Shown piece after piece: positions 1-64,000 of a DNA stretch of 64,000 nt. The stretch is from positions 323,546 to 387,545 of the forward strand of contig JANQAO010000001.1 of assembly GCA_030386295.1 (NCBI GenBank), read 5' to 3'. Below the pieces are notes generated by a model, which was not told where the DNA came from, ran no database searches, and saw only the letters and a program-made list of their open reading frames with translations. Source of the stretch: Candidatus Persebacteraceae bacterium Df01 (GTDB taxonomy: Bacteria > Pseudomonadota > Gammaproteobacteria > Tethybacterales > Persebacteraceae). A program made the translations under genes and the position numbers. Every line of letters starts with the position of its first letter. The stretch's first letter is position 1.

Positions 1-254
1 AGTTGGTAAAGTTTAATCAGGTCTCGTAACCGCGGTGGAATGTTGCAAAAAATTAATCGGCAATTTTTTTTTTGTGCCTCTCGCTTCCACTCAATGAATG
101 CACACACCGCCGCGGTGCTACTGTCTTCTAAATTAGAAGCATTTATTTCAAGAGTTGAATTAGGGTTGATGTGTTTTCGTCCTTCGCTAAAACATATTTC
201 CGCGTTTTCAAAACGCATGGCTGGCGGGCGATAACGGACAATCGCAGAACTCAT
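1..254 (-). CDS. mlaB: MlaB, STAS-domain subunit of the Mla phospholipid transporter (3' end cut by window)
   Basis: The reverse strand is open from an ATG at 254 to the window edge, 84 codons, so the C-terminus is missing. The translation looks like a small STAS domain: the segment NLEDSSTAAVCAFIEW followed by a basic helix and RLIFCNIPPRLRDLIKLY matches the usual strand-helix-strand pattern, with the DSS/T motif at the helix start. In the family MlaB is a cytoplasmic protein that binds the ATPase MlaF and is needed for an active MlaFEDB complex. The ATG overlaps the TGA of mlaC (ATGA), so translation is probably coupled. Position as last gene of mlaFEDCB supports the call. No track or database was used for this partial gene; it was read directly from the bases. 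Confidence 0.8.
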   Translation of the reverse strand, partial: MSSAIVRYRPPAMRFENAEICFSEGRKHINPNSTLEINASNLEDSSTAAVCAFIEWKREAQKKNCRLIFCNIPPRLRDLIKLYQ

Positions 255-847
255 GGTTGGGCTACCATTTTTTCTAGCATTTTAGCCAGCCCGTCAAAAC
301 CGACTTTATTAATCATTCTGCCAAATTGACGCCGAAAATTAGCGATAAGACTAATTCCTTCAACTTTAACATCAATTATCCGCGGTTCGTCACCGGCAAA
401 CAGGTAATCAATACGAGCGCTTTTGTCCTTGCCGCGCACATTCATTACTACCAAAATTTCGCCATTTTCCTGTTGTTTGGCTTTTACTATTTCAGTTTTT
501 TGGTCATCGTATTTTGTCAGCACCTTCGCGTAGGTTTTTTCTAGCAGTTGCTGAAAAGCGGCGATAATGCGTTTTTTTTCTTCGTTGCTGGCGCGTCGCC
601 AGTGTTTGCCGAGTGCCCGTTGAGTGATTTTAGAAAAATTCAGTAGAGGCGATATTTCTTCACGCATAAGCGCTAACGCTGCGTCGGAGTCAAGAGCGTC
701 ATTTTGCTTCAATTCAATCAGTGCGCTCAACATATCATTATTACGCGTTTCCAAGTCGCGGCTAATCTCTTTGGGTGTGGTGGCCGCAGCGCTAACGCTA
801 ACGACAAGTGCCGCTAAAAAAGTTATTAAACGATTTGCCAATTTCAT
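251..847 (-). CDS. mlaC: MlaC, periplasmic phospholipid-binding shuttle protein
   Basis: A 198-residue protein with an N-terminal signal peptide (basic MKLANR, then a hydrophobic stretch ending near SAAATT) and a Tgt2/MlaC fold body. MlaC carries phospholipid across the periplasm between the outer-membrane MlaA-porin complex and the inner-membrane MlaFEDB complex. Recognisable family features are the early LLNFSKITQRALGKHWR segment, the VVMNVRGKDKSARIDYLF beta region and the late VEGISLIANFRRQF motif. It lies 3 bases after mlaD and overlaps mlaB by 4 bases. Length is typical. Little doubt about identity; the lipid it carries is known from the family, not from this sequence. Confidence 0.93.
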   Translation of the reverse strand: MKLANRLITFLAALVVSVSAAATTPKEISRDLETRNNDMLSALIELKQNDALDSDAALALMREEISPLLNFSKITQRALGKHWRRASNEEKKRIIAAFQQLLEKTYAKVLTKYDDQKTEIVKAKQQENGEILVVMNVRGKDKSARIDYLFAGDEPRIIDVKVEGISLIANFRRQFGRMINKVGFDGLAKMLEKMVAQP

Positions 848-850
848 GGC

Positions 851-1315
851 TTACTCCCCTGCTTTGTCGAACAAAAATTTGCTAATTAAGTGTTCCAACA
901 CAATAGCCGAATTACCATGTACCGTAGAATTTTCGGGTACATTTTCTTCTTCGCTGCCTGGTTCAATGGAGATATACTGCCCACCGAGTAAGTTGCTGGA
1001 CACGATAGAAAAAATAGAGTCGATGGGAAATAAATACGGCTTGTCAATGACCAATGTTGCTTCGGCAACAAATTCGTCATTGATAAAATTAATTTCTTTA
1101 ACTCGCCCTACTCGGACACCAGCACTTTTGACCGGAGAACGCGTTACCAGTGAGCCGATATTGTCAAAACGAACTTTGACGAGGTAGCCGCCATCAGCAG
1201 AAATGCTGGTGAGATTAGCAGCCCGTAAAGCGATAAACACTACTGCCACAGCAGCAAACAATACAAAAGCACCGACAGCAAAATCTAACCGTTGGCGCAT
1301 GGCTTTTGTTTGCAT
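851..1315 (-). CDS. mlaD: MlaD, MCE-domain membrane subunit
   Basis: 154 residues: one N-terminal transmembrane helix (about residues 12-32, FAVGAFVLFAAVAVVFIALR) followed by a single MCE domain with SAGVRVGRVKEI and LLGGQYISIEPG, both hallmarks of MlaD. Six MlaD copies form the periplasmic ring through which lipid passes to or from MlaE. The C-terminal tail ALVLEHLISKFLF-like hydrophobic helix seen here (IVLEHLISKFLFDKA) corresponds to the pore helices of the ring. The gene sits between mlaE (4-base spacer) and mlaC (3-base spacer). A second start, ATG at 1300 (MRQRLDF), is possible and would remove five residues. Confidence 0.93.
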   Translation of the reverse strand: MQTKAMRQRLDFAVGAFVLFAAVAVVFIALRAANLTSISADGGYLVKVRFDNIGSLVTRSPVKSAGVRVGRVKEINFINDEFVAEATLVIDKPYLFPIDSIFSIVSSNLLGGQYISIEPGSEEENVPENSTVHGNSAIVLEHLISKFLFDKAGE

Positions 1316-1319
1316 GATT

Positions 1320-2174
1320 TCAGTTTACCATGAACGCAGTGAGAACAAAGTTGAATCCCAGCACGGCCAAGGAGCCCTTAATCACTGTGCGAGTAGTGGC
1401 ATTGGCGACACCTTCCGCTGTGGGCAAACAAAAATAGCCTTCGTAAATAGCGATGAATGTGGCGACAAAACCAAAAAACAGGCTTTTTAGCGTGCCTAAA
1501 ACAAAATCGTCATAAAATAGTACCCGTTGCTGCATTTCTGACCAAAAAACGCCCTCGTCAATGCCAATTTGCGGTACCGCGATGAGGTAAGCACCGATAA
1601 TGCCGACGGCATCAAAATAAATTGTGAGCAACGGTAGTGCGATAAATCCGGCCCAAAGGCGCGGGCTCAATTCGCGGGCAATCGGATCCACTGCCATAAT
1701 TTCCATTGCTGCAATTTGTTCGCTGGCTTTTTTTAATCCGATGGAAGCGGTAATTGATGTGCAAGCACAACCTACAAACAATAGCCCCGAACTAACAGGG
1801 CCGAGCTCGCGAAATAATGTCAGCGCTACGCCGGCACCGATGACTTCCACTTGCCCGTAGCGCGCTAGTAATACATAAAATTGCAAACCTAGAACAAAGC
1901 CTACAAAAATACCGGCTACTAAAATAATAATCAGCGTATTGACGCCGCTAACCTTGAGTTGTTTGATAATTAGTGACGGTCGCCGCAGTGCTGCGCCGCT
2001 AGAACCGATCACGGTTAGAGCGAAGCGTGTTGCTTGTCCCAAATTAAAAAGCGTGCTAACCAGCGGCCAACCAAGCCGTCGAATATAGCCGGCGATGCTG
2101 TAATCTCGCCGGTCACGACCGCGCATTACGTTGTTTTTCTCAGCCTTCGGCGGGGAGTTTGAGTCAGAGCTCAT
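1320..2174 (-). CDS. mlaE: MlaE, permease of the Mla ABC transporter
   Basis: 284 residues, a MlaE/permease-family inner-membrane protein with about five membrane segments. The family motif region FVGFVLGLQFYVLLARYGQVE and the conserved ELGPVSSGLLFVGCACTSI loop are present, followed by MEIMAVDPIARELSPRLWA. MlaE dimerises with two MlaF and carries the lipid at the inner membrane. The first 35 residues are polar and longer than in E. coli. Its ATG at 2174 overlaps the stop of mlaF (ATGA), giving translational coupling and a 1:1 output of ATPase and permease. Confidence 0.93.
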   Translation of the reverse strand: MSSDSNSPPKAEKNNVMRGRDRRDYSIAGYIRRLGWPLVSTLFNLGQATRFALTVIGSSGAALRRPSLIIKQLKVSGVNTLIIILVAGIFVGFVLGLQFYVLLARYGQVEVIGAGVALTLFRELGPVSSGLLFVGCACTSITASIGLKKASEQIAAMEIMAVDPIARELSPRLWAGFIALPLLTIYFDAVGIIGAYLIAVPQIGIDEGVFWSEMQQRVLFYDDFVLGTLKSLFFGFVATFIAIYEGYFCLPTAEGVANATTRTVIKGSLAVLGFNFVLTAFMVN

Positions 2175-2983
2175 GTGTTGCTACGCAATCCCATGTCTTG
2201 TACCAGTGGCGGTGCTGGTTGGTGAAACGGCAATGGTCCGTCAGTGCTGGCATCAACAAATTGGCGCACATAGGGCAGCGAGGAATTTTGCATTTCAGCT
2301 GGCGAACCTTGGGCGACAATTTCACCTTGCCACATAAGATACACGTAATCTACAATACGAAACGACTCTGCTACATCGTGAGTGACGATAATGGAAGTGG
2401 CATTGAGGGCAGCGTTGAGCTTGTGAATCAACCGCGCTGTTATCGCTAAAGAAATGGGGTCTAGTCCGGCAAAGGGTTCGTCGTACAAAATCAATTTAGG
2501 GTCCATTGCCACCGCTCTCGCCAATGCTACGCGCCGTTGCATGCCACCGGATAATTCTGATGGAAACAGCCGTGCTGAACCGCGTAAGCCAACGCCTTCT
2601 AATTTGAGCATGACAACATCGTGAATCGTTGATGGCGATAAATTAAAGTGTTCACGTAGCGGAAAAGCTACATTGTCAAACACCGACAGGTCGGTGAACA
2701 GACCGCCAAATTGAAACAGAACACCCACTTCGCGGCGCAATTCGTACATGTCAGAACGACTGATGTTAGTGAGTGGGCGTCCTAGCAGTGTCACTTCCCC
2801 CTCGCCTTCGGATTTGACTTGACCACAAATGTTACGTAACAGCGTGGTTTTACCGCTACCACTACCGCCCATGAAGGCAACCACTTGACCGTGCGGGATA
2901 ACAAGCGAAATGTCGTTCAAAATTTGCCGACGGGAATCGTATGCGAACGATAGATTGGATATTTCCAAGGCATTTTCAGGCAC
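2171..2983 (-). CDS. mlaF: MlaF, ATP-binding subunit of the Mla transporter
   Basis: 270-residue ABC ATPase. Visible motifs are Walker A GGSGSGKTTLL (about residues 39-49), the Q-loop LFQFGGLF, the signature LSGGMQRRVALARA and Walker B LILYDEPFAGLDP, then the switch His in VTHDVAES. MlaF powers phospholipid movement with MlaE, MlaD and MlaB at the inner membrane. It is the first gene of the operon and is divergent from erpA across a 327-base spacer where a candidate minus-strand promoter lies. The C-terminus is somewhat long and proline-rich. Confidence 0.95.
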   Translation of the reverse strand: MPENALEISNLSFAYDSRRQILNDISLVIPHGQVVAFMGGSGSGKTTLLRNICGQVKSEGEGEVTLLGRPLTNISRSDMYELRREVGVLFQFGGLFTDLSVFDNVAFPLREHFNLSPSTIHDVVMLKLEGVGLRGSARLFPSELSGGMQRRVALARAVAMDPKLILYDEPFAGLDPISLAITARLIHKLNAALNATSIIVTHDVAESFRIVDYVYLMWQGEIVAQGSPAEMQNSSLPYVRQFVDASTDGPLPFHQPAPPLVQDMGLRSNT

Positions 2984-2989
2984 AGTTAA

Positions 2990-3017
2990 ATTCTATCACG
3001 CGACACCTGTTTATGAA
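2990..3017 (-). promoter_or_regulatory. Candidate sigma70 promoter of mlaFEDCB
   Basis: On the reverse strand TTCATA (3017-3012), a 16-base spacer, and TAGAAT (2995-2990) resemble -35 and -10 boxes. This would put the transcript start just upstream of the mlaF ATG at 2983, leaving almost no leader, so a more distal promoter is equally possible. Confidence 0.3.
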
Positions 3018-3201
3018 TTTGGACGAAGGGTTTATTTGTATGGATAACTCAAGAAGAAATAGCTAAAAAATCGTTTCGGCACGTGAAAAAAAGCTAAGAA
3101 ATTGGTAAAGATACGGCGTGTTTGTTCTAATTAATATTTATGAAAGTATTTGTTGGCGAGCGATAACTATCAAGTTAATGAAAGTATGCTTTCTTGCTGT
3201 A

Positions 3202-3230
3202 TTGACAATGCACTTCGTTACTGATAGCAT
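3202..3230 (+). promoter_or_regulatory. Candidate sigma70 promoter of erpA
   Basis: A perfect TTGACA at 3202-3207, a 17-base spacer and TAGCAT at 3225-3230 (four of six to TATAAT) sit about 80 bases before the erpA ATG. This is the best promoter-like pair in the spacer on the plus strand. Confidence 0.5.
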
Positions 3231-3310
3231 TACGAAATTGTATTTCTTTCTTTTTGGCTGAATGAAACAGTCAAAAAATATTCTTCAGTCTTTCCAATAA
3301 CACTTCTATT

Positions 3311-3709
3311 ATGTCTTTTCCGACACCTAAAATTGACAATGCCGATACCGATGCTGTCAGCACCACGCCTGCTAATGTTGCCATTGATGTTATCTTTACC
3401 GATAGTGCGGCAAAAAAGGTTAAAGCACTTATTGAAGAAGAGCAAAACCCAGCACTCATGTTGCGGGTGTTTATTTCAGGCGGGGGTTGTTCTGGCTTTC
3501 AATATGGCTTTAGTTTTGACGAAGAGTGTGCCAGTGATGATTTTACTGTGAAAAAAAATGGTGTCACGGTGCTGGTTGATGCTATGAGTTATCAATATCT
3601 TATTGGCGCCGAAATTGACTATCGCGAAGGATTGGAAGGTTCTCAATTTGTTATTCGCAATCCTAACGTAACTTCTACTTGCGGTTGCGGTTCTTCTTTT
3701 TCGGCTTGA
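3311..3709 (+). CDS. erpA: ErpA, A-type iron-sulfur cluster insertion protein
   Basis: 132 residues. The C-terminal HesB/IscA-type domain has the three cluster-binding cysteines in [11 protein letters not shown] and STCGCGSSF, the pattern of A-type carriers. The first 30 residues are a variable, polar extension before the domain begins at [17 protein letters not shown]. ErpA takes [4Fe-4S] or [2Fe-2S] clusters from the assembly machinery and hands them to target enzymes. The call ErpA over IscA rests on the [21 protein letters not shown] style of sequence and on the stand-alone position outside an isc operon. It is a single gene convergent with ctaB. Confidence 0.9.
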
Positions 3710-3841
3710 TTTTTTAGACCGGTTCCATAGGGTTCCGTACGGGTTCGCGTTGAGCTAACCAATTTTATAAAACATAAAATCAAAAAAATCAGGACCTTAT
3801 TGAAAAAGGGCAGTCTCTTTATCGGAGAAGGAAAAATCGTT

Positions 3842-4729
3842 TTATGAAAAAGTAGCGCCGACAAAGGCGTCTACAAACATTGCCGCAAACAGTAACGCCA
3901 AATAGGTGATGGAGTACGAAAACAAGCGTCGCCCGTCGTCGTCGGCTAGTGTTTGTCGCAACCGCCACGACAGTCGGATAAAACGTATTCCTAAAAATGC
4001 GGCGGCAGATAGATAAATTATGCCCGACATACCAGCGATAAATGGCAGTAGCGATACTGCGAGCAGGATGATGCCATAGAGCACAATTTGTGTGGCGGTA
4101 AAGCGTTTGCCGTGCGTGACTGGTAGCATGGGAAGACCGGCACGGGCATAATCATCAGCGCGATACAGTGCCAATGCCCAGAAATGCGGTGGTGTCCAAA
4201 CAAAAATAATGAGAAACAAGAGTAACGGCTCAAAGGTTAACGTTCCCGACACCGCCAGCCAGCCGAGTAACGGTGGCATGGCACCGGACGCGCCGCCGAT
4301 AACAATATTTTGTGGTGTTGCGCGCTTGAGATACAGGGTATATACCACCGTATAACCGAAAAAGGTCGCCGCTGTCATCAACGCCGTCAGCACGCCACCA
4401 AATCGTACTGTTAGCCATAAACCAGATATGCCTAATAGTATAGAAAAGCCTGCCGCCTCCGGCAAGTTAATACGCCCTGCCGGCAGCGGTCTAAAACGGG
4501 TGCGTTTCATTACTGAGTCAACATAGCTTTCCACCATGCAGTTGCAGGCTGCTGCTGCTGCCGATACTAGCGTAATGCCGAGTAGCGTTAAGCACACGGC
4601 AGCTGGGTCTGCTGGGTGTTGCAACATAGCCAGTGCCGAGCCGACGGCAGCAGTAAAAGCGATAAGTGCTACTACTCGTGGTTTGGTGAGAGCCAAAAAA
4701 TCACGCGCTAGTAGAGCAGCTGAAATCAT
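3842..4729 (-). CDS. ctaB: Protoheme IX farnesyltransferase (heme O synthase)
   Basis: Read from the ATG at 4729, which overlaps the ctaA stop (ATGA), the protein has 295 residues; a longer open frame upstream lies inside ctaA and is unlikely. It is a UbiA-type prenyltransferase with about eight or nine membrane helices. The two prenyl-diphosphate/Mg sites are visible: NCMVESYVDSVMKRTRFRPL near residue 60 and YRADDYARAGLPMLPVTHG near residue 190. The enzyme adds farnesyl to heme B to give heme O, which CtaA turns into heme A for cytochrome c oxidase. The oxidase genes themselves are not in the window. Confidence 0.95.
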   Translation of the reverse strand: MISAALLARDFLALTKPRVVALIAFTAAVGSALAMLQHPADPAAVCLTLLGITLVSAAAAACNCMVESYVDSVMKRTRFRPLPAGRINLPEAAGFSILLGISGLWLTVRFGGVLTALMTAATFFGYTVVYTLYLKRATPQNIVIGGASGAMPPLLGWLAVSGTLTFEPLLLFLIIFVWTPPHFWALALYRADDYARAGLPMLPVTHGKRFTATQIVLYGIILLAVSLLPFIAGMSGIIYLSAAAFLGIRFIRLSWRLRQTLADDDGRRLFSYSITYLALLFAAMFVDAFVGATFS

Positions 4730-5703
4730 GCTGCGGTGGACGGCGTAAATAATTTCGCCGTAAGCGCTCCCACGGAGGCGGCAAGCAAGGCGGCAATACC
4801 ATTGTGTGCTACGGCTGCCCATATTGGTAAACCGGCAACCACATTGATAATGCCTAGCGCAATTTGGGCTGTCAACAACACGAGTAGTCCCACCGCACCG
4901 CCGCGCATGCCGTGCCGCCACAACAGTATTGCAAAAAAGCTCAATACCACCGAGGCGACGAGTGCGCCAATGCGGTGCACCCAATGAATGGTGGCTAGTG
5001 CCGCGCTACTAATGGGAGATCCATCCATATTTTTGTGTAGTGCACGTTCCAATTCAAATCCTCGCCAATCCAACACTGGTGGTGTCCAGCCGTTTTGGCA
5101 TAAGGGAAAATCAGGACAAGCCAGTGCTGCATAATTAGTGCTTACCCAGCCACCCAAAAATATTTGCATTGCTAGTGTTGCGGCAGCTAACACAGCAACA
5201 ATACGCAAAATTGTCGGTGCGCGAGTTGGCGGGCGTGTTGCTAGCGCATAGGCAATGGTGGCAATAATTAATAATCCGCCTAACAGGTGTGACGATACCA
5301 CGAGCGGACGCAATCTATCGGTGACGGTTAGCATTCCCAGCAATGCTTGTCCGGCTACCAACACAGCCAGCACAGTTGGTGCATAGTTGCGCATAACTTT
5401 TCCACCAGTAGGAGTAGAGCGCAGAGATAGTACGGCGGCGGCAAACAACACCAAACCTAGCAGACCGGCGATATAACGGTGGCCGACTTCAATCCATGCT
5501 TTGCGCGGATCCAGAGGCCAATCTGGTGAGTGGGCAGCAGCGGTAGCGGCATCCGGCACACCGATAAGTTGTCCATAACAAGCGGGCCAGTCAGGACATC
5601 CCAATCCGGCGTCGGACAAACGGGTAAAAGCACCGGCAACAATAACAAGTAATGCTAACGGTGCCGCAGCGGCTAGCAGCCCGCGTGTAGATAGTTTTAT
5701 CAT
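4726..5703 (-). CDS. ctaA: Heme A synthase
   Basis: 325 residues from ATG 5703; a GTG at 5712 that overlaps ppsR is an alternative. CtaA oxidises heme O to heme A in the inner membrane. Eight membrane segments are apparent in two related halves. The heme-ligand histidines can be seen in EVGHRYIAG, VSSHLLGG, IHWVHRIGA and AVAHNGIAA. Each half also carries a cysteine loop, GCPDWPACYGQ and CPDFPLCQNGW, whose disulfide is a known family feature. It lies in a ppsR-ctaA-ctaB unit with overlapping ends, so the two heme A enzymes are almost certainly co-translated. Confidence 0.95.
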   Translation of the reverse strand: MIKLSTRGLLAAAAPLALLVIVAGAFTRLSDAGLGCPDWPACYGQLIGVPDAATAAAHSPDWPLDPRKAWIEVGHRYIAGLLGLVLFAAAVLSLRSTPTGGKVMRNYAPTVLAVLVAGQALLGMLTVTDRLRPLVVSSHLLGGLLIIATIAYALATRPPTRAPTILRIVAVLAAATLAMQIFLGGWVSTNYAALACPDFPLCQNGWTPPVLDWRGFELERALHKNMDGSPISSAALATIHWVHRIGALVASVVLSFFAILLWRHGMRGGAVGLLVLLTAQIALGIINVVAGLPIWAAVAHNGIAALLAASVGALTAKLFTPSTAA

Positions 5704-5704
5704 G

Positions 5705-6523
5705 TTATCCACCCGCTTGTCGCAACAAGGCGGATTCTTTTAGGATTTTGGAGGATAGTTCTTCTACCGAACGGTTAGTGGTATCTAGATATGGAATGCC
5801 GTTTGCTTTGTACAGTCGTAACGCCGCACGGACTTCGCGTTCGCATTTTTCGGATTTGGCGTATTGGCTGCCGGGGCGTCTTTGTTCGCGAATTTGTGTT
5901 AGCCGCGTTGGTTCTATGGTTAGGCCGTAAAGTTTATTTTTATAGGGCGCAAGCGTAGTGGGAATAGCGTCATCCGCCAAGTCTTCATCAACTAACGGAT
6001 AGTTGGCTGCAAAAACGCCAAAATGCAGAGCTAAATACAGCGATGTTGGTGTTTTCCCCGAACGTGATACACCGATGAGGACAATGTCAGCGTTGTGTAG
6101 TCCCTGCAAGCGGGCACCATCATCAAAGCCCATGGCGAAGTTGAGCGCGTCAATGCGTCGCTGATAGTCACGGTCGCGCATAGAATGCGCGCGCCCCGCA
6201 GAGTGTAAAGCAGTGATACCAAGCTCTTCTTCAATGGGACGAACAAAAATTTCTAAACAATCCATGGTGAGCGCGCCGCTTTGACGGATGACGTCAGCCA
6301 GTATTTCGTCGGCAAAAGTATAAAAAATAAGCGGACGGGCACCATCGTGTTCGCTGGCGGCTTGGATTTGTCGGACGGTATCGGCGGCTTTTTGCGGAGT
6401 GTCAACAAATGCGAGAGTTTGTTCGGCAAACGTAACGCCATCAAATTGTGACAGTACACTGCGCCCCAGTGCTTCTACTGTTATGCCAGTGCTGTCAGAA
6501 ATAAAGAAAACAGAGCGTTTCAT
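5705..6523 (-). CDS. ppsR: Phosphoenolpyruvate synthase regulatory protein (PSRP, DUF299)
   Basis: 272 residues of the DUF299 family. Such proteins both phosphorylate (ADP-dependent) and dephosphorylate PEP synthase, or PPDK in other lineages. The N-terminus VFFISDSTGITVEALGRS and the P-loop GVSRSGKTPTSLYLA (about residues 150-165) are diagnostic, as is the C-terminal IPYLDTTNRSVEELSSKIL. The gene for its target, ppsA, is not in the window; in many proteobacteria the two are adjacent and divergent, so here they have been separated. The ctaA start follows directly, placing ppsR first in a unit with heme A synthesis. Confidence 0.93.
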   Translation of the reverse strand: MKRSVFFISDSTGITVEALGRSVLSQFDGVTFAEQTLAFVDTPQKAADTVRQIQAASEHDGARPLIFYTFADEILADVIRQSGALTMDCLEIFVRPIEEELGITALHSAGRAHSMRDRDYQRRIDALNFAMGFDDGARLQGLHNADIVLIGVSRSGKTPTSLYLALHFGVFAANYPLVDEDLADDAIPTTLAPYKNKLYGLTIEPTRLTQIREQRRPGSQYAKSEKCEREVRAALRLYKANGIPYLDTTNRSVEELSSKILKESALLRQAGG

Positions 6524-6585
6524 AAGGAAGCAATTTTATCAGTTTGCTGCGAGTGCAAGAGGTGCGAGGTTGCCAGCGTAATCTT

Positions 6586-6603
6586 TTACTTTAATTAAAG
6601 TAA
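6586..6603. repeat. 18-base perfect palindrome upstream of ppsR
   Basis: TTACTTTAATTAAAGTAA reads the same on both strands. It lies between the ppsR start and the end of the VOC-family gene, in a 155-base spacer. It could be an operator for ppsR or part of a weak bidirectional terminator; with no GC in the stem core, an operator is the better guess. Confidence 0.5.
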
Positions 6604-6678
6604 TCGCAGATTGCCAATGTTTCGCTAGTCTTTTGAAGCCGCCGCTGTTTCTCTTTGGTGGACGGAATGTTGTGCGGA

Positions 6679-7140
6679 TTATTCGGCGTCAAAATTTGGC
6701 ATTTTGGACTCGTCAAATTCACCGACTTTGGTTGCTAGCGACCATTCGTAGCCGTCGGGGTCGGTGACGCTGCATATGCGATCACCCCAAAACATATCCG
6801 CTGGTTCGCAACCGGCGATGGCACCGGCGGCAACGGCGCGTTTAAAAGCGGCATCCACATCTTCAAAATACACATACATATTAGCGGGTGAATTAACTCC
6901 GCTGGTGGCGGGCGATTTTTTGTCACCAACATAGGGGGCGTCTTCGGGGGAAAACATGATGACTGCCTCACCGTAGTGAGTCATATCTATATGATAGATT
7001 TTTCCGTTTGGTCCGGACATGACATTTTGACGAACAAATCCAAAAGCGGATTCGTAAAATTTGGCGGTAGCAAGTGAATCGCGAACGATTAAATAAGGGA
7101 TGACAATTCCACAATCATCAGGTTTCCATGGTTTGTTCAT
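6679..7140 (-). CDS. VOC-family (glyoxalase/bleomycin-resistance-like) protein
   Basis: 153 residues with two beta-alpha-beta-beta-beta modules of the vicinal oxygen chelate fold. The first begins at VIPYLIVRDSLATAKFYESAFGF and the second at NMYVYFEDVDAAFKRAVAAGA, closing with ICSVTDPDGYEWSLAT. Members bind a divalent metal and act as isomerases, dioxygenases or drug-binding proteins; the substrate here cannot be told. The tail after YEWSLAT is acidic. The gene stands alone, read toward ppsR, with a long AT-rich spacer upstream. Confidence 0.75.
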   Translation of the reverse strand: MNKPWKPDDCGIVIPYLIVRDSLATAKFYESAFGFVRQNVMSGPNGKIYHIDMTHYGEAVIMFSPEDAPYVGDKKSPATSGVNSPANMYVYFEDVDAAFKRAVAAGAIAGCEPADMFWGDRICSVTDPDGYEWSLATKVGEFDESKMPNFDAE

Positions 7141-7742
7141 GAGAGTTTCTCCGGTAATAAAAATTTTGGGGATTATCCCGTTAACTTGACAGCTTTCATA
7201 TCATCTAATTTGGGTTACTTGAGTTATTCTTTTTTATTTTATTCTCATAATAATTTTTTTTCAGTCATAAATACTCAGCTTTAATGTATTTTCTAATTCT
7301 TTTTCAGCCGTTATAATTAACTATCAATTTCTTATAAGCAATGTTTTTTCCAAACAAACTGCTCCTTCTATCTTTTGTGTTTATTTGTTAGTTCCCCTCG
7401 GTTACATAGCTGTCAATATGTTTCTTGCTGTGGCGGAAAGTCTCGTTATAGCCTATTTTTAGTATTACTCAAACGCTTTCTTTAATTAAATGATTTACTA
7501 TTAATTTGTCATAACCGTTGATAGGGTTGTAAAACCTCGCTTAGCGCTTACATTCTCAAACGATCTAACAATTACTTTGCTGTCTCTTTTCTTTATTCTA
7601 TGTACTGTGCTTTTTTCGGTGCTGTTTTCTCCCATTAAAACAGTGAACGTTTTTGATAATAAATTCGGCTATTTTCATTTTTTATTCTTTGAATTTATAT
7701 CGTGTATCAGTGCATCACAGGGAAAATGTGGCGAGCAGAGTA
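7141..7742. other. 602-base AT-rich gene-free region
   Basis: No credible gene. The stretch is strongly AT-rich with runs of T. One 60-codon open frame (7577-7759) codes for a phenylalanine- and leucine-rich string of the kind random T-rich DNA gives, has no ribosome site and runs into yoaA. There is no tRNA, repeat or recognisable pseudogene. It may be a decayed gene or simply the upstream region of the VOC gene. Confidence 0.6.
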
Positions 7743-9713
7743 TTAGCTTGCGGCGTTAATTTTTTTCATTTCCTGCAAAAAATCACAAACCATTTTTTCG
7801 TTTGTCGTTCGCTGCATGGGCGGTAGAGAATCTACAATCACCCGACCGTAGTTGCGTGTTGCCAGTCGCGGATCGCAGGCCATAAAAACACCCCAATCGG
7901 TGAAATCGCGCATTAACCGGCCCGCCACCTGCTTCATTAAAATAGCCGCCGGCGGTAGTTGGTTGTGTAAAAACGGATTTTCACCACGCCGCCGCCGCCA
8001 GCCATCTCGTGCCGACAGCAACGGGTCGGATGGTGGCGTGAACGGGATTTTGTCTACAACGACCAACGATAAGGCACCGCCCTTGACGTCTACTCCCTGC
8101 CAAAAGGATAAGCTACCAGCTAGCACGGCGTTATCTGTTTCACAAAAGCGCCGCAACAGCGCATCATTGGGAGCACTGCCCTGCTTTAATATTTCGTATT
8201 TATCGCCCAGCAATTCCGCCAGCCGGTCTGCGCCTTCGTTCAAAGCGCGTAGGCTAGAAAATAGCACAAAAGCGCGGCCGCCATTAGCGATGATGAGCGG
8301 TGCGGCGGCGCGTGCTACCGCCGCTGTATGAGTGACATCGTTTGGTAACGGCATGTCGGGCGGTTGATAAAATATAGCGCGGCGAGCATAATCAAAAGGG
8401 CTTGGCCACGTTTTAGTTTGTGCATTTTCCAGCCCCATTTCTTCTTGAAAATTTTCAAAGCCGCCTCTGATGGTGAGGGTTGCCGATGTCAGCACTACGT
8501 TTTTGCAAGACTCCCACGCGCGGCGAAATATTTCGCGTCCCGACACTGGTGAAGCGTGCAACGATAAATTATTTTCTTCACGGCGTAGCCAGCAGACGAA
8601 AGGTACTGCGTCATTTTGTAATTCTCCTTCTTCGGCGGGAGCGGTGTCGGCCACACTGTCTTCTGATAACTGTAACCAGCGTGCGAGTTGTGCGGCATAG
8701 GTGGCGATACGGGCGGCTACGGAGGCAAGCCATTCACTTTTGTCAGAATCATTAATTGCGGCATCGCGCAGCGTTTCCATTGTTTTATGTAAAATTGTTG
8801 CCGCTCGCCGCCAGTCGTTCGCCGCCAGTGCTGTACGCGCCGGCAGTGACAATTCGTTAAATTTGTAGGTTTCTTCTAATAGCAGCCCTAGCGCTTCGCG
8901 CCATTGCCGGCAAAGTGGTGCGAAACCTGGGGGCAGTTCGTTGCGAGCGCTTTGTCGGTCAATTTCGGATAGCAAGCGAAAAAGTTTTGCCGACGACAAC
9001 GTCTCACCAAAATATGATGGTGCCAGTGCGGGTAGCATGTGCGCTTCATCAAATACTGCTACATCACGAGTCGGTAGTAATTCGGTGACATCTTCTTCAC
9101 GCAGTCGCATGTCGGCTAAAAACAAATGATGATTAACTACAACAATGTCGGCTTCACGGGCGCGGGCGCGGGCGCGATACAAAAAACAATTATTGAAATA
9201 TTTGCACCCTTGTACTTGGCAAGTTTCGCGAGTGGAAACCGCTGCCTGCCAGACCGGAGAAGACGCCGGCACACCGGTTACACCACGAATGTCACCTTCT
9301 TCATCTTGTTCGGAAAACTGTAAAACTCGCTGCCAATCGCCGTTTTCGTCATCAAATAGCTGTGTTGCGCCAGAACTGGATAGATTGTGACGGCACAGAT
9401 AATTTCTCCGTCCCTTGAGCATGGTTACGCGGGTGCGTCGTCCCAACGCTTGGGTAAGAAAAGGGATGTCACGCAAATAAAGCTGGTCTTGCAGAGCGCG
9501 AGTGCCGGTTGAAATAACTGCCGATAGACCGTTTTGAATAATTGGCGCTAGATAAGCAAAAGTTTTTCCTATGCCAGTGCCGGCTTCCAATATCTGCGCT
9601 CCGTCCATTGTTGCCACTGCCTGAGCCATTTCAATCTGCCCTTGGCGCGGGCGATAGCCGCTTATATCGCGTGCCAGTGGGCCATCGGCGGCAAAAACAT
9701 CTGTGATGTCCAC
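7743..9713 (-). CDS. yoaA: DinG/YoaA-type Fe-S DNA helicase
   Basis: 656 residues, start GTG at 9713. An XPD-like superfamily 2 helicase: Walker A EAGTGIGKTFAYLAP (about residues 42-56), DEAH box VAVFDEAHMLP, and a late motif VI QVAGRLMRDFTDWGVF. Between the first motifs lie four cysteines (YLCRH, CQVQGC and NNC) that fit the [4Fe-4S] cluster of this group. Length and the ending NYGRVIVDSLPPM resemble YoaA more than the longer DinG. Such helicases unwind 5' to 3' and act in replication repair. It is the last gene of mobA-tag-yoaA, 7 bases behind tag. Confidence 0.85.
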   Translation of the reverse strand: MDITDVFAADGPLARDISGYRPRQGQIEMAQAVATMDGAQILEAGTGIGKTFAYLAPIIQNGLSAVISTGTRALQDQLYLRDIPFLTQALGRRTRVTMLKGRRNYLCRHNLSSSGATQLFDDENGDWQRVLQFSEQDEEGDIRGVTGVPASSPVWQAAVSTRETCQVQGCKYFNNCFLYRARARAREADIVVVNHHLFLADMRLREEDVTELLPTRDVAVFDEAHMLPALAPSYFGETLSSAKLFRLLSEIDRQSARNELPPGFAPLCRQWREALGLLLEETYKFNELSLPARTALAANDWRRAATILHKTMETLRDAAINDSDKSEWLASVAARIATYAAQLARWLQLSEDSVADTAPAEEGELQNDAVPFVCWLRREENNLSLHASPVSGREIFRRAWESCKNVVLTSATLTIRGGFENFQEEMGLENAQTKTWPSPFDYARRAIFYQPPDMPLPNDVTHTAAVARAAAPLIIANGGRAFVLFSSLRALNEGADRLAELLGDKYEILKQGSAPNDALLRRFCETDNAVLAGSLSFWQGVDVKGGALSLVVVDKIPFTPPSDPLLSARDGWRRRRGENPFLHNQLPPAAILMKQVAGRLMRDFTDWGVFMACDPRLATRNYGRVIVDSLPPMQRTTNEKMVCDFLQEMKKINAAS

Positions 9714-9720
9714 GTGGTAG

Positions 9721-10320
9721 TTAGGCCATTACTGCACACTGCTGATGGCGAAAACAGCGGACTTCGTGGTCGTTCACCATACCGACGCCTTGCATGTGGG
9801 CGTATATGATGGTGTCGCCTACAAATTTGAAGCCGCGTTTTTTTAAGTCAGCAGAAAGTGCTTTTGATTCTCTGCTGATAGCCGGAACGTCGGTCAAGCA
9901 TTGCCAGTGATTTTGGATAGGCTTGCCACCTACAAAACGCCAGACATAAGCATCAAAGGAATCAAATTCTTCTATAATGTTCAAAAAACAGCGAGCATTG
10001 TTGACGGCGGCGTGAATTTTTAGCCGGTTACGAATCAAGCCAGCATTTTGTAGCAGTGAGGCTATTTTTTTATCAGAGAATAGTGCGACCTGTTGAGGAA
10101 TAAAATTAGCGAATGCACGGCGGTAATTTTCTCGTTTGTTAAGCACCGTCGCCCAACTTAAACCTGCCTGCATACCTTCTAATATTAAAAATTCAAAGTG
10201 GCGTTGGTCATCATGCACCGGCACGCCCCATTCATTGTCGTGATAATCATAATATAGCGCGTTGCCACCCTTCACCCAACCGCAACGAGGCACGTTATCG
10301 TTTGGAGGTGCGTGTTTCAT
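9721..10320 (-). CDS. tag: DNA-3-methyladenine glycosylase I
   Basis: 199 residues. Tag removes 3-methyladenine from alkylated DNA. The N-terminus RCGWV and YYDYHDNEWGVPVHDD, then EGMQAGLSWATVLNKRENYR, are diagnostic, and the C-terminal VNDHEVRCFRH supplies His and Cys that with the N-terminal Cys and His make the family's zinc site. The ATG overlaps the mobA stop (ATGA). The pairing with mobA and a repair helicase has no obvious functional logic beyond shared transcription. Confidence 0.95.
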   Translation of the reverse strand: MKHAPPNDNVPRCGWVKGGNALYYDYHDNEWGVPVHDDQRHFEFLILEGMQAGLSWATVLNKRENYRRAFANFIPQQVALFSDKKIASLLQNAGLIRNRLKIHAAVNNARCFLNIIEEFDSFDAYVWRFVGGKPIQNHWQCLTDVPAISRESKALSADLKKRGFKFVGDTIIYAHMQGVGMVNDHEVRCFRHQQCAVMA

Positions 10321-10904
10321 TGTGTGAGGGTACAGTGTGCCGTTGCCAACTCTTCCGGTGTGTTGACATTGGCAAAAGCAGCACTATCAGTAAATGTGGA
10401 TTCCACAAAACGATGGCGTGGATACCACTGGTCTATCTTGCGTCCGCCGCTGTTCAGATACGTTGCCAAATCGTCCACTAACGCACAGCGTGCTAGCATA
10501 AAAACTGGCTGCGGGCGTTCGGTAGTAGCGGCAATTGCAATATCAGCATTAGCGTGGTCGACGGCGGAGCGTAATTGTGAAGCTAAATGTGTCGGTAAAA
10601 ACGGCGAATCGCAAGGTACAGATAGTAGCCATTCGTTGTTGCTGGCACTCATGCCAGCGTGAATGCCAGCTAATGGACCGGCAAAATCGGGAGCGACATC
10701 GCGAACTACGCGACCAAATTGAGCATATTCATCAACATGGCGGTTGGCGTTGATGAGTACTTCATCCACTTGCGGTTGTAAACGTGCTAACACCCAGGCG
10801 GTTAGCGATTGTCCGCCCGCCACGAGCAAACCTTTGTCGCCACCCCCCATGCGCCGCGCTAAGCCGCCGGCAAGAATAACGCCTGTAACAGAAGTAGTGT
10901 TCAC
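10317..10904 (-). CDS. mobA: Molybdenum cofactor guanylyltransferase
   Basis: 195 residues. MobA joins GMP to molybdopterin to give the guanine dinucleotide cofactor. The nucleotide-binding N-terminus GVILAGGLARRMGGGDKGL and the later VPCDSPFLPTHLA are the family motifs. It heads the mobA-tag-yoaA unit. The window also encodes a molybdenum hydroxylase (about 46-48.5 kb), but that enzyme class normally carries the cytosine form, so MobA is unlikely to be its dedicated partner. Confidence 0.92.
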   Translation of the reverse strand: MNTTSVTGVILAGGLARRMGGGDKGLLVAGGQSLTAWVLARLQPQVDEVLINANRHVDEYAQFGRVVRDVAPDFAGPLAGIHAGMSASNNEWLLSVPCDSPFLPTHLASQLRSAVDHANADIAIAATTERPQPVFMLARCALVDDLATYLNSGGRKIDQWYPRHRFVESTFTDSAAFANVNTPEELATAHCTLTQ

Positions 10905-11022
10905 GATTGTAGTTTAATAAAATGCAAAGTAGTGGAAAATTGGAATTGTACCCCCTTAGGTAGCACGATATTGAGTGGGCGAGATAGGGATGGTGATATT
11001 TCAATCAACGGAACAAAGTGTC

Positions 11023-11052
11023 TTACAACGTATTTTTTGCTAGTGTTAGAAT
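11023..11052 (+). promoter_or_regulatory. Candidate sigma70 promoter of the TSUP transporter gene
   Basis: TTACAA (11023-11028), an 18-base spacer and TAGAAT (11047-11052) lie about 30 bases before the ATG at 11081. Both boxes match consensus in five and five of six positions or nearly so. Confidence 0.45.
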
Positions 11053-11080
11053 CATTATTTAACATGATAATGGCATATTA

Positions 11081-11845
11081 ATGGAAGAGTTTGTCGTTGG
11101 TGCGCTACCGCATTTACTGTGTGGAATCATAATCGGATTTTTAATTTTTTACAGCGGTGTTGGCGGTGGCGTATTGGTGATTCCAGTCATTGTCGCTTTT
11201 TTTGGATTGCCGTTGTCGGTAGCTATTGGCACCGCTAGCGTTTATGCAACGTTGACTAAAGTTATGGCCGGCATAGAACATATTCGCATTCGCAATGTAA
11301 GTGGGCGGTTGGCCGTTATCATTAGCCTATCAGCTATTCCGGGAGTATTAATCACCGCTGCGGCAGTTAATTATTATTCTAATGTTGCCGAATCAGCACC
11401 ACGAATGCAGGAAATTTTGCGCTATGTAGTGGCGATGGTTATTGCGTTTTCTTTACTGGCGGCACAGTTCAAACCTAAGTCGGCGGCGGTGTCATCGTTG
11501 CCGCTGTTAATTGCTGCCGGGTTTTTTATTGGGCTGGTAATGGGCGCAACGGGCATTGGTGGTGGTGTGCTGATTGTGCCGGCGTTATTTTTATTGTCTG
11601 CTGAGTCACCCAAACGAGTGGTGGGTTCTTCCGTCATTATTGCGCTGGCATTGTCGTTAGTAACGGCATTGGTGTACGCGAAAGGTGGGCAAATTAATTA
11701 TCCTATGGCGCTTACTATGTCGGCGGGATCTTTGCTGGCGATTCCTTTTGCCAGCCGCATGTTGCGTCGTTCTTCCGACAAGACTGTGCGCATCATGTTA
11801 ACGGTGTTAATCGTTATCGCTTTATTATTGGTGTTGTGGAAATAA
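11081..11845 (+). CDS. TSUP/TauE-SafE family membrane transporter
   Basis: 254 residues with about eight membrane helices arranged as two related halves. Each half starts with the glycine-rich family motif: YSGVGGGVLVIPVIV near residue 24 and GATGIGGGVLIVPALF near residue 156. Members move sulfite, sulfoacetate, taurine or other small organosulfur anions, or in other cases unknown solutes, and the substrate cannot be read from sequence. It is a single gene, divergent from mobA and convergent with recG. No neighbouring sulfonate gene supports a sulfur role; cysGJI lies 20 kb away. Confidence 0.85.
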   Translation: MEEFVVGALPHLLCGIIIGFLIFYSGVGGGVLVIPVIVAFFGLPLSVAIGTASVYATLTKVMAGIEHIRIRNVSGRLAVIISLSAIPGVLITAAAVNYYSNVAESAPRMQEILRYVVAMVIAFSLLAAQFKPKSAAVSSLPLLIAAGFFIGLVMGATGIGGGVLIVPALFLLSAESPKRVVGSSVIIALALSLVTALVYAKGGQINYPMALTMSAGSLLAIPFASRMLRRSSDKTVRIMLTVLIVIALLLVLWK

Positions 11846-11898
11846 AAGCAATACCTGTCGGTGCGTGAAGATGTTTCAACGGTGCTATGAATGAAATT

Positions 11899-13920
11899 TT
11901 AAGGAGCTGTTTTACGTCGTCCACCTAGCCAGCGGCGTACGTGGTGAGCGCAGCCGTTGCGGTCATGTTCCAACATCCAAGTGGCAGCCTTGCCGGCGGC
12001 GGCGATCAATTTTAAGTCTTCGTTAAGCCTTGCCACACGCAGTGCTGGTAAGCCACTTTGTCGTGTTCCCAGCCATTCTCCCGGACCACGTAACAATAAA
12101 TCTTTCTGCGCAATTTTAAATCCGTCATCAGTAGCGCGTAATATTTTAAGCCGCGCCAATGCCGTGTCAGATAATTCTTCCGCATACAGTAACATACATA
12201 CGCCGTCTTGCCCACCGCGTCCGACACGACCGCGTAGCTGATGCAATTGCGATAAACCCATGCGTTCGGCGTGGTCAATCACCATAATATCTGCCTGCGG
12301 CACATCCACGCCCACTTCTATGACGGTAGTGGCAATCAACATGCGCGTTTCTCCTTGGCGAAAACGTTCAATCACTGCTAATTTTTCTTCTGCTTTCATG
12401 CGACCGTGTAATATTTCCGGACAAAGTTCGGGATGCCTATCGCGGACTTCTTCCAGCCAAGTGGAAACGTCTTGCAAATCCGATACTTCCGATTCGACAA
12501 TAAGCGGACATACCCAATAAACGCCGCCGCCATTTTTAACTTGTTGTGCTACCCGTACTAGCACCTCATGGCGACGTCCTCGGTTTGTTAAGTAAGTGCT
12601 CACTGGGCGTCTGCCTGCGGGTTTTTCGTCCAGCACGCTGATATCCATATCGGCAAAGATGCTCATTGCTAGCGTTCGGGGAATAGGTGTGGCGCTCATC
12701 ATTAATTGGTGTAAAGCGCCCGACTGGCGGACCGCAATAGCGCTACGTTGTGCTACACCAAAACGGTGTTGTTCATCAATTATCAACACGCCTAATCGCT
12801 CAATGTTGGTGTCTTCTTGAAACAACGCGTGAGTCCCTACTGCCACTTGTGAAAGCCCAAAACGCAACCGTGACATTGCTTCACGCCTTTTTTTACCGCG
12901 CACTGCGCCGGTCAATAACTCGCATTGCACACCAGCGGTTGCGAAAAGTGATGACAGCGTTGTGTAATGTTGGACTGCTAAAATTTCCGTCGGCGCCAGC
13001 AGTACTGCGGTAAAGCCGCTTTTTGCTGCAGCCAAACATGCAAAAGCGGCTACTACCGTCTTGCCGCTACCAACATCGCCTTGTAGCAAGCGCCGCATCG
13101 GGCGCTCTTGGAAAATGTCATCGCAAACTTCACTGATAGCTTTTTGTTGTGCGCTGGTGAGCGTAAACGGCAATGCTTCACGTAAAGGGGCGTCCCATTC
13201 TGATGGCGGTTTTAGCGCTGGTGCACGGCGGCAGCGATTTCGGCGGTATTGTGCCCGCAATATAATTTGATGCGCTAGCAATTCATCAAACCGCAGTCGC
13301 TGCCAGACTGGGTGTTCTCTTTTTTGTATGGAGGTAACGTCTTTTGGCGACGGCTGATGTATTACAGCAAAAGCATCTTTTGTTGTCCATTCGCCGCCAG
13401 TAAAATTACGCCAAGCGGTAGGAACGGTTTCACGCCATTCTGTTGCCGCCAATGCCTGCGGAACCAGTTGCCGCAAGAGCGGCTGTGATAATTTTCCCAG
13501 CGCCGGATACATTGACATGATGCCAGCGGTTGCGGCTGCGGATTGAATTTGCGGATGCGCCATTTCCCAGCCGGCGGTGCGACGTGGTGCTCCTCGCACG
13601 CGCAGTTGTCGCCCTACGGTCATGGAGCGAGACAAGGCTGGTGTGACATGAAAAAAGCGCAGCGTTAAAAGGTCTCCCGCTTCATCACACAATACCACCA
13701 GTAATTGTCGCCGTCCACCTCGGCGGCCAAGTTCGCGAGCATCAGTTATTTCTCCTGCTACTAGTGCGGTTTCGCCGTTACGCAAGTGTGCTATCGGAAG
13801 CGGCGTTTGCCAATCTTCGTAGCGTAGCGGAAAATGCAGCAGCATATCTATTGGACGAAAAATGCCGGCATTATGCAAAGATTGCATCGCGTTGGCCGGC
13901 GGGAATACGTCCGATAGCAT
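11899..13920 (-). CDS. recG: ATP-dependent DNA helicase RecG
   Basis: 673 residues. RecG reverses stalled forks and processes branched DNA. The N-terminal wedge/OB domain (about residues 1-240) is followed by the helicase core: Walker A LLQGDVGSGKTVVA, the DEQH box VLIIDEQHRFG, and motif VI MGLSQLHQLRGRVGRGGQDG. The C-terminal LKIAQKDLLLRGPGEWLGTRQSGLP is the TRG region typical of RecG. Length agrees with the family (about 690). It is a single gene, convergent with the TSUP gene. Confidence 0.96.
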   Translation of the reverse strand: MLSDVFPPANAMQSLHNAGIFRPIDMLLHFPLRYEDWQTPLPIAHLRNGETALVAGEITDARELGRRGGRRQLLVVLCDEAGDLLTLRFFHVTPALSRSMTVGRQLRVRGAPRRTAGWEMAHPQIQSAAATAGIMSMYPALGKLSQPLLRQLVPQALAATEWRETVPTAWRNFTGGEWTTKDAFAVIHQPSPKDVTSIQKREHPVWQRLRFDELLAHQIILRAQYRRNRCRRAPALKPPSEWDAPLREALPFTLTSAQQKAISEVCDDIFQERPMRRLLQGDVGSGKTVVAAFACLAAAKSGFTAVLLAPTEILAVQHYTTLSSLFATAGVQCELLTGAVRGKKRREAMSRLRFGLSQVAVGTHALFQEDTNIERLGVLIIDEQHRFGVAQRSAIAVRQSGALHQLMMSATPIPRTLAMSIFADMDISVLDEKPAGRRPVSTYLTNRGRRHEVLVRVAQQVKNGGGVYWVCPLIVESEVSDLQDVSTWLEEVRDRHPELCPEILHGRMKAEEKLAVIERFRQGETRMLIATTVIEVGVDVPQADIMVIDHAERMGLSQLHQLRGRVGRGGQDGVCMLLYAEELSDTALARLKILRATDDGFKIAQKDLLLRGPGEWLGTRQSGLPALRVARLNEDLKLIAAAGKAATWMLEHDRNGCAHHVRRWLGGRRKTAP

Positions 13921-14113
13921 AATGTTATTTTAATAGCATTTGCACCCGCTCAGCTTATGAATACGCTGAATTTCTTGGTTTAGAATAGCGAATAGTTTTG
14001 TACGTGGAGTTATTTTTATAGTTGCTTCAGAGAGCCTGTTAGTTATTGATTTATAAAGCCGAGTTTTTTTGTAAAAAGCAAGGTGGTTGGACAAGAAAAA
14101 TAACTGCAGCAAT

Positions 14114-14143
14114 TTAATTTAAATTAAGTTCAATTAAATTGAA
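14114..14143. promoter_or_regulatory. Paired palindromes upstream of gmaS (putative operators)
   Basis: TTAATTTAAATTAA (14114-14127) is a perfect 14-base palindrome. One base later TTCAATTAAATTGAA (14129-14143) is a palindrome around a central A. They sit 50-80 bases upstream of the candidate -10 box, where an activator or repressor dimer pair could bind. No named regulator is assigned. Confidence 0.4.
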
Positions 14144-14190
14144 TTTTACGGAAATGTTTTTTGGTTTTCAGGTGGAATTTTATGAAAATG

Positions 14191-14199
14191 TGATATAAC
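14191..14199 (+). promoter_or_regulatory. Extended -10 promoter of the gmaS operon
   Basis: TGATATAAC contains an upstream TG and a -10 box TATAAC (14194-14199). There is no good -35 box at the right distance, which fits an extended -10 promoter or one needing an activator. A transcript start near 14206 would leave room for the ribosome site at 14223-14229. Confidence 0.4.
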
Positions 14200-14233
14200 C
14201 CGAATAAATGTAATGCCAAGAGAGGAGAGATTT

Positions 14234-15562
14234 GTGGCAAAACAGATGATTCAGGAGAGAGTAATCGATCTGGCTCAGCAGGCTAAAAGCCGTGGTATTA
14301 AATATTTCTTAATTGGTTTTACTGATATGTTTGGCGTTGCGCGCTCCAAGCTTGCGCCAGCGGCCGCCATTGCCGATATGCAAAAAAATGGAGCTGGTTT
14401 TGCAGGCTTTGCTAGTTGGCTGGATATGACACCGGCTCATCCCGATATGTTTGCCCTTCCCGATCCAGCCTCATTGATTCAGCTGCCGTGGAAACCCGAG
14501 GTTGGCTGGCTGGCGGCGGATTTGTGGATGGCAGGAAGAGAAGTTGTCGCCTCGCCGCGGGTAATGCTTAAAAACCAGCTCAAGCGTGCTGCTGCCAAAA
14601 ATTGGCGTCCTATGAGCGGAGTGGAATGTGAATATTTTCTTGTCAATGCTGATGGTACGGCGCTTGCTGATTCTCGCGACACACAGAAAAAACCCTGTTA
14701 CGACTCGTCAGCGTTGATGCGGCGTTATGACGTGATTAAAGAAATATGTGATGCCATGCTGGATTTGGGCTGGGGTCCCTACCAAAACGATCACGAGGAC
14801 GCTAACGGTCAATTTGAGATGAATTGGGATTATGATGATGCTCTAGTGACCGCTGACCGGCACGTTTTTTTTAAATTTATGGTGAAATCTGTCGCCGAAA
14901 ATCATGGTTTACGTGCAACCTTTATGCCTAAACCTTTTATTAATCTTACCGGCAACGGTTGCCACTGTCATATGTCGGTGTGGGACAAAAAAGGCAAAAT
15001 CAATCATTTTGCTGGTTCTGACGAAGAGGGATTGTCACCGATGGCTTATCAATTTTTGGGCGGTGTGATGCACTCGGCTTCAGCTTTGTGTGGTTGGTTC
15101 AATCCGACGGTGAATTCATACAAACGTATTAATGCGCCGCGTACGTTATCTGGTGCTACGTGGGCGCCGACTAGTATTACTTATAGCGGCAACAATCGTA
15201 CTCACATGGTACGCATTCCCGACGCTGGGCGTTTTGAATTTCGCCTGATGGATGGTGCTGTCAATCCGTATCTTCTCCAAGCGGGACTCATTGCTGCGGG
15301 GTTAGACGGCGTGGAAAATGACCGCAATCCAGGCAAAAAACTTAATATTAATATGTATACCGAAGGACACAAAGTAAAAAATGCTCGCCAATTACCATTA
15401 AATTTGCTGGACGCCTTGCGCAACTTAAAACAAAGCAAGGTTTTGAGCAGTGCTTTTAATAAAGACGTAATTGCTAGTTATGTCAAACTCAAAATGGAAG
15501 AGTGGAATGAATACAACCGCCACTTGTCCGACTGGGAACGACAGAACACACTAGATTGTTAA
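14234..15562 (+). CDS. gmaS: Gamma-glutamylmethylamide synthetase
   Basis: Start taken as GTG 14234 because AGGAGAG (14223-14229) precedes it well; an ATG at 14213 in frame has no ribosome site. The protein has 442 residues of the glutamine synthetase fold and reads closely like GmaS of methylamine users: KYFLIGFTDMFGVARSKL, GAGFAGFASWLDMTPAHPD, WGPYQNDHEDANGQFEMNW, GNGCHCHMSVWD and RFEFRLMDGAVNPYLLQAG. GmaS joins glutamate and methylamine with ATP to give gamma-glutamylmethylamide. Context decides against ordinary glutamine synthetase: amt follows by 34 bases, then the three split glutamate synthase-like genes mgsABC. The family and pathway are established in methylotrophs and marine bacteria using methylamine as nitrogen source; activity here is inferred. 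Confidence 0.9.
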   Translation: MAKQMIQERVIDLAQQAKSRGIKYFLIGFTDMFGVARSKLAPAAAIADMQKNGAGFAGFASWLDMTPAHPDMFALPDPASLIQLPWKPEVGWLAADLWMAGREVVASPRVMLKNQLKRAAAKNWRPMSGVECEYFLVNADGTALADSRDTQKKPCYDSSALMRRYDVIKEICDAMLDLGWGPYQNDHEDANGQFEMNWDYDDALVTADRHVFFKFMVKSVAENHGLRATFMPKPFINLTGNGCHCHMSVWDKKGKINHFAGSDEEGLSPMAYQFLGGVMHSASALCGWFNPTVNSYKRINAPRTLSGATWAPTSITYSGNNRTHMVRIPDAGRFEFRLMDGAVNPYLLQAGLIAAGLDGVENDRNPGKKLNINMYTEGHKVKNARQLPLNLLDALRNLKQSKVLSSAFNKDVIASYVKLKMEEWNEYNRHLSDWERQNTLDC

Positions 15563-15596
15563 CAAATAATTTTTTATTTAGAAAGAGAGAGGCAGT

Positions 15597-16955
15597 ATGG
15601 ATTCTAATATTAATGCACTGACAACCGTATTTACCGAGTTTTATTACTGGGTGACGGTGGTTTTTATGTTTTTAATTCATGTCGGATTTTGCATGTACGA
15701 GGTGGGAGCATCACGGCGGCGTAATCACGCGCACACTTTGATGAAAAACACCATGCTTATTCCACTCATAACTATTACCTTTTTCTTCTTTGGTTGGTGG
15801 ATATACTGGGCTTTTCCTAATGGTCCTTTTATTACCGGTGGCGTGGAGTGGGATGCGGCGGCAGCAAATGCGCCGTGGTCTGAGAACATGTCCGCCCACC
15901 TGGGTGACCGTATTACGGGCGTGTTTTGGGCAGCATTTTTGCTGTTTTCGTGGACAGCAGCATCCATTGTTTCCGGTTCTGTAATTGAACGTATTCGATC
16001 TGGTGCCTTTTGGATTTTAGCGGTGCTCATTGGCTCTGTGATGTGGATTATTGATGCCGCATGGGGCTGGAGTGCTAACGGTTGGATGGTTAAACTTCTA
16101 GGCTATCACGATGCTTATGCGTCTGGAGTGATTCACGCCATTGCCGGTGGTTTTGCACTGGGCGTGCTAGTTGTACTTGGTCCGCGTATCGGGAAATTTA
16201 GCGCCGATGGGACACCGCGCGATATTCCGCCACATAATACTTGGTTCGCCACGGTGGGACTATTTTTGATTTACACTGGTTTTTGGGGATTTTATGCAGC
16301 GTGTAATGTACCGCTTATCTCTCCCGAAGGCATTGGTGGTGAAGTTACGGGTACAACGTGGACAGCAACCAATATCTATTTAGCACCAACTACTTTGGGC
16401 GCGATTACTTTCAATTTTCTCATGTCGTTGTCGGGTGGTTTGATGGCTGCTTATTGCGTTTCCAAGGGCGATGCTTTTTGGACTTATTCCGGCGGACTTG
16501 CCGGCGTTATTACTGCATCCGCTGGCAACGACTTGTATCATCCCATTCAAGCGATGATTGTCGCCGCCATTGGTGTGGTTATCGCCTACAAGATGCACTA
16601 TTGGGTGGAGCGCAAATACAAAATAGATGATGCGGTCGGTGCTGTAGCGGTACACGGTTATGCCGGATTCATCGGATTGATCATCGCCGGCTTTTTGCTT
16701 TGGGGGGCGCCGTCCTCACCTTATGAGGGCTATGCTACGATTAATCCTTTGGGGCAATTTTTGGGCGCCATTATTATGTTTTTTGTGCTGGGCTTCTTAC
16801 CTGCTTTTATAGTGTCTAAAATATTAGCTTCTTTTGGAATGTTGCGGGTGCCGCGTGAAATTGAAATCATGGGACTTGATTTTTCCTCAGAAGCGGCTTA
16901 TCAGCAGGCAGTGGACGAAATTAAGCGAGCTGATCACGACGAAGCAGCAAAATAA
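15597..16955 (+). CDS. amt: Ammonium/methylammonium transporter, Amt family
   Basis: 452 residues with about eleven membrane helices. The twin pore histidines are visible in SGVIHAIAGG and AVAVHGYAG, and the aromatic, glycine-rich pore helices (WSANGWMV, GFWGFYAACN, MSLSGGLMAAY) are in place. Amt proteins conduct ammonium and also methylammonium. Lying inside the gmaS-mgs operon, it is best read as the uptake route for methylamine or a route to recover ammonia. A ribosome site GAGAGAGG precedes the ATG. The C-terminal tail (about 30 residues, VPREIEIMGLDF...) is cytoplasmic in the family, the part that contacts PII proteins; no glnK is present here. Confidence 0.93.
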   Translation: MDSNINALTTVFTEFYYWVTVVFMFLIHVGFCMYEVGASRRRNHAHTLMKNTMLIPLITITFFFFGWWIYWAFPNGPFITGGVEWDAAAANAPWSENMSAHLGDRITGVFWAAFLLFSWTAASIVSGSVIERIRSGAFWILAVLIGSVMWIIDAAWGWSANGWMVKLLGYHDAYASGVIHAIAGGFALGVLVVLGPRIGKFSADGTPRDIPPHNTWFATVGLFLIYTGFWGFYAACNVPLISPEGIGGEVTGTTWTATNIYLAPTTLGAITFNFLMSLSGGLMAAYCVSKGDAFWTYSGGLAGVITASAGNDLYHPIQAMIVAAIGVVIAYKMHYWVERKYKIDDAVGAVAVHGYAGFIGLIIAGFLLWGAPSSPYEGYATINPLGQFLGAIIMFFVLGFLPAFIVSKILASFGMLRVPREIEIMGLDFSSEAAYQQAVDEIKRADHDEAAK

Positions 16956-16985
16956 TCATAGTTTTTATAGGAAAGGACACATAAC

Positions 16986-17201
16986 ATGTCAACAATTGGA
17001 TATGATAGTTGGGCGGTAGATTTAGCTGAAGTTGGTGCGATTTATCCATTTCAGGGCTCTGAAGTGCTAATGACCATCATCGGCGTGGCATTTTGGATTG
17101 GCTGGCACGTCGTACAAATTAAAAGTGAAAACCGCGAAATTGCCGAAGACATCGCAAGTGCGACGCCGGATGCTGTTTCGCGCTCAATAGACCGCTACTG
17201 A
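16986..17201 (+). CDS. 71-residue single-helix membrane protein of the methylamine operon
   Basis: Good ribosome site (AGGAAAGGAC) before the ATG. The protein has a short N-terminal part with an acidic and aromatic motif (YDSWAVDLAEVGAIYPFQG), one membrane helix (about residues 27-45, LMTIIGVAFWIGWHVVQIK) and a charged tail of about 25 residues. It lies 30 bases after amt and 66 before mgsA on the same strand, so it is surely part of the operon. I do not recognise a named family. Candidates are an accessory subunit of Amt or a membrane anchor for the Mgs complex; both are guesses from position. Codon use and spacing are like the neighbours, which argues for a real gene. Confidence 0.7.
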   Translation: MSTIGYDSWAVDLAEVGAIYPFQGSEVLMTIIGVAFWIGWHVVQIKSENREIAEDIASATPDAVSRSIDRY

Positions 17202-17267
17202 CATCGTGGGATACGTAATTTTTTCCTTCCGGGAGTTGCCGGGAGGAGGCTTTGGGGCGGCATAACG

Positions 17268-18170
17268 ATGTGCGGTATTGTTGGGTTATTCTTAAAAAAC
17301 GAAACATGGCGACAACAGCTGGGTGCACTATTCTCACCTATGCTAATTGAAATGACTGATCGCGGCCCCGATAGTGCTGGTGTAGCGGTGTATCATGCCC
17401 ACACAGCAGATGGCGGTAAAGTTACTTGCGTCCACCCGGATGCGGCTTTTGATTGGGCTGTGTTAGTCGCCCGTGCGCAAGCGCAAATCGGTGCCGAAAT
17501 TGTCGTGCGACAGCGTGGCTCTCACACGGTATTAAAAACGGCAGATGCTGTAGCATTGGCGGATTTTTTACGCGCAGATTGCCCGCAAATTGACATTGTA
17601 GGCGTTGGCGATGTAATAGAAATTTACAAAGAGACCGGCTTGCCGGCGCACGTATGCGAGTCTTTTGGTGTTGCCGGCATGGCGGGAACACACGCCATTG
17701 GTCACACTCGCATGGCGACGGAAAGTGCCGTTACTACTGCTGGCTCACATCCGTTTTCTACCGGTTATGATTTGTGTTTGGTGCATAACGGATCGCTCTC
17801 TAATCATAACCGATTACGCGAAAAATTAACCGCGCATGAAGGCGTTGTTTTTAAAACAGAAAATGACACCGAAGTGGGTGCTGCTTATATCGCCAGCCGA
17901 CTGCAGGCAGGAAGAAGCTTGCATCAGGCACTGGAAGACAGCTTAAATGATTTGGATGGCTTTTTTACTTTTGTCGCTGGCACCGGCGGCGGCTTTGCCG
18001 TTTTGCGTGATCCCATTGCCTGTAAGCCCGCAGTGCTCGCCGAAACAGACGATTATGTGGCTTTTGGTTCCGAATTTCGCGCGCTTTCTAGCTTACCAAA
18101 TATCGATAGTGCCAAGCTGTGGGAGCCAGAACCGGCAGTGGTGTACAGTTGGGAAGGACAAGCAGCGTGA
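17268..18170 (+). CDS. mgsA: N-methylglutamate synthase subunit A (class II glutamine amidotransferase domain)
   Basis: 300 residues, a stand-alone class II amidotransferase domain as in the N-terminus of glutamate synthase. Cys2 in MCGIVGLF is the nucleophile after Met removal; MTDRGPDSAGVAVY, IGHTRMATESAV, HPFSTGYDLCLVHNGSLSNHN and ENDTEVGAAYI are the other active-site stretches. In the proposed mechanism it would cleave gamma-glutamylmethylamide and release methylamine to MgsC. The neighbours mgsB and mgsC supply the other glutamate synthase modules. A glutamate synthase-like role independent of methylamine is the alternative, but gmaS in the same operon argues against it. Confidence 0.88.
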   Translation: MCGIVGLFLKNETWRQQLGALFSPMLIEMTDRGPDSAGVAVYHAHTADGGKVTCVHPDAAFDWAVLVARAQAQIGAEIVVRQRGSHTVLKTADAVALADFLRADCPQIDIVGVGDVIEIYKETGLPAHVCESFGVAGMAGTHAIGHTRMATESAVTTAGSHPFSTGYDLCLVHNGSLSNHNRLREKLTAHEGVVFKTENDTEVGAAYIASRLQAGRSLHQALEDSLNDLDGFFTFVAGTGGGFAVLRDPIACKPAVLAETDDYVAFGSEFRALSSLPNIDSAKLWEPEPAVVYSWEGQAA

Positions 18171-18856
18171 ACGCTACGTCGGGAATATTGGAGCTGGAAC
18201 TGGATGATTTATCCGCCATTAATCGTCGGTTACAAGCCCCAGAAAAGGTGACTGATTTTCGTATTTTGCGTCCGCAAGGCGCTCATACGCTGGCGTGTGG
18301 TTTGAATGCGCCGTTGACTGTGCGCATTGCGGGGCACGTTGGTTATTATTGCGCTGGTATGAACAAACAAGCAACCGTCATCATTGAGGGTAATGCAGGC
18401 GCCGGTGTTGCCGAAAATATGATGTCGGGAACCGTGCGGGTGACGGGCGATGCAAGCCAATCGGCAGGTGCGACCGCGCACGGCGGTTTGTTGGTGGTAG
18501 AAGGTAATGCGGCGGCACGATGTGGTATTTCGCTGAAAGGGGCGGATATTGTGGTGTTTGGCGATGTCGGGCACATGAGTATGTTTATGGCGCAGCGCGG
18601 ACGACTGGTGGTGTTTGGCGATGCTGGTGAAGCACTGGGTGATTCTATTTACGAAGCGCGCATTTACGTGCGTGGCAAGGCTGATAAGTTGGGGGCGGAT
18701 TGTGTGCAAAAAGACATGCGAGATGAACACCGAGATGAATTGCGTGAGTTGCTTGCCGCCGCAGGAGCACCAGAAGTTAATCTTGATGATTTTAAACGCT
18801 ATGGTTCGGTGCGCCAACTATATCATTTCAATATTGATAACGCAGGCGCATACTAA
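18167..18856 (+). CDS. mgsB: N-methylglutamate synthase subunit B (GXGXG domain)
   Basis: Start chosen as GTG 18167, which overlaps the mgsA stop (GTGA); an earlier in-frame start would lie inside mgsA. The 229-residue product is the glutamate synthase C-terminal GXGXG beta-helix domain: repeats such as RIAGHVGYYCAGMN, VIIEGNAGAGVAENM, TVRVTGDASQSAG and LVVFGDAGEALGDSIYEA show the regular glycine spacing. In glutamate synthase this domain is structural and links the amidotransferase and synthase sites. The stop is followed six bases later by mgsC. Confidence 0.87.
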   Translation: MNATSGILELELDDLSAINRRLQAPEKVTDFRILRPQGAHTLACGLNAPLTVRIAGHVGYYCAGMNKQATVIIEGNAGAGVAENMMSGTVRVTGDASQSAGATAHGGLLVVEGNAAARCGISLKGADIVVFGDVGHMSMFMAQRGRLVVFGDAGEALGDSIYEARIYVRGKADKLGADCVQKDMRDEHRDELRELLAAAGAPEVNLDDFKRYGSVRQLYHFNIDNAGAY

Positions 18857-18862
18857 AATAAT

Positions 18863-20173
18863 ATGTCAGATAATTGGTCACTTAAAGAATCGCACACATT
18901 TAATCGTCGAATTATTGACGACATTCGGCGGGCGGCAAAAACAGGGTTGTATCGCATTCGCGGTGGCGGGGCAAAACGGGCAGTTCCATCTTTTGATGAT
19001 TTAGTGTTTTTGGGTGCATCTATGTCGCGCTATCCGTTGGAAGGATATCGTGAGCATTGCGGTACTGAAGTCACGTTGGGAGCGCGCTACGCCAAAAAGC
19101 CGGTGCGCTTAAAAATCCCAATTACTATCGCCGGCATGAGTTTTGGCTCTCTATCAGCCAACGCCAAAGAAGCATTGGGGCGTGGTGCTAGCGCGATGGG
19201 TACTTCTACCACCACCGGCGATGGTGGTATGACTACGGAAGAGCGAGAGCATTCACAAATATTGGTGTATCAATATTTACCGTCGCGCTACGGCATGAAT
19301 CCAGATGACTTGCGCCGTGCCGATGCTATTGAGGTAGTTGTGGGTCAAGGTGCCAAGCCCGGTGGGGGTGGCATGTTGCTGGGGCAAAAAATTAGCGCGC
19401 GCGTGGCACAAATGCGTGACTTGCCGGAAGGTATTGACCAACGTTCGGCTTGCCGTCATCCTGATTGGACCGGACCGGACGATTTGGCTATTAAAATTAG
19501 AGAATTGCGTGAGATTACTGCGTGGGAAAAACCGATTTATGTTAAGTGTGGCGCGTCCCGCCCCTATTACGACACGCTACTGGCGGTCAAAGCGGGCGCT
19601 GACGTGGTAGTGATGGACGGTATGCAAGGTGGCACAGCGGCAACACAGGAAGTGTTTATAGAGCACGTGGGGATTCCCACTTTGGCGGCAGTACGGCAGG
19701 CAGTAGCGGCGCTCAAAGAAGCGAACATGCATCGCACGGTACAATTGGTTGTCGCTGGCGGCATTCGTTCCGGTTCCGATGTGGCTAAAGCACTGGCAAT
19801 GGGAGCAGATGCAGTTTCTGTCGGTACAGCGGCACTTATTGCTATTGGTGACAATGCGCCACAGTATGATGAAGAATATCAGGCTTTGGGGTCGGCGGCT
19901 GGGTTTTGGGAAGATTATCAAGACGGCACAGATCCTGCCGGTATTACTACGCAGGATGCTGAGTTGATGAAGCGAGTTAATCCCGAAGCGGCAGGGCGAC
20001 GACTGGCTAACTATTTACGCGTGTTGACAATGGAAGCACAAACGTTAGCACGCGCCAACGGTAAATCACATGTACACAATTTAGAGCCCGAAGATTTAGC
20101 AGCAGTTACTGTTGAGGCGGCGGCGATGGCCGGTGTGCCGCTGGCGGGGACTAATTGGGTACCGGGCAGTTAG
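18863..20173 (+). CDS. mgsC: N-methylglutamate synthase subunit C (FMN-binding glutamate synthase domain)
   Basis: 436 residues, the FMN-binding TIM-barrel domain of glutamate synthase. Seen are ITIAGMSFGSLSANAKEALG, STTTGDGGMTTEERE, the GQGAKPGGGGMLLGQKI loop, VVMDGMQGGTAATQEV, and VAGGIRSGSDVAKALAMGAD at the FMN phosphate. In bacterial and ferredoxin glutamate synthases a cysteine trio near the end of the barrel holds a [3Fe-4S] cluster; here that place reads GSAAGFWEDYQDGTDPAGITTQ with no cysteine, and none occurs after about residue 230. The enzyme therefore probably lacks the cluster, which fits the redox-neutral exchange proposed for N-methylglutamate synthase. Last protein gene of the operon. 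Confidence 0.88.
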   Translation: MSDNWSLKESHTFNRRIIDDIRRAAKTGLYRIRGGGAKRAVPSFDDLVFLGASMSRYPLEGYREHCGTEVTLGARYAKKPVRLKIPITIAGMSFGSLSANAKEALGRGASAMGTSTTTGDGGMTTEEREHSQILVYQYLPSRYGMNPDDLRRADAIEVVVGQGAKPGGGGMLLGQKISARVAQMRDLPEGIDQRSACRHPDWTGPDDLAIKIRELREITAWEKPIYVKCGASRPYYDTLLAVKAGADVVVMDGMQGGTAATQEVFIEHVGIPTLAAVRQAVAALKEANMHRTVQLVVAGGIRSGSDVAKALAMGADAVSVGTAALIAIGDNAPQYDEEYQALGSAAGFWEDYQDGTDPAGITTQDAELMKRVNPEAAGRRLANYLRVLTMEAQTLARANGKSHVHNLEPEDLAAVTVEAAAMAGVPLAGTNWVPGS

Positions 20174-20204
20174 TCAGCTAGTCAAGACGGTCAGACACTG
20201 GCGC

Positions 20205-20234
20205 TTGTGCAAGTAGGTAGATATTACTTATAAT
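20205..20234 (+). promoter_or_regulatory. Promoter of the tRNA-Gly-Cys-Leu cluster
   Basis: TTGTGC (20205-20210), 18-base spacer and a perfect TATAAT (20229-20234), 24 bases before the first tRNA. This is the clearest -10 box nearby and fits a tRNA operon that may read through into argJ. Confidence 0.6.
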
Positions 20235-20258
20235 TTCGTTTTTGATTATTTGCGCGCG

Positions 20259-20334
<76 letters not shown>

Positions 20335-20380
20335 TGTTTGTCCGCGAAAGATTTTATGTTTATGCGCTCACAGTTGCTAA

Positions 20381-20454
20381 GGCGGGATGGCAGAGTGGTT
20401 ATGCAGCGGCCTGCAAAGCCGTGTACGCCGGTTCGATTCCGACTCCCGCCTCCA
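20381..20454 (+). tRNA. tRNA-Cys (anticodon GCA)
   Basis: 74 bases including encoded CCA. Acceptor GGCGGGA pairs with TCCCGCC, anticodon loop CTGCAAA carries GCA, T arm GGTTCGATTCC. Second of the cluster. Confidence 0.97.
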
Positions 20455-20462
20455 ATGTACTT

Positions 20463-20550
20463 GCCCGGATGGTGAAATAGGTAGACACGATGGACTTAAA
20501 ATCCATTGCCCTCATACGGCGTGCCGGTTCGAGTCCGGCTCCGGGCACCA
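20463..20550 (+). tRNA. tRNA-Leu (anticodon TAA)
   Basis: 88 bases including encoded CCA, with the long variable arm of a class II tRNA. Acceptor GCCCGGA pairs with TCCGGGC, anticodon loop ACTTAAAAT carries TAA, T arm GGTTCGAGTCC. Its CCA end is only three bases before the argJ ATG. Confidence 0.97.
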
Positions 20551-20553
20551 AAT

Positions 20554-21756
20554 ATGGCGGTTAATCTTTCACCGCCGTCAGTTCTTGAACCAATCGCTGG
20601 AGTGCGTTTGGCATCAACGCGGGCGATTAAGTCCAAAAATCGTGATGATTTGACCGTGTTGGCTATAGACGCTGGTGCGACCGTTTCCGGAGTATTCACG
20701 CAAAATCGCTATCCAGCACCGCCGGTGCAAGTTTGCCGTACGCATTTGGGTGTGGACAAGACGAATGGCGACATTCGCGGTCTGGCAATTAATGCCGGTA
20801 TCGCCAATGCTGGCACTTTGGGACGAGGGTTGCATGATGCCCAAGAATCTTGCCGCTTGCTTGCTAATTTGTTGGGCTGTGAGGCGCGGCAAATTTTGCC
20901 ATTTTCTACTGGTGTGATTATGGAACCGCTGCCGATGGAAAATTATGCGCGCGGCTTACAGCGTTGTGCTGGCAAATTAATTCATGACAACTGGCTGGCG
21001 GCTGCAAGTGCCATTATGACTACCGACACGGTGACCAAAGGAATAAGCCGCCAAGTGCAAATTAACGGTAACACGATTACCGTAACCGGTATTGCAAAAG
21101 GCTCAGGCATGATTCATCCCAACATGGCGACTATGCTGGCATTTGTTGCCACCGATGCCGCTATTCCGGCACCGTTATTGGCGCAGTGGCAGCGTGACAT
21201 TGTTGACGACACTTTTAACGCCATCAGTGTAGATGGTGACACGTCTACCAATGATTCATTTATGCTCATTGCCACTGGTAAAGCTGGAGACGGCAATCAC
21301 ACCGTCGTGCGTGATGCCATTGCCGGCGTTTGCGCTCATTTGGCCGAATGTATTGTCCGTGACGGCGAAGGTGCAAGCAAACTCGTCACCATTCGCGTGT
21401 ATGGTGGGAGTGACAAAGAAACGTGTTTGCGTGTTGCTCGCGCGGTTGCCTGCTCGCCGTTGGTCAAAACCGCACTGGCGGCCGGTGATGCTAATGTCGG
21501 ACGGTTTCTTATGGCTATTGGTAACGCCGGCGGTAATTTTGTGCCAGATTGTGTCACTATGCATGTCGACAGCACACCGGTACTTTTCAATGGCGGTCTA
21601 CATTCCGAATATTGTGAAGAAAAAACGGCAGCAGTGTTAGCGATGGATGAAATAATGATTGTGATTGGTTTGGGGAAAGGTGCTTATGAGGCGACGCTCA
21701 AAACTTGCGATTTAACCGCCCGCTATATTGAAATTAACGCCGCCTACCGCAGTTGA
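20554..21756 (+). CDS. argJ: Bifunctional glutamate N-acetyltransferase/ornithine acetyltransferase ArgJ
   Basis: Start set at ATG 20554 (MAVNLSPPSV) because it agrees with the usual ArgJ N-terminus; the longer frame would run through tRNA-Leu. That start lies three bases after the tRNA CCA, with no ribosome site unless it is inside the tRNA. The 400-residue protein moves the acetyl group from acetylornithine to glutamate in arginine synthesis. The self-cleavage site is in KGSGMIHPNMATML, where the Thr becomes the nucleophile of the beta chain. Other hallmarks are PFSTGVIMEPLP, TTDTVTKGISRQV, SVDGDTSTNDSFM and the terminal YIEINAAYRS. It is followed immediately by the DUF815 ATPase and Nudix-ThiE genes. 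Confidence 0.94.
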   Translation: MAVNLSPPSVLEPIAGVRLASTRAIKSKNRDDLTVLAIDAGATVSGVFTQNRYPAPPVQVCRTHLGVDKTNGDIRGLAINAGIANAGTLGRGLHDAQESCRLLANLLGCEARQILPFSTGVIMEPLPMENYARGLQRCAGKLIHDNWLAAASAIMTTDTVTKGISRQVQINGNTITVTGIAKGSGMIHPNMATMLAFVATDAAIPAPLLAQWQRDIVDDTFNAISVDGDTSTNDSFMLIATGKAGDGNHTVVRDAIAGVCAHLAECIVRDGEGASKLVTIRVYGGSDKETCLRVARAVACSPLVKTALAAGDANVGRFLMAIGNAGGNFVPDCVTMHVDSTPVLFNGGLHSEYCEEKTAAVLAMDEIMIVIGLGKGAYEATLKTCDLTARYIEINAAYRS

Positions 21757-21757
21757 A

Positions 21758-22609
21758 ATGAAAGAAGCGCGCATTGCAGTAGTGTTAGAGCGTATCGCCA
21801 TCGCATTGGAACGGCAAGGAATTGCGCCGAGGGCGGAGGATTTTGATAATGCTTGCTGCTGGCGATGGGAAGCGGCGCCGTTGGGTGGAAGATTAACTGC
21901 AATTGAACGACCACAATTTGAGTCGCTTGATAAATTGCGTGGGCTGGACAAGCAAATTGCGCTTGTTGACGCCAATACTCGTTGTTTTTTGCGTGGTGCT
22001 CCATCCTGTCACGTATTGCTGACTGGGCCGCGCGGTACTGGCAAGTCATCGGTGGTGCGAGGAGTGTTTTCTCGTCACGCTGATAGTGGGTTGCGTTTAA
22101 TTGAATGCGATGCAGCAGGGCTGGCGCAGTTGCCAGCAATTTTGCCGGCACTTGCGATGCGGCGGGAAAAATTCATACTGTACTGCGACGATTTGTCATT
22201 CGGTCGGTCTAACACCAGCACTTTGTTTCAGCGTCTCAAAAGCGCTCTTGAAGGCGGATTTAGCGGCACTGACAATTTGCGAGTGTATTCTACGTCTAAC
22301 CGTCGCCATCTCATTTCAGAAAACTATGACGAAAATCTAGAAGGTTATTCCGGAGGTGACGAAATTCATCCCGGTGAAACGAATGAAGAAAAAATTTCAC
22401 TTTCTGATCGGTTTGGTTTGTGGATACCGTTTTGCGCGCCGACAGTGCAAGAATATGAACAGTTAGTGCGCCACTGGCTCGGCGAGTATGGCGTCGCTGT
22501 GACCGCGGCGCGGTTGGGCGAGGCGCGGTTGTGGGCGGACCGTCGCGGTTCCGTGAGCGGGCGTGTGGCGCGCCACTTTGCTATTGCCTGTGCTGCTAAA
22601 AGTGACTGA
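21758..22609 (+). CDS. DUF815-family AAA ATPase
   Basis: 283 residues from ATG 21758, one base after the argJ stop; a TTG at 21728 inside argJ is an alternative. This is the DUF815 type of P-loop ATPase: Walker A LLTGPRGTGKSSVVRG (about residues 89-104), Walker B KFILYCDDLSFGR, and the sensor region RVYSTSNRRHLISE, then SLSDRFGLWIPF. The family is widespread next to argJ and mutT in Beta- and Gammaproteobacteria, but its role is not established. The end overlaps the next gene by eight bases. Confidence 0.85.
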   Translation: MKEARIAVVLERIAIALERQGIAPRAEDFDNACCWRWEAAPLGGRLTAIERPQFESLDKLRGLDKQIALVDANTRCFLRGAPSCHVLLTGPRGTGKSSVVRGVFSRHADSGLRLIECDAAGLAQLPAILPALAMRREKFILYCDDLSFGRSNTSTLFQRLKSALEGGFSGTDNLRVYSTSNRRHLISENYDENLEGYSGGDEIHPGETNEEKISLSDRFGLWIPFCAPTVQEYEQLVRHWLGEYGVAVTAARLGEARLWADRRGSVSGRVARHFAIACAAKSD

Positions 22610-23537
22610 TACGCACGCCGCTGTCGGCATCATTTGGCGCGGTGATAACGAAGTGTTGATGCAGCGGCGACGCCCACAGCAAACTTTTTCTGGTTACTGG
22701 GAATTTCCCGGAGGAAAAATTCAGTTCGGCGAAACACCTGCGCAAGCATTGTGTCGGGAGTTGCAGGAAGAATTGGGTATTACTGTCACTACATTACAGC
22801 CGTGGCTGCGTCGTCGTCATCAATATCCACATGGTAATGTTATGTTGCATTTTTTTCATGTGCGCGCTTATGCTGGCGTTCCGTATGCAGCCGAAGGTCA
22901 GCAATGGCAATGGACGCTGCTTGCCCAATCGCCGTCACCATTGTTGCCGGCTAATCTGTCCTTGTGGAAATGGTTGTCTTTGCCATCGGTGTGCGCTGTG
23001 ACGGCGGCGGAAATTTTTGGTGTGGAGGAAATGATAAAACGCATGCAAGCGGCATTGGCGAATAGGCTGAAGTTGGTGCAATTACGTGATAAAAATATTT
23101 CTGCCGAGGGGCGGCGACACTTGGCAACGACAGCGGCGACGTTGTGCCGAGCACATCAAGCGCTGTTGTTAATTAATGACGATGAGCAATTGGCGCGCGA
23201 TGTGCAAGCAGATGGTGTGCATTTGAGCTCTGGTAAGCTGGCAGTGTGTGATAGACGCCCTGATTTTTTGTGGGCGGCGGCATCGTGCCACCATGAGGCC
23301 GACATTGCTAAGGCGGTGACATTAGGATTGGATTTTGTTGTGTTATCACCGGTAAACAAAACACTGACTCACGTGAAAGCCACACCTTTAGGTTGGGAGC
23401 GATTTGCTGAATTTGCGACTACTGCTGGATTGCCGGTATATGCTTTAGGTGGCATGACGGTGGCAGATATTGCCGTTGCTCAGCAACACAGCGGTCAAGG
23501 TATTGGTATGATGCGGCAAGCGTGGAATGTACAATAA
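22602..23537 (+). CDS. Nudix hydrolase fused to a thiamine phosphate synthase-like domain
   Basis: 311 residues from GTG 22602; an upstream GTG at 22563 would extend it inside DUF815. Residues 1-130 are a MutT-type Nudix hydrolase with a complete Nudix box, GGKIQFGETPAQALCRELQ continuing EELGI, so it should hydrolyse oxidised or other nucleoside triphosphates. Residues 145-311 are a ThiE/TenI-like barrel with KLVQLRDKNIS, NDDEQLARDVQADGVHL, LDFVVLSPV and ALGGMT. This two-domain arrangement is known in proteobacteria near argJ. Whether the ThiE part makes thiamine phosphate is open: the motif after DGVHL is LSSG instead of the usual LGQ. Confidence 0.85.
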   Translation: MTDTHAAVGIIWRGDNEVLMQRRRPQQTFSGYWEFPGGKIQFGETPAQALCRELQEELGITVTTLQPWLRRRHQYPHGNVMLHFFHVRAYAGVPYAAEGQQWQWTLLAQSPSPLLPANLSLWKWLSLPSVCAVTAAEIFGVEEMIKRMQAALANRLKLVQLRDKNISAEGRRHLATTAATLCRAHQALLLINDDEQLARDVQADGVHLSSGKLAVCDRRPDFLWAAASCHHEADIAKAVTLGLDFVVLSPVNKTLTHVKATPLGWERFAEFATTAGLPVYALGGMTVADIAVAQQHSGQGIGMMRQAWNVQ

Positions 23538-23685
23538 AAAATCTTATGATGTGGTTAGTTTTTTGATAAAAATAATTGAGCGAAATTTTATTAATTGATA
23601 GAACAGTTGCGTGTTTATTTGGAGGATAAAGTGTATCTGAAATCGTGTAATAATAGGTAAATAAAAGGTAACTCTCTGGATTGTA

Positions 23686-24141
23686 ATGGAAAATATTAAT
23701 TTATTGTGGTGGCATTGGGCGATTGTCGGTAGCTTGTTGCTGACGCTTGATGTATTACTTATCAATGTTTACTACATTATTTGGTTTGGTATTGGCGCGT
23801 TGACAGTGGCAATATTGCTGGTGTTTTTTCCTGAATTGTCGATGGCGGCACAAATTGCTTCGTTTGGCATATTTGCATTAATATTTTTGGGGCTGTGGAT
23901 TTTCTTTTTGCGTCCGCAGCGCAGCCGACGGTTGATAGAGGAAGCCAAGCGTGAACTGCCTGGTTGTGTTGGAATTGTAGTGCGATTTAACGATGGACAA
24001 GGTTTGATGCGCCTACAACGTCCTATTGGTGGACGTGATTTGTGGAATTTTGTGTCACAGCAGCCGCTACACCCGGGCGAAAAAGTGGTGGCTGACAATG
24101 TCGGTGATGATGCTGTGGTTGTCGCTAAAGAAAAGGAATAA
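23686..24141 (+). CDS. NfeD-family membrane protein
   Basis: 151 residues: three membrane helices in the first 80 residues, then a soluble beta-rich OB-like domain (GCVGIVVRFNDGQGLMRLQ, LHPGEKVVADNVGDDAVVV). This matches the short NfeD (YbbL type) that accompanies SPFH proteins. It lies five bases before the SPFH gene and shares its transcript. The partner pair is thought to organise membrane domains or assist quality control of membrane proteins. Confidence 0.85.
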   Translation: MENINLLWWHWAIVGSLLLTLDVLLINVYYIIWFGIGALTVAILLVFFPELSMAAQIASFGIFALIFLGLWIFFLRPQRSRRLIEEAKRELPGCVGIVVRFNDGQGLMRLQRPIGGRDLWNFVSQQPLHPGEKVVADNVGDDAVVVAKEKE

Positions 24142-24145
24142 AAAT

Positions 24146-24991
24146 ATGCTTATTGTCAATATTGGGTTTTTTATTTTGCTGTTGGTGCTTGTCGCCAACG
24201 GTGTGCGTACAGTGTCGCAGGGAGAGGAATGGATAGTGGAGCGTTTTGGCCGTTATCAGCGTACCTTGTCTCCAGGGCTTTCTTTCATTGTGCCAATATT
24301 TGATCGTGTGGCCTACCGCGTTATAACCAAAGACATTGTTTTGGATATTGACAAACAAGAAGTTATCACTTCCGACAATGCTGTTATTATGACCAACGCT
24401 GTGTCGTTTATTAAAATCACCGATCCGGTGTCATGTATGTACGGTGTAGTGGATTTTCGCATTGCGGTCCGCAATTTAGTGCAAACAGCGTTACGTTCCA
24501 TTATTGGCGAAATGACGCTGGACGAGGCGTTGTCTTCGCGTGAGCATATCAAAGCTAGGTTACAGGGAATGATTGCCGAAGACATGACTGGTTGGGGTAT
24601 TACATTAAAAACGGTGGAAATTCAAGACATTCAGCCATCGCAATCCATGCAGCAAGCTATGGAACAGCAAGCAGCAGCGGAGCGTGATCGCAAAGCGATG
24701 GTAACTCGCGCTGAGGGTGCTAAGCAATCGGCTATTTTGGAAGCTGAGGGGCGCTTTGAATCGGCTAAGCGTGATGCCGATGCCGAAGTGGCATTGGCCG
24801 AAGCATCAAAAAAAGCAATTATGTTGGTGCGCGAAACGACCAATGACGAGTCCTTATCGCTAACATTTTTGCTAGGGCAACGTTATGTGGAAGCAATTCG
24901 TTCTATGGGTGCTTCCGAAAATGGCAAATTTGTCGTGCTACCGGCTGATTTGCAACAAGCGGTGCGGGGATTGATGAATCTCAAGATGTGA
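24146..24991 (+). CDS. qmcA: SPFH/stomatin-like protein, QmcA type
   Basis: Start at ATG 24146 behind AAGGAATAA; 281 residues. One N-terminal membrane helix, then the SPFH domain with SQGEEWIVERFGRYQRTLSPGL, followed by a coiled-coil rich in Glu/Ala/Lys (about residues 170-230) and LLGQRYVEAIRSMGAS. Order nfeD then qmcA agrees with E. coli ybbL-ybbK, although the gene order there is reversed relative to strand. Such proteins oligomerise at the inner membrane. Slightly shorter than E. coli QmcA (305) at the C-terminus. Confidence 0.85.
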   Translation: MLIVNIGFFILLLVLVANGVRTVSQGEEWIVERFGRYQRTLSPGLSFIVPIFDRVAYRVITKDIVLDIDKQEVITSDNAVIMTNAVSFIKITDPVSCMYGVVDFRIAVRNLVQTALRSIIGEMTLDEALSSREHIKARLQGMIAEDMTGWGITLKTVEIQDIQPSQSMQQAMEQQAAAERDRKAMVTRAEGAKQSAILEAEGRFESAKRDADAEVALAEASKKAIMLVRETTNDESLSLTFLLGQRYVEAIRSMGASENGKFVVLPADLQQAVRGLMNLKM

Positions 24992-25161
24992 TTTTTTTAG
25001 AACCGCCGGAAGGAAATTGTCTGGTGATTGTTGTTAACTTTTTGTGCCATTAATCATCATTTAACGGTACATTAAACGGTGGCAATTGTTTACCGGTGCC
25101 TGCTTTTGCGAGTGGCTAAAATAATACCCAGCCGACTATCAGGTTATCAGTTACATCTAAA

Positions 25162-26601
25162 TTAATTTAATTTTTCTGTGCCTTCATCATCTTCAGCAAA
25201 ACTTGAGGGTAATTGTTTTTTCGTGCGCACTCCCATGTCGCGTAGTTGTTCGGCTTGTCGTATGACGTTTCCTTGTCCTTTGCTTAGCTTGCCAAGTGCT
25301 GCGTCATAGGCGTTGCGGGCACCGGTAAGCGTTTTGTCAAGTTTTTCCATGTCTTCCACAAAACCACACAGTTTGTCATACAAGGCGCCGCCGCGCCGCG
25401 CGATATCTTCAGCATTTTTATTTTGTCGCTCCAATTGCCAAATACGTTCTACTGTGCGCAAGGTTGCTAACAGAGTGGTTGGCGCGCAGAAAATAATTTT
25501 TTTGTTGTAGGCATCGGAAAACAATTGCGGATCGGCGTTGAGCGCGGCAAAAAACGCCGCTTCTTGCGGCATAAACATAAATACAAAGTCCGGTGTGCGA
25601 ATGTCTTTAATGTGCTGATAATGCCGTTTTGATAAATCTTCCACATGTCTGCGTATTGCTTGTACGTGGCGATCAATAGCGATATTGCGGTCGTTGTCAT
25701 TATCGGTAGCAACGGCGTTCATATAGTCCACCAGTGACACTTTGGAATCTACAATTAAGTGTCGATTTTCTGGAAGATCGATAATGACATCGGGGCGCTG
25801 CAAATTGCCGTCTTCATCGCGAAAAGATTCTTGGGTGCGATAGCTTTCGCCTTCACGCAAACCGGATTCTTCCAACAACCGTGCCAGCGTCAGCTCGCCC
25901 CAGTCTCCTTGTATTTTTTTGTCGCCTTTGAGTGCGCGCGTTAGGTTGGTGGCGTCTTCACCGATTTTAACGGCGTTGTCATGTAAGTTTTTAATTTCGT
26001 TTTTTAGTGCCGCCCGTTCGCGAGTTTCTTCCCCATAAATTTCATCCACGCGGCGGCGAAATTGTTCCAATTTTTCCCGTAATGGCGCCAATGCTTTTTC
26101 GCTGTGTTTATCAAAAACGCGACTTTTCTCATCCAACACTCCCTGTGCTAGGGTTTTAAATTGTATTTGCATTCGCTCTGTTGTTTCGCTGAGAAAATCA
26201 ATTTTTTCTTTTTCCTGCGTTCGAGCGTTGTCCAATTCCGTTTTGAGCTGAGATATTTTCGCTGTATCCTGATGCACTCGCTCTCGCAATTCTGTCAATT
26301 CGTTTGTTTGTAGTGCTACCTGCTGTTGTGCGGCGTCTGCTTTGGCTTCAGCACTGCTTGCTGTCGTCTGCGCTTGCGCTTGCGCTTCACGACCTTGATC
26401 ATATTTTTCGTACCATTCCGCTGCTGCTGCTTCACTTTGTTCGCGATGCTGAATTTCGTTTTGTAGTCGCGTTTGTGATGTGGCTAAATCAGTTTGCAAC
26501 TGGCCGTTTTTTTTGCTTAGCTGCCCATTGCGCCGCCATAGCCAGCCAACTCCTATCAGCGTCGCTGCCAGCAGTAATGACAAAATGGTAGTAGCATTCA
26601 T
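25162..26601 (-). CDS. rmuC: DNA recombination protein RmuC
   Basis: 479 residues: an N-terminal membrane helix (about residues 5-22), a long coiled coil (to about residue 200) and a PD-(D/E)XK-like nuclease domain. The active-site stretches are intact: GDWGELTLARLLEESGL, PDVIIDLPENRHLIVDSK (Asp and Lys) and FMFMPQEAAFFAAL. RmuC limits rearrangements between inverted repeats. It is a single gene, convergent with qmcA and downstream of uvrD on the same strand. A second, divergent copy is at 51936. Confidence 0.93.
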   Translation of the reverse strand: MNATTILSLLLAATLIGVGWLWRRNGQLSKKNGQLQTDLATSQTRLQNEIQHREQSEAAAAEWYEKYDQGREAQAQAQTTASSAEAKADAAQQQVALQTNELTELRERVHQDTAKISQLKTELDNARTQEKEKIDFLSETTERMQIQFKTLAQGVLDEKSRVFDKHSEKALAPLREKLEQFRRRVDEIYGEETRERAALKNEIKNLHDNAVKIGEDATNLTRALKGDKKIQGDWGELTLARLLEESGLREGESYRTQESFRDEDGNLQRPDVIIDLPENRHLIVDSKVSLVDYMNAVATDNDNDRNIAIDRHVQAIRRHVEDLSKRHYQHIKDIRTPDFVFMFMPQEAAFFAALNADPQLFSDAYNKKIIFCAPTTLLATLRTVERIWQLERQNKNAEDIARRGGALYDKLCGFVEDMEKLDKTLTGARNAYDAALGKLSKGQGNVIRQAEQLRDMGVRTKKQLPSSFAEDDEGTEKLN

Positions 26602-26699
26602 GAGGCGTAAATAGTGGGGAGCATTATGAAGACACCGCTGTTGATTTCATTAGTTTATTTTTTTCAGAGGACGTAAGAAACAGGAAGCAAATATAACTC

Positions 26700-26738
26700 A
26701 TTCGCCAACAAAAAAACAAAAAGCTATTAGCCGCTAAT
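26700..26738 (-). terminator. Candidate terminator at the end of uvrD
   Basis: On the reverse strand ATTAGCGGCTAAT (26738-26726) forms a five-pair stem containing the uvrD stop, followed by AGCTTTTTGTTTTTTTG. The T-rich tail is good; the stem is short. On the plus strand a run of eight T also follows the stem, inside uvrD. Confidence 0.4.
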
Positions 26739-28907
26739 TTTTTTTAGTGGTGCTAGCGCGGCTTTGAATGTCTTGATTCCCAATTTTTTGAATGTTACTT
26801 GCACTTGTAAATCATCGCCGTTACCTTGACGTCGAATCACTACGCCCTTGCCATAGCGCGGGTGAAGTACGGTGTCGCCGGCGCGATAGCGCATGTCTGG
26901 TATGTTGTCTTCGTCTGTCGGCATTGGTGGACGTGGCAGTCGTGTGCGTTGGAAAGACGGTTGTGGCACAGAAGTAATTGAAGGAACCGGCGTAGCCAGT
27001 GTGTCTACCGCATCCGTGGACAGACAGTCTGCGGGTAATTCATTCAAAAAACGTGATGGCGGCAGATATTTGGTTTCACCGTACACTTGTCGACTGCCGG
27101 CATAGTGTAAAGATAATTCACGGCGCGCACGGGTGAGGGCCACATACATAAGGCGGCGTTCTTCTTCAATTGCTGCCGTATTGATTGAATTTAAACTTTG
27201 TGAGGTGGGAAACAAGCCCTCTTCCAAACCGGCGACAAAAACGTGCATGAATTCTAATCCCTTAGCCGCGTGTATGGTCATTAAATTGACGGCGTTGCTT
27301 GGTGCTCCTTGAGCCTCGCCGGATTCCAGCACGGCATTGGCGATGAATTGTAACAATGGTGAATTGTCTTCGTTGTCCGTCTCGCTTGTTTGAAACAACA
27401 CGGCGCCGTTGACGAATTCGCGTAAATTTTCTGCTCTTTCGGTATCTTCGGTTTTGGCTGAATAATGCTCTAGCAGGCCGCTTTGTTCTATCGCCGCCCG
27501 CGCTAATGTTGGCAAATCAGCACCGCTCGCATACAAGGCGCGGATTTTCCGTAATAGAGCGGCAAATTGTCCAATTTTAGGAATCTGCACTGCTTCCAGA
27601 GCGGCAAACAGGTTACTGCCCATTTGGGTTGCAGTTTCTTGCAATTTTTCTATCGCTCGGGTGCCGATGCCGCGTGGCGGCATATTAATCACACGTATTA
27701 AAGCATCACGGTCATCTCCTGCTATCAAGCGCAGGTAGGCAAGCGCGTGTTTGACTTCGAGTCGCTCATAAAAACGGGTGCCGCCGTAAATGCGGTAAGG
27801 AATAGCGTATTCAATCATTGCTTGTTCCAGCAGGCGGCTTTGAGCATTGGTGCGATACAGCACGGCGACTTCGTCTGCTACCATGTTCGTCTCCAGTAGT
27901 TGCTTAGTAGCGATGACAATGTTTGCTGCTTCTTCAATGTCTTTTGTCGCACGAATAATATTGATTGGCGCACCACCGCCTTGATCGGTTTTGAGATTCT
28001 TGCCAATGCGGTTATGGTTAGTAGCAATAAGACGATTGGCAGCATGCAAAATATTGCCAGTAGAGCGGTAATTTTGCTCTAAACGGACAATAGTGTTGGA
28101 GCGTAATTCTTCTTGAAACCGTAGCATGTTACCCGGGTCGGCACCGCGAAAAGCGTAAATAGATTGATCATCGTCGCCCACGGCGAAAAAGTGATTGTCG
28201 CCAGAATCCAACAATTTTAGCCACTCATATTGCAAAGCATTGGTGTCTTGAAATTCATCTACCAAGATATGGAGAAAACGGCGGGCATAGTGAGTGCGCA
28301 AATCGGCGTCTTTGCGCAACAATTCCACCACCGCCAACAGTAATTCGGCAAAATCTGCTTTGTGCTCTCGTCGGCAGGATTCTTCATACCAGCTGTACAA
28401 CTCACGCATAGCGGCAGCGCGCTTGTGTGGTACTGGCGCGGCGGCAGCGCGCACTCCGTTTTCTTTGGCAGCGTTAATGTAGCTACGGCACTCGGTGGGC
28501 GGAAATTCTTTTTCATCAACTTGTTTTTCACGCAACAGTCGGCGAATAAAGGTCAACTGGTCGCTGCTGTCCATAATTTGAAAATTTTTGTCTACTCCGG
28601 CAGCAACGGCATGGCGTCGTAATAGCCGATGGCAGATGCCGTGAAAAGTTCCCAGTGTCAAGCCAGAAAAGCCAAACGCTACCATTACTTCCAGTCGCTC
28701 CCGCATTTCTTTTGCTGCTTTGTTTGTGAAAGTTACCGCCATGATATCGCGAGACTGGCAGTGTCCTTCTGATAAAAGCCAAGCAATGCGGCTGGTCAGT
28801 ACTCGCGTTTTGCCAGTTCCTGCACCTGCGAGTACCAACAAGCCTTCGCCATTATGGCAAACGGCTTCACGTTGGTGAGGGTTTAGCAAGTTAAGAAAGG
28901 AATCCAT
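26727..28907 (-). CDS. uvrD: UvrD/PcrA-type DNA helicase II
   Basis: Start set at ATG 28907 (MDSFLNLLNPHQREAV), giving 726 residues like E. coli UvrD (720); a longer frame reaches 29036 but its extra residues match nothing. Superfamily 1A motifs: Walker A VLAGAGTGKTRVL, LVDEFQDTNALQYEW, GDDDQSIYAFRGADP, VNLMTIHAAKGLEF and YVALTRARRELSL. The C-terminal VLHPRYGKGVVIRRQGN is the Tudor-like domain of UvrD/PcrA that binds RNA polymerase. It acts in mismatch and nucleotide excision repair; uvrA is also in the window. Confidence 0.94.
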   Translation of the reverse strand: MDSFLNLLNPHQREAVCHNGEGLLVLAGAGTGKTRVLTSRIAWLLSEGHCQSRDIMAVTFTNKAAKEMRERLEVMVAFGFSGLTLGTFHGICHRLLRRHAVAAGVDKNFQIMDSSDQLTFIRRLLREKQVDEKEFPPTECRSYINAAKENGVRAAAAPVPHKRAAAMRELYSWYEESCRREHKADFAELLLAVVELLRKDADLRTHYARRFLHILVDEFQDTNALQYEWLKLLDSGDNHFFAVGDDDQSIYAFRGADPGNMLRFQEELRSNTIVRLEQNYRSTGNILHAANRLIATNHNRIGKNLKTDQGGGAPINIIRATKDIEEAANIVIATKQLLETNMVADEVAVLYRTNAQSRLLEQAMIEYAIPYRIYGGTRFYERLEVKHALAYLRLIAGDDRDALIRVINMPPRGIGTRAIEKLQETATQMGSNLFAALEAVQIPKIGQFAALLRKIRALYASGADLPTLARAAIEQSGLLEHYSAKTEDTERAENLREFVNGAVLFQTSETDNEDNSPLLQFIANAVLESGEAQGAPSNAVNLMTIHAAKGLEFMHVFVAGLEEGLFPTSQSLNSINTAAIEEERRLMYVALTRARRELSLHYAGSRQVYGETKYLPPSRFLNELPADCLSTDAVDTLATPVPSITSVPQPSFQRTRLPRPPMPTDEDNIPDMRYRAGDTVLHPRYGKGVVIRRQGNGDDLQVQVTFKKLGIKTFKAALAPLKKISG

Positions 28908-29103
28908 AAGATATGGCGCAGCGGAGTTTATCATTGCCGACCTGTGCCGTATAAAATTACTCATAACAGTCACCTCTGGCAGGCGACATGTTTCTGCGTA
29001 CGGAGAACACGGCAACAAAACTTCCGAACTGTCCAAAAAATGAAGTTGTTTTATTTGAACGGTTGTACAGAAAGTCAGGTTAATTATTTGGGGGTATTAA
29101 ATT

Positions 29104-30831
29104 TTAAGGATGAAAATCAGCCCCGCATTGCGGGGCTTTAACATGACCCGTACGGACTAAAAAATCGCCAAATCGTTCATCATCTTGCCGTTGGTTGGCG
29201 TACTTTTCAAGCAGTGGGCGCAAGAAAGCAACAATCCCTTCTTCATTAAGGTTTTTACCGACTAACGATGATAAACGATCACCGCCATAAGAGGCTCCTA
29301 AGTACAAGTTGTAGCGTCCAGGTGATTTGCCAACTAAACCGATTTCTCCTAAATAAGGGCGGGCACAACCATTAGGGCAGCCCGTCATGCGGATGATTAT
29401 GTCGTTCTGTCTTAAATTAAGTGTGGTCACTTCGTTTTCTAAACGGGTTAGCAAGGTTGGCATATAGCGCTCAGCTTCAGCCATTGCTAGCGGACAAGTA
29501 GGCATGGAGACGCAAGCCATAGCATTGCGACGTAATCCTGACAATGTTGTGTTATCTTCTATAGATAATTTACGGCGGGAAAATACCGCTTCTACACGGA
29601 TACGATCACTGTCGGCGATATTAATAAGCATGATGTTCTGATTGGGAGTTATTAGCAACGAACAACAATCAAGCGCCGCCGCTTCAGACAAGGCATTTTT
29701 AAGTGATGTTTCTGCCGCTAAGCGGCCATTCTCTACGAACAGCGTCAAATCCCATTTTCCATCTGGCCGTCGGTGCCAGCCCAAATAATCACCGCGGTGC
29801 ATCCACTGTACTGGCACTGAGGGCTCTAGTGCAAATCCCAACCTTTTGTCCAGCTCGGCCTTTATAGTCGCTGCTCCCAATCGCGCGACTGTATATTTGA
29901 AGCGTGATAATTTACGGTCACTGCGATTACCATAGTCGCGCTGAATAGCGACGAGGTGCCAAGCTACATCAATTGCCTGTTTAGGCGTGCAAAAACCGAT
30001 ATCATCGCCTACGCGGGGGTAAGTACGGGTATCGCTGTGAGTCATGCCTAACCCCCCTCCAATGATGATATTAAAGCCGTGCAGTGAGTTATTTTTTACT
30101 ACAGAGACAAAACCAATATCTTGTGAATAGACGTCTATATCGTTGGATGGCGGTATGGCAATTCCAATTTTGAACTTACGCGGCAAATAGTGCTTTCCGT
30201 AAAGCGGTTCTTCGGTAATGCCGCCAGTTAGGTTTTCTTCTCCTAACCAGATTTCGTAATAGGCGCGTGTAGCAGGTAAGAGTCGTCGGCTAATTGCTGT
30301 TGCTATATCGTAGGCTGCAGTGTGCGTCGGCGATAGTTCAGCATGTGGTGTACACATAACATTGCGATTAACGTCTCCGCAGGCAGCAATAGAATCTAGT
30401 AAACGATGCTCGCAAGTGGCTACAAGTGAGCGTAAATTTTCTTTGGGAATGCCGTGAAATTGTAGAGTCTGCCGAGTAGTCAGTCGAATACTACCGGTTT
30501 CTGTTAATTCGTTGGCGACGCTGTTAACAGCGAGCCACTGCGCTGGAGTAATGAGCCCCCCTGGTATGCGTAGGCGAAGCATAAACGAATAATCCGGTTC
30601 TAATTTGCGCGCTGCTCGCTCCATCCTCACATCACGATTATCTTGTTGGTAAATACCGTGAAATTTAATCAACGTTTGATCGCTCGTGCCAATGGCTCCG
30701 GTAAGATTGTCGGTAAGGCCGTCGGTAATATCGCCGCGTAGATAATCACTGCTATCTTTTATGATTTCTACGGGAGATGGGTTTTCTGCTAGCGCGTCAG
30801 GTTGTTTAGGGGAAGGGAGTTTAATAGACAT
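29104..30831 (-). CDS. cysI: Sulfite reductase [NADPH] hemoprotein beta-component
   Basis: 575 residues. CysI reduces sulfite to sulfide using siroheme and a [4Fe-4S] cluster. The cluster/siroheme cysteines are in CVSMPTCPLA and MTGCPNGCARPY, and basic siroheme/sulfite residues in TGSIRLTTRQTLQFHGI, CGDVNRNVMC and KHYLPRKFKIGIAIPP are present. The start overlaps the cysJ end by 11 bases. A strong GC hairpin lies in the last codons. The enzyme works with CysJ and needs siroheme from CysG, both encoded upstream on the same strand. Confidence 0.95.
   Translation of the reverse strand: MSIKLPSPKQPDALAENPSPVEIIKDSSDYLRGDITDGLTDNLTGAIGTSDQTLIKFHGIYQQDNRDVRMERAARKLEPDYSFMLRLRIPGGLITPAQWLAVNSVANELTETGSIRLTTRQTLQFHGIPKENLRSLVATCEHRLLDSIAACGDVNRNVMCTPHAELSPTHTAAYDIATAISRRLLPATRAYYEIWLGEENLTGGITEEPLYGKHYLPRKFKIGIAIPPSNDIDVYSQDIGFVSVVKNNSLHGFNIIIGGGLGMTHSDTRTYPRVGDDIGFCTPKQAIDVAWHLVAIQRDYGNRSDRKLSRFKYTVARLGAATIKAELDKRLGFALEPSVPVQWMHRGDYLGWHRRPDGKWDLTLFVENGRLAAETSLKNALSEAAALDCCSLLITPNQNIMLINIADSDRIRVEAVFSRRKLSIEDNTTLSGLRRNAMACVSMPTCPLAMAEAERYMPTLLTRLENEVTTLNLRQNDIIIRMTGCPNGCARPYLGEIGLVGKSPGRYNLYLGASYGGDRLSSLVGKNLNEEGIVAFLRPLLEKYANQRQDDERFGDFLVRTGHVKAPQCGADFHP
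29119..29137 (-). terminator. GC-rich hairpin inside the 3' end of cysI
   Basis: AGCCCCGC-ATT-GCGGGGCT is a perfect eight-pair stem with a three-base loop. On the transcribed strand it is followed by GATTTTC and the stop codon. It may act as a transcription terminator or 3' stabiliser built into the coding sequence; the U tract is short. Confidence 0.4.
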
Positions 30832-32602
30832 CGCGTTGGTACCTTCCCGATTCGCGTAGGTGTGCTAAATAATCACTGCCTGATATACCGCCGTGTTCTT
30901 CAATAACGTCTGTCAGCACTTGGTGGACATCCTTCGCCATTGGTGAGTCGCTGCCACAAATATAAACGTAAGCGCCACTTTTCAACCATTTCCAAAATTC
31001 TTCGCCTTGCTCGCGTATTTTGTCTTGCACATACGTTTTATGGGAGTTGTCGCGCGAGAAAGCGGCGCTCAATTTGTTGAGTGCTCCATTTTTTATTTTT
31101 TCCTGCCATTCGGTTTGGTAATAAAAATCTTCGCGGCGGCGGCGTTCACCAAAAAATAGCCAATTTTTACCTTTAGCACAGCGTTCTTCACGTTCTTCCA
31201 TAAAGGAACGAAAAGGCGCCACGCCGGTGCCAGCGCTAATCATAATAAGTGGTGTGTTGTCATTGGCTGGCAAGCGAAAATTATCGTTTTTTTGTATGAA
31301 TACTTGAGCAGTATCTCCAGGTGTTAGGCGTATCAGGTGGTCAGAACATACCCCAGTGCGCGAGCTGTCATCAAAACCGCTATAACGCTCCTGTGCAATT
31401 AATATATGTGCTTCGTTTTCTCGGGCGAACAGAGAGGAAGCCAGCGAATACAGTCGTGGGGTTAAGCGTCTTAGGCAACCTAATACCTTTGTGCCGTCAT
31501 CGGTGGAAGGTGGAAAATCAGTCAACACATCCAGTAGATATCGGCCTTTTAAATATCGCAGTGCCGCCGTGCGATCATTCACTAGTGTTGCTAAGGTATC
31601 TCCTCCGACAATAGTATGATAGTTTGCCAATACAGCTGGAGTCAAAAAAGTGATTTCTAGCCGTTGTTGTAGCCATTGGGCAGCGGTAGCCTTTTCATCT
31701 TCCAGTATAACGACAGCGTCCCAATTTAATTTCAATGTGGCAGCGGTCTGTTCGGCCAATGCTTGCGGATTTCGTGGCCACACTCCCAAGCAATCTCCAG
31801 GAGTGAAGCGAAGTTCCGATCCTTCTAGGGAAAATTCTAAATGACGTGTCTGGCGTGACGGTGATGTGAGCAGGATATTTTCCAATAAAGGTGAGGAAAA
31901 TGGATGCTGCCTATCATAGGCAGATACGGGAGCAATGATGCATTGTGACTGCTCTAAAGTAAGTACATCAGCACTGCTGTTTGGTAGTGCGGTTGGTGTC
32001 GTTGTTTGGATAAGTGCTTCTGTAATTTCTTTTTTCCATAAGGTTGCCTCACGTTCGAAGTCCGCATCACATTCCACACGCTTGGTCAGTGGTGAAGCTC
32101 CTAGTGCAGAGAGGCGAGCGTCGATATCACGACCAGTTTGGCAGAAAAACTCATAACTGCTATCGCCTAGTGCTAGCACTGAGTAACGCAAATCAGGAAG
32201 CTCAGGAGCGCGCGCGCTATGCAAAAAGGTATAGAAAGCGGTTGCCGCGTCCGGTGGTTCTCCTTCACCGTGCGTGCTGATAACGACCAATAAAAATCGT
32301 TCTTTTTTGAGGCGTGCAGTTTTGTAATCTATTGAAGAAAAGGCTATTGCTTTTAAGCCACGGGCGTTGATAGTGGTCACCAGTTCGTCAGCTATTGTTT
32401 TGCCATTTCCGCTTTGGGAGCCGTAGAGCACGGTTACCACTGGCGTGTCGGCAGTCTGTGTTGTCGTGACGTCTGGTGTGATCAGCGTCGTGCTGGAGTG
32501 TTTATGGATGCCAGCCAAATAGCCGCTTAACCATGCTAGCTGGTCAGAATTAAGCTGGCCAGTGAGGTGTTCAACCGTTTGCAAATGTTTTGAAGATAGC
32601 AT
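30821..32602 (-). CDS. cysJ: Sulfite reductase [NADPH] flavoprotein alpha-component
   Basis: 593 residues from ATG 32602 (a TTG at 32620 would add six). Order of domains: a short helical start, a flavodoxin-like FMN domain (VTVLYGSQSGNGKTIADEL, about residue 60; STHGEGEPPDAA), an FAD/connection domain (RLYSLASS; GVCSDHLIRL) and an NADPH domain (ISAGTGVAPFRSFMEER; YICGSDSPMAKDV) ending GRYQRDVY. It passes electrons from NADPH to CysI. The start lies 32 bases inside cysG. Confidence 0.95.
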   Translation of the reverse strand: MLSSKHLQTVEHLTGQLNSDQLAWLSGYLAGIHKHSSTTLITPDVTTTQTADTPVVTVLYGSQSGNGKTIADELVTTINARGLKAIAFSSIDYKTARLKKERFLLVVISTHGEGEPPDAATAFYTFLHSARAPELPDLRYSVLALGDSSYEFFCQTGRDIDARLSALGASPLTKRVECDADFEREATLWKKEITEALIQTTTPTALPNSSADVLTLEQSQCIIAPVSAYDRQHPFSSPLLENILLTSPSRQTRHLEFSLEGSELRFTPGDCLGVWPRNPQALAEQTAATLKLNWDAVVILEDEKATAAQWLQQRLEITFLTPAVLANYHTIVGGDTLATLVNDRTAALRYLKGRYLLDVLTDFPPSTDDGTKVLGCLRRLTPRLYSLASSLFARENEAHILIAQERYSGFDDSSRTGVCSDHLIRLTPGDTAQVFIQKNDNFRLPANDNTPLIMISAGTGVAPFRSFMEEREERCAKGKNWLFFGERRRREDFYYQTEWQEKIKNGALNKLSAAFSRDNSHKTYVQDKIREQGEEFWKWLKSGAYVYICGSDSPMAKDVHQVLTDVIEEHGGISGSDYLAHLRESGRYQRDVY

Positions 32603-34013
32603 GATTATTTCTGTAAGCAAAAGAGGAGGGAAGATGGGAATTATTTTCTGATGCTTGATGTAAGGCGACTACGTCACCAATGATAATTAGCGTCGGTGAT
32701 GTCAATAGTGCATGTGTACGCTGGTTAATATTGTCTAATTTCCCTGTGATAATTCTTTGTGCTGGTGTGGAACCGGCGCAAATGACCGCAACTGGCGTAT
32801 TCGGTGAGCGGCCACTATGGATTAATTTTTTCGCTATCGATGCCAAGTTAGTGCCGCTCATATAAAACACTAAGGTGCAATTTTTATCTTCGGCCAGACG
32901 TTGCCAATGGGCGCTATCATCCATGCCGCGCTGATAGGCGGTGGCAAAACGAACTCCGTGTGCGCACTGCCGGTGTGTCAGCGGAATGCCGGCGGCGGCG
33001 GCGCAGCCGCTGGCCGCAGTAATTCCTGCTACTACTTCTACCTCAATGCCGGCAGCGTGCAACGCTAGTAGTTCTTCGCCTCCTCGGCCAAAAATAAACG
33101 GATCTCCGCCTTTAAGACGGGCTACACATTGCCCGTGTTGTGCATAGTGATTGAGCAGCGTATTAATTTCCTCTTGCGTTGAAGTGCAATAGTTACGTTG
33201 TTTGCCAACAAATATTTTTTTTGCGTCGCGTCGTGCTAAATCTAATATTGCTGGTGATACCAACCGATCATAGATAACCACATCAGCTTGCTGTAGCAAG
33301 CGGTGGGCACGAAAAGTCAGCAAATCCGGATCTCCTGGGCCGGCGCCGATAAGGTACACTGTGCCTTTGGAAACATGCCGGCGAGAGAAATGCTCTAACT
33401 CTTTCTGTAGTTGTTTTTCCCCGTCTGTCTCATTGCCAGTGAGTATTGCTTCCGCCGCTGTGCCGTCTAGAAATTTTTCCCAAAATAATCGCCGGCGTGT
33501 GGCGGGTAAAGCTACTTTAACGGTATCGCGAAAACGGCGACAAAATATTGCTAATCGTCCAATATTTGCGGGTAGCATTTCTTCTATACGCGCACGTATC
33601 CGTCGTGCTAGAACAGGAGAGGCTCCCGATGAGGACACGGCCACCGTTAACGGCGAGCGGTCAATAATAGCGGGGAAAATGAAATCGCATAATGCAGGGT
33701 TATCTACTACGTTAACTGGTATACGTTGTGCCCTTGCATCAGAAAATACCTGTTGGTTGAGTGCTTCATCATCGGTAGCTGATATCACAATAGAGCAATC
33801 TTTCATGTCTGTCGCTACATATTGACGTTGACATGTGCTCCCGCCTGCTGCGTGTACGGCTTCAGTTAACTTCGGAATGATTGTCGGTGCCACAACAAAA
33901 GGTTGCGCACCTGCCTGAATGAGTAACTCAGATTTTCTTGCGGCAACCTCGCCTCCTCCGACAATGAGCGTACGGCGACCATTCATGTCAAAGAAAAACG
34001 GAAAATATTTCAT
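32571..34013 (-). CDS. cysG: Siroheme synthase CysG (trifunctional)
   Basis: 480 residues in two parts. Residues 1-200 are the Met8-like precorrin-2 dehydrogenase/ferrochelatase (TLIVGGGEVAARKSELL, ISATDDEALNQQV, VAVSSSGASPVLARRIR). Residues 215-460 are the uroporphyrinogen III methyltransferase (VYLIGAGPGDPDLLTFRAHRLL, VARLKGGDPFIFGRGGEE, ITAASGCAAAAGIPLTHR). It makes siroheme for CysI. First gene of cysG-cysJ-cysI. The short AT-rich spacer upstream (34014-34097) contains ATAAATGAAT twice in tandem, a possible regulator site. cysH and cysDN are not in the window. Confidence 0.95.
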   Translation of the reverse strand: MKYFPFFFDMNGRRTLIVGGGEVAARKSELLIQAGAQPFVVAPTIIPKLTEAVHAAGGSTCQRQYVATDMKDCSIVISATDDEALNQQVFSDARAQRIPVNVVDNPALCDFIFPAIIDRSPLTVAVSSSGASPVLARRIRARIEEMLPANIGRLAIFCRRFRDTVKVALPATRRRLFWEKFLDGTAAEAILTGNETDGEKQLQKELEHFSRRHVSKGTVYLIGAGPGDPDLLTFRAHRLLQQADVVIYDRLVSPAILDLARRDAKKIFVGKQRNYCTSTQEEINTLLNHYAQHGQCVARLKGGDPFIFGRGGEELLALHAAGIEVEVVAGITAASGCAAAAGIPLTHRQCAHGVRFATAYQRGMDDSAHWQRLAEDKNCTLVFYMSGTNLASIAKKLIHSGRSPNTPVAVICAGSTPAQRIITGKLDNINQRTHALLTSPTLIIIGDVVALHQASENNSHLPSSFAYRNNHAIFKTFANG

Positions 34014-34086
34014 AATTTAATAGATTATAAATGAATATAAATGAATGTTTATATATTAAATTTTTATTTGCCTAAGGTGACTACTT

Positions 34087-34092
34087 TATAAT
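34087..34092 (+). promoter_or_regulatory. Perfect -10 box immediately before the DUF2723 gene
   Basis: TATAAT lies six bases before the ATG at 34098, so a transcript from it would start at or next to the start codon. No good -35 box is seen. If used, the mRNA is leaderless. Confidence 0.3.
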
Positions 34093-34097
34093 TTGGC

Positions 34098-36119
34098 ATG
34101 CCTCGATTTTCCCTAATTGTTATCGGTTTTGCCTTACTAGCGCTATATGTTTTTACTGCTGCGCCGAGTATCGGGTTTGAAGATTCGGTTTTCCTGACCT
34201 TAAGTTGTCTCAATGCAGACATCGCGCATGCACCGGGGTACCCTCTTTATGCTCTCGCTTGTTATCCTTTCGCTAACATCCCTGGTATAGATCCTGCGAT
34301 AGGCGCAATGCTGTTTTCGGCGCTATGTGCCGCAATGGCGTGCGTGGTATTGGCCTTGATTATTTACCAGCTATCTGGCTGTATTATTGTTGCTTGGGGT
34401 GGTGCGGTGTTGTATGGGGTGTCGGCGACGTTTTGGTCACAGGGGAATATTCAAGAAGTTTATGCACTGAATGCTTTGCTATTTTTGACTGCGTTTTATC
34501 TTGCGTTGCGGCTGCGTGACGTTCCACAATCGCCAAAATTAATGGTGGCTTTGTTTTTTGTTTGTGCGTTAGGGTTGTCTAACCATTGGCCGCTATTTGT
34601 GCTGGCAGGGGTAGCGTTACCGCTCGTGCTGTGGTCGGTTCGCAAGTCGGCGTGGCGCGTGCTGTGCCATCCGCAAACACTAGCAGCTACTGTTACTGCA
34701 ATAGCATTAGGATTGCTACCTTATGCGTATCTTGTCTGGCGCGCACACCATCCAGTAGCATATTTGGGAGTGCCCTTTGCACCTAATGATTGGGAATCAT
34801 TTTGGCAAATCGTGTCGCGGCAAGTGCACTTTGCCAGTGATAAACACGGCGGTGCAGGAGTGGCGGACAAAATCGCTTTTTTACAATTTGTTGGGCATCG
34901 CGTATTGTGGGGAGAAATTGGCGTGTTGGGTGGTATTTTGGCGGTTATCGGTTTTTTAAGGCAGTGGAGGTTATTGTCGTTGTCGCTGGCAACAGCACTA
35001 ACAGTGATGTTTCTCACCGGAACAGTAATATTAATATGGCGGTTGGATGTATTGTACGATGCCTTGCAAGAGCAAATTTTTTCAGTCTATCCCTTGCTAC
35101 CGTATGCTGTTGTTTGCGTGTGGTCAGCGTTAGCGTTTGCGGGTCGACGGTATTATCAATTTGCGCCGGTGATTTGTGCGGTGCTGGCGTTGGGGTTGAA
35201 TTTTTCCGCCAATGATCGGCGGCAACATACGCTAGCTGAGGATGGTATTCGTGCTTTTTTTGATGTTTTGCCTGCTGGTGGATGGATACCTTATCCATCC
35301 CAATTCAAGTTTGCCAAGTACCTGCAAATTACCGAAAATATTCGCCCTGATGTAGCCGTGTTACCAGCACCAAATCCTTATGTGTTTGAAGTTTACTATG
35401 CCGGTCCACGTCTATACGCACCAAACACATTGGCATATGAAAATGAGGTGCGCGCTGTCAATGTTTATGCCCGCCACAATGCCTTATGCTACAACGTGTT
35501 TGTGTTGTTTGATGCCTCTTGGCAGTCAGATGAGCATTTGCTGTTTTCCTGCCTGAGCGAAAAAAGACGGGTGGTGAACCATCCTGCAGTGGTAGTGTGG
35601 TTGCGTAGGTTAATAAATAGTGATTATCCATTAAATGATCAGCGTGCCCGCGAATTTACTGGCAAAGCGATTGAAGACGCTACCCGTACTATGCTTCAAT
35701 TGAGAGCACGTCTGCAGTTACCCGAACAATGGAGGGAACTGCTAAGTGAAACGCGCCAAACGCCGCATGGTTTATTAGCAGAAGTGGAATTTTTGCGTGA
35801 TAAGACGGATTTACTTATCAGCCGTCGTCGTGTTGATGAAATGGCGACACTAGCAGCCAGTGGGATGTTAAGTCGCCGCAATCAGGCGCGGTTGTTGTCT
35901 GCTTTAGGTGACTTGTATGCTGCTGTTAGCCCACGTAATGAAGACCTGCTGTCCACTGCCATCAAACATCACGCTGCAGCTGCTGCATTGTTGCCTGATG
36001 CACAAAGTGCTGTTGTACAGCGAGCGCTAAGTTTTTATCGGGAAGAGAAATTGTTTGCCGAAGAGCAACAACTTATTGCTAGGTACGGCACCGCTTTGTT
36101 TGAGCATGTCCAAAATTAG
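34098..36119 (+). CDS. DUF2723-family membrane protein (glycosyltransferase-like)
   Basis: 673 residues. The N-terminal half has about ten membrane helices and the DUF2723 pattern: TAAPSIGFEDSVFLTLSC, then the luminal-type loop IAHAPGYPLYALACYPF, and FWSQGNIQEVYALNALL. Those acidic and HAPGYPL positions resemble the active site of GT-C protein mannosyltransferase-like enzymes, so transfer of a sugar from a lipid donor is plausible. After about residue 380 comes a soluble region with FDVLPAGGWIPYPSQF and a helical C-terminus of tetratricopeptide-like character. No ribosome site precedes the ATG. Divergent from cysG; the substrate is unknown. Confidence 0.7.
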   Translation: MPRFSLIVIGFALLALYVFTAAPSIGFEDSVFLTLSCLNADIAHAPGYPLYALACYPFANIPGIDPAIGAMLFSALCAAMACVVLALIIYQLSGCIIVAWGGAVLYGVSATFWSQGNIQEVYALNALLFLTAFYLALRLRDVPQSPKLMVALFFVCALGLSNHWPLFVLAGVALPLVLWSVRKSAWRVLCHPQTLAATVTAIALGLLPYAYLVWRAHHPVAYLGVPFAPNDWESFWQIVSRQVHFASDKHGGAGVADKIAFLQFVGHRVLWGEIGVLGGILAVIGFLRQWRLLSLSLATALTVMFLTGTVILIWRLDVLYDALQEQIFSVYPLLPYAVVCVWSALAFAGRRYYQFAPVICAVLALGLNFSANDRRQHTLAEDGIRAFFDVLPAGGWIPYPSQFKFAKYLQITENIRPDVAVLPAPNPYVFEVYYAGPRLYAPNTLAYENEVRAVNVYARHNALCYNVFVLFDASWQSDEHLLFSCLSEKRRVVNHPAVVVWLRRLINSDYPLNDQRAREFTGKAIEDATRTMLQLRARLQLPEQWRELLSETRQTPHGLLAEVEFLRDKTDLLISRRRVDEMATLAASGMLSRRNQARLLSALGDLYAAVSPRNEDLLSTAIKHHAAAAALLPDAQSAVVQRALSFYREEKLFAEEQQLIARYGTALFEHVQN

Positions 36120-36210
36120 CTAAAAAATAACTAATGCCAATTTTATATTGCGCCGCAAGATTAATGTTTTTATTAAATTCAGTTTATAAATAAAAACGGC
36201 GTAAAAAGTA

Positions 36211-36226
36211 AAAAAGGGCGCTTTTT
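36211..36226. terminator. Weak A/T hairpin after the DUF2723 gene
   Basis: AAAAAG-GGCG-CTTTTT forms a six-pair stem about 90 bases after the stop, followed by CTTG. A possible but weak terminator upstream of aceA. Confidence 0.25.
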
Positions 36227-36252
36227 CTTGATTTTCCTTCCTTTTTCTTGTA

Positions 36253-36267
36253 TATTGCACTGCAATA
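36253..36267. promoter_or_regulatory. 15-base palindrome upstream of aceA (putative operator)
   Basis: TATTGCA-C-TGCAATA is a perfect hyphenated palindrome 33 bases before the aceA ATG. The TTGCA/TGCAA half-sites recall the TTTGCAAA sites of short-chain fatty acid regulators of glyoxylate and propionate genes, but the match is partial. It probably binds a dimeric regulator. Confidence 0.45.
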
Positions 36268-36300
36268 ATTTTGTTTTTTATTTATCTAGAAAGTAAAACC

Positions 36301-37602
36301 ATGCAACAAGCAGTTGAAAAATTACAACAAGAGTGGCGCGAAAACCCCCGCTGGCAAAATATTGAACGCCCCTACTCGGCAGAAGACGTGTTGCGCCTGC
36401 GTGGTAGCGTTATGGTGGAGCACACGCTGGCGCGGCTGGGTGCGGAAAAACTCTGGCAACGCGTTAACGAGGGCGGTGACTCTTACGTCAACTCGTTGGG
36501 GGCATTAACCGGCAATCAAGCAATGCAACAGGCACGTGCAGGGTTACGGGCGGTTTATTTATCCGGCTGGCAAGTGGCGGCAGATGCCAACAATGCCGGA
36601 CAGATGTATCCCGATCAATCGTTGTACCCAGCTGATAGTGTGCCTTCAGTGGTGCGACGCATCAATAACTGCCTATTACGCGCTGATCAAATTGATGTTT
36701 CAGAAGGCAACGCCGACAAAACTGACTGGCTGTTGCCAATTGTCGCCGACGCCGAAGCGGGCTTTGGTGGCGTGCTTAACGCTTATGAGCTGATGTCAGC
36801 AATGATTGACGCTGGAGCTTCTGGAGTACATTTTGAAGATCAATTAGCGTCGGCCAAAAAATGCGGTCATATGGGCGGCAAAGTCTTGGTACCAACACAG
36901 GAGGCGGTGTCCAAGCTGATTGCAGCGCGGCTGGCGGCTGATGTCGCTGGTGTTCCCACGTTGCTATTTGCCCGAACCGACGCCGAAGCGGCACAATTGA
37001 TTACTGCCGATTGCGATCCTGCTGATGAGCCTTTCATTAATCGCGAGAAAGCGCGTAGTAGCGAGGGCTTTTATCAACTGCGTAATGGGTTGGATGCCGC
37101 CATTGCTCGGGCGCTTTCTTATGCACCATATGCTGACCTTCTGTGGTGTGAAACAGCAACGCCTAATTTGGCCGATGCACAACGTTTTGCCGACGCGGTA
37201 CATGATAAATTCCCCAGAAAATTATTGGCTTACAACTGTTCGCCGTCGTTTAATTGGCGTAAAAATTTGAACGATACTGATATCGCACGCTTTCAGCGCG
37301 AACTCGGCAAGATGGGTTACAAATTTCAGTTCATCACATTGGCAGGCTTTCACGCCCTCAATTACGGCATGTTTGATTTGGCTGACAACTATCGTGCGAA
37401 CGGCATGACTGCTTTTGTTGCCTTACAAGAAAAAGAGTTTGCCGCCCAAGCACGAGGATTTACCGCAGTTAAACATCAACGTGAAGTTGGTGCTGGTTAT
37501 TTTGATACGGTAACGCAGATTGTTGCTGGTGGTCGGTCATCGCTCACAGCAATGTCTGGCTCAACCGAAAGCGCGCAGTTCGAGGAAAAATCTGCCAAGT
37601 AA
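36301..37602 (+). CDS. aceA: Isocitrate lyase
   Basis: Start at ATG 36301, giving 433 residues, the usual size of proteobacterial AceA; a longer frame from 36271 is unlikely. The catalytic loop [17 protein letters not shown] holds the active-site Cys, and KKCGH (not KRCGH) favours isocitrate lyase over methylisocitrate lyase. Other motifs are [39 protein letters not shown] and YNCSPSFNW. It splits isocitrate to glyoxylate and succinate for growth on acetate or fatty acids. Malate synthase is not in the window. A clear terminator follows. Confidence 0.96.
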
Positions 37603-37618
37603 GCAATCAGCTAAATAC

Positions 37619-37654
37619 AAGCGACGGGTAATTATTTGCCCGTCCGCTTTTTAT
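37619..37654 (+). terminator. Rho-independent terminator of aceA
   Basis: GCGACGGG and CCCGTCCGC pair with one bulged base around an eleven-base loop and are followed by TTTTTATTTTTA. It lies about 20 bases after the aceA stop. Confidence 0.65.
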
Positions 37655-37731
37655 TTTTACTTATTAATACAGGGTAAAAATTTTCTTGACGGCTGGCGTG
37701 TGAGCAATGCGCCTCGTATCGTTGTCGCCGT

Positions 37732-38928
37732 TTAGGCTTGGTTAATCCGATAGCCGTGCAATTCTCGGGCAAACGTCTGTAGTGCCGCGATGCCGCTTTT
37801 TTCGGCATTGGCACACCATTCACGCAGACTCGTCATCATTTGTTCTGCGGTCAGACTGCGGTCTTCCCACAGCATGGTGAGCTCTTTGCGCATAGATGCT
37901 ACTTTTTGCATGACGGCACTTTTTTCTAGTAATGTTGCAATTGCTTTTTTGTCTACCTGTGTTAGCCGACTTTCCATGCCGTGCAGCCAGTCATTAAGTG
38001 CCTTGCTGCTGGGGAGGTTTTTGCTGGCGACCTTGTTGCGCAATACCGCTAGCTCGTGGTGACAGGTTTTTTTCATGATGTGTGAAAAACGCATCACTAC
38101 TTCTAAGCGATTGGCGATGACAGCTTGCAAGGTATCCAAATCGCAAGTGGCGCGGCTGTCAGACGACAATAGTTTAGGTGCTACGCGCTTAACTCTGGCT
38201 AGTCCCATTTTTTCTAGTAGGCGAATATACAGCCAGCCGACGTCAAATTCGTACCAACGGTTGGACAGCTTAGCCGATGTAGGAAACGCATGGTGGTTAT
38301 TGTGCAATTCTTCGCCACCGATAAACACTCCCAGTGGCACGATGTTGCGGCTTTCATCCTGAGGCTGAAAATTCCGATATCCCCAATAGTGACCGATGCC
38401 ATTAATCACACCCGCTGCCCAAAACGGTATCCATATCATTTGTATTCCCCACATAATCAAGCCGGCAGGCAAGCCAAACATCAGTAGATTGAAAGCCAGC
38501 ATAGAAATTACGCCAGTTTTTGGAAAGTGCGAGTATACATTGTGTTCTATCCAGTCATCGGGAGTGCCATAGCCGTAGCGTGTGATGGTATCGGCATTAT
38601 TTTTTTCGCGTACATAGCACAGCACACCACCAAACAACACACTCCAGATTCCTAACACTTGCGGGCTATGAGGGTCATCTTCGGTTTCCACTTTGGCGTG
38701 GTGCTTACGATGAATTGCCGTCCACTGGCGGGTAATAGTGCCCGTAGTCAGCCACAGCCAAAAACGAAAAAAATGCGCCACGATAGGATGCAAAGTAAGT
38801 GAACGATGTGCTTGGCAGCGGTGTAAAAATATTGTCACCGAGGCAATGGTGATGTGTGTCATGCCAAGAACAATGAGAACTAATATGCCCCACGAAAAAT
38901 CGGTTAATCCATTGAAATAATCAAACAT
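37732..38928 (-). CDS. Membrane acyl-CoA/acyl-lipid desaturase
   Basis: 398 residues. Three histidine boxes of di-iron desaturases are present: HRCQAH, HRKHH and HNNHH, set among four membrane helices. The sequence order, with an initial GLTDFSWGILVLIVLGMTHI segment, is that of bacterial delta-9 type (DesC/stearoyl-CoA like) enzymes. A helical domain of about 130 residues follows the catalytic part; this extension is common in proteobacterial members. The ATG is preceded by AGGAG. It introduces double bonds in membrane fatty acids and would help membrane fluidity. Confidence 0.88.
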   Translation of the reverse strand: MFDYFNGLTDFSWGILVLIVLGMTHITIASVTIFLHRCQAHRSLTLHPIVAHFFRFWLWLTTGTITRQWTAIHRKHHAKVETEDDPHSPQVLGIWSVLFGGVLCYVREKNNADTITRYGYGTPDDWIEHNVYSHFPKTGVISMLAFNLLMFGLPAGLIMWGIQMIWIPFWAAGVINGIGHYWGYRNFQPQDESRNIVPLGVFIGGEELHNNHHAFPTSAKLSNRWYEFDVGWLYIRLLEKMGLARVKRVAPKLLSSDSRATCDLDTLQAVIANRLEVVMRFSHIMKKTCHHELAVLRNKVASKNLPSSKALNDWLHGMESRLTQVDKKAIATLLEKSAVMQKVASMRKELTMLWEDRSLTAEQMMTSLREWCANAEKSGIAALQTFARELHGYRINQA

Positions 38929-38986
38929 ATAAACTCCTGTTGCGGCGATAATCGCCGTCGGTATGTGGTGTGTGTTGCATTAAACT

Positions 38987-39433
38987 TTAGAACGGTACGT
39001 CATCCATGTCGTCAAAATTATCTTTTGTACTTGGCCGACTGCTTTGATGGTTACCACCACCGCCATAGTTATTGCCGCCGCTTTCACTGCGTGAATTGAG
39101 AAAAGTAAAATCGCGCCCGCGAATTTCGGTGGAATAGCGGTCATTGCCTTCGCGGTCTTGCCATTTTCGGGTTTGTAGAGTGCCTTCTACGTACAATTTT
39201 GAGCCTTTGCGGCAATATTCGTGAATCAACTCGGCAGCGCGACCAAAAAACACCACTCGGTGCCATTCAGTTTTTTCAATTTTTTGCTGTGGGTTTTGTT
39301 TGTCGGGAAATGTCTCGGTGGTAGCTAAATTAAAATTGACTAACGAACTGCCGTCTGGGAGGTTGCGCAACTCTGGGTCGCCACCCATGTTACCAACAAT
39401 AATTGCTTTATTAATAGTGCCTTTTGCAGCCAT
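38987..39433 (-). CDS. ssb: Single-stranded DNA-binding protein
   Basis: 148 residues: an OB fold of about 110 residues ([52 protein letters not shown]), a glycine-rich linker and the acidic tip DDMDDVPF that recruits partner proteins. The order uvrA, MFS gene, ssb is common in Beta- and Gammaproteobacteria. A 17-base palindrome lies 60 bases upstream. Confidence 0.96.
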
Positions 39434-39491
39434 GATAGTACCTTGTTTTTCGATTGTTTCAATTAATAATAAGTGGTGTAAAAAGCATTAA

Positions 39492-39508
39492 CTGTTTAAT
39501 TTAAACAG
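39492..39508. promoter_or_regulatory. Palindrome upstream of ssb, SOS-box-like
   Basis: CTGTTTAATTTAAACAG is a palindrome around one central base. It has the CTGT/ACAG ends of a LexA site, but the inner spacing is nine and not eight bases. It lies about 60 bases before ssb and could also be part of a terminator after the MFS gene. Confidence 0.35.
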
Positions 39509-39523
39509 AAAAGTCTTTTACAC

Positions 39524-40633
39524 TTACTGTTTCTTACGCGATATTATCGCAAACCAGCAAAAAATCAATAGTGCCGCCACCCATTGTGCCGTTGTTTCTC
39601 CGGCAACATCGGTGATCAATCCTGATATTGCGGCACCGGCGAACAAGCCTAAAAACTCCGCTGTCATCACTACGCCCATTGCTTCGCCACGTCGTTGTGC
39701 TGGTGCGGTGCGACTAGCTCGCGCCGGCAGTTGCGCTTCCATAATAATAAAACCGGTGAAAAATATCGTCAAACCAATTGTTGCCGCCAGCCAGCTATCT
39801 ATCGTCATTATCGCGCCGGGTAATAGTAAAACTGCTGCCAGAGGCAATGCAAATCGACGTTCTTTAATTACTATAGGGACACCGATAACAATTGCCGCCA
39901 GCAATGCCGGCGCATACACCCGCCAATGCTCGGCTAGAGGAAAAAAATCATTGAGCGCTGCCGGCAGCCTCAAAAATAGCGACGAAAACACATAGTGGGC
40001 GACAAACGCACCTGCTGCATAAGGCCACACGGCGGCGGTAACGGCGCTATTTTTATCAGAATTCGTCGCTTGTGCGGTTGGTGGAGGTAACAACGACACT
40101 GCCACTGCTGATGTCACACCCAAAATGCCGGCTAAGGCAAAAAGTCCGCTAGAGCCGAGCCATCCGGCAAGCGGTGGGGCAACTGGCAACGACACGGTAA
40201 AAGCCAGCGCAATAGCTGCGCCATAAACCAGCATGGCCCGCGCGCGCCGTTCCGGCGCGGTGATGTCGGCAATCCACGCAGCTGCCACCGCCGCTACTGC
40301 ACCGCTACCTTGCAATAGACGACCGGCAATTAACTCCCATACGTTGTCCGCCGCTGCTGCAACAAAACCGCCGGCGGCAAATACCAGTAGCGCGCCTATT
40401 AATACCGGTTTTCTCCCCCAACGATCGGCCATCACACCAGTGGGAATTTGCATTAGTGCTTGAGTGATGCCATAACCGCCAACCACCAAACCCATCATCC
40501 AGCCGCTACTACCGTCAGGTAAGGCGGCGGCGGCGAGGGCCGCTACGGGCAGTATGATGAAAACACCAAACATGCGAAAAAACATTGCACCAGCGAGAAC
40601 GCCAACACACAGTAGCTCTTTGCGGGGGAGCAT
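39524..40633 (-). CDS. MFS transporter
   Basis: 369 residues, about eleven or twelve membrane helices. The MFS motif A appears as [15 protein letters not shown] after helix 2, and motif C-like [13 protein letters not shown] in helix 4. The family position between ssb and uvrA is widely kept, and members there are sugar or drug efflux-like (YajR type without its C-terminal domain). No substrate can be given. Shorter than average because the second half is compact. Confidence 0.85.
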
Positions 40634-40666
40634 AAGGTGCCATTGTACAGCCCGTCACTAGCACGC

Positions 40667-40696
40667 TTGGAATATGTTGGTTTAATATTTTAGAAT
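40667..40696 (+). promoter_or_regulatory. Candidate promoter of uvrA
   Basis: TTGGAA (40667-40672), 18-base spacer, TAGAAT (40691-40696). The ATG is at 40708, so the leader would be about five bases. A GAATC-AAA-GATTC hairpin covers the space before the ATG where a ribosome site would lie. Confidence 0.4.
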
Positions 40697-40707
40697 CAAA
40701 GATTCCC

Positions 40708-43587
40708 ATGAAAAAAATTCGCGTTGTTGGAGCCCGTGCCCATAATCTAAAAAATGTCACCGTTGAGCTGCCGCGCGACTGCATGATTGTCGTTACCGGT
40801 GTTTCCGGATCTGGGAAATCTTCGCTGGCTTTTGACACCATTTTTGCTGAAGGACAGAGGCGTTATGTGGAGTCGCTATCGGCTTATGCGCGGCAATTTT
40901 TGCAAGTGATGGACAAGCCCGACATGGACGCCATTGAGGGGCTATCGCCTACTATTTCCATTGACCAAAAGAGCGCTTCTCACAACCCTCGTTCAACCGT
41001 CGGTACTATAACCGAAATTCATGATTATCTACGTTTGCTGTACGCCCGTATCGGTAAGCCGCACTGTCCACGCCACGGCATTGCTTTGCAAGCTCAAACC
41101 ACTGCTCGTGTGGTGGATTTTTTGTGCGCTACATTGACAAACAAGCGGCTGGCAATTTTGTCACCACTTATTATTGACCGTCGCGGTGAGCACTTGGAAA
41201 TCTTTCGCGACATTGCCGCCAAAGGTTTTTCGCGTGTGCGTGTGGATGGTCGTATTTATGACTTAGAAGAAATTCCCACGCTGGCAAAGACTGTCAAGCA
41301 TACTATTGAGGTTGTAGTGGACCGACTGCGTCCAGACGCTGACAACCAACAACGGTTGGTAGAATCAGTAGAAACCGAGGCGCGTTTCGGTGATGGTCGG
41401 TTACATGTTTTGGAAATGGAAGACGGTGGTATTCATACCTTTTCTACCCGCCATGCTTGCCCCAAATGCGGCTATGCACCGCCCGAATTGGAACCTAAAC
41501 TATTTTCTTTTAACAATCCTAAAAGCGCCTGTTCGCAATGTGATGGACTAGGGACAATCTCTACGTTTGACCCTGCGTTAGTAGTAGAAAACGGCGATTT
41601 GTCTCTTGCTGCCGGCGCGATTCGCGGTTGGGATCGCCGCAATCCGTACTTGTTCACTCTGATGCAGGCGGTTGCCGACAAGTACAATTTTGATATACAA
41701 ATGCCGTTTAACGACTTGTCCGCCAAAGTGCGTCAAATCATACTTTACGGTAGTGGCAAGGAAAATGTGCCCACTGTTTATCGATTCAAAAGTGGCGAGA
41801 GTGCCCGCAAAAATCGTGAACATCGACGCAACAAACCTTTTGAGGGAATTATTCCTAACATGGAACGGCGGTGGCGTGATACCGATTCTTATCACGTGCG
41901 TGAGGAGTTTGCTCGCTATATTTCCGCTCGTCGTTGTGATTCTTGCAAGGGACACCGTCTGTCACCTGACGCCTTGGCGGTAAAAATCGGCGAGTGTGGC
42001 ATTCACGAAATTTCGACCATGCCGCTCAATGAACTGGCGGCATTTTTTGACGCGCTGCAGTTAGATAAAACCGACGCTGCTATCGCCGAACGAGTAGTGC
42101 GCGAGATTCGTGAGCGCGTGAGTTTCATGGTTAATGTCGGACTGGATTATCTGTCGCTCGCACGTGCTGCCAACACGTTATCCGGCGGCGAGGCACAACG
42201 TATTCGGCTGGCCAGCCAAGTAGGTTCAGGGCTCACCGGTGTAACTTATGTGTTGGATGAACCTTCCATTGGCCTACACCAGCACGATAACACTCGTTTA
42301 CTGCAAACATTGATGCGGTTACGCGATCTTAAAAACACGGTGATTGTCGTAGAGCACGATGAAGAAGCGATTCGCGCGGCGGATTATTTGGTGGACATGG
42401 GTCCACTAGCTGGTGTGCATGGTGGTGAGGTTGTTGCCGCTGGTTCGGTAGAAAAAATCATTCGGTGCAAACGATCGCTTACCGGACAATTTTTGAGTGG
42501 CGTGCGGCATATTGCTTTGCCCGCGCGCCGGCATTCTCCAAAAACGGAACTCACCGTGCGTGGTGCTAGTGGCAATAATCTCAAAGGTGGAAATTTCACT
42601 TTCCCATTGGGACTGTTGACGTGCGTAACCGGCGTTTCCGGTTCTGGTAAATCCACACTGGTGCGCGATATTTTAGTACGTGTTATGCGTAGGCATTTGC
42701 ACGGCAGCGGCGATGAACCACTTATGCACCGTGACATTACCAATATTAAACAGGTGGAAAAAATTGTGGTGGTAGACCAAAGTCCGATTGGGCGCACGCC
42801 GCGTTCTAATCCAGCCACCTACACCGGATTTTTTACAGCCATTCGCGACCTTTTTTCGGGACTGCCGCTGGCGCGTGAGCGTGGCTATGCAGTAGGGCGA
42901 TTTTCGTTCAATGTTGCTGGCGGGCGCTGTGAAAACTGTGAAGGTGATGGTGTTATGCGTATAGAAATGCATTTTCTCCCCGATGTTTTTGTTACTTGCG
43001 ATGTTTGTCAGGGACAGCGTTACAACCGCGAAACCTTAGAAGTCCGCTATCGAGGTAAAAACATTCATGACGTGTTAGATATGACGGTGGACGAAGGATT
43101 GGCTTTTTTCTCTAATGTGCCATCCGTTGCCCGTCGCTTGCAGACTTTGCATGACGTTGGGCTGAGCTATATCCGGTTGGGTCAGTCGGCAACTACATTG
43201 TCCGGCGGTGAGGCACAACGGGTTAAATTATCATTGGAATTGTCTAAGCGAGGCACAGGTAAGACGCTGTACGTATTGGATGAGCCTACTACGGGATTGC
43301 ATTTTTATGATGTGGATTTACTGCTCAAAACGTTGCATCGCTTGCGCGACGAAGGCAATACCGTGGTGGTGATAGAACACAATTTAGACGTGGTAAAAAC
43401 CGCTGATTGGATTTTGGATTTGGGTCCTAAAGGCGGTGCTGGCGGCGGTCGATTGATCGCTTCTGGTACGCCAGAACAAGTAGCGGATGTTAAAGAAAGC
43501 CTGACCGGAAAATATCTGAAGCCTATGCTCAAAACCCGCCGTAAAGCGGGGAAAGAAAAAATTATTAAAAAAACAGCTGGTATCTAA
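40708..43587 (+). CDS. uvrA: Excinuclease ABC subunit A
   Basis: 959 residues, slightly longer than E. coli UvrA (940). Two ABC ATPase modules: Walker [16 protein letters not shown] and [15 protein letters not shown]; signatures [16 protein letters not shown] and [16 protein letters not shown]; Walker [15 protein letters not shown] and [14 protein letters not shown]. Cysteine pairs for zinc modules are seen in CPKCGY...CSQCDGLG, and CENCEGDG...CDVCQGQR. UvrA finds bulky DNA damage and loads UvrB. The end overlaps choW tail to tail by four bases. The C-terminal tail is rich in Lys. Confidence 0.97.
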
Positions 43588-44447
43588 TTATTGCGCCGCG
43601 GTTGTCGCAACCGGCATGCCCTGTCCAATATGATGGCAATGATGACGATAATAATACCGCTTTCAAAACCTTTGCCGATATTGACTTGATTGAGTGCTCT
43701 AAGTATGGGCACTCCCAGTCCGCCGGCGCCAACCAAAGCGGCAATGACCACCATGGACAATGACAGCATGATTGCTTGCGTGAGTCCAGCCAACATTTGT
43801 GGCAATGCGTGTGGAAATTCTATTTTGACGAGTCGCTCCCAAGGTGAGCAGCCAAAGGCATCGCCGACTTCTAGCAGTATTTTGGGTGTTGAAGACACGC
43901 CCAAATGTGTCATGCGAATCGGTGCCGGCATGGCAAAAATTACTGTGGCAATAAGCCCTGGAACCGGTCCCAGACCAAATAAAATTAGCGCTGGGATTAA
44001 GTAAACAAAAGTGGGGATAGTCTGCATAAAATCTAATATCGGACGCAAAATTGCATACAACCAAGGTCTCCGCGCGGCGGCAACACCTAGCGGCACGCCG
44101 ACAGCCATGCAAATAAAAGCTGATGCCAAAACCAAGGCTAGAGTTTGTGTGGTTTCTTTCCAATAGCCTTGATTAACAATTAATAACATTCCCGCCACCA
44201 CAAAGAGCGTTAGTAACCAGCGGCGGTGTAATAAGTGCACCAGAATCGCAAGCAAAGTGATTAATGCTAACGGTGACGGCGTTTGGAGTAGCCACAAGAG
44301 CGCGTCAATGCCATGCTCCAAAGCAACGGCTAATGAGTCAAATAACGTGCCGGCGTTGTCAGTCAGCCAGTTGACGCCGGCTTTGGCACCGTCTCCCAGC
44401 GGTAGCTTGTAATCGGTTAGCCACCGCGCCGTGTTTTCTTCGGCCAT
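43584..44447 (-). CDS. choW: Choline/glycine betaine ABC transporter permease
   Basis: 287 residues with about seven membrane helices; the ABC permease EAA-type loop is visible as [26 protein letters not shown]. It belongs to the ProW/ChoW group and lies 30 bases after choX. The ATPase gene that normally follows (choV/proV) is absent: choW runs directly into the convergent end of uvrA. The transporter must borrow an ATPase encoded elsewhere. Confidence 0.85.
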
Positions 44448-44477
44448 AGCTTTTTCTCGACCGCTCGCTAATCGTTA

Positions 44478-45422
44478 TTATTTGATTTCTAGCGCGGTTT
44501 TTACTGCTGCCAAGCCGTCGTTACCGGTTATTGTTTTAACACCTTTTAGCCATCCATCCAACACATTAGGATTTTGTTGTAGCCAGTCGTGTGCGGCGGC
44601 ACGTGGTTCTTGACCGTGATCCAAAATCGCTCCCATAATAGCCCCTTCCATGGTTAGCGTAAATTGCAGGTTATTTAGCAACACGCCAACATTGGGGCAT
44701 TCTTTTACATAGTCTTTGCGGGTATTGGTGAACACCGAGGCGCCGCCGTAATTTGGACCAAAATAATCATCGCCGCCGGATAAATAAACGAGTTCAAAAT
44801 TATTATTCATTGGGTGTGGTGCCCAGCCCAAAAAGACGATGTCTTGCTTGTTTTTAGCGGCACGTGCTACTTGCGCTAGCATACCTTGCTCCGATGATTC
44901 CACCAGTTCAAAGTCACCAAGGCTAAATGCGTCTTTTTCTATCATATCCAAAATCAGGCGATTACCGTCGTTGCCTGGTTCAATGCCATAAATTTTTCCG
45001 TCCATCGACTCTTTGAAATCTGAGATGTTGGCAAAATCGTTTAACCCTTTGGCGGCGGTATATGCGGGTACGGCAAAGGTATATTTCGCACCTTCTAAAT
45101 TAGCAAGCGGTAGTACGTCAACTGCGCCTTTGTCACGGTAGGGCGCAAGGTCGCCTTCCATAGTGGGCATCCAATTACCTAAAAATATGTCTATGTCGGA
45201 GTTTTCCAAGCCTTTGTAGGTAACTGGTACCGACAGCACCTTAACGTCAGTTTGATAACCTAGCCCTTCTAGAACTTCTGTGGTAAGTGCAGTGGTGGCG
45301 GTGATATCTGTCCAGCCAACATCGGAAAAGCGTACTGTGCTGCAATCGTCAGCCAATACCGGTTGATAAAGCAATGCCGCCGCTGCCGTGCAGATAATAA
45401 ATTTGTTAAAAATTGTTTTCAT
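44478..45422 (-). CDS. choX: Choline-binding periplasmic protein ChoX
   Basis: 314 residues with a signal peptide (ending near QPVLADD). The mature N-terminus CSTVRFSDVGWTDITATTA and LGNWMPTMEGDLAPY are strikingly like rhizobial ChoX. The aromatic box known for ChoX can be matched: Trp in VGWTD, Trp in GNWMP, Tyr in VPAYTA, Trp in LGWAPHP. It is preceded by AGGAGAG. It captures choline (possibly betaine) for ChoW. Only the permease gene accompanies it. Confidence 0.85.
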   Translation of the reverse strand: MKTIFNKFIICTAAAALLYQPVLADDCSTVRFSDVGWTDITATTALTTEVLEGLGYQTDVKVLSVPVTYKGLENSDIDIFLGNWMPTMEGDLAPYRDKGAVDVLPLANLEGAKYTFAVPAYTAAKGLNDFANISDFKESMDGKIYGIEPGNDGNRLILDMIEKDAFSLGDFELVESSEQGMLAQVARAAKNKQDIVFLGWAPHPMNNNFELVYLSGGDDYFGPNYGGASVFTNTRKDYVKECPNVGVLLNNLQFTLTMEGAIMGAILDHGQEPRAAAHDWLQQNPNVLDGWLKGVKTITGNDGLAAVKTALEIK

Positions 45423-45870
45423 TGTTAATCTCTCCTAATAAATTTAAAAAAACGCTTTCTAATATAGCACAACGCACGGTAAAAATCAGAACAGCAATTG
45501 GGTTGTCGAGTCATCTACGTTCACATTAACTTCCTGTACAAAAGGTTTAAAAATTACATTAAAAAAAGACAAAAAGAGTGCCGTTGAGGTAATAAAAAAA
45601 TGCGTAATAATATTGACTGTACACTTAAATTGCTGAAATGATAAAGATAATTATCAAAACATAATACATGGGGCTTGTAAATCAAATTAAATAAGAATAG
45701 AGAGCGATGAAAAAGATAGGCAATTAATATCTAGCAATAAAAAAATTCCGTAGATTATTCAATGATAGCCAAACGCGCTTGCGTTTATGTTATAGTCAGA
45801 GTATAGTTTTAGGGAAGCCTGTGGAAGACTTCAATATTTTGATTAATTTTGATTAACTGTGGAGAAAAAT
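45423..45870. other. Divergent regulatory region between choX and the IorA-like gene
   Basis: About 450 AT-rich bases without a gene. It contains a hairpin AAACGC-GCTT-GCGTTT (45771-45786) overlapping the -35 region of the plus-strand promoter, and a direct repeat TTTTGATTAA (about 45836-45855). No open frame of note. Confidence 0.6.
45779..45807 (+). promoter_or_regulatory. Candidate promoter of the IorAB-like operon with overlapping hairpin
   Basis: TTGCGT (45779-45784), 17-base spacer, TATAGT (45802-45807), 63 bases before the ATG. The inverted repeat AAACGC/GCGTTT at 45771-45786 covers the -35 box and may be an operator. Confidence 0.45.
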
Positions 45871-46335
45871 ATGCCCGTCACATTAACCGTCAATGACAAA
45901 GAACATACGGTTGACGCATCGCCTGATACGCCATTACTATGGGCGTTACGTGATTATCTTGAATTAACCGGAACTAAGTACGGCTGTGGCATGGCACTAT
46001 GTGGCGCCTGCACGGTGCATTTGGACGACCAACCAGTACGTTCTTGCGTTACGCCTATTTCTGCAGTTGGCTCGCGCAAAGTGCGTACGATCGAAGGGCT
46101 GCAATCTAAAGAAGCTCAAGCGGTGCAAGCCGCATGGGAAAAAGAACGAGTGCCGCAATGCGGATATTGCCAATCGGGACAGATTATGTCGGCAACGGCA
46201 TTGCTTGCCGGCAACGCCAATCCTTCCGATGAGGCTATTAACACTGCAATGGCAGGCAATATTTGTCGTTGTGCTACTTATGTACGCATTCGTCAGGCAA
46301 TCAAAGAAGCTGCTGTCAGTTTGAAAAACGCCTGA
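45871..46335 (+). CDS. [2Fe-2S] small subunit of an IorAB-type molybdenum hydroxylase
   Basis: Start at ATG 45871 behind GTGGAG (a GTG at 45859 is possible); 154 residues. Two [2Fe-2S] domains: a plant ferredoxin-type with [15 protein letters not shown] and VRSC, and the four-helix domain with [11 protein letters not shown] and GNICRCATY. This is the electron-transfer subunit of xanthine oxidase family enzymes that lack an FAD subunit, such as isoquinoline 1-oxidoreductase and periplasmic aldehyde dehydrogenases. It pairs with the next gene; the substrate is not known. Confidence 0.88.
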
Positions 46336-46345
46336 AAAGGAATAC

Positions 46346-48544
46346 ATGAAAAATCTTGCATATTTAACCAACACTTTTAATTCAGTTAACTCAGGGCGAC
46401 GTCATTTCTTGAAATCTGTTTCCATTGCTGGGGCAGGTTTTGCTGTGGGCGTTTTTTATCCGCGCCTAGCGGTGGCTCAATCTGCAACCGAAGGGGCTGT
46501 TAAACCGTCTGCATTTATTCGTATTGGAGTGGATAACATCGTAACGGTTGTTATGAAGCATTTGGAAATGGGACAAGGTACTTATACAGGGCTTGCGACT
46601 CTTGTCGCCGAGGAGTTGGATGCTGATTGGGACCAAATAGAATCTGTCGGTGCGCCTGCCGATGCCAAGTTGTATAACAATTTGCTTTGGGGGCCTATGC
46701 AGGGCACGGGTGGTAGCACTGCTATGGCTAATTCTTTTATGCAAATGCGGCAGGTAGGTGCTGCAATGCGGGCGATGTTGGTTGCTGCAGCGGCAAAACA
46801 ATGGGGCATTTCACCCGAACAAATTCTAGTTAATCGTGGACTTGTTAGCCACACTGCTTCACAACGTCAAGCGACATTTGGCGAATTGGCGGAAGCAGCG
46901 GCGCAACAATCGCCGCCGCCCCTGGAGCTTATTAAACTTAAAAGCCCACAGGATTTTATTTATATTGGAAAAAACGTTTCGCGCAAAGATACCGGAAAAA
47001 CAGATGGTTCCGCGTTGTACACGCAGGATTTTAAAACGGCAGGGTTGTTGACTGCAGTCGTTGCTCATCCGCCGCTATTTGGCGCAACAGTGCGCGCTGT
47101 TAATGCCGATGCTGCCAAAGCTGTTCCGGGTGTGGAGGATGTGGTGTCCATTGCTTCCGGGGTGGCGGTGTTGGCCAAAGATTTTTGGACAGCAAAAAAA
47201 GGAAGAGATAAGTTGCTTATTGATTGGGATGAAACTGAGGCAGTCAAAATAAGTTCTGGGCAGCTAATGACCGAATATAAAAAAATGGCACAAGAACCCG
47301 GTATGTTGGCAGTTAATGTGGGTAATGCTGGAAGTGCTATGCCGACGGCAAAAACCGTGCTGGAAGCAGAATACGAGTTTCCTTTTTTAGCTCATGCCGC
47401 GATGGAGCCGCTCAACTGCGCCGCGCTGGTGACAGATAATGCCTGTGAAATATGGAACGGAGGGCAAATGCAGACGGGCGATCAATATTCGGTAGCGGCG
47501 TTATTAAACATTCCTCCCGAAAACGTGAAAATTAATACACTCTACGCGGGCGGCAGTTTTGGTCGTCGAGGTAATCCAAAATCGGACTATGTGCTAGAAG
47601 CTGTGAATATCGCCAAAGCCAAAAAGGGGACTCCCATTAAGTTGGTTTGGACTCGGGAAGACGATATGCGTGGTGGATACTATCGGCCGATGTATTTTCA
47701 CAAATTGCGGGCAGGGTTGGACGAGGATGGGCAGTTAATTGCGTGGGAGCATCGAATTGTCGGGCAATCTATTGCATCCAGTACTTCTTTAATTAAAAAC
47801 GACATTGACATTACTTCTGTTATTAAAAACGGCATTGACATTACTTCTGTTGAGGGAGCGGTTAATCTGCCTTATGACATACCTAATATACGTGTGGAAT
47901 TGCATTCACCAAAAATTGGTGTTCCAGTGCTATGGTGGCGTTCCGTCGGATCTACGCACACCGCCTATTCAACGGAAACGTTTATAGACGAACTAGCCGC
48001 CGCCGCTGGCAAAGAGCCTATTGATTTTCGATTGCAATTGCTGTCTAAGCATCCGCGTCACCGTGCTGTGCTTGCTTTAGCGGCAAATAAAGCAGGTTGG
48101 GATAAGCCGGCGGTGGCCGGACGTTATCGTGGCGTTGCCGTTCACGAGTCGTTTAATAGCGTTGTTGCGCAGGTGGTAGAAATATCGTTAACGGACGACA
48201 AAAAAGTTCGCGTTGAGCGCGTTATCTGCGCGGTGGACTGTGGGCTGGCGGTTAATCCGGATATTGTGCGTGCCCAAATGGAAAGCGGCATCGGTTATGG
48301 TTTGGCAGCAGCACTTACCGGTGAAATTACGCTGCAAGACGGTAAAGTAGTTCAGTCTAATTTTCATGACTACAAGGTGTTGAGAATTAATCAAATGCCG
48401 GATATTGAGGTACATATTGTGCCGTCGGAAGCGGCGCCAACCGGTGTGGGTGAGCCGGGAACGCCTCCTATCGCACCGGCATTAATCAATGCGCTGTATG
48501 CAGCAACACAAAAAAGACATTATCGACTACCACTGCGAGCGTAA
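46346..48544 (+). CDS. Molybdopterin-binding large subunit of an IorAB-type hydroxylase
   Basis: 732 residues. The N-terminus has a twin-arginine export motif ([10 protein letters not shown], about residue 17) and hydrophobic stretch to AVAQS, so the dimer probably works in the periplasm or faces it. Molybdenum-cofactor regions: [50 protein letters not shown], and [18 protein letters not shown] with the catalytic Glu. Residues 483-502 contain a ten-residue tandem duplication, [10 protein letters not shown] then [10 protein letters not shown]. The family oxidises N-heterocycles or aldehydes; the electron acceptor (often a cytochrome) is not encoded here. Confidence 0.87.
47792..47851 (+). repeat. 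30-base in-frame tandem duplication within the IorB-like gene
   Basis: 47792-47821 and 47822-47851 are identical but for one A/G change (GAC to GGC). Each codes for ten residues. The near identity marks a recent slip or duplication that keeps the frame. Confidence 0.95.
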
Positions 48545-48614
48545 TTAATTGTTTTTAGTGCAGGGTAACTATTACCTAATCCAGGCATCATAATGTGGGA
48601 TAACGGTAGATTGC

Positions 48615-49352
48615 TCAGAATTGACACAATTTTGGGAGAGTCGATCCGCTAAGCTTTGCTAAGTGCCAGATTAAAACTAAATTACTGGACAATACAGTTG
48701 TTTTGAATTGTTTTTGACAGAACTGAATAACGTCCATACATTGCAGATTAGTGCAAGAAATAAAAACGACATCGACCGCTGTTTTACGTGTGAGTTCCTC
48801 CACTGCCCTGCAGATGCTTGGCGCGTCAATAGCAGCAACTTTTTTGTCGCTGTGCTGGTTAAAGGTACCTGCGGCAACAATCTCTAAACCGCTTGTGGTC
48901 AGTGCTTGGCACATCATCAATGAAATATTTTCGGTATAGGGTGACAGATAAGCAATGCGTTTTGCTTGCAAGTGTGCCAACGCCGCTTTGGCTGCCGTTA
49001 ATGGGTTGGTTACGAAAGCGGTGTTAACGGCGTTTTTTATTAACCGCTCAACCTCCGCCTCACCGATGACGGCTGCCGCCGACGTGCAGGCGTAGCCAAT
49101 AGCATCAAACGCCTTTCCCTCCGGAAATAATGCTAATGCTTCGGTCAGATGTGTTTTCATTGCCACCAGATTGTCCACAGAGACAATGTCGTTAACGGCA
49201 ATACGAGTGTGTAGTAAATTCACGGTTGGGTTGGCGGAAAATAATTGCCGACAGTCGCTCTCTACTGTTTCGTCTGTCTGCAGGACGATTAATCCCAATA
49301 ATCGTCGCTGCGTTTCTGTCAGGCGATAAGGTAAATTTTTCATCTTTAACAT
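48615..49352 (-). CDS. Aspartate/glutamate racemase-maleate isomerase superfamily protein
   Basis: 245 residues. The two catalytic cysteine motifs of the superfamily are present: GYACTSAAAVIG and FISCTNLQCMD. The late SSNLVLIWHLAKLSG is typical of the arylmalonate decarboxylase/maleate isomerase/EutA side of the family and not of glutamate racemase MurI. Its ATG (49352) overlaps the stop of the M24 gene (TAATG); a second ATG at 49343 is possible. Third gene of a coupled operon with a diaminopropionate ammonia-lyase-like enzyme. Racemase, isomerase or decarboxylase cannot be told apart by eye. Confidence 0.75.
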   Translation of the reverse strand: MLKMKNLPYRLTETQRRLLGLIVLQTDETVESDCRQLFSANPTVNLLHTRIAVNDIVSVDNLVAMKTHLTEALALFPEGKAFDAIGYACTSAAAVIGEAEVERLIKNAVNTAFVTNPLTAAKAALAHLQAKRIAYLSPYTENISLMMCQALTTSGLEIVAAGTFNQHSDKKVAAIDAPSICRAVEELTRKTAVDVVFISCTNLQCMDVIQFCQKQFKTTVLSSNLVLIWHLAKLSGSTLPKLCQF

Positions 49353-50521
49353 TAAATTGACTCGATAGATGAGATAAGCGGCATTTTTTTGCTGGCACGG
49401 TGAGTCAGTAACCTCGCTGTTGTATCAGTAATGACAATATTTTCTTCATGCACCATCGTCATCCCATCAGCATAAATCAGCGATGGCTCTATTGCGATAA
49501 CCATTCCTGGGCGTAGTGGTGTTTTATCCCATTCAACGAGGGATGGTGTTTCTGTTAATTCTATGCCGACGCCGTGTCCGTAACGTCCAGCACTAGCGGT
49601 GTCATAGCCAGCGACGCGAATGACGTCGTTCATGGCAAAAAACAAATCACAACATCGCGTACTGGGTTTGGCGGCGGCGAGTACGGCTTCTGTCGCCCGC
49701 CACAGCGTATCATAGGCTTGGCGGCTTTTGGTACTGATGCGTCCTAAAGCGTAATTGCGATTGAAATCACAATAATAGCCATCTATCACACAGCCGGCAT
49801 CCAACATAAAAATATCGCCATCTTTTAGCAGCGTGTCATCGGGAGGCGAGATAATGTCCACATAGCCACCAGCGCCGTTGCCGCAAGCAAGATAATTAAC
49901 GTCATCCACGCCGGCTAACAAGCATTCTATTTTGAACCGCCGGTGTGCCTCACGTGCTGTCATACCGATTTGTAGCCATTCGGGAACCTGTTCAAACACG
50001 GTGCTTACCACGTCGCAAACATGCTCAATTTTTTCAATTTCCGCTACTGATTTGCACTGCCTAACAGCATGAATCGCAACGGTAACATCTATAAAAATAC
50101 TGTCTGGAATTTTTTGCTGCAGTTGCTGAAAATCTTGTTGCGGCATTCGTAAATGGCTTTGTCGGCCGCTCATCATACCGATACGCAAAGCGTTTTGTTG
50201 TTGTAACTGCTTTGCAAGCAAAGAAATGCCCTCATCGTCAGCATGTGGTGCCACCCAAGTAAAAATAGATTCGACATGGCAATTTTTCATCAAGGCTTCA
50301 CCGATTGATGGAATTACGGCAATTGGTTTGCCGGTGCGCGGTAGTAACAAAAACCAAGGGCGGGTAGGAGAGCGCCAGAAGGGGGTATAAAAACCGCTGA
50401 AATAAAACAATTCAGCTTCAGTTGTTAGTAATAAAACGTCTACGTCGGTAGTCGTCATAAATTCTTGTGCGGCGGCGCAGCGCCGCCGGTACTCTTGTTC
50501 GGTGAAACCGCGTTTGAACAC
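49352..50521 (-). CDS. M24-family metallopeptidase (Xaa-Pro aminopeptidase/creatinase fold)
   Basis: 389 residues, GTG start sharing a base with the previous stop. An N-terminal creatinase-like domain (to about residue 150) is followed by the pita-bread domain. All five usual metal ligands can be matched: Asp in FMLDAG, Asp in YCDFNR, His in YGHGVG, Glu in AIEPS and Glu in VHEENIVIT. A metal-dependent peptidase or amidohydrolase is therefore more likely than a metal-free creatinase or ectoine hydrolase. Placed between the lyase and racemase genes, it may release the amino acid they use. Confidence 0.8.
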   Translation of the reverse strand: MFKRGFTEQEYRRRCAAAQEFMTTTDVDVLLLTTEAELFYFSGFYTPFWRSPTRPWFLLLPRTGKPIAVIPSIGEALMKNCHVESIFTWVAPHADDEGISLLAKQLQQQNALRIGMMSGRQSHLRMPQQDFQQLQQKIPDSIFIDVTVAIHAVRQCKSVAEIEKIEHVCDVVSTVFEQVPEWLQIGMTAREAHRRFKIECLLAGVDDVNYLACGNGAGGYVDIISPPDDTLLKDGDIFMLDAGCVIDGYYCDFNRNYALGRISTKSRQAYDTLWRATEAVLAAAKPSTRCCDLFFAMNDVIRVAGYDTASAGRYGHGVGIELTETPSLVEWDKTPLRPGMVIAIEPSLIYADGMTMVHEENIVITDTTARLLTHRASKKMPLISSIESI

Positions 50522-51651
50522 TATTGGGTTAATTGCCGATAAGCGCTTTCATCAGTTATGCCTTCGGTGCCGAATAATAAGACAACAGAATCCTCATTCA
50601 AGGCAAACTCGCGTTTTTCATCCCAGCTAAGTTGGCTCATTGCTTGTAAAGCGGTTAACCCACCGGCTGAACATTCACCACCAACAAGCGGTGTGCCATA
50701 GTCACCAGCTGCCAGTCGGCGCATAGTTGTTCCGATGGCGGCGTCATCTATGGAAATAAAATCACTTGTGGTAGCAGCCGCAATTTCCCACGCCAGAAGT
50801 GACGGACAGCCACAAGACAAACCCGCCATTAGTGTTTCCTGTTGAATATCAACCGTTGTAAGTGCCCGATTTTTGGCGCTTTGCAATAAACAGTCAGCAT
50901 AAACGGATTCCACAGCAATAAGGCGTGGAAACGGTTGCACAAAACGCGCAAGACAAGCAGCAACGGCCGCCAGTAATCCACCAACACCGGCGGGAACAAT
51001 AACATGGGTTGGTTTCTGCGCATCTAGTTGCTCCAGCAATTCGCGAACTAAAACGGAGTACCCTGCCATAATTAACGTGGGGACGGCAGTATAGCCTTCC
51101 CACGAAGTGTCAGAAACAATTTGCCAATCGTTGTCGGCAGCGAAGCGAGCGCATTCGTTGACGGAATCATCATAATTGCCATCCGTGCGGATGATTTCTG
51201 CGCCATAAGCGGCAATTGCCGCTGTTCGTTCCTTGCTGACGTGCCGATGAACAAAAATTTTAGCTTTGCATCCAGCACGAGCCGCTCCCCAAGCGACAGA
51301 ACGACCATGATTGCCGTCAGTGGCAGTGGTAACAGTGTAGTCAGTTCCGCCAGTTTGACGGTGTTGTTGGACGAGCTTTTCTACCGCATAGGCACCGCCC
51401 AGTGCTTTAAACGATGACAAATCAAACCGAAGAGACTCGTCTTTGTAATAAACTTTGCGCAAGCCGAATTGAGCTGCGGTATTGTCTAATGCACACAACG
51501 GTGTCGGGTGATAATTTTCCCACTGGCAAATGGTTGCGTATGCTTCATCCATTTGCGCGTCGGATAGGATACTATTAATAATCGGTAACACTTGTGCAAT
51601 ATCAATGTTTTGATGAAGGCAACCATGAATTTTATAAAGTAAATTGTTCAT
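50521..51651 (-). CDS. dpaL: Diaminopropionate ammonia-lyase-like PLP enzyme
   Basis: 376 residues from ATG 51651; a TTG at 51699 is an alternative, and neither has a clear ribosome site. It reads closely like E. coli YgeX: YHPTPLCALDNTAAQFGL, YYKDESLRFDLSSFKALGG (PLP lysine in SFK), TTATDGNHGRSVAWGAARAG, NYDDSVNECARFA, and SDTSWEGYTAVPTLIMAGY. That family turns 2,3-diaminopropionate into pyruvate and two ammonia. The PLP phosphate loop PAGVGGLLAAV is intact. It heads a three-gene unit. Threonine dehydratase or the hydroxyectoine enzyme EutB are alternatives, but the KDES..F and DGNHGR context favours the lyase. Confidence 0.78.
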   Translation of the reverse strand: MNNLLYKIHGCLHQNIDIAQVLPIINSILSDAQMDEAYATICQWENYHPTPLCALDNTAAQFGLRKVYYKDESLRFDLSSFKALGGAYAVEKLVQQHRQTGGTDYTVTTATDGNHGRSVAWGAARAGCKAKIFVHRHVSKERTAAIAAYGAEIIRTDGNYDDSVNECARFAADNDWQIVSDTSWEGYTAVPTLIMAGYSVLVRELLEQLDAQKPTHVIVPAGVGGLLAAVAACLARFVQPFPRLIAVESVYADCLLQSAKNRALTTVDIQQETLMAGLSCGCPSLLAWEIAAATTSDFISIDDAAIGTTMRRLAAGDYGTPLVGGECSAGGLTALQAMSQLSWDEKREFALNEDSVVLLFGTEGITDESAYRQLTQ

Positions 51652-51935
51652 AATATTTTTGTTTTTGAATTTAGCACGACTGTCAGGATAAATCTCCAAT
51701 TGAGAATTGACCGTATTCTATAACTATCTCCTAAATTAATGCTACGACACGAATTGTTGACTTTGCACATGTTTTTGTCAAAGCCGAAAAGTAGAAATGT
51801 GGTATTTTGATTGCGCCATGCTTTTGGGTGTTATGATTTATTATGTGGAAGGATTCCGCATAATCATGAAAATAGTTATCAGCATAGTATAAAATTAGAA
51901 ACCGCATTTTTTAGGTGCGGGGAACAAAAAATATC

Positions 51936-53402
51936 ATGCAAGTTATCATTGGATTAATTGAAAATTTCCCTGCCCTTGCTTTGAGCGGTATGCTTTTGTT
52001 GCTGCTTTTGTTACTGTATTTGATTAGCAAGACTTCCAGCATAGAAAAAAGGGCCTCAGTGCAAGTGAGAGAAGTGAGATCCACCGTTACCCAGCGTATT
52101 GATGAAATGGAAGTACATGCCCTCAAGGAAATAAAATCGGTAATTGAAATAACTCAAAAACGCGAGGCGAAGCAAATAAGATTGGAGCTTACCGCACTTA
52201 CCGAAAAAACACAGCAAATGCTTCAGGGGGCGCAGGTACATTTGGAAGGAATCACCGATGCGTGTCGGCAATTGGGAGCAAACACCGATGTCAAAGACGC
52301 CCTAAAGAAACTGCAAGCGGATACGGAAACGCAAGGAATGTACTTGCATGATCAATTTGCCACCATTGGAGAAAGTATTCGTGCACAGTTGCAGGATATG
52401 CGAGATAAGGCGTTGGTGGACATTGCCGCCGATTCCCGCAAAGACCGCGACCAACTTCAAGCCGCGGTAGCTTCCATGTCAGAAACGGTGGCGCAGGCGG
52501 TTGACCGCCTTACTGCAGAAGTGGACGCTAAACTGGCGTTGCTAGAAAACAAGATGGACGCCGGCATTCGGGAGCGCTGGTCGGAAGCATTGGGTTCTAT
52601 TGGCAATTTGCGTGAACAATTGTCCGAACTATCTGCCGCCGGTACTCGCATGCTTGACTTTGGTGATAATGTTCAAGCGCTGTCACGGATTTTAGCAGTA
52701 CGCAATGATACTGCCGGGCTTCCACCTGCCCGTCAACAACTGTCCGATTTGCTAGCGCAAACACTACCTTCGGAACACTACCAACTGGATGCGCCGCTGA
52801 CCAATGGCAACAAGGCGGCAGCGCTGGTACGTTTTGCTGAACCGCGGGAAACCGTTGTGATTGACGCCGATTTGCCGTTGCAGACTTTTATTGATTCCCG
52901 TGCTGCCGATGTTAGCGCTGTTGTGCGGGACGAAAAAAGAGTGGCTTTTGGAAAGGATGTTACGGAGCGTATCCATTATGTCGCTGAACAGATGAAAGGT
53001 GTGGCGGATGTTAAAAACACGTTGTTGTTTGTTGCTTCCGAAGCCGCTTTTGCCGACATTCACGCCGACCATCGTGATGCCGTTGAACTGGCAATTTCAC
53101 GTCGCATTTGGCTGGTGTCACCCACCACGTTGCTGGCCGTACTCAACACCGCCAATATGGCTATTAAAGATTATCGAGCGCAACAGCAGCTACAGCAAAT
53201 AAGTGAATCGGTTTCCGGTATCATGCATGAGGCACAATATTTTGAAAATCGTCTTAGCGAAGTTGGAGACCAAGTGAGTGCAGCGTGGCGTAGCGTACGA
53301 CGTGCCGAGTCCGCCGGTAGTCGGTTGGTCAGTAGCGTTCGTGGTATCACGCCGAATACAGAAAAATTGCCAGCGGCGAATAACAACGTGCCTAAATCGT
53401 GA
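51936..53402 (+). CDS. Divergent RmuC-family protein lacking catalytic residues
   Basis: 488 residues from ATG 51936 (a GTG at 51915 is possible). An N-terminal membrane helix (residues 8-28, leucine-rich), a long coiled coil to about residue 230, then an RmuC-like domain with VVIDADLPLQTFID, LFVASEAAFADI and IWLVSPTTLLAVLNT. In the true RmuC of this genome the first stretch is IVDSKVSL; here the Lys is Asp. The GDWGE motif is also missing. It is likely a structural or regulatory paralogue. The stop overlaps the purB start (GTGA), so the two are co-translated. Confidence 0.78.
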   Translation: MQVIIGLIENFPALALSGMLLLLLLLLYLISKTSSIEKRASVQVREVRSTVTQRIDEMEVHALKEIKSVIEITQKREAKQIRLELTALTEKTQQMLQGAQVHLEGITDACRQLGANTDVKDALKKLQADTETQGMYLHDQFATIGESIRAQLQDMRDKALVDIAADSRKDRDQLQAAVASMSETVAQAVDRLTAEVDAKLALLENKMDAGIRERWSEALGSIGNLREQLSELSAAGTRMLDFGDNVQALSRILAVRNDTAGLPPARQQLSDLLAQTLPSEHYQLDAPLTNGNKAAALVRFAEPRETVVIDADLPLQTFIDSRAADVSAVVRDEKRVAFGKDVTERIHYVAEQMKGVADVKNTLLFVASEAAFADIHADHRDAVELAISRRIWLVSPTTLLAVLNTANMAIKDYRAQQQLQQISESVSGIMHEAQYFENRLSEVGDQVSAAWRSVRRAESAGSRLVSSVRGITPNTEKLPAANNNVPKS

Positions 53403-54745
53403 GTATTTTGCTTGGTGCACTCAGTCCTTTAGACGGGCGTTATAAGCAACAAGTTGCGCCGTTGGCGGCGCATTTTAGTGAAAGCGCACTCATTCGCCAG
53501 CGAGCGGGAATTGAACTGGCGTGGCTTAAAACGCTGGCGCCACTGTTTGATTTTTCTCGCGATACAGATTTAGCAAAGCTGAATAGCATTGTTGTGGATG
53601 ACAATGCTGCAGCGGCTATTAAGGACATTGAAAAAACTACGCGGCACGATGTTAAGGCGGTGGAATATTGGTTGACCACACGTCTGCAGGAGCTGAGGCT
53701 AACGGAGTTGTGCCCACTGACACATTTTGGCTGCACATCGTGGGATATTAACAATATCGCGCTGGCGCGGATGGTTACCGGTGCCCTACAAGAAACCATG
53801 TCGCCGGCATTAGCAGATATTATTAGTGCACTGCGACAGCGCGCTGATAAATGTGCTACCCAGCCAATGCTAGCACGCACACACGGACAACCAGCATCAC
53901 CGACTACGGTGGGAAAAGAATTTGCTAATTTTGCAGCCCGTCTGAGTCCGCGGGCACAAAAAATTGCTATTTGTCGGTTACCCGGAAAAATGAACGGCGC
54001 CGTAGGAAATTACAACGCTCACATTGTTGCTCGGGCGGATTTGGATTGGCCGCGTATTGCCAAAACTTTTGTGGAATCGCAGGGATTACGGTTTGCTTCT
54101 CACACCACGCAGATTGAGCCTTATGATGACTTAGCCGATTTGTTTGGTTTGCTGCGCGGTGTTAACATTATTTTGCTGGATTTTTGCCGCGATATGTGGG
54201 GCTACATTGCACTAGATTATTTCGTTCAGCAGGCTGTGGCGGGCGAAGTCGGCTCTTCCACGATGCCGCACAAAATCAATCCTATTGACTTTGAAAATGC
54301 CGAGGGCAATATCGGTGTCGCTAACGCTTTGTTTTCACATTTTTCTGACAAATTACCGGTTTCCCGTTGGCAGCGTGATTTGAGCGATTCTACCGTTTTG
54401 CGCAATATCGGCACCGCCTTTGGTCACACATTATTGGCTTGGAGTGCCGTTTTGCGTGGACTACAAAGAGTAACCCTTAATCGGCAAGTGCTAGAAAACG
54501 ACTTGGATGCTAACTGGCAGGTGTTGGCAGAAGCCGTGCAAACAGTTATTCGCGCGGAAAACGCCGGTGACAATGCGTACGAGCAACTCAAAGAATTCTC
54601 CCGCGGTGCAACCGTAGATAAAGAACGGTTACAGGCGTTCATTCACAAATTGCCAGTTAGTGATGGCGCTAAAGCGCGCCTGTTAGCGCTGACCCCGCGT
54701 GATTATTGTGGTATTGCCGCAAGATTGGCGCAAGAGACAGCATAG
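53399..54745 (+). CDS. purB: Adenylosuccinate lyase
   Basis: 448 residues, GTG start in a GTGA overlap with the RmuC-like gene. The fumarase/aspartase signature GSSTMPHKINPIDFENAEG is complete, with ARTHGQPASPTTVGKEF and TSWDINNIALARM, as in the long E. coli-type PurB. It makes AMP from adenylosuccinate and AICAR from SAICAR. Co-translation with an RmuC-like gene is unexpected. A TTCG-capped hairpin follows. Confidence 0.96.
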   Translation: MSILLGALSPLDGRYKQQVAPLAAHFSESALIRQRAGIELAWLKTLAPLFDFSRDTDLAKLNSIVVDDNAAAAIKDIEKTTRHDVKAVEYWLTTRLQELRLTELCPLTHFGCTSWDINNIALARMVTGALQETMSPALADIISALRQRADKCATQPMLARTHGQPASPTTVGKEFANFAARLSPRAQKIAICRLPGKMNGAVGNYNAHIVARADLDWPRIAKTFVESQGLRFASHTTQIEPYDDLADLFGLLRGVNIILLDFCRDMWGYIALDYFVQQAVAGEVGSSTMPHKINPIDFENAEGNIGVANALFSHFSDKLPVSRWQRDLSDSTVLRNIGTAFGHTLLAWSAVLRGLQRVTLNRQVLENDLDANWQVLAEAVQTVIRAENAGDNAYEQLKEFSRGATVDKERLQAFIHKLPVSDGAKARLLALTPRDYCGIAARLAQETA

Positions 54746-54748
54746 CTG

Positions 54749-54764
54749 TCATTACTTCGGTAAT
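54749..54764 (+). terminator. UUCG hairpin after purB
   Basis: CATTAC-TTCG-GTAATG is a perfect six-pair stem with a very stable tetraloop, four bases after the stop. No T run follows at once, so it may stop or protect the transcript. Confidence 0.45.
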
Positions 54765-54804
54765 GCCTAAACTTCCTAATCTGGATGTCTTTTTCAGTAT
54801 ATCC

Positions 54805-54832
54805 TTCTAGCGAATAGTAAAAAATATATAAT
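54805..54832 (+). promoter_or_regulatory. Promoter of tRNA-Phe and the TPR gene
   Basis: A perfect TATAAT (54827-54832) with TTCTAG 16 bases upstream (54805-54810). It lies 21 bases before the tRNA. Confidence 0.5.
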
Positions 54833-54853
54833 ACTATTTTCCTGTTGGCAAGT

Positions 54854-54926
<73 letters not shown>

Positions 54927-54945
54927 CCTTTGGGTTATTCGCTTT

Positions 54946-56463
54946 ATGAAAAAAATGTTGCGTATTTTGCTGGCTTTTCTGTTGTTTCTTACGCCAGTGG
55001 CAGTGGCTAATAGCGGCGACAACATGACGGATGCCATGCGTGCTTTGTTTTTGTCTGCCAACGGTCGGCACGATGAAGCGGCGGAAACTTTTGCCCGATT
55101 GGGAAAAATTTTGAAAGATGCGAATTTGATGCGCGATGCCTCACAAGAAGCATGGCGCGCTAAAATGCCTGAAGCAGCATTGAAATACGCTCGGCAGTGG
55201 GAAGATTTTGGCGGCGGCAAGGCGGCATTGAATTGGCAAACTGCTATTTTATTATGGCAGGAACGCTATCATCGAGCCGAATTGATTTTAGCTAAACTTG
55301 CGGGTCAGGCAACTGATGAAGAATTATTTGAATTATTACGTAGAGCTCCCGACAAGCAGCAAGCCGCAGCAATTGGTAATCGCCAGTTGAGTCAGACGGT
55401 AGAGGGGCGACTGTTTGTAGTAAATTTGGCTCTTGTGGCGGAGGAGTGGGCATTGGCGGAAAGTGCCATTGCAGAAGGGCTCAAACGAGGCGGAAAAGAA
55501 ATAGATTTTTATCTTTTGCGGGCGAGGCTGGCAGGGCTTTCTGCTCGAAATTCCGCTCCGGCGCTAGCGCAATTGGAAAAATACCGTGATTCCGGCTGTG
55601 CTGGCTGGGCGGACGGTTGTACCGAGGCATCTTTAGTCCATGCTTACCGGCTGTTTTCTGAAGGCAATGTAAATTGGCGACAACCGTTGCTGGAAGCTGT
55701 TGTTGTTGCATCGGAATCCGCATTGCAGACTGGGCAATTTTTTGAGTCCTTGGGAATGCTGGTGCGCGCTGAAAGATATTATGAAAAAATTTCGTCACAG
55801 TTTTTTCATGCTCGTTTGGGACTGGTTCGAATTTCTCGCAATAATGGAAATTTTCAAGAAGCGCTTGACATTCTCAATAAATCTGCCGTCGCTAACGATC
55901 ATGAATTTATGTTGCGCGAAATGACGGCAGCGAATTTATTGGAAGAAATGGAAGGCGTGAAAGCGTCGTACGACCGCATCGTTGCAGCACGTCGAACCTC
56001 ACCGGAGAACCCTGATTTGCTTTATAGCCAGTCGCTGCTTGCAGAAAGCATCGGAGACATTGATGGTGCCTTAGACACGCTACGGGAAATGACGCGGCTA
56101 CATCCGCAACGCGCTGATGGCTGGAATGCGCTGGGATATGTGATGGCCGACCATAATCGCAATTTAGAAACAGCAGAAAAATATATCAAACGCGCTCTGA
56201 GTATTGACAGCAATGACCGAAATATCTTAGATAGCATGGGCTGGGTGCTGTATCGGCAAGGCAAATTATTGAAAGCACTTAATTTTTTGCAGCAAGCTGC
56301 GGCAAAAGGTTCGCCGCCTCCCACCGAAATTGCCGCTCATCTCGGCGAAGTGCATTGGATGCTGGGCAATAAACATCAAGCACAACGAATATTTGAGGAG
56401 GCGGCAGTGCGTGAACCCGACAATAGTGTGTTAAACGAAACCATTAAGCGGTTAGGAATATAA
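54946..56463 (+). CDS. Exported tetratricopeptide-repeat protein
   Basis: Start at ATG 54946, twenty bases after tRNA-Phe; a longer frame would run through the tRNA. 505 residues: signal peptide (MKKMLRILLAFLLFLTPVAVA), then helical repeats. Clear TPR units lie near the C-terminus, e.g. ADGWNALGYVMADHNRNLETAEKYIKRALSIDS, and DRNILDSMGWVLYRQGKL. The layout resembles proteobacterial TPR proteins thought to work at the outer membrane or in the periplasm. No lipobox is seen. Function unknown. Confidence 0.8.
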   Translation: MKKMLRILLAFLLFLTPVAVANSGDNMTDAMRALFLSANGRHDEAAETFARLGKILKDANLMRDASQEAWRAKMPEAALKYARQWEDFGGGKAALNWQTAILLWQERYHRAELILAKLAGQATDEELFELLRRAPDKQQAAAIGNRQLSQTVEGRLFVVNLALVAEEWALAESAIAEGLKRGGKEIDFYLLRARLAGLSARNSAPALAQLEKYRDSGCAGWADGCTEASLVHAYRLFSEGNVNWRQPLLEAVVVASESALQTGQFFESLGMLVRAERYYEKISSQFFHARLGLVRISRNNGNFQEALDILNKSAVANDHEFMLREMTAANLLEEMEGVKASYDRIVAARRTSPENPDLLYSQSLLAESIGDIDGALDTLREMTRLHPQRADGWNALGYVMADHNRNLETAEKYIKRALSIDSNDRNILDSMGWVLYRQGKLLKALNFLQQAAAKGSPPPTEIAAHLGEVHWMLGNKHQAQRIFEEAAVREPDNSVLNETIKRLGI

Positions 56464-56551
56464 CTCTTAAATCACGATAACATATTGAGATTTTAAGCAA
56501 CATTAATGTTTTGAAAATCGCAGGGTCTGTCTTTATGCTATTATTTATGTT

Positions 56552-58903
56552 ATGTTAGAAAAAACCGTCACGCCTCGTTTTATACGAGAGTCACAACGTG
56601 TGTATCATCCTGGAATTACGGCGTTACCAACCGGCACGGAGCGTTATGAAGTTGCCGGTGCTGGATTGTTGGTATTACGTTTGTTTAGTGGCGATACGTT
56701 GCGGCTGGTAGATGTTGAAGGTGGTCAGCCAGCGGAAATTGTGCCCTTTCGTCCACAAGGAGACTGTGATTCGGGCTTGCTTGACACCGCAGCTAATGGT
56801 CGTGCCGAGGGGCTAAAAAAAATGCTTGCGTATGGTAATCGCTTACAGACTGTGTTGGATAAAACCGGCATTAATTTAAATAGTGCTGTTTCTATTGATT
56901 GCTTTGGCAAAGAAAGTCCAGCCGGTGTCGAAGCTGTTTTTGTTGCGAGTAATGACGCGTTTGTTGTTATCGCTGCGCCGGGGGATAACATGATAGTGGA
57001 TGAATCTCATCCACCTACGCCTTTGCTGGCGTTTGTTGAGCGCGCTCACACTGCTGCTGAAAATATTTCTCCGCCGTTGCCCGAACCTTTAGCGGAGCCA
57101 AAGCTGGATTGCCGCGTGCACAGCGCTACTGCCAAGGCTTACCGCGTTAATGCGGGCGATTGGATTCAGCTTATTGATGTGGAAGGTCGCCAATGCGCTG
57201 ATTTTCAAGCGTTCTCTCTGGCAGCATTGGAAAAAGGTAAGGAGCGCTGTTTGGATTTGACTGTCAGCCGGACGCTTATGAGGCGCGCATATCCGACGCC
57301 GGGAGTGCATGCCAAATATTATGATTACAATTTTGAGCCGCTGGTAGAAATTGTGCAGGACACTTGCAACCGCCATGATGCTTTTGGTATCGCTTGTTGT
57401 GCTAAATATTATGAAGATATGGGCTATCCTGGGCACGTTAATTGTTCTGATAATTTTAATACTGAGCTTGAGCCTTATGGAGTGGAGCCGCGGCAAGGCT
57501 GGATGGCGATGAATTTCTTTTTTAATACGAATATAGACTGCGGCGAAAATTTTTGTTCGGATGAGCCGTGGTCGCGTCCCGGTGACTATGTTTTACTGCG
57601 GGCATTGACTGACTTGGTGTGCGTGTCATCTGCTTGCCCGGATGATATAGATCCAGCCAACGGCTGGAATCCGACAGACATACACCTTCGTACTTATGAT
57701 AAATCGTTGCGTGCTCGCCGTTCGGTGTGGTTTCGCAAGCGTCCCGATTCGGAGGCGGAAATGACAAAAGAGACTGGATTTCATCCTCGTACGGCAGCAC
57801 TGACGAGGGAATTTGTTGAAAGTAATGGCTATTGGCTTCCGGCGGGTTTTTCTGCTCGTGGGGCGCTGGACGAATATTGGGCTTGCCGTGAAAAGGCCGT
57901 GGCCGTTGACCTATCGGTATTGCGTAAATTTGAAATTGTTGGTCCGGATGCGGAAGCACTGCTGCAGTACTGCCTGACGCGTAACATGCGGCGGCTTGCT
58001 GTCGGTCAAGTGGTGTACACCGCTATGTGTTATGACACCGGAACGATGATAGATGATGGTACGGTATTTCGTTTAGGCGACGATGTGTTTCGCTGGGTTG
58101 GAGGTAATGATTATGGCGGTGAGTGGTTGCGCAAACAAGCAGCAAAATTGGAACTGAATGTTTTGGTTAAAACTTCTACTGACCATTTGCACAATTTATC
58201 GGTACAGGGGCCGTTAAGCCGAGATATTTTGCGTGACATCATATGGACGCATCCGCATCAACCAGCGTTGACGGAATTAACATGGTTTCGTTTTACTATA
58301 GGGCGGTTGGGTGATGAGCGCGGATTGCCGGTGTTGGTATCGCGTACGGGTTATACTGGTGAGTTGGGGTATGAGATTTTCTGTCACCCAACAGACGCGC
58401 CGGCGGTGTGGGATAAAGTTATGGCAGCCGGAGCACCACACGGTATCGTGCCGATGGGATTGACGGCGCTAGATATGGTTCGTGTGGAGGCGGGATTGAT
58501 TTTCGCTGGCCATGAATTTGATGACCAGACGGATCCTTATGAAGCTGGAATCGGTTTTGCAGTACCTGCGCAAAAAAATGACGATTTTATTGGTCGCGAT
58601 GCTTTGTTGCGCCGCTGTGAAAATCCGCAACGCGTACTTGTTGGATTGGAGTTGGCGGGAGAAGAATTGGCATTGCACGGTGATTGTGTGCGCGTCGGTC
58701 GCCAACAGGTGGGCATTGTTACTAGTGCCGTGCGCTCGCCGTTGTTGGGTAAAAATTTGGCATTGTGCCGTATCGCCATCGAGTATGCGGACATTGGTAC
58801 TCAAGTAGAAGTCGGTAAATTAGACGGTCATCAAAAACGCATTCCGGCTGTGGTGGTTAAATTTCCTTTTTATGATCCGGAAAAGAAAAGACCGCGTGCT
58901 TAG
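56552..58903 (+). CDS. DUF1989-DUF1989-GcvT fusion protein (aminomethyltransferase-like)
   Basis: 783 residues. Residues about 1-185 and 190-390 are two DUF1989-like copies, each with a VDVEG/IDVEGRQ strand: LRLVDVEGGQPAEI in the first and IQLIDVEGRQCADFQAF in the second. The second also has ERCLDLTVSRTLMR, DTCNRHDAFG and CSDNFNTEL, which fit an active copy; the first lacks the Cys and looks degenerate. From about 420 to the end is a GcvT-type folate-binding domain (VLVSRTGYTGELGYEIF, ALDMVRVEAGLIFAGHEFDD, YEAGIGFAV). DUF1989 proteins include urea carboxylase-linked and carboxyguanidine deiminase subunits; GcvT proteins move one-carbon units to tetrahydrofolate. A folate-linked demethylation of a nitrogen compound is inference. 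Confidence 0.78.
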   Translation: MLEKTVTPRFIRESQRVYHPGITALPTGTERYEVAGAGLLVLRLFSGDTLRLVDVEGGQPAEIVPFRPQGDCDSGLLDTAANGRAEGLKKMLAYGNRLQTVLDKTGINLNSAVSIDCFGKESPAGVEAVFVASNDAFVVIAAPGDNMIVDESHPPTPLLAFVERAHTAAENISPPLPEPLAEPKLDCRVHSATAKAYRVNAGDWIQLIDVEGRQCADFQAFSLAALEKGKERCLDLTVSRTLMRRAYPTPGVHAKYYDYNFEPLVEIVQDTCNRHDAFGIACCAKYYEDMGYPGHVNCSDNFNTELEPYGVEPRQGWMAMNFFFNTNIDCGENFCSDEPWSRPGDYVLLRALTDLVCVSSACPDDIDPANGWNPTDIHLRTYDKSLRARRSVWFRKRPDSEAEMTKETGFHPRTAALTREFVESNGYWLPAGFSARGALDEYWACREKAVAVDLSVLRKFEIVGPDAEALLQYCLTRNMRRLAVGQVVYTAMCYDTGTMIDDGTVFRLGDDVFRWVGGNDYGGEWLRKQAAKLELNVLVKTSTDHLHNLSVQGPLSRDILRDIIWTHPHQPALTELTWFRFTIGRLGDERGLPVLVSRTGYTGELGYEIFCHPTDAPAVWDKVMAAGAPHGIVPMGLTALDMVRVEAGLIFAGHEFDDQTDPYEAGIGFAVPAQKNDDFIGRDALLRRCENPQRVLVGLELAGEELALHGDCVRVGRQQVGIVTSAVRSPLLGKNLALCRIAIEYADIGTQVEVGKLDGHQKRIPAVVVKFPFYDPEKKRPRA

Positions 58904-59000
58904 CCTGGCGGCAGCTGTACTCAATATATAATGCAGCTTTTGTAGTGTGGTACAGGTTGCCTTTTGGCAGCACACTATAATTTCTGAGTTGCTGTTTTTT

Positions 59001-60185
59001 ATGAAAATCACTGACGCTAAAACATTTGTTGTTGCAAATCCGCCACCGTCAAGGGGAGGAAGCTATTGGGTATTTGTCAAACTCACTACCGACAACGGTA
59101 TCAGCGGTGTCGGCGAATTGTACGGTGCACCATTTCATCCGCAGGCATTGGAAGCAATGATTGCCGATGTTTGTGAACGTCATGTATTTGGTTCTGATCC
59201 ATTTGCCACTGAACGACTGTACCGTATTGTGTATTCGCGTAATTACACGCAACGTCCGGACGCGTCGTTGGTTGCTGTATTGAGTGCGGTGGAGACTGCC
59301 TGTTGGGACATAGTTGGTAAAGCGCTGGAACAACCGGTATGTCGATTGCTGGGAGGGCCAGTGCGCGAACGGCTGCGTAGCTATTCTTATCTTTATCCTG
59401 AAGACGGCGATACCGGCTGCGTGTACACTGATTCTGATTTAGCTGCCGAACGAGCGACGGCATATGTCAAGCACGGTTTTACCGCTGTCAAATTTGACCC
59501 GATTGATACTTATAGTGCTTTTGATCCGCGCCAGTTGTCATTGGCAGAACTCAGTCGCGCTGAAACGATAGTGCGAAAAATGCGTGAGGCAGTGGGCGAT
59601 TCTTGCGATTTACTTATTGGGACGCATGGACAAATGACACCGGCAGCAGCGCTGAGATTGGCGCGCCGGCTGGAGCCATATGATCCGCTATGGCTGGAAG
59701 AACCAGTGCCTCCAGAAAACCCTACTGCCATGGCAAAAGTAGCGCAGGCGACACGTATTCCTATTGCTACTGGTGAGCGTCTTTGCACTAAACAAGAGTT
59801 TGCCCGTCTGCTGGAAGCTGGGGGTGCAGCTATTTTGCAGCCGGCGTTGGGGCGCATGGGTGGTATCGGAGAAATGAAAAAAGTTGCCGCTTTGGCCGAA
59901 ACCTACTATACGCAATTGGCACCACACTGTTATTGTGGTCCCATAGAAGCGGCGGCAAATATTCACTTGGCCGCTGCGATACCTAATTTTCTTATATTAG
60001 AAAGTATTCATACATTTGGTGGGTTCCATGCCGATATTCTTAGTGTTCCATTGCAGTGGGAAGATGGTTATGTTACCGTTCCTACCGCACCCGGCTTGGG
60101 AGTAGAACTGAACGAAAGTGTTGCCAATGCGCATCCTTATAATGATGATGCACTGCACCTTACGCCTTGCAATACACCCGATTAA
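59001..60185 (+). CDS. Enolase-superfamily protein (mandelate racemase/galactonate dehydratase-like)
   Basis: Start at ATG 59001 (an earlier frame from 58947 lacks family sequence); 394 residues. N-terminal capping domain, then the barrel: AVKFDPID, LWLEEPVPPENP (Glu metal ligand), IPIATGERLCTKQ (Glu ligand) and LAPHCYCGPIEAAAN (His). Compared by eye with galactonate dehydratase, the first ligand Asp in VDFHGR is Gly here (LIGTHGQ), and the QPD of the His-Asp pair is QPA. It may use a shifted ligand set or a different reaction. It follows the DUF1989-GcvT gene by 97 bases and could share its pathway. Confidence 0.8.
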   Translation: MKITDAKTFVVANPPPSRGGSYWVFVKLTTDNGISGVGELYGAPFHPQALEAMIADVCERHVFGSDPFATERLYRIVYSRNYTQRPDASLVAVLSAVETACWDIVGKALEQPVCRLLGGPVRERLRSYSYLYPEDGDTGCVYTDSDLAAERATAYVKHGFTAVKFDPIDTYSAFDPRQLSLAELSRAETIVRKMREAVGDSCDLLIGTHGQMTPAAALRLARRLEPYDPLWLEEPVPPENPTAMAKVAQATRIPIATGERLCTKQEFARLLEAGGAAILQPALGRMGGIGEMKKVAALAETYYTQLAPHCYCGPIEAAANIHLAAAIPNFLILESIHTFGGFHADILSVPLQWEDGYVTVPTAPGLGVELNESVANAHPYNDDALHLTPCNTPD

Positions 60186-60255
60186 TGTCTTGATGTTTAT
60201 GATAATTGTATTTTTGGGCGAAAGAAATCCACTATAGGAGCTATTTTAAATATTT

Positions 60256-60663
60256 ATGTTGACGATTAAAGTGCTTCATATTGCCGCCGTTGTCTTCTGG
60301 TACGCGGGACTACTATATTTGCCGCGGTTATTTGTGTATCATACGGAAGCCGAAGATGACATCAGCCGCCAGCGTTTTTGCCTTATGGAATCGCGATTGT
60401 ATTGGCGTATTATGTTGCCGTCAATGGTGGTGACGTTAATTTGTGGATTGTTGTTGCTGCCAAATTATCAAGGAGGATGGATTGGTATAAAACTGCTGCT
60501 GGTGCTGCTGCTGGTGTTATATCATATTTATTGTGGCGTTGTAGTGCGGCGTTTTGTCATAGGCGGGACGCCACACAGTGGGCGATTTTTTCGGATTTTT
60601 AATGAAATTCCGCCGTTGGTGTTGTTAGTTGTTGTCTGGTTGGTTGTTGTCAAACCGTTTTAG
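60256..60663 (+). CDS. hemJ: Protoporphyrinogen IX oxidase HemJ
   Basis: 135 residues with four membrane helices. The N-terminus KVLHIAAVVFWYAGLLYLPR followed by LFVYH is the HemJ signature, including the conserved His and the RLFVYH stretch. HemJ oxidises protoporphyrinogen IX late in heme synthesis in many Gram-negative bacteria that lack HemG or HemY. Short compared with some members but complete at both ends. Possible last gene of a unit with the enolase-like protein (70-base spacer). Confidence 0.88.
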   Translation: MLTIKVLHIAAVVFWYAGLLYLPRLFVYHTEAEDDISRQRFCLMESRLYWRIMLPSMVVTLICGLLLLPNYQGGWIGIKLLLVLLLVLYHIYCGVVVRRFVIGGTPHSGRFFRIFNEIPPLVLLVVVWLVVVKPF

Positions 60664-60713
60664 GTATTCGGAATAGACGGGGCATCATGGCAAATTATCT
60701 TGCGGGTGTGGCG

Positions 60714-60735
60714 ATTAATGAGTATTAATTTTTTT
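60714..60735 (+). terminator. Candidate terminator after hemJ
   Basis: ATTAAT-GAGT-ATTAAT followed by seven T. The stem is only A/T pairs, but the U tract is good. Confidence 0.35.
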
Positions 60736-60774
60736 GTTTTATAAATATTGGGATAAATTTTTTTAAAGGTTTTT

Positions 60775-61587
60775 ATGATAGCGCTTATTTTTCAGACGAT
60801 TTACATTGCCGTTTACAACGCAGCCAAATCTTTCTATTACGCGGTTCCTACACTGCTGGTATTTGACGTTTTGGCGGCAGCTTACTTTCACGTTTATGAG
60901 TCGATGCCGCCCATACCACTGGCGTTGGGGGCTTTTTGCATCATTTTATTTTTTGGTATCCTTTATGTCTTTGTCAGCATGCGGCTTATGCTAGACCCAC
61001 ATGCTCCTCCTCTTTTTATGGAAACATTGCTTTGGAAGCGAGCTCATAGTGATTTTCTTGTTTTCATAGGCATTTTTTTTCTGTTGCTGGGCGTGCTTAT
61101 TATGATTATGGCCGACCGAGCTCAAGTTTTGTCCGAATTCACACAAAACTTGATTTATCAACGCGCGAACGCAAAAATTGAGGAAGAGCATAGTGTTCAT
61201 CAAACGGGAATAATCGTTGTTCTGTTTAGTTCTCGTGTTTTTGTTGGATTTTTTATTATTGGCATGGTGGCATTATGGATTTATGCTTATCGTGCATGCA
61301 TTAGAATACCGGCATACGCCGATGGTTGGCAATTAAGTACGCACGAAGCCATGGACTTGACAAAAACAAAAATTTTAGAAATTATTTTTTGCTCTTTATT
61401 TATCAATAATGGGTTGCTTGTTTTTGCCTCCGTCGTTCTGCCTTGGGATATTGATGAACTATGGTTGAAAGCGGTCACCGTCGGCGGCGTTTTTTGGCTT
61501 TTTCTTCACGCCAACATGGCGCTATCTGTGGCTATGTACAAGCGCTATACTGAGGGTTATCAAATGCGTCGGGAAAGATATTTTTAA
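60775..61587 (+). CDS. Multi-spanning membrane protein of unknown function
   Basis: 270 residues with about six membrane helices (near residues 25-45, 50-72, 98-116, 148-170, 203-222, 236-252). Polar loops hold YESMPPIP, MLDPHAPPLFMETLLWKRAHSD and YADGWQLSTHEAMDLTK. An AAAGG ribosome site precedes the ATG. I do not recognise a family. Nothing in it resembles a known transporter signature, and the neighbours hemJ and nhaA give no clear role. Confidence 0.65.
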   Translation: MIALIFQTIYIAVYNAAKSFYYAVPTLLVFDVLAAAYFHVYESMPPIPLALGAFCIILFFGILYVFVSMRLMLDPHAPPLFMETLLWKRAHSDFLVFIGIFFLLLGVLIMIMADRAQVLSEFTQNLIYQRANAKIEEEHSVHQTGIIVVLFSSRVFVGFFIIGMVALWIYAYRACIRIPAYADGWQLSTHEAMDLTKTKILEIIFCSLFINNGLLVFASVVLPWDIDELWLKAVTVGGVFWLFLHANMALSVAMYKRYTEGYQMRRERYF

Positions 61588-61754
61588 AAAAGAGGATAGG
61601 TATTTGAATAACTTTGTAGCTGTACTGGTATTTTTATCGTTGACGTTAATCTCTTAGCAAGTGAGGGTTATTGATATTGAGCTAGAGAAAATTCGTCAAA
61701 CTGCCGATTAACAGCTGGCAGGCAAAAATAAATATTTTGCATAAGGAGCTTGTA

Positions 61755-61780
61755 CGGTTGGTGATATTACCGCTTTTTTT
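61755..61780 (+). terminator. Candidate terminator downstream of the unknown membrane protein
   Basis: CGGT and ACCG pair around a ten-base loop and are followed by CTTTTTTT. It lies between the two convergent genes, in a 235-base spacer that otherwise shows nothing. Confidence 0.35.
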
Positions 61781-61822
61781 AGATTTGTTTTTCAGGCTTT
61801 TACTAATATTTTCTGCTGTCGG

Positions 61823-63019
61823 CTATTTATCAAGGGATAAACTGGGTAAAGCGATGAAACGCAACATTAAATATCCTAACACACCAGCAATGGATGAACC
61901 AAAAATCACACCAAGTTTGACAAAGTTCACCATATCAAGGTTGCCTTCGGCAAACGCTAGGTTACCGATAAACAAAGACACTGTAAAACCAATTCCGCAC
62001 AGCAGGGAAAGTCCCATCATCGCCAGCCACGAGCAGTCGCGCGGTAATGTTGCGGCGCCACTTTTGACCATCAGCCATACGGTGCCGGTGATGCCGATGG
62101 CCTTGCCCGCCAAGAGCCCCATTGTGATACCCAACGGCAGCGGATTGAGTAATACCGACGGTGATAAGCCGGAAAAATTGACGCCGGCGTTGGCAAAGGC
62201 AAAAAGAGGCAAAATTAAAAAAGTTACCATTGTGTGCAAATCGTGTTCCAGCTTCGGCAATGGTGATTTTTTGTTTCCAGTCATCCGTAGTGGTACAGTA
62301 AAAGCAACAGCTACCCCAGCCAACGTGGCGTGTACACCGGATTGCAGTACGCAAACCCACAAAATTCCTCCCAGCAACAGATATGGTGTTCGTGAACAAA
62401 CTTCATATCGATTAAGAGTCCCCAAACCGACAATAATCAATAGTGACAGCAGCAGAGGCACTGTTGACAAGTCGCTGGTATAAAAAACCGCGATAATCGC
62501 AATTGCGCCTAAATCGTCAATAACTGCCACTGCCAAAAGAAAAACTTTGAGCGCCAATGGCACTCGTTTGCCCAACAATGACAATACACCCAGCGAGAAT
62601 GCGATGTCGGTGGCGGTGGGGATTGCCCAACCGCGCATAGCGATTGAATCATCCCAATTGAAAAAGGCATAAATGAGTGCTGGTCCTGCCATCCCACCTG
62701 CCGCCGCAACCGCTGGCAACATTGCTTGCGCCCGTGAAGACAATTCGCCTTCTACTAACTCACGCTTAATTTCTAATCCCACCAGCAAAAAGAAAAGCGC
62801 CATAAGACCGTCGTTGATAAAGTGCGTCAAAGAAAGAGAAAAAGTCTGCTCGCCCAGTACCACGCCAATCGGCACGTGCAAAAAATGCGCGTAAGCGGAA
62901 CGGAGCTCGCTGTTGGCCATTAACATAGCTAATAAAGCGGCAATAAATAGGCAAATTCCGCCGGCAATTTCTGTCGCAAAAAAGTGTGAAAGCGTCTGAT
63001 AGGCGCGCTTTATTGGCAT
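61823..63019 (-). CDS. nhaA: Na+/H+ antiporter NhaA
   Basis: 398 residues, about twelve membrane helices. The paired aspartates of the ion site are in AVAVIDDLGAIAI, and GWAIPTATDIAFSLGVL and FALFFLLVGLEIKRELVEGEL-like segments (MALFFLLVGLEIKRE) are family hallmarks. NhaA exchanges two protons for one sodium, keeping pH and salt balance, which fits a saline habitat. Three bases separate it from the upstream prpD. Confidence 0.95.
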   Translation of the reverse strand: MPIKRAYQTLSHFFATEIAGGICLFIAALLAMLMANSELRSAYAHFLHVPIGVVLGEQTFSLSLTHFINDGLMALFFLLVGLEIKRELVEGELSSRAQAMLPAVAAAGGMAGPALIYAFFNWDDSIAMRGWAIPTATDIAFSLGVLSLLGKRVPLALKVFLLAVAVIDDLGAIAIIAVFYTSDLSTVPLLLSLLIIVGLGTLNRYEVCSRTPYLLLGGILWVCVLQSGVHATLAGVAVAFTVPLRMTGNKKSPLPKLEHDLHTMVTFLILPLFAFANAGVNFSGLSPSVLLNPLPLGITMGLLAGKAIGITGTVWLMVKSGAATLPRDCSWLAMMGLSLLCGIGFTVSLFIGNLAFAEGNLDMVNFVKLGVIFGSSIAGVLGYLMLRFIALPSLSLDK

Positions 63020-63022
63020 GAA

Positions 63023-64000
63023 TTAATTTTTTCCTGTCGCCAACAAATCGCAAAAATCGCGTACTGGTAATTGGTGTAGGCGCGCGTCATCGGCAAATAG
63101 ACCAACAATTTTTGCACAATGTGGTGGCGTAAAAATCGACTCCAAAGCGCCGGCAAATTTGGCTTGTAAGTGTGGGATGCTTTCTTGCCGTCGCCGTTTG
63201 TGTCCGAGCGGATATTCTATTTCTATCCGTTCGCTCGCTGTCCCGTCTTTAAAAAATACCTGTACAGCATTGGCAATGGAGCGTTTATCTGGATTTAGGT
63301 AGTCGCGGCTGTATTGAGTATTTTCCACCACTTCCATTTTGTCGCGTAAAGAGTCAATTAATGGATTGTCGGCGATTGTATCCTCATAGTCAGCGGCGGT
63401 GAGGCGGCCAAAAATCAGTGGCACAGCAGTCATGTATTGAATGCAGTGGTCGCGGTCTGCTGGGTTATGCAGAGGACCTGTTTTGCTGATAATGCGCACG
63501 GCGGACTCTTGCGTTTCAATACGCACTCGCGCAATGTCGTTTATTTTATTAGCGACGGATGTATGCAGCCGCATGGCACATTCAGCAGCAGTTTGAGCGT
63601 GAAATTCTGCTGGAAAAGACACCTTAAACAATATATTTTCCATCACGTAAGAACCATATTCTCGATTAACAACCAAGGGGTTTCCACCAAAAGATACATC
63701 GGAAAATCCCCACGTTGGCGCGCTCAGTGCTCCAGGGATGGACGTTTCTCCCGCCATTGCCATGAGTGCCAAACGCAAACCGCGGCTAGTGGCATCTCCC
63801 GCCGCCCATGATTTACGGCTGCCTGTGTTGGGTGCATGACGATACACGCGTAATGACTGCCCGTCAGCCCATGCGTGCGATATGGCGGCAACGGCTTGTT
63901 CTTTGTTGGCGCCCAGCAAGCGGGCACACACAGCGGTAGAAGCCACTTTCACTAGAACTACGTGGTCTAAGCCAACACGATTGAAACTGTTTTCCAGAGC
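63023..64000 (-). CDS. prpD: 2-Methylcitrate dehydratase PrpD (5' part beyond the window)
   Basis: Open from the window edge to the stop at 63023, 325 residues; the N-terminal third is outside. It reads like the MmgE/PrpD family and specifically PrpD: DHVVLVKVASTAVCARLLG, SHAWADGQSLRVYRHAPNTG, SRKSWAAGDATSRGLRLALM and WGFSDVSFGG. PrpD dehydrates 2-methylcitrate in propionate breakdown. Other prp genes would have to lie upstream, outside the window. A GTG at 63952 is internal and not the start. Confidence 0.9.
   Translation of the reverse strand, partial: ALENSFNRVGLDHVVLVKVASTAVCARLLGANKEQAVAAISHAWADGQSLRVYRHAPNTGSRKSWAAGDATSRGLRLALMAMAGETSIPGALSAPTWGFSDVSFGGNPLVVNREYGSYVMENILFKVSFPAEFHAQTAAECAMRLHTSVANKINDIARVRIETQESAVRIISKTGPLHNPADRDHCIQYMTAVPLIFGRLTAADYEDTIADNPLIDSLRDKMEVVENTQYSRDYLNPDKRSIANAVQVFFKDGTASERIEIEYPLGHKRRRQESIPHLQAKFAGALESIFTPPHCAKIVGLFADDARLHQLPVRDFCDLLATGKN

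Follow-up and report, generated by a model that had tools for sequence, protein, structure and literature searches.

A predicted trimethylamine N-oxide demethylase in the genome of Candidatus Persebacteraceae bacterium Df01

The trimethylamine N-oxide (TMAO) demethylase Tdm of Methylocella silvestris converts TMAO, a marine osmolyte, to dimethylamine and formaldehyde in a 1:1 ratio with Zn and Fe(II), and is active with or without oxygen (PMC12560246). Tetrahydrofolate (THF) is not needed by this enzyme, which releases free formaldehyde, with THF slightly lowering that release, and activity requires the assembled protein at full length (PMC12560246). A three-domain architecture has already been published for it, including an N-terminal DUF1989-like domain that InterPro misses (PMC12560246).

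Family identity and domain architecture

The stretch of DNA analysed here, referred to as the window (64,000 nucleotides of contig JANQAO010000001.1), contains an unbroken frame running from an ATG at 56552 to a stop codon at 58901–58903 and encoding 783 residues (Table 1). The product is almost certainly a TMAO demethylase (Tdm), predicted from its sequence to convert TMAO to dimethylamine and formaldehyde. It passed the NCBIfam equivalog NF053776 with 1189.2 bits (cut-off 1100) over residues 23–783, and the closest solved structure was PDB 9q59, "trimethylamine N-oxide demethylase", at 962 bits, with the runner-up protein scoring 194. Identity to 9q59 was 56.4% over 753 aligned positions, the N-terminal domain being lower (39%) than DUF1989 (62%) and the GcvT part (60%). 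Family and protein searches across the genome returned it as the sole Tdm-length match and the single Pfam-level DUF1989 match. This assignment draws on family identity, residues, neighbourhood and pathway genes, while the reaction and metals are taken from published work on orthologues, and we infer that the window copy has the same activity as the published Tdm.

Pfam analysis of the protein detected DUF1989 at residues 189–356 (147 bits, cut-off 27), GCV_T at residues 411–670 (222 bits) and GCV_T_C at residues 694–775 (70 bits), each well above its cut-off, with no match for the first DUF1989 copy. When the N-terminal parts of 34 homologues were compared with their second domains by profile–profile alignment (hhalign), the probability came out at 96–97% (single-comparison P of 6e-9 to 8e-11). 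Residues 1–183 were modelled with AlphaFold2 (pLDDT 83), and in Foldseek the only matches of the model with E≤0.001 were the DUF1989 crystal structures 3di4 and 3siy. As the TM scores to these were modest (0.45–0.48), the N-terminal domain is regarded as a distant DUF1989 copy; the three zinc cysteines sit in the second copy and are absent from the first. The original prediction of one chain joining two DUF1989 copies, the first degenerate, to a GcvT-like domain is thus upheld. The fusion had been presented as unexplained, but it is not a new one: the architecture is that of known Tdm (NF053776; PMC12560246), and the protein is an ordinary copy of a known, structurally solved enzyme.

Table 1. 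Positions within the window of the tdm gene, its domains and metal-site codons, and methylamine-related genes.
Feature	Position	Strand	Basis
tdm, trimethylamine N-oxide demethylase, 783 aa	56552..58903	+	Frame, NF053776, 9q59 identity
N-terminal DUF1989-like domain without zinc cysteines, ~residues 29–169	56636..57058	+	hhalign, AlphaFold2, Foldseek, PMC12560246
DUF1989 catalytic domain (predicted), Pfam 189–356 extended to ~residue 400	57116..57751	+	Pfam, metal ligands
GcvT folate-binding domain PF01571	57782..58561	+	Pfam
GcvT C-terminal barrel PF08669	58631..58876	+	Pfam
Metal-site codons C282 (57395–57397), H295 (57434–57436), C298 (57443–57445)	57395..57445	+	35/35 homologues
Metal-site codons C362 (57635–57637), D365 (57644–57646)	57635..57646	+	C362 35/35, D365 34/35
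gmaS-type gamma-glutamylmethylamide synthetase (type III glutamine synthetase-like), for a step further down this pathway	14213..15562	+	TIGR03105, 655 bits (cut-off 469.6)
Amt ammonium transporter, methylamine cluster	15597..16955	+	Subfamily match below curated cut-off
mgsABC-like N-methylglutamate synthase genes (17268–18170, 18119–18856, 18863–20173)	17268..20173	+	Domain content, co-location

Genomic neighbourhood and pathway genes

To place the gene in context, 70 loci with a Tdm homologue were surveyed, from records titled as alphaproteobacteria, gammaproteobacteria and mycobacteria. Tmm was found within 6 kb of the homologue in 49 of these, subunits of the TMAO transporter (TmoX/V/W) in 9–11 and subunits of N-methylglutamate synthase (Mgs) in 10–16, all of which are lower bounds given flanks of at most 6 kb and several short contigs; many of the loci come from close relatives within Rhizobium, which makes them non-independent. 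The survey supports the methylamine direction of the original prediction and not its guanidine or urea direction. The tdm gene of the window stands alone, its neighbours being genes for a TPR protein, an enolase-superfamily dehydratase and a HemJ-like protein, none of them pathway genes. An operon with the downstream enolase-superfamily gene was considered and rejected, as that gene lies near tdm in none of the 70 homologous loci. Nothing was recognised in the gap between tdm and the likely ATG start of this gene at 59001.

Elsewhere in the genome, on a different contig from tdm, Tmm is encoded (822 bits, cut-off 675) along with TmoX (399 bits to Ruegeria pomeroyi TmoX, 4xz6), which TmoV and TmoW adjoin. 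All seven residues listed for the TMAO pocket of the R. pomeroyi protein (PMC8918994) are kept in this TmoX, namely W55, W102, F106, E131, W177, F220 and W222, with positions read by hand from the alignment to 4xz6. The window itself carries a gmaS-type gene, 72% identical to the gmaS-like gene of a relative's tdm cluster, followed by amt and mgsABC-like genes, the last named from their domain content and from their position alongside gmaS and tdm in relatives. Judged from these sequences, the bacterium carries most of the remaining known TMAO pathway, in agreement with the earlier view of a methylamine-using organism. TMAO would be supplied by Tmm oxidation of trimethylamine or by TmoXVW, and methylamine would be handled by GmaS/Mgs.

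A branched-chain-amino-acid-type ABC transporter (L105:8478–13222, contig C3) was found directly after tmm (L105:7024–8364); its binding-protein gene appears to be followed by two permease and two ATPase genes. In seven other loci (L002, L005, L009, L010, L011, L013 and L053), similar binding proteins are encoded close to tmm or tdm, and trimethylamine or a related amine is a possible substrate of this transporter. Within the window, a choline ABC transporter permease and binding protein (43584–45422, minus strand) scored over the cut-offs of TIGR03416 and TIGR03414. Three adjacent genes on the same strand (48615–51699) resemble those of ectoine or amino-acid catabolism. One encodes an EutA-like protein that scored below cut-off, and the others a protein with the M24 peptidase/creatinase fold and a member of the diaminopropionate ammonia-lyase family.

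Metal site, folate site and alternative readings

Residue numbers of the M. silvestris enzyme were set on the solved Tdm sequence by an offset matching eight of nine named residues, the misfit being A344 of PMC12560246, which lands on a proline. With this offset, the Zn ligands C263, C279 and C343 correspond to C282, C298 and C362 of the window protein, the proposed Fe ligands H276 and D346 to H295 and D365, and D198, known from mutagenesis, to D217. Five of these residues (C282, H295, C298, C362 and D217) were invariant in 35 of 35 homologues and D365 was present in 34. The predicted metal binding of the DUF1989 part is consistent with this conservation. In the proposed mechanism, the second DUF1989 domain would bind Zn via C282, C298 and C362 and Fe(II) probably via H295 and D365, with D217 important, and would convert TMAO to dimethylamine and formaldehyde with no added O2 needed. 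The N-terminal copy, having no zinc site, probably has a role in folding or in contacts within the oligomer. The assembled enzyme would require the GcvT part, which may also trap some formaldehyde on THF.

How far folate takes part was weighed against an account in which the fold is that of Tdm but the true product is methylene-THF, GcvT capturing the formaldehyde made by DUF1989 by channelling with obligatory folate use. The GcvT domain is complete, D501, D502 and E608 are invariant across 35 homologues, and the small effect of THF on formaldehyde release (PMC12560246) is also in its favour. Against it, the characterised enzyme demethylates without THF, and the THF-contact residues Y101 and R223 of Escherichia coli GcvT are replaced by F506 and L637 here (mapping per PMC12560246). 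These are identical to F487 and L618 of M. silvestris Tdm, which are said to break the THF contacts (PMC12560246). Obligatory channelling is considered unlikely. Since the published Tdm needs no THF and the same contact residues are substituted here, folate transfer would be secondary at most. The passing of carbon to THF, as originally predicted, could by this analogy be no more than a side activity.

The substrate first envisaged was an N-methylated guanidino or ureido compound that would be both deiminated and demethylated. Matches to the urea amidolyase associated families do show a distant relationship of DUF1989, but the scores, 83.9 bits for TIGR03424 and 56.4 bits for TIGR03425, fall far short of the curated cut-offs (284.7 and 205.95) and lie below the Tdm match, and it is TMA/TMAO genes that make up the neighbourhood in homologous loci. 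Demethylation of an N-methylated compound is the part of that proposal that pointed the right way, while action on a guanidine or ureido compound is hardly credible. Scarcely better placed is a Tdm paralogue whose preference among tertiary-amine N-oxides has shifted. A divergent copy does exist in a family relative (L112:35–2242; 931 bits, below the cut-off; sharing 42% of residues with the window protein), but the window protein exceeds the equivalog cut-off and is the only match of Tdm length in its genome, where Tmm and TmoXVW are also encoded. The preferred reading remains that of a TMAO demethylase. It should also be noted that the relative (G002) has two Tdm-like genes on one contig (L112:35–2242 and L113:7396–9765), and that the divergent product keeps the metal residues and may act on another amine oxide.

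Fate of dimethylamine and comparison with known systems

The next step of the pathway was sought with PF11927, which we take to be the Pfam family containing DmmA, a dimethylamine monooxygenase subunit. Neither the Df01 genome nor its two family relatives had a match to PF11927, which was found in two of the five other genomes searched. As the Df01 genome is 98% complete and the link of PF11927 to DmmA is presumed, a recognisable dimethylamine monooxygenase subunit is likely, though not proven, to be absent. The same dimethylamine step is missing in SAR11 (PMC5520151; PMC8918994). The dimethylamine formed by Tdm may perhaps be excreted or demethylated by another enzyme, for example a further GcvT- or DAO-type flavoprotein, and this suggestion is a tentative one.

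Nine GcvT-domain proteins were counted in the 1.53 Mb genome; several have frames of 814–934 residues, the size of dimethylglycine dehydrogenase or sarcosine oxidase fusions, which suggests heavy use of N-methyl compounds. In G002, also without a PF11927 match, tdm is followed by genes for a flavoprotein of the DAO family and a protein resembling glutamine amidotransferases (L113:5325–7381); the flavoprotein (L113:6059–7381) is a candidate enzyme for the dimethylamine step that is missing. Its relatives in the Df01 genome reach only 27–29% identity, and no counterpart was assigned as a dimethylamine oxidase. The gene described here adds one more bacterium to those with a predicted ability to demethylate TMAO. 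Of more use is the prospect of dimethylamine being produced in the absence of a recognised Dmm, in a compact genome with these GcvT-domain candidates.

In comparison with Tdm of M. silvestris BL2 (NF053776; structures 9q59, 9q5l and 9q5a), the window protein has the same three-domain order and a similar length, and shares the metal-site residues and the substituted THF-site residues. It differs in its N-terminal domain, which is less conserved than the other domains, and in the location of its gene outside a TMA/TMAO cluster. The C-terminal fold is like that of GcvT aminomethyltransferase and dimethylglycine oxidase (194 bits to 1yx2, 118 to 1pj5). Unlike these, the protein would have no glycine cleavage role, its THF contacts are changed and it is fused to DUF1989; the aminomethyltransferase model TIGR00528 was not reached (211 bits, cut-off 235.85). 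With the urea amidolyase associated proteins UAAP1 and UAAP2 and the structures 3oru, 3siy and 3di4 it has the DUF1989 fold in common, and the zinc cysteines are shared with the DUF1989 structures (as described for these in PMC12560246), whereas those proteins have no GcvT, far lower similarity and another neighbourhood.
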